From: Acidimicrobiales bacterium
Lineage (GTDB): Bacteria; Actinomycetota; Acidimicrobiia; Acidimicrobiales; SZUA-35
Assembly: GCA_020628305.1 (NCBI GenBank)
Contig: JAHDFH010000019.1
Coordinates: forward strand, 1-32,606
DNA: 32,606 bases
Direction: 5' to 3'
Each line of letters starts with the position of its first letter. The first letter of the stretch is position 1. The notes beneath the pieces were generated by a model that was given only the letters and a program-made list of their open reading frames with translations, searched no databases and was not told the origin of the DNA. Position numbers and translations under genes: made by a program. Of the stretch, positions 1 to 32,606 are shown piece by piece.

Positions 1-51
1 AAGGAAGTGTCCTCGTAAGGGGACCGTGGGTTCAAATCCCACCCTCTCCGC
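1..51 (+). tRNA. tRNA-Ser (3' part only, truncated by the window edge)
   Basis: Variable-arm-like GTCCTCGTAAGGGGAC, T-arm GTGGG-TTCAAAT-CCCAC, acceptor 3' strand CCTCTCC plus discriminator G. The long variable arm suggests Ser; the anticodon is outside the window. Confidence 0.8.
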
Positions 52-63
52 TCTTATCTTGAT

Positions 64-1284
64 CTAAGGTGTTTGAACTCTTCTGAACGAAGTGGCGGAG
101 CCTCTACCTGCCGAAAGAAGTTTTCCATCGGGGCTAAAGGCGTAGCCTTCTATTACTTCAAAGCCTTGCTCAGTCTTGTCGGCAGCCCAACGTCTAGAGC
201 TTTGCAAACCGCTAACGCCCTCGACGAAACCGCCACTCAAAACCTGGTCATGTTCTAGCTGCCCGTTTTCAAGGTCTGGACGGAAATCCGAGAAGATTCC
301 TTCAGCCCTTGCCCTGTTGCTGCCATCGAGCCGGTTGCTCAGCTCATCATATCGTGCCTGCATTTCACGGAAATCTCTCGCATCTGTTTCAAAAGGCAAC
401 CTGCCCTTGTCTTTAGCTACACGAAGCTCGCTGCACTCTTCGGGATTCAAGAACTGGTCGGTGGTCCAATGCTGCGGATTATGAATTATCGCGAATGCAC
501 GCGATGCAGTATATTCGCCTCGAGTGTTCGTATAAGGCAGCGACAGCCCTTCAGGTGCGACCTCTAGATCGCCACGAAAAAACTGATGTTCAACACTTGG
601 AGCTGGCGATCGGCTCTCGTCCACAAAGTTAGCAGCTCGAGGATGAGGGTTGATATACAAGGGCCGCAGAGACACAGCTAGCGAGCCAGTTGGAAAATCG
701 CCCTGCCCCCATTCATCGACACTCGACCAGTGGAAGGGAATCTTTGAAACAGGTTTGCCCGGTCGGAGACTCAAAGCAGCTAGGCCTCCAAAGCTTGGGT
801 CAATAACAAGATGATCAAGCAAAGCTACCGATGGACCATACATGCCTCCACAATCTTCGAACGTTTCTCCATGGTGACGATCCAGCGTGCAATTCACCTC
901 AAGAACTAGGCCGGTTCGATGAGGTAACATCTCACGAATCTCAGCTGAGTTAGCCACTCCATATAAGTGTGGTGCAACGCTCCTCCCTAAGTATCCGTTC
1001 AGGTGATTTTGGACGTCGATGTGGTTACCTTGAACTTTCTGCTCGGAGGTTCGAAAACTCTCAATCGCTTCAATTTCAGCGATGCCTGGCAGCTGTAAAG
1101 CTCCTTTGGCGATCAATGGTGGTAAGTGAAACCGCAGAGAGGAACCTGCATCGCCTCTCTCAAGATCAGAGTGTGTCAATCCAGCTTCAGTTGTCCAAGA
1201 GGTGTACGATGAAACCGCTTGTCTAACAAGTTCGAGAACCGTCTGATAGTCCAGGCCATCCTCTTCTTTCAATAGTCCCGTCAT
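64..1284 (-). CDS. hypothetical protein, 406 aa
   Basis: Long ORF ending next to the tRNA 3' end; no family recognised. Confidence 0.7.
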   Translation of the reverse strand: MTGLLKEEDGLDYQTVLELVRQAVSSYTSWTTEAGLTHSDLERGDAGSSLRFHLPPLIAKGALQLPGIAEIEAIESFRTSEQKVQGNHIDVQNHLNGYLGRSVAPHLYGVANSAEIREMLPHRTGLVLEVNCTLDRHHGETFEDCGGMYGPSVALLDHLVIDPSFGGLAALSLRPGKPVSKIPFHWSSVDEWGQGDFPTGSLAVSLRPLYINPHPRAANFVDESRSPAPSVEHQFFRGDLEVAPEGLSLPYTNTRGEYTASRAFAIIHNPQHWTTDQFLNPEECSELRVAKDKGRLPFETDARDFREMQARYDELSNRLDGSNRARAEGIFSDFRPDLENGQLEHDQVLSGGFVEGVSGLQSSRRWAADKTEQGFEVIEGYAFSPDGKLLSAGRGSATSFRRVQTP

Positions 1285-1340
1285 AAAACTAAGGTTACCA
1301 GCAGGTTAACATGACCGAGCCTTTCACCGTGCCCGACTAC

Positions 1341-1356
1341 TCGATACACTTAAATC
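1341..1356 (+). promoter_or_regulatory. -10 region of a leaderless promoter (TCGATACACT-N6-ATG)
   Basis: TACACT at 1345-1350, 6 nt before ATG 1357. The same TCGATACACT-N6-ATG arrangement occurs at 18415. Confidence 0.5.
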
Positions 1357-1425
1357 ATGAGAGTCCCACGCAAACAACGTTTAGACATTCGTCGCAGCTC
1401 TCGTATTTCCGGGGACTGCACTTAA
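1357..1425 (+). CDS. putative 22-aa leader peptide MRVPRKQRLDIRRSSRISGDCT
   Basis: ATG at 1357, stop TAA 1423-1425, directly after a -10-like box and followed by a terminator hairpin at 1451-1477. Confidence 0.5.
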   Translation: MRVPRKQRLDIRRSSRISGDCT

Positions 1426-1450
1426 CTTTTCTTTCAGCTTAAGCCCTTGC

Positions 1451-1477
1451 AGCCCCCGAGTAATTTCTGGGGCTTTT
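1451..1477 (+). terminator. intrinsic terminator/attenuator upstream of the racemase gene
   Basis: AGCCCC (1451-1456) pairs with GGGGCT (1469-1474), followed by TTTT. Confidence 0.55.
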
Positions 1478-1495
1478 AATGTTTTAGGAGTAACA

Positions 1496-2236
1496 ATGAA
1501 CGAAACAATTAACTTAAACGAGCCATCATCGATGGACGCACAATCAAAGATCGGACTTATCTCAGGATTCGGACCCTTGGCAGGGGCTGACGTCCTAAAA
1601 AGAATCCTGGAATACAGCGCACGGCAATACTCGGCATTTGAAGATCATGAATACCCGTCTGTTGTTTTGCAAAGTCAGGGCTTCGATGGATTTGGAGATA
1701 GTGCAGAGTTATCGAATGGCTTTCAAGAGGCCCTGGTTGAACTTGCTACGCAAGTAACTTCAGGTGGCGCCAGCATCATTGGAGTTGCGTGCAACACTGC
1801 CCATCTCTACCTACCCGAGATTCAAGCATCTGCGTCCAGAGCAGTTGTTGTTAACCTTATTGAAGAGGTGGCTTTGAAAGCTGCAGGAATTCCCAAACGA
1901 TACCTACTGCTCACTTCACAAAGCACCAAAGATGAGGGGCTCCACTCTCAGCGTTTGAAACAACACGGTGTAGATTTTTGCGAAACAACGATTGAACAAC
2001 AGGAGCGCATCAACGAGGTCATCAATGCTGTGATGCAGTTCGACCTGGATCTGGCTGCTGAAACCCTAAGGACAGTCATTATTGATTCTCAGCCTCTGCG
2101 GATCGAAGGCTTGATACTTGGCTGCACTGAGCTGCCGATTGCCTATCAAGCCCTCGCAAAAGAGATTGACCTACCAGTAATAGATTCCAATCAAGTACTT
2201 GCTGAAGCTTTGACAGATCGTTATTACGAGAATTGA
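1496..2236 (+). CDS. aspartate/glutamate racemase family protein
   Basis: Motifs ISGFGPLAGADVLKRILEYSA, GVACNTAHLYLPEIQ and LILGCTELPIAYQ, typical of Asp/Glu racemases (two catalytic Cys). Confidence 0.85.
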   Translation: MNETINLNEPSSMDAQSKIGLISGFGPLAGADVLKRILEYSARQYSAFEDHEYPSVVLQSQGFDGFGDSAELSNGFQEALVELATQVTSGGASIIGVACNTAHLYLPEIQASASRAVVVNLIEEVALKAAGIPKRYLLLTSQSTKDEGLHSQRLKQHGVDFCETTIEQQERINEVINAVMQFDLDLAAETLRTVIIDSQPLRIEGLILGCTELPIAYQALAKEIDLPVIDSNQVLAEALTDRYYEN

Positions 2237-2276
2237 CTAATTGAAGGGTGTCGTAGCGACATGTTAACCTTCAATT

Positions 2277-2438
2277 ATGAAGTTTGACGACGTTGAAGAA
2301 AACGAGAAAATTAATCTGATCCAAGAACATCTTGTGACTGATTACTCTTCTCTACCAAGCCATGTTCAGAGCATCATTGCGAAAAGCAAAGCTGAGTATG
2401 CCTGTGACGTAAGCACCGAATCGATCGAAACAACTTAG
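2277..2438 (+). CDS. small hypothetical protein, 53 aa (MKFDDVEENEKINLIQEHLVTDYSSLPSHVQSIIAKSKAEYACDVSTESIETT)
   Basis: Read directly; below the ORF-track cutoff. Starts 1 nt after a long dyad. Confidence 0.4.
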   Translation: MKFDDVEENEKINLIQEHLVTDYSSLPSHVQSIIAKSKAEYACDVSTESIETT

Positions 2439-2446
2439 TTACTCCC

Positions 2447-2779
2447 ATGCGGCGGAAAGTTATGCTTGCTCCTCAGATAGAAGAAACGATAGTAAGTACA
2501 CTTCCGGAACTTGCCTCTGGAGCTACAGATTTACCCTCACAGAAAGAGTTCCTTGAGCAAGCACTTCCGCCAATCATCGAGACCTATAGCGCCTACTTTG
2601 ATGAGTTGGAATCGATCTTCCCAGGGCGTGACGACCACAAATATGCTGCCTTTACTCACCTTCTCGGCATTGACCTAACAGAAACTTACGCTCAGTACGT
2701 TTATGCACTCGGAGGCGGAGACTTCATCGTCATCAATAGACTTGTTCTGTCGCCAAGACTTGAAATCCATGATGACTGA
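2447..2779 (+). CDS. hypothetical protein
   Basis: 110-aa ORF, acidic, codirectional with neighbours. Confidence 0.5.
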   Translation: MRRKVMLAPQIEETIVSTLPELASGATDLPSQKEFLEQALPPIIETYSAYFDELESIFPGRDDHKYAAFTHLLGIDLTETYAQYVYALGGGDFIVINRLVLSPRLEIHDD

Positions 2780-2839
2780 GCGTTAGCTAGTCAAACCCAA
2801 CTTAAACCCTTAAGTAGTTTCAACCGATAAGGTCTTGAA

Positions 2840-3019
2840 ATGAAACCAGTTCTAGGAACCTGTTACTATCCCGAGCATTGGCCTGAAGCTCAGTGGGCTG
2901 AAGATGCCAAGCGCATGGCAGACCTTGGTTTGAAGTTGGTGCGTATCGGCGAGTTTGCTTGGTCGAAGCTAGAACCAACTCCAGGCGATTACCATTGGAC
3001 TTTGTTGCCTAACGAATAA
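2840..3019 (+). pseudogene. N-terminal remnant of a GH42 beta-galactosidase
   Basis: Translation [78 protein letters not shown] and G.Y.W are the GH42 N-terminal signature; similarity ends at about nt 3000. Confidence 0.8.
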
Positions 3020-4286
3020 GGCCGGTTCTATCGCTGAACGGGCTGGAGAAGTTAGTTTGCGTAATCAGGGCTTCGTACACTGTACGATCACCTCTCCCCT
3101 CAACGACTGCTGTAAACGCAAATGCCGACTGACTCACTCTCGCAACCCCCGCTTCTGCCGGAGGTCCAATAAGTCTGATCTGATACTTCAAGTGGTGAAG
3201 AATCACCCCGAGCTCAGCCTCATCAATCTGGATACCTTGTTCTGCTAACGAGGCTACGACTGTACTAGTTTCATCGATCAATCCGGCGATTGCTCCATCT
3301 GCGGTTCGCAGCACTTCATTTGCAACTGCAGATGCTAGAGCTTCTCGCTGCTCGCCCTTCAAGTCGCTGAGTTCGAAAGGCACGGTAACTGATTGTCGTT
3401 GACTGCCAGCAGCAATCTTTCGCACACCAGCTATCAATGCTGATAACTCAACTCGAACTTTCTCAGTTACAAGCCGCTCTACAAAGTCCTTACCAGCCGT
3501 GTTTACCAACCGCACATTTATACCTGGCACGACCATCATGTCGAAGTCATTACCTGAATTACCGAACGCAAAACATTTTGTTGCGTCAATCTCTAACGCT
3601 TCGCAAACTCGCCTGACAACACCGCCCTTGTTTCCATGAGGGTTGAATATTTGCACCTGCCATGGAATAGGACCTTCGGCTTCCACTTCAGCCCGGGCAC
3701 GTCCATTTAGGTCTTCGATAGCAACAGCTGCAAAACCTTGAAGCTTTGAGATCTCATCAACAATGTCGTCTGCTTCTTCTTTCGAAATGAACCTTACACA
3801 AACTCGGCAAGCTTCTTGTGGTAGTTCACCCTCTGACTCGCCCAAAACGTAATCATCGTACTCGACTACGACCTGTTCGGGGTTACTTGACTGATTCTGT
3901 AAAGAGATACCAGCAACTTTCTCGACTATCTCCTGAATAGGCTCAAAGGAGCTACCAATATCTAGGAAGACTTCGTCAAGAATCTCCACCTTCGATGTCT
4001 CATCGCTATAGCCGAACTGAGCAAGCCTTGAACCACCATCAATAAAGCACAGCCCGTGACCAATGATGCCGTGTAGCTGCTCCATCACTTCATCAGAACG
4101 GTCAGCTTTTCTGCCAGTCACAGGAAGAATAAGATACTTTTCAGATAGTGCCTTAAGAGCTGCAAGAACTTCAGCACTAACTTCAGTTCCCTCATCAGGC
4201 AGCGTCGTACCATCAAGATCTAAGTAAATGATGCCATTTCTGGCTTCTAAAGCCTGCTTAAGGGCTTTTTCCCAAGCTTTATTCAT
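3009..4286 (-). CDS. HAD-superfamily phosphatase (sucrose-phosphatase/Cof-like) with C-terminal extension
   Basis: [11 protein letters not shown] motif I, PVTGRK motif [16 protein letters not shown] motif IV. Confidence 0.8.
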
Positions 4287-4331
4287 TCCGACGCCTTTAA
4301 TAGTTCCATATTAGTGTATGAAGATGAGTGC

Positions 4332-4371
4332 CGCAGGTCGGGTTAGGTAGCCAATTCGGCCTAGACCTGCG
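4332..4371. promoter_or_regulatory. inverted repeat in a divergent intergenic region
   Basis: CGCAGGTC (4332-4339) and GACCTGCG (4364-4371), perfect 8-bp arms, plus internal TAGG/CCTA; between divergent starts 4286(-) and 4378(+). Confidence 0.5.
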
Positions 4372-4377
4372 AGACTT

Positions 4378-5004
4378 ATGCCCATGAATGAAAAAGCCAA
4401 CATAGCTGACCTCATAATCGAAAATCTGCCCGAGCTTGAGCCGGTTCAGCGCTTTGTTGTTGCAATAGCTGGTCCGCCTGCATCCGGTAAATCAACTCTC
4501 ACAGAAGAGCTGCTAGCCAAGCTTGGATCAAAAGGCGGCGCTTTAGGGCTTGACGCATACCATCTCGATGACACAATCTTAGAAGCTCGTGGAGAGGGGC
4601 ACCGCAAAGGAGCAGTGCACACATTTGACCCCATTGCTTACAAGAACACTCTTGTTGCTTTAAAGACCAACCCGTCAGAGACAGTAACAGTTCCAGTGTT
4701 TGACAGAAGTATAGAGATATCTAGAAACTGTGCGCATGTCATCGAGCCCCAACAAACTGTTCTGGTAACCGAAGGCAACTACCTTCTGTTAGAACAAGAC
4801 CCGTGGCTCGATTTAAAGCAGCACTTCGATCTAACAGTAAAACTAAGCCCAAGCTTTGAAGTTATTGAACAACGCCTACATCAACGCTGGGTAGACCACG
4901 GATACCCACCAGCAGAGATTGAAGCCAAAGTGAACGACAACGACCTACCCAACGCAAAATTTGTTGTTGAGAACTCAGGGCCAGCTGATCTCGAGTTTGA
5001 TTAG
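4378..5004 (+). CDS. P-loop nucleoside/fructose kinase-like protein (uridine kinase/PRK superfamily)
   Basis: Walker A GPPASGKST, GLDAYHLDD, HRKGAVHTFDP, VPVFDRSIE, LVTEGNYLLL. Confidence 0.8.
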   Translation: MPMNEKANIADLIIENLPELEPVQRFVVAIAGPPASGKSTLTEELLAKLGSKGGALGLDAYHLDDTILEARGEGHRKGAVHTFDPIAYKNTLVALKTNPSETVTVPVFDRSIEISRNCAHVIEPQQTVLVTEGNYLLLEQDPWLDLKQHFDLTVKLSPSFEVIEQRLHQRWVDHGYPPAEIEAKVNDNDLPNAKFVVENSGPADLEFD

Positions 5005-5012
5005 GTCTACGT

Positions 5013-5040
5013 GGGACATTGGGGACGGGGGTATTTGTCC
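5013..5040 (+). repeat. stop-proximal GGGACA/TGTCC repeat, copy 1
   Basis: GGGACATTGGGGACGGGGGTATTTGTCC; exact reverse complement of the 13145-13173 copy over 28 nt. Confidence 0.9.
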
Positions 5041-5087
5041 AACCCGCCTAGTCACAGAATGTCAGACCGTTGTGCGATGATGCGAGA

Positions 5088-5462
5088 ATGAAAAAAGCGG
5101 AGGCAACCATTACCCCATCAGAGCTACTAGATTCAGACGTTTCTGCATCACTCGCATATATCTCAGTTGATAGCGACATGTATAGTGCAACCGAGACTGA
5201 ACAAATGCTCGATGACCTTACCCTCAACCAGGGCATCCAAGTGCTGACGAAAGAAATGCTGCAAGATTGGCTCTGGGAGGAGGTTCCAACGAAGATGCGG
5301 GGCTTGGATCATCAGTTCCCGGCGATTGCTGCGAAACTTATGTCAAACCTCTTCGACGATCTCGAACTGTATGAATACGCTGAAGTATGTCGATCAGAAA
5401 GAACCAAGACAATCCTTAACGCCCTGACTCATGAGCGACACGACAGTCAAGAGCAGCAATGA
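5088..5462 (+). CDS. hypothetical protein (possible start 5070 or 5088)
   Basis: ORF MKKAEATITPSELLDSDV...; acidic; no family recognised. Confidence 0.5.
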   Translation: MKKAEATITPSELLDSDVSASLAYISVDSDMYSATETEQMLDDLTLNQGIQVLTKEMLQDWLWEEVPTKMRGLDHQFPAIAAKLMSNLFDDLELYEYAEVCRSERTKTILNALTHERHDSQEQQ

Positions 5463-5508
5463 AAGTAGGGATCGCTCTAAAGAAAGGCGTTCAATCTGCC
5501 GTTACTAC

Positions 5509-5533
5509 CACTGCAAGCACTTTGCTTGCAGTG
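5509..5533. promoter_or_regulatory. probable operator for the vapB-like gene
   Basis: Perfect 10-bp arms CACTGCAAGC-ACTTT-GCTTGCAGTG. The right arm overlaps a -35-like TTGCAG (5526-5531), 17 nt from TATAGT (5549-5554). Confidence 0.65.
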
Positions 5534-5560
5534 CACCCAGATAGCATCTATAGTAGAAAT

Positions 5561-5791
5561 ATGAACAAAACACTACAGGTTCGAGACGTTCCAGAAGCAA
5601 CTCACAATAAACTTCGCTCTCGCGCTGGTGCTAGTGGGAAGTCATTGTCTCAATATGTCCTAGAACTATTGAACCGTTCCGCATCCACTCCCACTGTTGA
5701 AGAAGTACTTGATCAAGCCTCAAAACGACCTATCAACGTATCTGAACCATCAGTTGTCGATGCGATTCGCTCTAGACGAGATCTTGAGTGA
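5561..5791 (+). CDS. VapB/FitA-type ribbon-helix-helix antitoxin
   Basis: MNKTLQVRDVPEATHNKLRSRAGASGKSLSQYVLELLNR is an RHH/Arc-like antitoxin N-terminus. The ORF-track start at 5459 is probably too early. Confidence 0.85.
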   Translation: MNKTLQVRDVPEATHNKLRSRAGASGKSLSQYVLELLNRSASTPTVEEVLDQASKRPINVSEPSVVDAIRSRRDLE

Positions 5792-5800
5792 ATTGCACCA

Positions 5801-6187
5801 ATGACAGTAGTCGACACATCAGCTCTTGTTCTCGCTTTAGCTGATCCAACACATAAAGCTGCGGAACATCTTGTCAAGAGTGAAGCTTTACACGCCCCAC
5901 ACCTAATTGATATTGAATTCCTTCATGTAACACGTAAGCTTTGGTTGAAGAACGAGATTAGCGAAGACCAAGCCAGCCAGCTTCTTATCAGTCTGTCAGA
6001 CGTGCCTATTACGAGGCATCAACACTTACCACTTAACCAGCGCATTTGGCAGCACCGTCACAACCTCACTCCTCACGATGCCAGCTTCGTGGTCCTGGCA
6101 GAGGTTCTAGAGTGCCCCCTCCTCACAGCCGATCGAAAAATGGCCGAATCGCCGGGCTGCGATAGTGTCGAATTCATTTTGGTCTGA
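5801..6187 (+). CDS. VapC-like PIN-domain toxin
   Basis: MTVVDTSALVLALAD (first acidic residue), HLIDIEFLHV, LTPHDASFVVLAEVLECPLLTADRKMA: PIN-domain pattern. 9 nt after the antitoxin. Confidence 0.88.
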   Translation: MTVVDTSALVLALADPTHKAAEHLVKSEALHAPHLIDIEFLHVTRKLWLKNEISEDQASQLLISLSDVPITRHQHLPLNQRIWQHRHNLTPHDASFVVLAEVLECPLLTADRKMAESPGCDSVEFILV

Positions 6188-6351
6188 AGTTTTCCAACGA
6201 CCAACTATGGGGCCATTAGCTTTTCGTTCTCTATCGCCAGCTGATTCTTCCCAGCTCGCCCCATCCTCAGTTCGCGAATCTCAGGGGAAGGAATAGCAGT
6301 GGGTTCGACCCGTGTTGTCTTGTTCGACCCTGGGCTTTAGCTGTGCTCCAT

Positions 6352-6431
6352 ACACTCGTGGAGTGTTTCTAGTTCTGTGAAGTGAAAACCACTTCTGGCA
6401 GAGTCTGCCAGAACTTGTCACAGCTGCGACA
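6352..6431. repeat. cluster of four palindromes
   Basis: ACACTC-GTG-GAGTGT (6352-6366), GAAGTG-AAAAC-CACTTC (6379-6395), TTCTGGCAGA-G-TCTGCCAGAA (6393-6413), TGTCACAGCTGCGACA (6416-6431, one mismatched pair). Confidence 0.75.
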
Positions 6432-6477
6432 CCTAAATTTGCTTGACTGTAGGAAACAGACAAGAAAGGAACACCAC

Positions 6478-6651
6478 ATGCGATCTCTCCACAGATCATC
6501 AAGCAGGACTGAAACAGAAATCGGCTTCGCTGTTCGCAGTGCCCGATATCTAGCAAATAACGGTTATTCCTTTGGCCAAATCAAACGTGCCCTCGTGAAC
6601 GAGCTAGATATAAAGCGCTGGCAAGCTGAGCAAATCGCGGCTAGAACATAG
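6478..6651 (+). CDS. small basic hypothetical protein, 57 aa
   Basis: MRSLHRSSSRTETEIGFAVRSARYLANNGYSFGQIKRALVNELDIKRWQAEQIAART, preceded by SD-like AAAGGA. Confidence 0.55.
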   Translation: MRSLHRSSSRTETEIGFAVRSARYLANNGYSFGQIKRALVNELDIKRWQAEQIAART

Positions 6652-6658
6652 AATTCAG

Positions 6659-6702
6659 AAGGCTCCATCGTGATCTTTGCTAGGGTCACAAGATGGAGTC
6701 TT
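6659..6702 (+). promoter_or_regulatory. long hairpin enclosing the start codon of the LuxR-like gene
   Basis: AAGGCTCCATC (6659-6669) pairs with GATGGAGTCTT (6692-6702) with one G-U; inner GTGA/TCAC (6670-6673/6686-6689). Confidence 0.6.
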
Positions 6703-7373
6703 CTTCTAATCTTCAGGCGATTGGATTAGTTGCCCGCAGGCTTAGGCGCTTTGCAGAGGCTATATCGCAGGGCCATGAGCTGGGCATAGCCCCCGGCAGC
6801 TTTCATGAACCTTGGAAAATTGAGTTCCATCAAGCCGCACTCACCGTTTACACTGAAGCGCTTCCCTGGTCTTACCTTCTAAAGTTAGCTTCTGCATTTG
6901 AGGACTGTTTGGCTCGTTCAGTCTCCGTGATTGGTCCGGGCGAGTACGCTGAAGAATGGTCGCTGTTTCAACAGTATCTAAGAACCTACGCTGAAACAGC
7001 ACGCGGCGCTGCACCCCAAGATGTTTGTCCGACTCCTACTCAGGCGAATGAGATCGAGCCCGTCAGCCCACCAATACTTCCCTTCAATAAACTTTCAGGT
7101 CTCGTTTCAGAACGAGGCGCTACCAGACTCAAAGAGGTCGCCGCAGCTGTTGAAACATTTTGCGATGAAAGCTTGGATCTCTCACCTCTTACCGAGCTTG
7201 AGGCCCAGTGGTTGAGACAGATAGTGAACGGTGATCGGGTTCTTGATATTGCGGAGAGTTCAGGGTATTCAGAAAGGAGCTTGTACCGAGCACTTTCTGA
7301 TCTTTGGGACCGCCTTGGTGTTGATAACCGCCATGAGGCAGTAGCTCTCGCAACCGAAAAACAATGGATCTAG
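6693..7373 (+). CDS. LuxR-type HTH transcriptional regulator
   Basis: C-terminal LSPLTELEAQWLRQIVNGDRVLDIAESSGYSERSLYRALSDLWDRLGVDNRHEAVALA resembles a GerE/LuxR HTH; N-terminal domain not recognised. Confidence 0.75.
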   Translation: MESSSNLQAIGLVARRLRRFAEAISQGHELGIAPGSFHEPWKIEFHQAALTVYTEALPWSYLLKLASAFEDCLARSVSVIGPGEYAEEWSLFQQYLRTYAETARGAAPQDVCPTPTQANEIEPVSPPILPFNKLSGLVSERGATRLKEVAAAVETFCDESLDLSPLTELEAQWLRQIVNGDRVLDIAESSGYSERSLYRALSDLWDRLGVDNRHEAVALATEKQWI

Positions 7374-7742
7374 GTTAGTTTCAGCTATCAATCCAGTGCC
7401 TGAGCAGACCCTCTGTCGTATTCACGGATCGCCATTCTCCGTACAACCACTGCCATCTTATCCATCGACGATATCGAAATTTCGCTAAATTAGTGCTGTT
7501 GGCAACACTGAAGTAAAAGCTTGACTTAAACGTGGATAGGCCGATGGGCTTACGTGCAGATTTCTTATGTTTTGTGGATCGCAGGAGGGGCGGCCATCAG
7601 TCTTTATGACAGTGTCTAGCGCATTGGCTATAGCGCTATGTATCTCAACAAGCCAGCTACTTGCAGCTAACAAGTTGAAAGATTTAACGACAGCGCACCT
7701 ACCCAGCACACTTAAGGACACTCCATGAACTAGCATTGCAAA

Positions 7743-8630
7743 GTGACCGTCACTAGCCCAGAAACTTCAAGCTTTACACCCTTCAACTGGCTTCTGCTAT
7801 TGACGTGTGCCGGGCTATGGGGAGCTTCGTTTCTGTTTATGGACATTGCGCTTGAAGCCTTTGCCCCGGGCTTGGTCACCTGGTTAAGAATAGGTTTTGG
7901 ATGCGTCACTTTGTGGACCATACCCGTTTCTAACTACGCCATTCCAAAAGAGGACCGACGTAGCGTGGCCGTCCTAGGCGTGCTGTGGATGGCGTTTCCT
8001 CTTTCGATGTTTCCAATCGCACAGCAATGGATCGACTCCTCGTTAGCCGGGATGCTAAACGCTGGAATGCCCATCTTTGTTGCCATAACTGGGATCCTAT
8101 TCTTTGGTTCCAAAGCTGTTCCTAAACAAATTGCCGGAGTGGCGATTGGACTGATTGGGATCCTCGTTATCGGTATCCCCAACGCTACAGCAGCTGGAAC
8201 AACCGCACTAGGAGTGGGATTGGTAATGCTTGCCGTTATCTCCTATGGTTTCGCAGCAAACATAGCCGGCCCACTACAGCGAACATATGGCTCAGTCCTG
8301 TTGCTAAGGTGGGCACTTCTTGCAGCAACAATCCTGACCGCTCCCCTTGGCATAGCTGGTGTTTTAGAAAGCACTTTTGAGCCTGGACCACTTCTAGCTT
8401 GTGTGATTCTTGGCATTGGAGGCACCGGAGTTGCGTACGTTTCAATGGCAACATTGGTAGGCAAAGCTGGAGCTGTCAGAGCTTCAGTTGTTACCTACCT
8501 AATTCCAATTGTGGCTATCGCTCTTGGAGTCGCCTTCAGAAACGAAGCACTAAGCCTCTATAGCACCCTGGGCACTACAGTTGTATTAGCCGGGGCTTGG
8601 ATAACAACACAGGGTTCGTTGAAGACGTAA
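7743..8630 (+). CDS. EamA/DMT-family transporter
   Basis: About 10 hydrophobic segments; two-repeat architecture; LWGASFLFMDIAL and GVAYVSMATLVGKAGAVRASVVTYLIPIVAIALGV are typical of EamA. Confidence 0.88.
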   Translation: MTVTSPETSSFTPFNWLLLLTCAGLWGASFLFMDIALEAFAPGLVTWLRIGFGCVTLWTIPVSNYAIPKEDRRSVAVLGVLWMAFPLSMFPIAQQWIDSSLAGMLNAGMPIFVAITGILFFGSKAVPKQIAGVAIGLIGILVIGIPNATAAGTTALGVGLVMLAVISYGFAANIAGPLQRTYGSVLLLRWALLAATILTAPLGIAGVLESTFEPGPLLACVILGIGGTGVAYVSMATLVGKAGAVRASVVTYLIPIVAIALGVAFRNEALSLYSTLGTTVVLAGAWITTQGSLKT

Positions 8631-8795
8631 ATTTCTGAGAAATCTTCATCCAAAAAATGAAAAGATCCGTAGTGATAGTTAACAACCATTCTTAAGTTAC
8701 GAGATCACGGATGATAACAGCAGCAGGCGCTGCAAGAAACAAACCATAGAACCCACCCAGAAACTTTCTAGTTGCAGTCACCTCTCATGGTATAC

Positions 8796-8818
8796 AACAC
8801 AGATTCCTCCTCTGTGTT
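8796..8818. repeat. hairpin AACACAGA-TTCCTCC-TCTGTGTT
   Basis: Perfect 8-bp arms in intergenic DNA upstream of the sigma remnant. Confidence 0.5.
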
Positions 8819-8982
8819 ACACACCAGCCAGATTATGCTTTCAGCAGCTGCACTTCTGCCGCAAGCCACGTCAACGCTGGTGTAGACAATTGCAACAGGT
8901 TAAGTCTTCGGGTGAAACTGCTAAGCGCTGTCGTCGTTCAGCAACAACAGTTGGTTTGGTCGAAAGTTTCAGCATTGACTAA

Positions 8983-9318
8983 TTTAAAAGCGGAGATAGT
9001 GCTGCGTTCAAGGAGCTCTTTGACAGGCACAGTCCGCTTATTCTTGGTTTATCTAGAAAACTTGTCGGCGCCGATGCCGAAGACCTTCTCCAAACAGTCT
9101 TTTTATCCGCCTGGCGTAATCGTTCACAGTATGATCCGTCTCGTGGCTCTATCAAGTCGTGGCTTTGTGGAATAACCCGGTTTAGAGCCATCGCCTTACT
9201 TCGCCAAAGGGCCTCTAAACCATTCAAGGCAGCAACGACACAAGTCGAAATTGGCATGTTAGCAGTTGGTGATCTTTCTGTAGCTGGCTCCACCTCGCTC
9301 AACGGGTCCACCTCTTGA
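8983..9318 (+). pseudogene. ECF sigma factor remnant (sigma region 2 only; SigK-like)
   Basis: Frame reads FKSGDSAAFKELFDRHSPLILGLSRKLVGADAEDLLQTVFLSAWRNRSQYDPSRGSIKSWLCGITRFRAIALLRQRASKP... then a stop at 9316. TAA at 8980-8982 precedes the fragment; no region 4 is present. Confidence 0.8.
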
Positions 9319-9559
9319 AGTCACAACAGACATACTGCATGAGCTACAAGACGAGTTCTATGAAGTCTGGTTGTTGGATACCAATGACGCCGGCGCAGTT
9401 GAAGCACTTCAATCACTTGGCAGACTCTCGACTAACGGAACTTATACAGTGCATGACGACATTGACACCCGGCAGTACTCGGTGGTTGACATATCTTTAG
9501 AACCTAACGACAGTGACGACACCCACTCTGGCAATAGCCTCTTACGGGGCGGTTTCTAG
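9302..9559 (+). pseudogene. C-terminal remnant of an RskA-like anti-sigma factor
   Basis: PLEVTTDILHELQDEFYEVWLLDTNDAGAVEALQSLGRLSTNGTYTVHDDIDTRQYSVVDISLEPNDSDDTHSGNSLLRGGF* matches the anti-sigma-K C-terminal pattern (YEVWL, LG.L..NGTYTV, VDISLEP.D...HSG.SLLRG). N-terminal half missing. Confidence 0.78.
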
Positions 9560-11085
9560 CAGTTCTCTACTGCTTCGTTAGCCTTGTTGATTCCTCTATT
9601 ACTACCAAGCCATCCCCAAGTGGTTGGATTATCACGACAAATCTCCTCTTCTAGGGAAACGAGGCGTTTCTGGTCTTCGTTGATCTTCGTGATGAGATCT
9701 TTGTTTTGCACCAACACTGGTGTTACGTCGGGTGAGAGACTAACTAGGTAGCCAACGTCTAAAGGAAACTCTTCACTTTCTTGAGATCTAGAAAGATTGG
9801 TTTCCGCTATCAAAGCGTCCGGATTCATCCATCCAAACAGTGTGATAGCAATGACAGCAGTCACGGCTGCGAAAGAATATGCAGAACCAAGTTTGTGACC
9901 AGAAGCTGACTGGGTCCAGCTTTGCAAAATAAGATAGCACAGCAAAACAAACAGCCAGGCTAAGAAAGCTGCTACCAAAAGCCGGGTCGAGGTAAGTCCG
10001 AAGGCATCCATGTAGAGATCGAGTCTGTAATAGCTCACAGCTACCAATACAACCGTCTCGGCTGCTAGCACTGTTCCTAAAACTTTCAGGAGCTTTGCCC
10101 CACTAGACCGATCACCCGTGACAGTGTTCTTCACTAACTTCTGCGTTGTGTAAGACAGCACCAGAATAACAATCAGGGCCACACCAACAAGCTGGAAGAA
10201 GCCTGATCTTGCGTATTCTGCACGGGTAAGGTCGTTATCTTCAAAGATCGAATCAGCTCCCCCGGAAGCCACCACCAGCTGAGTGACACACCAAACACCG
10301 AGGGTAAACACCAAACCTCCAACTGCAATGGCAAGATCCGTAAATGAACTCTTGGCAGCGACAGGCACAGAATCCTTCTTATCTCCCCTAGCTGCGGAGA
10401 AAGTAAGCCCCATAGATAGCAACAACAAAAGCCCGGTGATAATCACATGACTCGGCTGATTGCCAAGGTTCAGCTCAAACTCGAACAGACTGGCAAACAC
10501 AGCATCACCGCTTGCAAGCAACAACACTACAGGTAGCGTAACTATCGCCGCTAGCGAAATGCCACGAAGAACCTGAGGGCTTGGAGCTGCGCTTGGTTTA
10601 GGGAGCCAGCGATAGAACCATCCAGGACCTGAGAAGAGATCAGCGAACGAGTCTGAGATTATCGCAGCCCATTGTGAGAATCTAAGGCCAAAGGGGCGGT
10701 AGGTTGCGGCTCCAAGAGCGATACCCACTCCGACAACCGATAGGAATCCAACTAGTTCAGATGACCGTAGATAGTAGTTAGATGAAGCAACAAGGGCCAA
10801 AGCCAACATCATAATTCGATCCCGCTTGAGCTCTTTAGCAACCAAGACGTGGGCTACTACAAGGCCGATAGTTGACAGTGTCATTGCAAGCGAAATAGCT
10901 GTTGCACGTAGCGCTACATTGGCAAACCAGCTCGCCAGTGTGAGAACTGCAACAACACCCAGGGCGCTCGTGTTTGGGAAGTCCACCTTTTCGACTCGCT
11001 GCCAAACTGTTTCAACGCTTGTTCCCACACCCTCAACCGGTTCCGGCGCAGATACCGGAGCTGGGGCGTTTTCTGCATCGTTCAT
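9556..11085 (-). CDS. DUF4153/DUF4173-family membrane protein
   Basis: Multi-TM; hallmark LTRAEYARSGFFQLVGVA. SD-like GAGAGGGAAAG upstream of ATG at 11085 (the ORF track extends to 11127). Confidence 0.8.
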   Translation of the reverse strand: MNDAENAPAPVSAPEPVEGVGTSVETVWQRVEKVDFPNTSALGVVAVLTLASWFANVALRATAISLAMTLSTIGLVVAHVLVAKELKRDRIMMLALALVASSNYYLRSSELVGFLSVVGVGIALGAATYRPFGLRFSQWAAIISDSFADLFSGPGWFYRWLPKPSAAPSPQVLRGISLAAIVTLPVVLLLASGDAVFASLFEFELNLGNQPSHVIITGLLLLLSMGLTFSAARGDKKDSVPVAAKSSFTDLAIAVGGLVFTLGVWCVTQLVVASGGADSIFEDNDLTRAEYARSGFFQLVGVALIVILVLSYTTQKLVKNTVTGDRSSGAKLLKVLGTVLAAETVVLVAVSYYRLDLYMDAFGLTSTRLLVAAFLAWLFVLLCYLILQSWTQSASGHKLGSAYSFAAVTAVIAITLFGWMNPDALIAETNLSRSQESEEFPLDVGYLVSLSPDVTPVLVQNKDLITKINEDQKRLVSLEEEICRDNPTTWGWLGSNRGINKANEAVENC

Positions 11086-11286
11086 GCTTTCCCTCTCGTA
11101 TTCACCTAGAGCCACGTTACAACACACCTACGACTAACCTAAGGCAGGGGCCAGTTATGTTGCGAATGAGTTACAGGATGACGTTGAAAAGCACCTCCCT
11201 TCGGCTACAGCGGGGACAGTTTGGAAAAATATCAAATCAGTGCGCCATATTTGAGCGCTTTGTGATTTGCCAGATACGCTTAAGAT

Positions 11287-11505
11287 ATGACTATCAACGG
11301 CACAGTAAAGTTTTTCAATACAGAGAAAGGCTTCGGATTCATCACTCCTGATGAAGGTGATGGTGACGTTTTTGTGCACATCTCTTCTCTACAGAGCTCA
11401 GGTCTACAAAGCCTTTCTGAGAACCAACGAGTAAGCTTCGACACAGAAGACGACACACGCGGCAAAGGTAAGAAAGCCGTAAACCTCTCAGCTCTCGAAG
11501 AGTAG
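11287..11505 (+). CDS. cold-shock protein (CspA family)
   Basis: [34 protein letters not shown]1/RNP2 motifs. Confidence 0.95.
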
Positions 11506-11527
11506 TTAGAGCCCGAAAGGGTTCTAA
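11506..11527. terminator. possible bidirectional 3' hairpin with GAAA tetraloop
   Basis: TTAGAGCCC-GAAA-GGGTTCTAA (one G-U) between convergent ORFs; no clear U-tract. Confidence 0.5.
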
Positions 11528-11832
11528 CCGCCGGTTTTACATTCAGATTCCAACATCGGCGCGTTCACGACGACAAGTTTTGAACCAAAAATGCCTTGCT
11601 TTATTGCCAGCGTCAGCGTCTTGGTGTATCTCTCGAGACCTTGTGAGTAGTACACAGTAACGTCCCCGTGTTTGACTCGGCGGTATTTTGATGTGTCACG
11701 ACCCTTTAAGTTTGTAGATACAGACACTTCAGACACCTTGCCACAGCCAACCGGCGGGATGAAGTCAACAGCGACTTGCCCGCCTTTGGCTGAGACCTTC
11801 TGTAACGCTTTTTCCGAAAGTGTGACCTGCAT
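11524..11832 (-). CDS. hypothetical protein, 102 aa
   Basis: ORF immediately downstream of the DUF427 gene; no confident family. Confidence 0.6.
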   Translation of the reverse strand: MQVTLSEKALQKVSAKGGQVAVDFIPPVGCGKVSEVSVSTNLKGRDTSKYRRVKHGDVTVYYSQGLERYTKTLTLAIKQGIFGSKLVVVNAPMLESECKTGG

Positions 11833-12119
11833 TAAGGGGCTTCCACCGTTATCTTCGGATAAAACGCAACGTACTTTGTGATGTTTTCGGCCTTAGCGTA
11901 CGGCTCTATGTAACTCCAAGCCACATTCTCGTGGGTCTCATCCCCAACTGACACCGTGTAGTAGCTGGCTTGCCCTTTCCATCCACAAGTGGTTGAGTGG
12001 TCAGTTTCAGAAAAATATTCCCACTTAATTGACTCTGGTGGAAAGTAATGATTGCCCTCCACTACCAAAGTCGAATCAGACTCTGCGACTACTTTCCCAT
12101 TCAATGTTGCCTTGGCCAT
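11832..12119 (-). CDS. DUF427 domain protein
   Basis: MAKATLNGKVVAESDSTLVVEGNHYFPPESI...CGWKGQASYYTV...AWSYIEPYAKAENITKYVAFY: DUF427 pattern. Confidence 0.88.
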   Translation of the reverse strand: MAKATLNGKVVAESDSTLVVEGNHYFPPESIKWEYFSETDHSTTCGWKGQASYYTVSVGDETHENVAWSYIEPYAKAENITKYVAFYPKITVEAP

Positions 12120-12248
12120 AGTTAGGTCCTCCACATACTAAAACCATAGAATCAGAGAATAATTCCCATGGTCTTGACGAACTTAGGTCTGGTCCCAGGA
12201 TATATTCAATGAAGCTAACCCAAAGTTGCTAGATCATAAGACAGAGAA

Positions 12249-13067
12249 GTGATACCTGTGGGTCCGTTTAGATACAACCAAGACGCTATTCCAACCCTAA
12301 TCTTCTTCGCTGTCACCATAGCTGATTTAGCCATCTACCTAATGGTTGACAATCTTGTAGTGGTAGCTGCGTACTGGCTGCTCATGATCGGACCCAAGGG
12401 GCTCATTAGCGCCTGGAATCATCACCACCAGCACCTACCCTTCTTTCACCACAGAGCGCTCAATCGAGTGCTCGAGCTCAGCTTTGCTCTGCACACTGGC
12501 GCTACCACTAACCTATGGGTGCTGCATCATGTACACGGTCATCACATGAACTACCTGGACCAAAGCAAAGACGAGAGCCGATGGCAAACAGTCTCTGGAA
12601 AGACTATGGGTAAGTATCGCTATACATTGGTAACAAGCTTCACATCGTACTTGCGCGCCTTTGAAGTTGGAAAGAAACACGCCAGAATTCAAAGAGCATT
12701 CATCGGCTATGGGCTGTTAACCATCGCAATTGTCGCTGCATTAGTAGCCGTCAAGCCGCTACATGGACTACTTCTTTATGTGTTGCCAATGGTAACCTCT
12801 CTTGTACTAACGACAGCAGCTACCCATGAACATCACTCTGGTTTGGAAACCGATGATCCGCTACTTGCGTCACGCAACTACACCGGAAAGATTCGCAACA
12901 CCTTGACTGGCAACCTGGGTTACCACACCGCACACCACTACAGGCAAGGGCTGCACTGGTCCAAACTTCCGGAGCTTCATGCCCAGCTAGCTAAAGACAT
13001 TCCCGACGAATACATTGCCACCGCCCCTGGAATTGGCAAAAAGATAGCTGCAGCTACAGCCTCTTGA
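12249..13067 (+). CDS. fatty-acid desaturase family protein
   Basis: Histidine boxes NHHHQH, HHVHGHHMNY, HEHHSG and GYHTAHHY with TM segments; GTG start. Confidence 0.8.
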   Translation: MIPVGPFRYNQDAIPTLIFFAVTIADLAIYLMVDNLVVVAAYWLLMIGPKGLISAWNHHHQHLPFFHHRALNRVLELSFALHTGATTNLWVLHHVHGHHMNYLDQSKDESRWQTVSGKTMGKYRYTLVTSFTSYLRAFEVGKKHARIQRAFIGYGLLTIAIVAALVAVKPLHGLLLYVLPMVTSLVLTTAATHEHHSGLETDDPLLASRNYTGKIRNTLTGNLGYHTAHHYRQGLHWSKLPELHAQLAKDIPDEYIATAPGIGKKIAAATAS

Positions 13068-13144
13068 ACCGCCATAGCTAAAGTGCACTCTTGACTGGAT
13101 TACTAAACAGCAGTGGGATGCATTGAGTCGTTCAATGTCGACCT

Positions 13145-13173
13145 GGGACAAATACCCCCGTCCCCAATGTCCC
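13145..13173 (-). repeat. stop-proximal repeat, copy 2 (same orientation as the nitroreductase gene)
   Basis: Plus-strand GGGACAAATACCCCCGTCCCCAATGTCCC, 4 nt from the stop of 13178..13837(-). Confidence 0.9.
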
Positions 13174-13177
13174 ATTG

Positions 13178-13837
13178 TCAAATCTCGGTTGCGATTTCCG
13201 TCCAATCGAGCCTTGATTTGGGGAGTTTGGCGTTGTAGTCGTTTTCTTCGTCGCTGTAGCCAAGCGTTACTACCACCAGCGCTGAGAGCCCTTGTTCGCT
13301 GAGGCAGAACTCTCTGTTTAACGCTTCGGTGTCAACGCCTTCCATCGGTGTGGCATCAATCCCAAGAGTTGCTGCACCCAAAAGCAAAGCTCCCAGATTC
13401 AGATAAGTTTGGAGCGCTGCCCACTCCTTAACATCTCCAGCTTCTCTGTGAATGTTTGTAAACATCGTTCTGCTCGCAAGCTGGCGTTGCTTAGCTTCTT
13501 CAGCAACCAGCCGCTTGTCCGCCACTTCTTTGTTCAGTACTTTCTGGATGTACTCATCTGAAATCTCAGACCTGCAGGCAAAGACGACCGCATGAGAACA
13601 GTCACGGATGGCTTTAGAATTAAACGGATACTTCTCATCGGTTCCCTTGGCAACTCTCTCCTTACCATCTGGGGTGGAGGCGATCAGGAAGTGCCATGGC
13701 TGCAAGTTGACGCTTGACGCAGCGTTTCTCAACAGCGTTCTGATGTGCTCCATATCAGCATCCGAGATCTTGCGGCTAGAGTCATATGCCTTTGCGGTAT
13801 GACGAGAAGTTGCATAATGGCTGATTGAATGCTCCAT
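13178..13837 (-). CDS. nitroreductase family protein (NfsB-like)
   Basis: RHTAKAYDSSRKI, AASSVNLQPWHFLIA, QTYLNLGALLLGAATLGIDATPMEGVD: flavin nitroreductase motifs. Confidence 0.88.
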   Translation of the reverse strand: MEHSISHYATSRHTAKAYDSSRKISDADMEHIRTLLRNAASSVNLQPWHFLIASTPDGKERVAKGTDEKYPFNSKAIRDCSHAVVFACRSEISDEYIQKVLNKEVADKRLVAEEAKQRQLASRTMFTNIHREAGDVKEWAALQTYLNLGALLLGAATLGIDATPMEGVDTEALNREFCLSEQGLSALVVVTLGYSDEENDYNAKLPKSRLDWTEIATEI

Positions 13838-13892
13838 ATAGGCAGATTCTACGCTGACGAGGAACCATTCGGACCTGTCCCCGGTGGTTCAT

Positions 13893-14090
13893 TTAGTGGA
13901 GTGCGCGAGTGGCGAAGAAGGCTGCGTTCATCATAAAGATGCCAAGTAGCAGGGTGCGATATTCTTTGGGGGCCTTACGGGCTGCAAAGGCGATAACTAG
14001 CCAGATACCGGCAGCGGCAGCCCACTGGATGAACACCGCTTGGTCTGTGGTTGGATAGAAAAAATCACGCATAGAAAAGACCGAGACCAA
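13893..14090 (-). CDS. small membrane protein
   Basis: Two hydrophobic segments (AVFIQWAAAAGIWLVIAFAA; YRTLLLGIFMMNAAFFAT). Confidence 0.55.
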   Translation of the reverse strand: MVSVFSMRDFFYPTTDQAVFIQWAAAAGIWLVIAFAARKAPKEYRTLLLGIFMMNAAFFATRALH

Positions 14091-14373
14091 TCACTTTGTC
14101 TTGTTATCCAACACGCCAAGTCTGTCTCTGATTCCCTCCACCAAGAATTGACCTAAACCTAGCGCCTACGTGTTCGAACTACGTTTCGACCCAGTAGAGA
14201 CACCGATGGCAGCGGCCTGCGTCCCATCTGAGTTGAACCTGGTCTTGGTTTCCTACCGGGCCCAAGCGGGCGCCTTCTTCTCGATCTCATTGCTTCCCCC
14301 ACTGAGTTTTGCGGAACTCTTAATGTAGCAACTAGAAACAGTCCATGCCATCAATAGCTAAAGTCAGCGCAGA

Positions 14374-14506
14374 CTAACCAACAAAGGTCGTCGAGCTGGA
14401 TGGTGTAATGATCACTGGATCTTCATCTCTTGAATCAAGATACGCAAAGAACAGATTGATGGCGACGATCGCAAGCACCACATATCTAAGAATTTTGAGC
14501 TTTCAT
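14374..14506 (-). other. frameshifted small membrane ORF
   Basis: ATG at 14506 overlaps the upstream TGA (ATGA). Removing one A from ATGAAAG gives MKLKILRYVVLAIVAINLFFAYLDSRDEDPVIITPSSSTTFVG*. Confidence 0.4.
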
Positions 14507-14604
14507 TTGGCTTTAGGCGAACCGTTGCGAGCAGCATCACCCAACTCTCTCGCAGCCCAAGCCCCAGGGGCTGTGTATTGAACTGATTCATCCCAGTCGT
14601 TCAT
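14503..14604 (-). CDS. small hypothetical protein, 33 aa (MNDWDESVQYTAPGAWAARELGDAARNGSPKAK)
   Basis: SD-like AAGGCGAGAG upstream of ATG 14604; ATGA overlap with the next ORF. Confidence 0.4.
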   Translation of the reverse strand: MNDWDESVQYTAPGAWAARELGDAARNGSPKAK

Positions 14605-14913
14605 AAGATTCTCTCGCCTTGATAGACGATTTGGTTGGTAAAAAACGGATTTAACGAGCTCGGCGAGCTCTCCAAGTACGTATCCCAGACTCCACGGGAA
14701 CAGGGGCTTGTCCAGTTGTGGGAAGTGGATCAATCGCTCTTGCTAGCTGCCGAATGCCTCGACTATTACTCTGAGGCCTCCCAAGTCCAGTCTTGAACGC
14801 CTTTGTACCGTTTCTTCTGCCCAATGCTCTCTCCTTCGCCACGCAGGTATTCAAGCTAGCCGCTTAACCCACCGAATATCAACTAGAAGGCATGTAGTAA
14901 AGTACTTATAGCA

Positions 14914-15879
14914 ATGACAGACATGGATCCGAATTTAATCACCACCTTTACAGACATTACTTCTGCTCGGGTTAGGGTCTCCCCCTACATTCACACCACC
15001 CCGATCTTGACCTCAACGTTTTTCAACCATAAGGTCGGTGCCGAAATCTACTTCAAATGTGAAAACCTTCAGAAAGCCGGAGCCTTCAAAGTTCGAGGAG
15101 CTAGTAATGCTGTGTTTAGTCTCACCGAAGAAGAGGCTGCCAACGGTGTAGTCACACACTCATCTGGCAATCACGGCCAAGCTCTAGCATACGCTGCTCA
15201 ACAAAGAGGTATCCCATGTTATGTAGTGATGCCAAGTAACGCGCCCGAAGCGAAGAAGGCTGCAGTGAAAGGGTACGGCGCTGTGGTCACTGAATGCGAA
15301 CCCACTAACTCTGCTCGAGAGTTCGCTGCCAAGGTGAAAAAGCAAGAAACAGGAGCAAACTTTGTTCCACCATTCAACGACCCACGAGTTATCTCAGGCC
15401 AAGGCACTTGTGCCCTCGAGATCTTCGAACAGGTCGAAAACCTCGACTATCTAGTAGCCCCCATCGGTGGTGGTGGACTCATCTCAGGATTGGCTATAGC
15501 GGCGGCGGAACTTTCGCCCAACACCAAGGTTGTTGCTGCCGAACCGTTAAACGCTAACGATGCTGCAATGAGTTTTGAATCAGGACGCCTAACTTCAATT
15601 GATGCCCCACAGACTATTGCCGATGGGTTAAAGGTAAACGTTAAAGAACTCACCTTCTATCACATTCAGAAACACGTCGATCAGATTCTCACAGCGACAG
15701 AAGAACAAATTATTGAAGCTATGTACCTAACCTGGCAACGCATGAAAATAGTTATCGAACCTGCATGTGCTGTGCCAATGGCGACAATACTTGCCAATCC
15801 AGAGATCTTTAGAGGAAAGCGGATTGCCGTGGTCCTCACCGGCGGAAATGTTGACCTGGATGCTTTACCTTGGATGTAA
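14914..15879 (+). CDS. PLP-dependent threonine/serine dehydratase (threonine ammonia-lyase/serine racemase fold)
   Basis: KCENLQKAGAFKVRGA, THSSGNHGQALAYAA, PIGGGGLISG, VVLTGGNVDLD. Confidence 0.92.
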   Translation: MTDMDPNLITTFTDITSARVRVSPYIHTTPILTSTFFNHKVGAEIYFKCENLQKAGAFKVRGASNAVFSLTEEEAANGVVTHSSGNHGQALAYAAQQRGIPCYVVMPSNAPEAKKAAVKGYGAVVTECEPTNSAREFAAKVKKQETGANFVPPFNDPRVISGQGTCALEIFEQVENLDYLVAPIGGGGLISGLAIAAAELSPNTKVVAAEPLNANDAAMSFESGRLTSIDAPQTIADGLKVNVKELTFYHIQKHVDQILTATEEQIIEAMYLTWQRMKIVIEPACAVPMATILANPEIFRGKRIAVVLTGGNVDLDALPWM

Positions 15880-15966
15880 CACGTCTAAGATTCTCTCTGT
15901 TGCACCCTTAATACTTAACAGCTAGTCTGACGCTGTAACTAGCGGACCGACAACAGGTGGAATCAA

Positions 15967-16833
15967 ATGCCCAAAGGAAATACTCTCTTCCCTCTCGACT
16001 CAGTTCAAAACACCGGTTTGGTAGCGAAGGAGCACTGGCTCAAGCTTCGTCGCAACAAGGACGGCATACTCACGCCAGAGCAGTACGATTTACTTTTCAA
16101 CAATGAATGTCAGGCATACAGAATCCTGGATGCTGATGAAGCAGCTGAGCTTGACACCGATGAGCCATGGGGAGTTCTGTACTACGACGGATACTGGGTT
16201 TGGTTGCGGGATCCGGTACAAAAAGGAGAAGGAGATCTGTTTTTCTACATTCGATTAGTCACTCCCGATCTGAGTAGAAGCGTAGGGGTAATCGTCATCC
16301 CAGAGCTAGACGGCAAGATCTATCTCGCTAAAGCCGACCGTCACGCAACTCGAAGGTCTCACTACGAAATACCGAGGGGTTTCGCTGAACGGGTGATTGA
16401 AGGAGCACTCCAGGAACTCAGTGAAGAGGCTGGGGTAAAAGCGGGTGAAGACCAACTGCATGGAATTTCAAGACTTTTCCTTGATAGCGGCCTCGTAGGT
16501 CAAGATGTTGCTGTTCTACACGTTGCAGTAGAGAGTCACCAAATCGGTGAAATCGCTCCAGAGCCTACTGAATCTATCGAAAAGGGAATCTGGGTGGACC
16601 GTTCAAAGTTTTTCGAAATGATTCGAAACGGCGAAATAACAGACGGCCCAACTCTCGCTGCCTTAATGACTCTACTAGCACAAGACCCTGCGCCAAAAGG
16701 TTCAAAGTTCTTCAGTGACTTGAAGCCAAGTCCAAACCCAGAAGGAAATATTCCTAGCGAGGTCGAAGAACTAGTTACAGGCGCTTTAGATGCCGTAGCC
16801 CACGGCGCCAATACACAAACTCAAAGACGCTAG
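15967..16833 (+). CDS. NUDIX hydrolase with N-terminal extension
   Basis: YEIPRGFAERVIEGALQELSEEAGVKAGEDQL: diverged Nudix box (QELSEEAG). Confidence 0.82.
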   Translation: MPKGNTLFPLDSVQNTGLVAKEHWLKLRRNKDGILTPEQYDLLFNNECQAYRILDADEAAELDTDEPWGVLYYDGYWVWLRDPVQKGEGDLFFYIRLVTPDLSRSVGVIVIPELDGKIYLAKADRHATRRSHYEIPRGFAERVIEGALQELSEEAGVKAGEDQLHGISRLFLDSGLVGQDVAVLHVAVESHQIGEIAPEPTESIEKGIWVDRSKFFEMIRNGEITDGPTLAALMTLLAQDPAPKGSKFFSDLKPSPNPEGNIPSEVEELVTGALDAVAHGANTQTQRR

Positions 16834-16843
16834 AATCTTCCTT

Positions 16844-17053
16844 ATGGAAAGAGATATCGAAAAAGACGTTAGCAAGACTCAGTTTGTCGAAACCCTTAGA
16901 CGTCTAGCTGATTCAATCGAAGCCCAAGAGGCGTTCCGAATTCAGATTCAGAACAAGCGTTTCACCGTTCCGGCCGATGCTGATCTAGTCATTGAGCACG
17001 AAGCCGCTGACGGCAGCCACGAAGTAGCACTTGAACTCCAGTGGTCTGAATAA
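16844..17053 (+). CDS. amphi-Trp domain protein
   Basis: MERDIEKDVSKTQFVETLRRLADSIEAQEAFRIQIQNKRFTVPADADLVIEHEAADGSHEVALELQWSE: amphi-Trp pattern. Confidence 0.85.
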   Translation: MERDIEKDVSKTQFVETLRRLADSIEAQEAFRIQIQNKRFTVPADADLVIEHEAADGSHEVALELQWSE

Positions 17054-17054
17054 A

Positions 17055-17085
17055 GGGGACAAATCACCCCGTCCCCATTGTCCCC
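17055..17085 (-). repeat. stop-proximal repeat, copy 3 (same orientation as lysA)
   Basis: GGGGACAAATCACCCCGTCCCCATTGTCCCC fills the gap between stop 17051-17053(+) and stop 17086-17088(-). Confidence 0.92.
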
Positions 17086-18357
17086 CTAGATCAAGTCACA
17101 GGCCAGCATGTCTTCAAGCGTTTCCCGTCGGCGCACTAGCTTGGCATCCCCATCAGCAACAAACACAACAGCTGGTCTTCCCACTCCGTTGTAGTTAGAT
17201 GCCATTCCGTAGCCGTAGGCTCCGGTGACTGGTGTTGCTAGAAAATCACCAACTTGTAGCGATTCAGGCACCTGAGCATCTTCGACCACAATGTCTCCTG
17301 ATTCGCAGTGCTTGCCAACAACATGTGCAGTCAACTTACGCTGGTCGTTCATCTTTGTTGGACAGAACGCCTCATAACCTGATCCGTACATGATTGGTCT
17401 GGGGTTGTCGCTCATGCCGCCATCGACGGCGACAAAGTTACGAACACCTGGGATCTTCTTTATTGTTCCAACCTCGTACAGAGTCATCGCAGCAGGGCCG
17501 ACTATCGATCTACCCGGCTCTATTCCAATCGAAGCCGTCACTCCCATAGCATCAGCTTCAGCTTTTATCGCTTCTACCCACTCGTTAATTGAAGGTGCCT
17601 GCTCGCCAGCGACATAGGGAACACCGATGCCTCCGCCAACAACAATCTCATCAAAATCGTAAGGCGCCGCAACCTTGGCAATCACCTGAAACGCTTTTAC
17701 TAGTGACTCTACAGAAAACACCTGTGAGCCGATATGTGAATGGATTCCCAGCAGGTTAACGGCTGGAGACTTCAGCGCTTTCTCGATGCAAACCTCAGCA
17801 TCACCGTTGGAAACAGTAAGGCCAAACTTGGTGTCATCTTGACCTGTAGAAATAAACTTGTGTGTCTCTGCTTTAATGCCAGGTGTAACTCGAATAAGAA
17901 CATCTGGAACTCGGGCAGGGTTCTGAGAGTGGAGAAACTCAAGTCGGTCAAGCTCGTCGAACGAGTCGATAACGATCTTGCCAACACCTGCTTCGATGGC
18001 TTGGTCTAACTCTGCAAGGGACTTATTGTTGCCATGCACTGTAATACTCGCAGGGTCAACCCCAGCAGACAAAGCTATTCCGAGTTCGCCGCCAGTAGCT
18101 ACATCAACGCCAAGCCCTTCTGATGCAACGACCTGAAGTAGATGCCTACAGGAGAAAGCTTTTGAGGCATAAGCTGCATGTACGCCCTCAACAGAGACAG
18201 CCTCTCGACAACGGTTGCGAACATGCTGCTCATCGTAGACAAATAGAGGCGTACCAAACTCCTTAGCCAAATCAGATACATTCACTCCGCCAACAAACAG
18301 ATCATCATCTGTCACTTCAGCGGTATCACTTAACAGGTAGGTTTCTAATTTCGCCAT
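17086..18357 (-). CDS. lysA: diaminopimelate decarboxylase
   Basis: TPLFVYDEQHVRNRC, HAAYASKAF (PLP Lys), HSHIGSQ, VVGGGIGVPY, EPGRSIVG, DGGMSDNPRPIMYG, CESGD. Confidence 0.95.
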   Translation of the reverse strand: MAKLETYLLSDTAEVTDDDLFVGGVNVSDLAKEFGTPLFVYDEQHVRNRCREAVSVEGVHAAYASKAFSCRHLLQVVASEGLGVDVATGGELGIALSAGVDPASITVHGNNKSLAELDQAIEAGVGKIVIDSFDELDRLEFLHSQNPARVPDVLIRVTPGIKAETHKFISTGQDDTKFGLTVSNGDAEVCIEKALKSPAVNLLGIHSHIGSQVFSVESLVKAFQVIAKVAAPYDFDEIVVGGGIGVPYVAGEQAPSINEWVEAIKAEADAMGVTASIGIEPGRSIVGPAAMTLYEVGTIKKIPGVRNFVAVDGGMSDNPRPIMYGSGYEAFCPTKMNDQRKLTAHVVGKHCESGDIVVEDAQVPESLQVGDFLATPVTGAYGYGMASNYNGVGRPAVVFVADGDAKLVRRRETLEDMLACDLI

Positions 18358-18430
18358 AGATAGACGATAACGGCCTGAGAGAAATAGAGAAACGTGCTCA
18401 CAAAGACGTCCCTATCGATACACTCTAACA

Positions 18431-19471
18431 ATGGCGGATATTGACCTTAAATCGCGATTACAGACCCTTTCCTCAATTATTCGACTGGCTTATCCAGACT
18501 TTATAGATCAGCCAACCCCCGAAGAGTCTGTCGCAATTCTGCTGACAAATGTTCTAATCTCGGAAGATCGTAGCGCTCCCGAACTAGAGGTTCTATCAGA
18601 CGGTCTTGATCGTCTTCTCGCTGATGAGATACAACTAGGACTGTCATTTGAGCACAAGCTTGATGACCTTAGTCAACGGGTACAAGCGTTAGGTAGCTTT
18701 TCTGACTTGTTACACCTTCTGGAAACAAGTGAGGACATCACAGATCAGCACCGTACTGAGCTCATCAGAATTGTTAGGCTTGTTGAACGTATAGTTGTCA
18801 GTCTTAAGATCAGCACCCAGGCGGCTAGGAATCCGGTAAAACCACCTAAGGAAGCACTAGGAGACAAAAACCGACGGAGAATATTTCCGGCACTGAGACC
18901 TAAGCCCAAGTCTTCACCACAAGGTTTGCGTGACGCTTTGTCCAAACCGATTGTCACTGACGGGTGGGCAGATGATTTCGAACTTTCTGGTGAACAGTCT
19001 GTAATAGCTGGAGACCTCATTGCTCTTCACTTAGTTGTTAGAGACTCATCAGTCTTGAGAGCTAGCTCTATTCACGCAAACAGTATCAGCATTGAAGGAA
19101 ACGGCAGAATTGAATCCCAGCTCATCAGATGTCGAACACTTCACGTCGACGGAACTGGTAGTGCGCTAGCGACAGCATCGCTTCTTGCCACCGTCCTGAT
19201 TGCAGATGGTGCTGCTCAAGTGAGTTGTCAAGTTCTTGAAAAGACCGAGGCAACTCTACGGGGCCAGTCATTCATGAAATTCGAGAAGGGTCACGGAAGC
19301 GTTGTGCACGCTCTAGACCATTCAATCGTTCACTCCGGAAGAACTGGAGCGAATGTACGTACACGCGACGCCGCCGGACACTTTTACGGTTTCAGGCTTG
19401 TTCCACAGCCACCGCCATACTTTCCGTTTCCAGGCTCCCAAAAAGCTACTCGTGGCACGATCCTCGACTAA
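18431..19471 (+). CDS. hypothetical protein, possibly with a beta-helix-like C-terminus
   Basis: 346-aa ORF after leaderless promoter TCGATACACT; C-terminal half rich in V/I/S repeats. Not a confident family assignment. Confidence 0.65.
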   Translation: MADIDLKSRLQTLSSIIRLAYPDFIDQPTPEESVAILLTNVLISEDRSAPELEVLSDGLDRLLADEIQLGLSFEHKLDDLSQRVQALGSFSDLLHLLETSEDITDQHRTELIRIVRLVERIVVSLKISTQAARNPVKPPKEALGDKNRRRIFPALRPKPKSSPQGLRDALSKPIVTDGWADDFELSGEQSVIAGDLIALHLVVRDSSVLRASSIHANSISIEGNGRIESQLIRCRTLHVDGTGSALATASLLATVLIADGAAQVSCQVLEKTEATLRGQSFMKFEKGHGSVVHALDHSIVHSGRTGANVRTRDAAGHFYGFRLVPQPPPYFPFPGSQKATRGTILD

Positions 19472-19533
19472 CCACAGAAGGCCCTTTCCGATTCCGCAAG
19501 CCAAACGGCGCTGATACTGGTAGCCTGCAGGAC

Positions 19534-19950
19534 ATGGCGAAAAAACTTGTTGTACCCAAGAACAAAACCAGCTTCACGGTTGATTTATCCCTGAAGGAAC
19601 TCAAAATCCTCATAGACCTGAAAGCCTTCGACAAGTGTCTCCAAGGCGGAGGACAGGCCTTTTACCTTCATACTCGTGTCGATGTCGAAGACTGGAGAGC
19701 GCTCGACAATCTAACCGTCCAACCAAGACTCATAGTCACAACCAACGATCCTAAGCTCGACCCAACAACCGCCAGAGAGCGTCTTGATATCTTCATGGCT
19801 AATGCCTTCGAAAGAAACAGGAACCGCCAGCCCGATCCTACCTTTGATCCTGAGAAAGCCAGGAGAGATCTGTCTCCCGGAGCTGCTCAGATCGTGTATG
19901 GACGTCACGGCCAGAACCTGCCCAGTAGACCTATTTTGACTGTCGTTTAA
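19534..19950 (+). CDS. hypothetical protein, 138 aa
   Basis: ORF codirectional with 18431..19471. Confidence 0.6.
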   Translation: MAKKLVVPKNKTSFTVDLSLKELKILIDLKAFDKCLQGGGQAFYLHTRVDVEDWRALDNLTVQPRLIVTTNDPKLDPTTARERLDIFMANAFERNRNRQPDPTFDPEKARRDLSPGAAQIVYGRHGQNLPSRPILTVV

Positions 19951-19965
19951 CTTACAGCGCCCTAC

Positions 19966-20298
19966 TCAACTCAGAGCGACAGCAACCCAAATCAAGACAA
20001 GCACTAAGGCGCCGAGACAAAACACCTTTCTAGCAGCTGCTTGATTACTCGTCAGTCTGGTCATCAGCATTGCGGCAACAAGTGGAACCCCAATAGTTAT
20101 AGCTATCCCGGCTGCCCATTCAACCAACGCAAATTGCTGGTCCTCTCTCAGAAAATTCCTAACGGCTCTTGCCAGCAGGGAAACATGAAGAATAATAAGC
20201 GCAGCAGCAATCAAAGATTGATACAGGGGGATTTCAAACTTCTTAATCCCAGGCCCAGGCAACGGTAAATGCAGATGTTTAAAGAACTGATCAACCAC
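19966..20298 (-). CDS. small multi-TM membrane protein
   Basis: Three to four hydrophobic stretches; starts (GTG) just after the galactokinase stop. Confidence 0.6.
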   Translation of the reverse strand: MVDQFFKHLHLPLPGPGIKKFEIPLYQSLIAAALIILHVSLLARAVRNFLREDQQFALVEWAAGIAITIGVPLVAAMLMTRLTSNQAAARKVFCLGALVLVLIWVAVALS

Positions 20299-20302
20299 GA
20301 CG

Positions 20303-21513
20303 CTATAAGACCTCTACGCCGCCACTTGGTTCGAAAACAACAAAGCTAAGCTCCGTGCCAAACTTCTGGCTATAACTCTCATTCATTGCATCCTCATAGT
20401 CAACAATCGCTGCGTTCTCAATGAGCGCAAGCGAAACAGATGAGAAACCACCACCCATGTTTCGCATGCCTAGAACTCCTGGCAGGTCCCTGCCCTGTTC
20501 CACAATAAATGTCAGCTCTGGAGTACCTTCATCTAGTTCATAGTCTTCTAACGCGCTCTTTCCAGATTCAGTCATCAATCTGCCGAACTCTTCAGGGTTG
20601 TTGTTTGACAAGGCCTTGACAGCTTCATCGACTCGCTGCATTTCAGACACAACATGGTGCAGTCTCCTGTAAACCACTTCCGACGATAAAGCCGAACCTT
20701 GTCCTGAGTGAGCGCTCTCAATAGCTTCCCTGTTGTCTTGCAGCCATTCGAGGCTAACCTGCCGAAGCGAGCTGAACTCATTCGAACTTACTTTGTTAAT
20801 GGCAGCTAACCCTTCTTCGCAAGCTTGCCTGCGAACCAAATATCCGGTCTCACCAAGCTTCCTACTAAGCGAAGGATCGAAAATCACTACAAACGAGTTG
20901 CTGCCAAGATCGCCTTTGACAACTTGGCTCGAATCATCAGCGAAATCGAGCTTCAGTAACGAACCTTGCTGACCTAAAGCTACTGCAAACTGGTCTAGTA
21001 GACCGCACATGGAACCAATCGCATGTTCTGCCCGCTGACAGAGCCTCGCCAAGTCCTCAAGCAATATCTCATGTCCGGCTAACTCACATAACGCACGACC
21101 AACCCCTAGCTCGAACGATGCTGAGCTTGAAACGCCACCAGAACTAGGAACCGTTGAGGTGATAGTCATCTCAAAACCAGGGACTTCAACTCCAGCAATG
21201 TTCAACTCCGCAACTACAGCTGCGGCATAATCAAACCACTGCACAGCTCCACTAGGTGAATGTTGACTTCCACTTCGCAAGCTTTGAGCATCAAGGTGGA
21301 TTGGAGTGTCGGTAAACCCAGCGGAAGAAACCACCATTGTTTCGGAATGTGCCCTTGAAACAGCAATAAGAGTATGTTGAGCGATAGCACCAGCCAACAC
21401 AGCCCCGGAACAGTAGTCGACATGGTTGCCGATTATCTCTGCCCTGCCTGGAGACCTGACAATGACCTTAGGTTCTTTTCCGTAGTTGCTTTGATGCTGG
21501 ATTAAAATATCGA
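20303..21513 (-). CDS. galK: galactokinase (GHMP kinase); 5' end uncertain
   Basis: STVPSSGGVSSSASFELG, GLLDQFAVALG, GMRNMGGGFSS. The track ORF starts at 21400, but in-frame upstream sequence encodes VIVRSPGRAEIIGNHVDYCSGA. Confidence 0.82.
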
Positions 21514-21575
21514 TACCGAAGATCTTACGGCTAAGAACTAGGAAAGATCAAATACTTACCTAGTTTGATAAAGCG

Positions 21576-22385
21576 CTACGAGTAGATTTCGGCTTCTAAA
21601 GGATAGTTTCGAGATCGTACATCTTCTGCAAAGTTGGCTACTGCCTTAGTCTGGTCTGCGTACGAATCTGCATAGGTGCGGACAAACTTCGCTCTAAAAC
21701 CATTGCTCAAACCAACCAGATCGTTATACACCAGCACTTGACCATCTGTGTTTCTGCCAGCACCTATTCCAATTACCGGAACGTCCACTGCTTCGGTGAC
21801 TTTGGTCCCCACATCTTCAGGCACCCCTTCGCAAACTATTGCAAAACATCCCGCCTGTTCACATGCCTTAGCATCAAGCAAAATCTGCTCAATCTGGTTT
21901 AGCTCTCTCCCCTGCACCTTGAACCCACCCGTCATGTTTGTTGATTGAGGCGTAAGCCCAACATGGCCCATAACTGGAATCTCCGCCTTGGAGAGAGTTG
22001 CAATCATTTCTGCTCGAATAGCTCCACCCTCCAGTTTGACTGCGCCCGCACCTGCCCGAATCAGTTTCGCAGCGTTACGGACAGTCTCATCCACAGACAG
22101 GTGATAACTCATCCACGGCATGTCCGCAACCACAAGCGCCTCTGGTTTTGCCGCAGCTACCGCCAAGGTGTGATAAGCCATTTGTTCTACCGTGACCTGA
22201 AGCGTGTCGCTATGCCCGAGAACAGTCATAGCCAGCGAATCACCCACCAAAATTATGTCAACTCCAGCCTCATCGCAAATACTCGCTGAGGCAAAGTCAT
22301 ACGCAGTCACCATAACAAGTGGAGTGTCTTGTTCTTTTGCTGCTCGAACCGTTGCTACTGAAACTTTCTTAACCATTACTAACAA
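21576..22385 (-). CDS. panB: 3-methyl-2-oxobutanoate hydroxymethyltransferase
   Basis: VTAYDFASASICDEAGVDIILVGDSLAMTVLGHSDTL, VKLEGG, MGHVGLTPQS, VPVIGIGAGRNTDGQVLVYNDLVG. Confidence 0.96.
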   Translation of the reverse strand: MLVMVKKVSVATVRAAKEQDTPLVMVTAYDFASASICDEAGVDIILVGDSLAMTVLGHSDTLQVTVEQMAYHTLAVAAAKPEALVVADMPWMSYHLSVDETVRNAAKLIRAGAGAVKLEGGAIRAEMIATLSKAEIPVMGHVGLTPQSTNMTGGFKVQGRELNQIEQILLDAKACEQAGCFAIVCEGVPEDVGTKVTEAVDVPVIGIGAGRNTDGQVLVYNDLVGLSNGFRAKFVRTYADSYADQTKAVANFAEDVRSRNYPLEAEIYS

Positions 22386-23241
22386 CTCCTAGTGCCGCTG
22401 CCATGTTGTCGATAAGTCGTGTCTCACCAACGGCTGCAGCTATCAATAAACGCACTTCGCCTTCTACTTCATCTATCGGCTCTAAGCTTGTCGGATCAAC
22501 GACAGCAACATAGTCAAGGCTTAGTCGCTCTGCTTGGACCACTCTGGCTGTTATGACTTGTTCGATCTGGACTACGTCAGTCTCTCCAGATTCAATTAAC
22601 TCTTTACCTGTATACAGGGCCTCACTTATAACAGTGGCATCTTGCAACTGTGATTCAGAAAGATAGCTGTTGCGGCTCGATAGAGCCAAACCACTTTCCG
22701 TTCGCACAGTTGGGCAACCCACCACCGTTACGGGCAAAGACAAATCTGCAGCCAGTCGTCTGACTATCGCAAGCTGCTGAAAGTCCTTCTCACCGAAATA
22801 GGCCTTACATTCACCAACTATTGAGAACAGTTTGGTGACAATGGTTGAGACTCCGTCAAAGTGCGTTAGCCGAGAAGCTCCTTCCCAACGCTGAGATAAC
22901 TCGGCTACGCTCACAGTGGTAAGACTCGTTGAGCTGGCCATCTCAGTTGTGTCCGGAGCAAAAACCAGATCCGCCCCTAAAGTGCTTGCCAAGTCGCAGT
23001 CTTGTTGAAAAGTTGATGGATAATCAGATAGATCCTCGCTGGCGCCAAACTGCAGCGGATTCACAAAAATACTGACGACAACGAAGTCACATTCCTTAAC
23101 TGCCGCTGCAATCAACGAACCGTGGCCATTGTGAAGTGCACCCATCGTTGGAACAAAGCCAACACTATGGCCCTGAGCTCGGACCTTGCTTACAGCCAAT
23201 CTGCAGCTATCGATGGAGTGGACTACTTGAATAGACGACAT
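22369..23241 (-). CDS. panC: pantothenate synthetase
   Basis: VGFVPTMGALHNGHGSLI, VSIFVNPLQFG, DYPSTFQQDC, KLFSIVGECKAYFGEKDFQQLAIVRR, GLALSSRNSYL. Confidence 0.96.
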   Translation of the reverse strand: MSSIQVVHSIDSCRLAVSKVRAQGHSVGFVPTMGALHNGHGSLIAAAVKECDFVVVSIFVNPLQFGASEDLSDYPSTFQQDCDLASTLGADLVFAPDTTEMASSTSLTTVSVAELSQRWEGASRLTHFDGVSTIVTKLFSIVGECKAYFGEKDFQQLAIVRRLAADLSLPVTVVGCPTVRTESGLALSSRNSYLSESQLQDATVISEALYTGKELIESGETDVVQIEQVITARVVQAERLSLDYVAVVDPTSLEPIDEVEGEVRLLIAAAVGETRLIDNMAAALGVVSNG

Positions 23242-23251
23242 CTGAAAACTC

Positions 23252-23416
23252 TTAACGCCGCAGAACCTTAGCTAGCCACTTTGGCATGCTCAGCCCTGAA
23301 GGTTGACATTCACATCTGTCCGATTCTGGCACGTCAGCCATCACCACATCTACGTGTGCCCCACAACCAGCCCAAGAAGCCTTACCACACTTACTGCAGG
23401 AAACTTTTCTGCACAT
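23252..23416 (-). CDS. 54-aa Cys-rich small protein
   Basis: MCRKVSCSKCGKASWAGCGAHVDVVMADVPESDRCECQPSGLSMPKWLAKVLRR*. ATG overlaps the ltrA stop (TAATG). Resembles small 'CxxCGKxTWAGCGxH...V...RCxC' proteins (from memory). Confidence 0.8.
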   Translation of the reverse strand: MCRKVSCSKCGKASWAGCGAHVDVVMADVPESDRCECQPSGLSMPKWLAKVLRR

Positions 23417-24576
23417 TACGCACCAACTGTAGCTGCTGCGCCGGTCTCGATGCGTCGATGTTCAAATACGAGCGCAACAAACAACACCAAATCAACAAGC
23501 GCCACTAGCCAAACTCCCTTTAACTCAGAACCAGCGAGCACAAGAACGATCAGTGCAGCCACTGCCAAAATTCTCTCTGTAGCAACCACCTTGTAGTACT
23601 GATAGACCGACCCAATAACTCCAATCCAAAACAAGGCAAGCCCAGCAGCAAGCATTACTCTGAACTCGATGTATAGCGGATCATCTGGATGCAACAGGGC
23701 CTCTTCTAGAGCCGCTGCGGAAGCAATGATGCCTGCGATAATGAACGTATGCCAGTAGGTAAAGACGTTTCGAACGAAGCGACTCAAATCGTTGCCTTGC
23801 AGTTCTGACCCTTTATGCTCTAACGCTGGACTGAAACGATCAAAATAGGACCACCAAAGTAGACCGGCAAAGATACCAGCAGCGACTAGGCCCGCCACTG
23901 TTGAAGTTGTAATCTCATCTCCCTCGGATGCTTCGACAAAGGAAAGACCAAGAGCTACGATTACTTCACCCAAGGCAATTATGAAGATCAGGCCGTGCCG
24001 TTCGGCGAAATGACCGATTCTCACTATCCACTCATTTGATCCAGCGGCGATAGTCGAACCGACGATGATGACTAAGGCCAAGGACCAGCAAACAACTCTT
24101 GCAATGTCTTCCAAGATTCCGCCAGCAACCAACAGACCCATAACTGCAAAGTTAGGAGCAGCAAACTGCATGATGGAGCGAAACACTTCCGAGTCTCGAT
24201 CATGCGAAAGCAGGCTTAACACCACAACAAGCACCATTAATATGGCAGCACTACCACCAAAAACTAAGCCAGTATTCTCGAATGCTCCCTCTATCGACGC
24301 CGCTAACGGGACCGTCAACGCTGTACCCACAAGAAACACCAGTCGAACAGGTCTTGAGTTGCCAGACACAGCATTGGCACTCCAAGTGAACCAAGACCAC
24401 ATAAACCAAATCAAGACAAACAGCAGTGCCGCTTCGGCAGCTCCTGTCCACGTTGGATGGTGCACAAGCCAGGAAACCAGCTGCGCAAAAGCAAATACAT
24501 AGGCGAGATCGAAAAACAGTTCAACCGGATCAGCGGTGAAGTCTTCTTCTCTATCGGGAAGAGTTATACCTTTCAT
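23416..24576 (-). CDS. low temperature requirement protein A (LtrA) family
   Basis: DPVELFFDLAYVFAFAQLV, WFMWSWFTWSANA, HFAERHGLIFIIALGEVIVALG. Confidence 0.9.
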   Translation of the reverse strand: MKGITLPDREEDFTADPVELFFDLAYVFAFAQLVSWLVHHPTWTGAAEAALLFVLIWFMWSWFTWSANAVSGNSRPVRLVFLVGTALTVPLAASIEGAFENTGLVFGGSAAILMVLVVVLSLLSHDRDSEVFRSIMQFAAPNFAVMGLLVAGGILEDIARVVCWSLALVIIVGSTIAAGSNEWIVRIGHFAERHGLIFIIALGEVIVALGLSFVEASEGDEITTSTVAGLVAAGIFAGLLWWSYFDRFSPALEHKGSELQGNDLSRFVRNVFTYWHTFIIAGIIASAAALEEALLHPDDPLYIEFRVMLAAGLALFWIGVIGSVYQYYKVVATERILAVAALIVLVLAGSELKGVWLVALVDLVLFVALVFEHRRIETGAAATVGA

Positions 24577-24602
24577 ATACGCAAATCTACCACCGGGCGC
24601 GG

Positions 24603-24626
24603 CAATGGGGACGCGGTAACTTGCCC
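24603..24626 (+). repeat. degenerate copy 5 of the GGGACA repeat
   Basis: CAATGGGGACGCGGTAACTTGCCC vs lysA-orientation CAATGGGGACGGGGTGATTTGTCC: 20/24 identical by eye. Confidence 0.6.
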
Positions 24627-24640
24627 GCTATAGTTCGGGC

Positions 24641-25120
24641 ATGGAGCGATGGAAGTGCCCAAAGTGCAAACGGGAGTTCGGCAAAAAGGGCCAAGGACAC
24701 ATCTGCCAGCGAGGCATGACAGTCAGCCAATACTTTAAACAAGCTCGAGAGTTTGAGCGGCCAATCTTCGATGTGGTAAACACACATTTTGAGTCACTCG
24801 GAGATGTCATAGTTGACCCAATAGCGATGGGCATTATGTTCAAGAACGGACCTATGGTTTGCGAGCTTAGAGCAAAAACCAAATGGGTTGCGGTTGGCTT
24901 TAATCTCAATCGTAGATTGTCCAGCGGCAAGCTATCTCGCAAGGTTTCTGACTTTGGTTCCAAATTCTTTCACGTCGTCAATGTTGCCACCCCAGATGAA
25001 GTAGACGAAGACCTACTTGAATGGCTGACCGAGGCCTATCACTTCGCCGGTGGAACCCTAGATCAGATCAATCAACGGGTCGATGCAATGGTGCCTGACG
25101 ATATCGACGACCCGTTTTAA
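24641..25120 (+). CDS. DUF5655 domain protein with N-terminal zinc-binding-like CPKC
   Basis: WKCPKCKREFGKKGQGHIC followed by a DUF5655-like region. Confidence 0.7.
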   Translation: MERWKCPKCKREFGKKGQGHICQRGMTVSQYFKQAREFERPIFDVVNTHFESLGDVIVDPIAMGIMFKNGPMVCELRAKTKWVAVGFNLNRRLSSGKLSRKVSDFGSKFFHVVNVATPDEVDEDLLEWLTEAYHFAGGTLDQINQRVDAMVPDDIDDPF

Positions 25121-25223
25121 TAAATTTTCTCAAAAGATTTCTCCAGTTGTCCAAATACGCCTTGCCTATTCGTTGCTGTAATAACAAATAGAATGAACCT
25201 TAAGGTTCTGAGAGGACAAAGCA

Positions 25224-25577
25224 ATGAAATACCTACTACTACTTGCAAGTGACCCTGCCGTGGGTCCTCAAACAGATGAGGAGTTAGCTGCAGAGATGCC
25301 AAAGTGGGCGGCACTAACTGAAGAGATGGCTAAAGCCGGAGTGCTACAGGGAGGGGAAGCTCTTCAACCACCAGCCACTGCTACCACCATTCAAGTTCGC
25401 AATGGGGAACGCGTAATTTCAGACGGCCCGTATGCAGAAACTAAGGAAGTTCTAGGCGGTTTCTATCTTATTGAAACAGATAATCTTGATGAGGCACTCG
25501 AGTGGGCGGCCAAAATACCCTCTGCTATCTACGGATCGGTCGAGGTTCGACCTGTATGGGACATTCCCACCACATAG
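25224..25577 (+). CDS. YciI-like (DGPF domain) protein
   Basis: MKYLLLLASDP..., GERVISDGPYAETKEVLGGFYLIE, VEVRPVW; SD GAGAGGAC. Confidence 0.92.
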   Translation: MKYLLLLASDPAVGPQTDEELAAEMPKWAALTEEMAKAGVLQGGEALQPPATATTIQVRNGERVISDGPYAETKEVLGGFYLIETDNLDEALEWAAKIPSAIYGSVEVRPVWDIPTT

Positions 25578-25585
25578 GCCAATCA

Positions 25586-26779
25586 ATGGATATTGCTGAA
25601 GTCTTTGCTAATGAATGGCACAAAATCGTTGCTACCGTCAGCAGAGATTTCGGCGATATCGAACTTGCCGAGGACGCCGCCCAAACAGCTTTCTCCAAAG
25701 CACACAGACTTTGGAGAAGTGGGCTACCCAAAAATCCTGGTGCTTGGCTTACCACAACTGCCCGCAACTATGCCATTGATACCGTGCGGCGATCTAAAAA
25801 CTATTCAGACAAACTTGCTCTGATGAGAGACCAACCAGGCCCTGACGAAGCAAATGAGCTTCTTGACCCTCAATTATCGCTGTTACTTACGTGTTGCCAC
25901 CCGGCCCTAAACCTAGAATCCCAAGTAGCACTGACTCTTAGGCTCGTTGGAGGGTTAACGACCGACCAGATTGCGTCCGCCTTCAGGGTTGACTCCCCAA
26001 CAATGGGTAAGCGATTAACAAGAGCTAAAAACAAGATAAAAGCAGCGGGCATTTCTGTCGACTCAGCCACTCACGAAACATTGCTTGAGCGTGTCGAATC
26101 AATCAGAAATGTCATCTACCTAATCTTCAACGAGGGTTATGCGAGCAACTCAACTAACGAACTCATCAGAGGATCCCTTTGCGACGAGGCACTGTGGTTC
26201 GCTCAGCTTCTCTGCCAGCTAGATCCAGGAGTGAACGAGAATTACGGCCTCCAAGCACTTGTTGCCTTTAATGATTCTCGCAGAAACGCACGCACAGACC
26301 GTGAGGGTCTTCCGGTGCTCTTGGAAGATCAAGACAGAACACTGTGGAACCCAGAAAAAATTGGGCAAGGCGAATCGTGCCTGAGACACTTAAACCGTCA
26401 ACAGCCGTTCGGACCCTACAGTTTGCAGTCGCTGATCTCTTATGAGCATGTCGCTGCAATGTCATTCGAAGATACGAATTGGCAGACAATCTACGATCTT
26501 TACACCCTGCTATTGACTATCGAGCCAAATCCCATAATTCAACTAAATCAGTACGTCGCTCTCAGCTATCTCGAAAACACGCTTGGCGTACTAGACAAGG
26601 TTGAGTTACTAGAAACCGAACTCTCTGACTATCTGTATTGGCATACAACGAAAGCTCAACTTTTTGCTAGAGCTGGCCAGGTCGGCAAAGCAGTCGAGTG
26701 CTACCAAAACGCAGTGGCCCTAACCAGCTCAGAGAGTGAGCACCGATGGATCCGGCGACAGATCGACAAAATGACCTAG
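25586..26779 (+). CDS. ECF-type RNA polymerase sigma factor with C-terminal extension (ECF42-like)
   Basis: Region 2 (DIELAEDAAQTAFSKAHRLW, NPGAWLTTTARNYAIDTVRR), region 4, then C-terminal extension with LIFNEGYASN; next to a YciI/DGPF gene. True start likely 25586, not 25502. Confidence 0.9.
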   Translation: MDIAEVFANEWHKIVATVSRDFGDIELAEDAAQTAFSKAHRLWRSGLPKNPGAWLTTTARNYAIDTVRRSKNYSDKLALMRDQPGPDEANELLDPQLSLLLTCCHPALNLESQVALTLRLVGGLTTDQIASAFRVDSPTMGKRLTRAKNKIKAAGISVDSATHETLLERVESIRNVIYLIFNEGYASNSTNELIRGSLCDEALWFAQLLCQLDPGVNENYGLQALVAFNDSRRNARTDREGLPVLLEDQDRTLWNPEKIGQGESCLRHLNRQQPFGPYSLQSLISYEHVAAMSFEDTNWQTIYDLYTLLLTIEPNPIIQLNQYVALSYLENTLGVLDKVELLETELSDYLYWHTTKAQLFARAGQVGKAVECYQNAVALTSSESEHRWIRRQIDKMT

Positions 26780-26804
26780 CTAACTGCGCATTCGAACCTA
26801 GCGC

Positions 26805-26833
26805 GGGACAAATTGCCCCGTCCCCAATGTCCC
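26805..26833 (-). repeat. stop-proximal repeat, copy 4 (same orientation as the lipoprotein gene)
   Basis: Plus-strand GGGACAAATTGCCCCGTCCCCAATGTCCC, 5 nt from the stop of 26839..27192(-). Confidence 0.92.
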
Positions 26834-26838
26834 ACTCG

Positions 26839-27192
26839 TTATTGCTCGACTAGATCGTCGAATGATTCTTCGACGATCGTTGCTGGTCCGCAGTCTGCGT
26901 AAGCTTGTGCTTGTTCTGTTGTGAACTCAGTTTGTACCGTTGCAAGATCTGACAAGTTTTGAATGCTCGAAGCAAGTCCTTCAGTTTCGAAAAAGTCTGT
27001 ATAGCACTCCGCCAATTCTGGACGCATACCCGCTTCGTCTATAAACAACGTTTCCAAGCTGCTCAAGACTTCGTCTTCCGTTAGCTCAATCGCCTCAGAA
27101 TGTCCGGTAATACCAGACCCACGAAGCTCTTCGTCATCTGAGCTACAACCAGCTATTAGAAGCGCAAGAACCACAAAACCAAGCTTTTTCAT
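26839..27192 (-). CDS. small acidic lipoprotein
   Basis: MKKLGFVVLALLIAGCSSDDEE: signal peptide and lipobox LIAGC. Confidence 0.8.
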   Translation of the reverse strand: MKKLGFVVLALLIAGCSSDDEELRGSGITGHSEAIELTEDEVLSSLETLFIDEAGMRPELAECYTDFFETEGLASSIQNLSDLATVQTEFTTEQAQAYADCGPATIVEESFDDLVEQ

Positions 27193-27330
27193 GGCTCAAC
27201 CCTAGTCGTAGAGGCCCAATAAGGGGTGAATCACCTAAATAACTAGGTCAGAAGGCTTTACATTTCTTGGCCTTTTGCCGATCCAAACCCTTGTGGGTCT
27301 TTTGTCTAACAACCCGCAAGAGCAATAGAA

Positions 27331-30300
27331 ATGTCTAGATACACGTATCGAATAATGGAACTACCGATGAGAATTCTCTCTGCGGTTGTTCTACTTGCAA
27401 CAATAATCGTGCCGGTCGGTTCAGCATCTGCTGATGACAACCCGTCAACACAAGACCTCGTGGTTGATTGTGATGTGCGACCAAACGGAACGCCAGTTGG
27501 TCTCGATCAATCAGGTGTGCAGGGTGCAGTACCTGGCGAATGGGTTGACTTCATCCAAGTAGTCGAGTTCGACGAAGGTGATGTATACCAAGACATCCTC
27601 CTGCGACCTGACGGCACAACATACTTTGCTTCTCGTTTAGAACTAACCGCTCTACCTTCAGCTCTTGATGTTGATCTATCTTCGATTGAGTTCCGTATTG
27701 CTCCGGGCTCATCAACTGATCCATTCGCTGACGGTGTTGTACAAACAACTGTTGCCGGAACCGAACCAGATGTAACTGACTGGGTGTTAGACGCAGACGC
27801 ATCTGTTCCGGACACAAAGTACACACTTCTGTTCCCAGGTGACGTAGCAGCAATGACTGCCGGCCAACCAGGGTCTGGTCAGGTTTCTTACACCGTTCCT
27901 GTAGGTGGGGAAAAGTTTGTTCTCTCTTTCCGTGCGCAGATCCCAACCACAGAAGCGTGGGGTTCTGTTCATAAGGGTGCTGAATGTTTTGCATCTGTCT
28001 CTACTGGTGATTCAAACCGTGACTCTTCACGAATTGAATCTGGCGTTTCGGTTTTTGAACCAATCGTCGACATCGACAAATCAACTGCGCTCGCAAACGT
28101 CTACAACTTAGGCAACAACATTGAATACACAATCACAGTTTCTGTTCCAGAAGTTGATCCAGCTAACCCATCGCAAGTAATTGCTCCAGCTAGAGATGTT
28201 ATTGTTACTGACACGATCCCAGCTGGGCTCATTCCCCTTGATGCAAACGGTGACCCTGTACTAGACGGCCAGGTAACTGACGCTGGTGGAGTTTGGAACG
28301 AAGCAACACGAGAAGTCACATACAACGCTGGTGACATTCTTCCAGGTGATGAGGTCCTTATAACTTATGACCTTCGTATGGACCCTGACGCCGGCTTAAT
28401 TCCAACACAGATTCTAACCAACACAGCTTCAGCTGGTTTTAGCTACCTTCCTGCTGGAACCCCTGACAACACAACAGTTACCGACTACGCCACGGATGAT
28501 GCCGATGTAATTGTGGCATCGCTGCCTCCTACAGTTAGCAAAGAAGCGGACATTGAGCGAACCGGTACAGACCTCCCTTATACATACACAGTTACGGTGG
28601 ACATCCCCGAAAATGCTTTGTACGAAAACTTCTCGATCTATGACACACTTCCTGATGGTCTCGAGTTTGTTCAGTACCTAACAGCTGAATGTCTGCCTGC
28701 TGGACCTACTTGTCCTACACCAATTCCAACTCTTACAGAAACAATCTTCCCAGCTGGTGGTACAACAATTGGTTGGTACCCAGACACTATCCCAGCTGAC
28801 CCTAATCCTCGTCAGATTGTGCTCACCTACGAAGCTCAGATTGCCTCAACTTACACCAATGGTGATGAAGTTCTATTCTTCGATGAGTTCACTAACAGCC
28901 TTCAGGTTAAGTGGAACGCTGTTGACCGTCTCGGCGATGTGACACCTAGTACTGCTTCTCAGCCATCTTATGACGGAACAGTCGGTGATGATGATGTTGT
29001 AATCTATGACCGTCCTGTTCTCGACATCGACAAAACTGTTTTAACCACAGACGGCTTTGCCGCCGACGTTGCTCGAGTTGCGTGGGATTATGAGACCGGT
29101 GATATTGCTACCTATACATCTGTAATTACTAACTCTGGTTCTCGTGACGCTACAAACCTTACAGTTACCGACACTCCTGCTGGCCTCGACATTGACGTAA
29201 CAACAGTAACAATAGACGGAGTCCTTTGTGGAGCTGCTTGTTCTTGGGATGGCACTGTACTAACTATTCCAATCGCTGGCCCAATCGCTGCTGGTGGTGG
29301 AACTGCAATAGTCGCATACGACGCAGTCCCAACCCAGAACGGCGATATTGACAACCTTATAGAGATCCCTTCTTACTTTGATGATCTTGGTGTCGGAACC
29401 GAATACCTAGAGAACCCATCTGATGTGGTTCCTTTGAACATTCCAGACCCAGTGTTAACCATTAGCAAGACTCGAGCTGGAGCCACAGACACAATCGCAA
29501 ACACAATCGGAACTACCTATCCGTTTAACATCACCGTCCGTAACACTTCGGCTGTCACTGCGTACTCAGCACAGGTGATTGACACACCGCCAACCGGTAT
29601 CTGTATGGTGGCAAACTCTTTGGCCAATGTTTCAGGAGACTCAACTGTTACTCAGGTAAACGACACAACCTTTGATATTGATGATCCACTCGCTCCTGGC
29701 GAAAGTGTCACATTCGAGGTCACCGTGTTTGTATGTGGACCGCCATCAGTTGACCCTGGAGACTACACCAACACGGTCGACCTAACCTGGGCTGACCTTG
29801 TTGACGGTGTCAACGAAGCTGGTGACGCTTATGCGGCTAGCGACACTGAAACAATCACACTTGTTGGCCCAGAATTTGAGATTGAGAAACTACCTCCAAT
29901 AGATGGTGGGGCGACACTCAACTACACAAATGACGTTAACGAGAACGGCACACTTGAATACTCAACCGCTTCGGGCACCATGGTTTCAACAGAAGTTTCC
30001 TCTGGCGCTTGGACCTTTATCATCAAGAACACATCGCTTGTCCCTATTGGTGGCCTCCAGCTTGATGACCCGCTACCAGACCCTTTCGAATACTTCCCAG
30101 GAGATATTGACACCCAGGCAATCTGGATTGGGCAGGCGCCATCAACCTTTACAGACAACTCGGTTGCTTCTGGAACGACCATCTTAGCTGGACATACAGA
30201 ACAGATTGACTTCACACTCGGGCAGCTAGAACCAGGTGCCGAAGTGAGAATCATTGTTCCTTTTTCTCACAACGGTGAGGACCCATCTGATGGCAATTTG

Positions 30301-32606
30301 ACTCGCCAGAATACAGTAACTGCCCGCAACGACAACCTCACATTCGACCCTGAGCTGCACGAAGCTACAGGTGAATACACACTTATCCCAATAGAAATTG
30401 GCCCCGAAATTTCTAAGACTGTTGAAGCAGCTGGCGTGGTACCAGGTGTCGAGTCAGTTCTCGGAGCGCCAGGACAACAATTCGACTATACAGTCGATGT
30501 TTCTCTACAACAGCATCCGACTCTCTGGAACTATGACCTCTGGTTCTTGGACGAACTTCCTGACGGGCTTACGATTGTAAATGAGCCAACAGCGGGCACT
30601 ATCCCAGCAGCCAGCGGATGGTCAGTCAGCTGTCTAAGTGGTCCGTGTCCCGCAACTGAAGGCGGGGTCTACCTTGGTAGCAACGCCAACCTTGATGGCA
30701 CAACCGACCTTGCATGGTACTTGGGCGACACACCTCCAGACGTTTCTGAAGCAATCTCTGTTTACCGTTTCACTTTCCGTGTTGAGATGAACACAACATT
30801 TATCGATGGTGAAGAAATCATCGATGGCATCAATGATCCGCTAGTGAACACCGCAAAGCCAATCTTCAACCGAGACTTAGGTTCAGGCAACGTTGATTCT
30901 GGACTTCCGGCAACCCCAGGTGTTCCTAGTACCAACGACTATGACCGTGTTTATCCAAAAGATCCAGCGTCGATTGATATTGCAACTCCTCGTCTTGACT
31001 TTGAAAAGAACGTGTACGACGAGAACGACCTCCCTGTGACTGAAATCAACGCAGGTGAAACAGTCTTCTATGAAATCATCGCTACCAACGTAGGTTCTGG
31101 CGCAGCATTCGATATCGATATTCGTGACGACCTTGGTAACCCTGACGGCATTCCCTATATGACTGTTAATAATGCAAGTCTCAATGTAACCCCAGCTGGT
31201 GTTACCTGTAACTTCGTCAACCCACCTGAAGGCGGCCAACGCCTCTTCTGTGAGTTCCCTGGTGGATTAGCAGGAGACCCGGATGGTGCAGGTCCAAGTA
31301 TCGGTGGTCAAATTGTAATCACCTATGAGGCTACAACCGTTCCTGCAGAAGACTTCTACTCACAATTCTCTACTCAGAACTTTGACCCAATGATTCTTAT
31401 CAACCGTGCATTCACCAGCGAATATTGGGAAGCTGCCGGTGAAGGTGGTAACCAATATTCAACTGGTTCCACACTTACTCGACTTTTTGCCTTCACGCCT
31501 GTTCCAGAAGTTGATGCTTTCTGTGTCAACTCAGAAGCCTTCGTCGCTGCAGCACCAGGAAGTCAAGTACAGTTTGGTGTTATCGCAGGTAACGGAGACC
31601 GCAGTGATGTCAATGGCAACCCTGATGGTGACAAGACACTTACTCCACACCCTGTCGAAGACCTCGATGGTGACGGCTACCCAGATGCAGCGTTTGGTTA
31701 CAACCCAGACCTTCGTATAACGATTCAAGATAAGTTCACCTACGTTGGAACACAGGGAACAGGTCCAGGTGCAGGTGATCCAACTTACACCACTTATACC
31801 CCATTCCCAGCCCCAGATCAGATCCTCGATGAGGTTGAGCCAAACACCTACACTCTAGTTTGGAACGACAGCCTTGAAGATATTCCTCACTCTCCAAACC
31901 ACGAGACGCAGGCCGACTTCTTAGCTCACTACCAACTCCTGATTGATGTCATCAAGACTCAAGAGGGTGGTGGAACAATCTGGTTCGAGCTAACCCTCGA
32001 AGATGCAGCGGGTAATACCGACCGTGGTACTGGCGCAATCAACGAGCCATTTGAGCTGATTGAAAAAGACCGAAATGGATGCCCAGGTGGACCTCCACCA
32101 AGAGCAGATAAGTACCCAGATGTTGAAGATGCTGTAAAAATTGCTCCAGGAGCAACAGATGAGTTCACCATCTATATTCAGCAGCCAGATGAAGACTTTA
32201 TGGCTGGTAACTTGGTCGACACTTTACCATTTGGTTTAACGTACCGTGGCGATCTTGCACCCACAGATCCAAACTATGCAGTCGCTACTCTCGAGCAGCG
32301 CAACATCGGTGGTGTGCCTTCAAACTGGACAGATGTTGACGGCAACGGCACGATAGAACTACAAGACTATTTCACTTCATCCACTACTGGAGCAAACGGT
32401 GATACCGCCATTCAGTGGGACCCACCTCCTCTACCTCAAGGTGTCATCAACGATGCTAACAATGGTGGCACTGATACTCGTTGGGTATTGACTGTTCCTG
32501 TTATCGCAGACGATGACCCTCCTTTCCCTAACGAATTTGTTGTTAACTCTTTCTCTTGGAACACCGAGGCGTTTGGTGCTAGGTCTGATACTGGTGCGAT
32601 GCTCAC
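27331..32606 (+). CDS. giant secreted DUF11-like / isopeptide-type surface protein, 3' end beyond the window
   Basis: Open frame read from 27331 to the window end (at least 1758 codons; alternative ATGs 27355, 27367). Signal peptide MRILSAVVLLATIIVPVGSASA. Repeating IDKS/ISKE/IDKT/ISKT/IEKL/ISKT/FEKN ... YTITV ... V.DT.P.GL motifs. Confidence 0.9.
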   Translation, partial: MSRYTYRIMELPMRILSAVVLLATIIVPVGSASADDNPSTQDLVVDCDVRPNGTPVGLDQSGVQGAVPGEWVDFIQVVEFDEGDVYQDILLRPDGTTYFASRLELTALPSALDVDLSSIEFRIAPGSSTDPFADGVVQTTVAGTEPDVTDWVLDADASVPDTKYTLLFPGDVAAMTAGQPGSGQVSYTVPVGGEKFVLSFRAQIPTTEAWGSVHKGAECFASVSTGDSNRDSSRIESGVSVFEPIVDIDKSTALANVYNLGNNIEYTITVSVPEVDPANPSQVIAPARDVIVTDTIPAGLIPLDANGDPVLDGQVTDAGGVWNEATREVTYNAGDILPGDEVLITYDLRMDPDAGLIPTQILTNTASAGFSYLPAGTPDNTTVTDYATDDADVIVASLPPTVSKEADIERTGTDLPYTYTVTVDIPENALYENFSIYDTLPDGLEFVQYLTAECLPAGPTCPTPIPTLTETIFPAGGTTIGWYPDTIPADPNPRQIVLTYEAQIASTYTNGDEVLFFDEFTNSLQVKWNAVDRLGDVTPSTASQPSYDGTVGDDDVVIYDRPVLDIDKTVLTTDGFAADVARVAWDYETGDIATYTSVITNSGSRDATNLTVTDTPAGLDIDVTTVTIDGVLCGAACSWDGTVLTIPIAGPIAAGGGTAIVAYDAVPTQNGDIDNLIEIPSYFDDLGVGTEYLENPSDVVPLNIPDPVLTISKTRAGATDTIANTIGTTYPFNITVRNTSAVTAYSAQVIDTPPTGICMVANSLANVSGDSTVTQVNDTTFDIDDPLAPGESVTFEVTVFVCGPPSVDPGDYTNTVDLTWADLVDGVNEAGDAYAASDTETITLVGPEFEIEKLPPIDGGATLNYTNDVNENGTLEYSTASGTMVSTEVSSGAWTFIIKNTSLVPIGGLQLDDPLPDPFEYFPGDIDTQAIWIGQAPSTFTDNSVASGTTILAGHTEQIDFTLGQLEPGAEVRIIVPFSHNGEDPSDGNLTRQNTVTARNDNLTFDPELHEATGEYTLIPIEIGPEISKTVEAAGVVPGVESVLGAPGQQFDYTVDVSLQQHPTLWNYDLWFLDELPDGLTIVNEPTAGTIPAASGWSVSCLSGPCPATEGGVYLGSNANLDGTTDLAWYLGDTPPDVSEAISVYRFTFRVEMNTTFIDGEEIIDGINDPLVNTAKPIFNRDLGSGNVDSGLPATPGVPSTNDYDRVYPKDPASIDIATPRLDFEKNVYDENDLPVTEINAGETVFYEIIATNVGSGAAFDIDIRDDLGNPDGIPYMTVNNASLNVTPAGVTCNFVNPPEGGQRLFCEFPGGLAGDPDGAGPSIGGQIVITYEATTVPAEDFYSQFSTQNFDPMILINRAFTSEYWEAAGEGGNQYSTGSTLTRLFAFTPVPEVDAFCVNSEAFVAAAPGSQVQFGVIAGNGDRSDVNGNPDGDKTLTPHPVEDLDGDGYPDAAFGYNPDLRITIQDKFTYVGTQGTGPGAGDPTYTTYTPFPAPDQILDEVEPNTYTLVWNDSLEDIPHSPNHETQADFLAHYQLLIDVIKTQEGGGTIWFELTLEDAAGNTDRGTGAINEPFELIEKDRNGCPGGPPPRADKYPDVEDAVKIAPGATDEFTIYIQQPDEDFMAGNLVDTLPFGLTYRGDLAPTDPNYAVATLEQRNIGGVPSNWTDVDGNGTIELQDYFTSSTTGANGDTAIQWDPPPLPQGVINDANNGGTDTRWVLTVPVIADDDPPFPNEFVVNSFSWNTEAFGARSDTGAML

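Follow-up and report, generated by a model that had tools for sequence, protein, structure and literature searches.

The N-terminal part of a probable sortase-anchored surface protein with a stalk of DUF11-type domains in an Acidimicrobiales bacterium

The stretch of DNA analyzed here (the window, 32,606 nucleotides) ends inside a very long open frame. What does this frame encode, and how might its product be held at the cell surface? The window is one whole contig (C71) of an Acidimicrobiales draft genome (G000; 2.36 Mb in 132 contigs). In our reading, the product is very probably a fibrillar surface protein anchored by a sortase, with an isopeptide-locked stalk and a head, and the frame encodes its N-terminal part.

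The open frame, its neighbors and its orthologues

27331..32604, + strand: giant surface protein ORF, 1,758 aa, complete at the 5' end, cut at the 3' end by the contig end
27331..27435, + strand: signal-peptide-like N-terminus (MSRYTYRIMELPMRILSAVVLLATIIVPVGSASAD), called by eye

The frame starts at ATG 27331 and contains 1,758 codons without a stop. Its last base lies 2 bases before the window end. The 3' end is cut because the window end is the contig end, a break in the assembly. The frame is missing from lists of closed ORFs because it has no stop before that point. An earlier note on this DNA had described an uninterrupted frame to the window edge outside its ORF track, and this is what we found, now flagged as open at 3'. 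M1, M9 and M13 are possible start codons. The N-terminus (MRILSAVVLLATIIVPVGSASA/DD) has n-, h- and c-regions by eye and was called a plain putative signal peptide. This agrees with the signal peptide claimed earlier, and the hydrophobic stretch is common to the orthologues.

The genes upstream are ordinary chromosomal genes, among them panB, panC, an LtrA-like protein and an ECF sigma factor. They also include a YCII-like small protein (by eye; 25224-25577), which is followed by the ECF sigma factor, with DUF6596 (25502-26779). A divergent lipoprotein-like gene of 117 aa (MKKLGFVVLALLIAGCSSDD...; 26839-27192, - strand) adjoins the giant gene. A homologue with 63% identity lies directly upstream in L023 as well, and G001 has one about 4.4 kb downstream of the giant orthologue (47% identity). 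From these positions, it may be linked to the giant gene.

Orthologues were searched for in 60 related genomes. The G007 orthologue is 79% identical over residues 2-1468, and its gene is split over two contigs. The G001 orthologue, from the same genus, is complete, with 65% identity and a 4,440-codon frame (about 4,414 aa). G026 (55%), G016 (50%) and G027 (partial, 59%) carry the others. Within its own genome, the search found only the one copy.

The domains and their Lys-Asp-Asn triads

27436..28050, + strand: head region, about 205 aa, without known domain; C47 and C219 invariant; candidate adhesive part
28051..28515, + strand: domain 1, triad K250-D294-N364
28516..29010, + strand: domain 2, triad K404-D438-N522, C454/C461; best TIGR04226 stretch
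29008..29442, + strand: domain 3, triad K568-D614-N675, C633/C637
29443..29865, + strand: domain 4, triad K713-D751-N814, C758/C802; best DUF11 stretch
29863..30390, + strand: domain 5, triad K853-D913-N994; the weakest of the eight by sequence
30391..30981, + strand: domain 6, triad K1029-D1074-N1173, C1101/C1106
30982..31479, + strand: domain 7, triad K1226-D1266-N1358, C1293/C1307
31480..32082, + strand: insert of about 200 aa, lacking the Lys-Asp-Asn triad; candidate disulfide between the invariant C1398 and C1584
32083..32604, + strand: domain 8, triad K1594-D1630-N1739; leave-one-out score above shuffles

The whole protein matches Pfam DUF11 (PF01345) in five stretches (2.6e-24; 86.2 bits versus a cut-off of 24.6). 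Domains 3 and 4 pass this cut-off singly, and domain 1 is just under it with 22.1 bits. The protein also matches NCBIfam TIGR04226 (RrgB_K2N_iso_D2) in four stretches (1.7e-29; 103.1 bits versus a curated cut-off of 30). A profile built from the domains in the window finds 9IFR, a solved DUF11 (CLIPPER) domain, and aligns its Lys, Asp and Asn with theirs. By phmmer, the protein as a whole had no match in the PDB. The model of domain 2 is all-beta with a mean pLDDT of 67 (moderate confidence). Its best solved fold matches (TMq about 0.5) are the pilus backbone proteins RrgB, GBS80 and SpaD, and also 9IFR. A viral fold library gave weak matches only, among them a Tupanvirus DUF11 protein. The D2-type or DUF11 Ig domains proposed in the earlier note are thus borne out by both families and by the CnaA-like Ig fold; domains without such a fold, which it had named as contrary evidence, were not what we saw.

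With leave-one-out profiles, seven of the eight domains score above shuffled sequences. Domain 8 scores 15.5 bits versus at most 12.5 in 200 shuffles. A first profile comparison of domain 8 was partly circular, with domain 8 itself inside the profile, and the leave-one-out test is the one we trust. The score of domain 5 was not above its shuffles; its conserved triad is the one feature that suggests its assignment. The head and the insert show no similarity to the stalk-domain profiles.

The 1,758-aa part contains 20 lysines, and 9 are invariant in the orthologues (relatives from five genera). Seven lysines had been listed earlier as isopeptide candidates. All are in frame at exactly the nucleotides given for them, and the measured spacings (462, 492, 435, 420, 528 and 591 nt) reproduce the claimed range of 420-591 nt. 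All seven are among the invariant nine (hypergeometric p = 4.6e-4 for a chance result), and each has an invariant Asp and Asn downstream. The other two invariant lysines are K1210 and K1594. K1594 (nt 32110) opens domain 8. The earlier list lacked this eighth triad and also the triad-free stretch, about 200 aa long, that separates domain 7 from domain 8. The estimate of 7-9 domains compares with eight in the window and additional ones in the full-length orthologue.

All 24 triad residues (8/8 domains) are invariant in the aligned orthologues. Downstream of the triad Lys, the distance is 34-60 residues to the Asp, which mostly stands in a D-x-LP-like context, and 101-145 residues to the Asn. 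An alignment of the eight window domains with seven L023 domains has only four invariant columns, including the triad Lys and Asn. The order Lys-Asp-Asn is that of the known CnaA/DUF11 isopeptide triad, which in 9IFR is K715-D748-N806 (PMC12617251). The bond is absent from some DUF11 domains (PMC12617251). All 14 cysteines of the window part are also invariant. They make seven plausible pairs. Domains 2, 3, 4, 6 and 7 have one each, the head has another, and the last spans the insert. Disulfides are reported for 41.3% of Actinomycetota isopeptide domains (PMC12617251).

The position of the gene at a contig end could raise the suspicion of an assembly artefact or a decaying gene with chimeric or frameshifted repeats, and the G007 relative breaks inside the same gene. 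We regard this as scarcely credible, given the length of the stop-free frame, orthologues that are co-linear across five genera, its own among them, and conservation that is centered on the triad residues and the cysteines.

The predicted product is instead an exported chain of locked domains. It would be secreted via the Sec pathway, and its Ig-like domains would fold outside the membrane. In each CnaA-type (DUF11/CLIPPER, TIGR04226-like) domain, the Lys of the first strand would join the Asn of the last strand spontaneously, with catalysis by a buried Asp. The result would resemble beads on a string, each locked covalently and several with conserved cysteine pairs. Such a string may act as a stiff stalk that resists protease and force and displays the unique N-terminal head at a distance from the cell.

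Sorting signals and sortases

The G001 orthologue continues for about 2,680 residues past the window end with more DUF11-type domains. It ends in LPKTG-SSLLDSLLVYAAILLTAGVAIKVVSRRRLRKS (LPKTG-hydrophobic-RRRLRKS), so the early stop just past the window that the earlier note had considered is not expected. The probable G007 continuation ends in LAFTG-hydrophobic-RFRRRAEA. In the C-terminal third of the G001 orthologue (L024), within its last 1,000 residues, seven CxCDxxDPxxWP...DPSHYYG repeats lie behind the DUF11-type domains. Close to the wall-proximal end, these repeats are possibly a site for disulfides or a metal.

The G000 assembly was searched for the missing part. With the C-terminal 2,690 aa of the orthologue as query, matches were confined to the level of repeats, and most of them were to a different protein. 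The last 201 bases of the window matched only themselves, as did the last 41 bases with 3 mismatches allowed. The 3' end of the window copy was not found in the assembly, and its anchor is therefore one that we infer. The LPxTG or sortase anchor that the earlier note had proposed to look for was found in relatives, in sibling proteins and, as sortases, in the genome, but not on the window copy itself.

G000 contains two sortases (PF04203) over the cut-off. One is class-E-like (best model class E, 159 versus a cut-off of 160) and one is class-F-like (best model class F, 121 versus 166). Sortases were found in all five relatives, with two to four each. The class-E-like sortase may join the missing C-terminus to the cell wall via an LPxTG/LAxTG-type signal.

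Seven other closed DUF11-type frames of G000 end in xxFTG (L/I-A/S-FTG), a hydrophobic stretch and a basic Arg/Lys tail. This small genome (2.36 Mb) is rich in DUF11 surface proteins (C49, C53, C59, C65, C92, C97, C108 and C2), most with xxFTG signals. C2 ends and C59 starts in an open frame (L039 and L035), and both frames contain VPVYDVSLIKTRSAGQPY. The two contigs are therefore probably adjacent, with a single DUF11 giant across the junction that ends in IAFTG. The xxFTG giants (e.g., G000:C92, 3,357 aa) share DUF11 repeats, a sorting signal and the same cell with the window protein. They differ in that its head and N-terminal stalk domains have no detectable similarity to them.

The protein could in principle be a subunit of a polymerized pilus shaft (RrgB/SpaA-like) joined by a class C sortase and not a single-chain stalk. 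The window protein resembles the RrgB-type pilus backbone (TIGR04226, which is named after RrgB D2; 2X9Y, 2Y1V) in its four TIGR04226 stretches and in the fold of domain 2, for which the best matches are pilus backbone subunits. However, the orthologue has about 4,400 aa and more than 20 domains per chain, far longer than shaft pilins. Class C was the best model for neither G000 sortase, and no class C sortase was found in the genome. No pilin or sortase gene lies beside the giant gene within the window. A pilus shaft is therefore very unlikely.

The head region and the role of the stalk

A single-chain stalk raises the question of what it carries. Residues 36-240, the head, match no Pfam or NCBIfam family and no known adhesive domain. 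The head model (AlphaFold, two sequences) had a pLDDT of 38 and was unusable. C47 and C219 are a disulfide candidate. The head was found in 5 of 39 genomes of the family, from four genera, and it is 57-76% identical in relatives. Among 397 genomes of the phylum, one other, distant match was found (38%, in another order). From this distribution, the giant gene is patchy and lineage-bound. The distant relative (L055; G260:C31:6001-6552), from another order of the class, lies inside a 2,231-codon frame.

The same stalk could serve without adhesion, as a structural or sheath/S-layer-like coat fiber or as a cell spacer, with the N-terminal region merely capping the fiber. The N-terminal region has no recognized binding domain, the genome encodes many further DUF11 surface proteins, and DUF11 proteins have been proposed as archaeal S-layer parts (PMC12617251). 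A specific head nevertheless fits better with a region that is well conserved, that has an invariant cysteine pair to itself and that accompanies the stalk in only a few genomes of the family. We consider a coat or spacer improbable, though the most serious of the alternatives.

The earlier reading as a stalk-like adhesin or cell-surface giant holds for the DUF11-type stalk domains and for the anchor in relatives, but the protein has no recognized ligand-binding domain and its role as an adhesin is something we infer. As a tentative and rather unlikely proposal, residues 36-240 may be an adhesive domain of a kind not yet described, almost exclusive to this Acidimicrobiales family and carried on a stalk of more than 20 domains. 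In the same proposal, a triad-free, disulfide-held joint (residues 1384-1584) would interrupt the isopeptide-locked domains as a defined hinge.

The type of protein is already described, as DUF11/CLIPPER stalk proteins (PF01345; 9IFR; PMC12617251). Like these, the window protein is a long secreted surface protein with tandem CnaA-like domains, an equal Lys-Asp-Asn order, co-occurring disulfides and, here in the orthologues, a Gram-positive-type sorting signal. It differs in that only some of its eight domains pass the cut-off singly, the rest being longer or nearer to TIGR04226, and in that its head is not a known adhesive domain. In the literature searched, we found nothing on adhesins of the DUF11 or sortase type from Acidimicrobiia/Acidimicrobiales. 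The poorly studied Acidimicrobiales gain a clear case of a giant isopeptide-stalk protein, one whose full-length orthologue can be traced. Sequence alone suffices to call the positions of its cross-linking residues. Its head is an unannotated family and a candidate recognition module open to binding tests.
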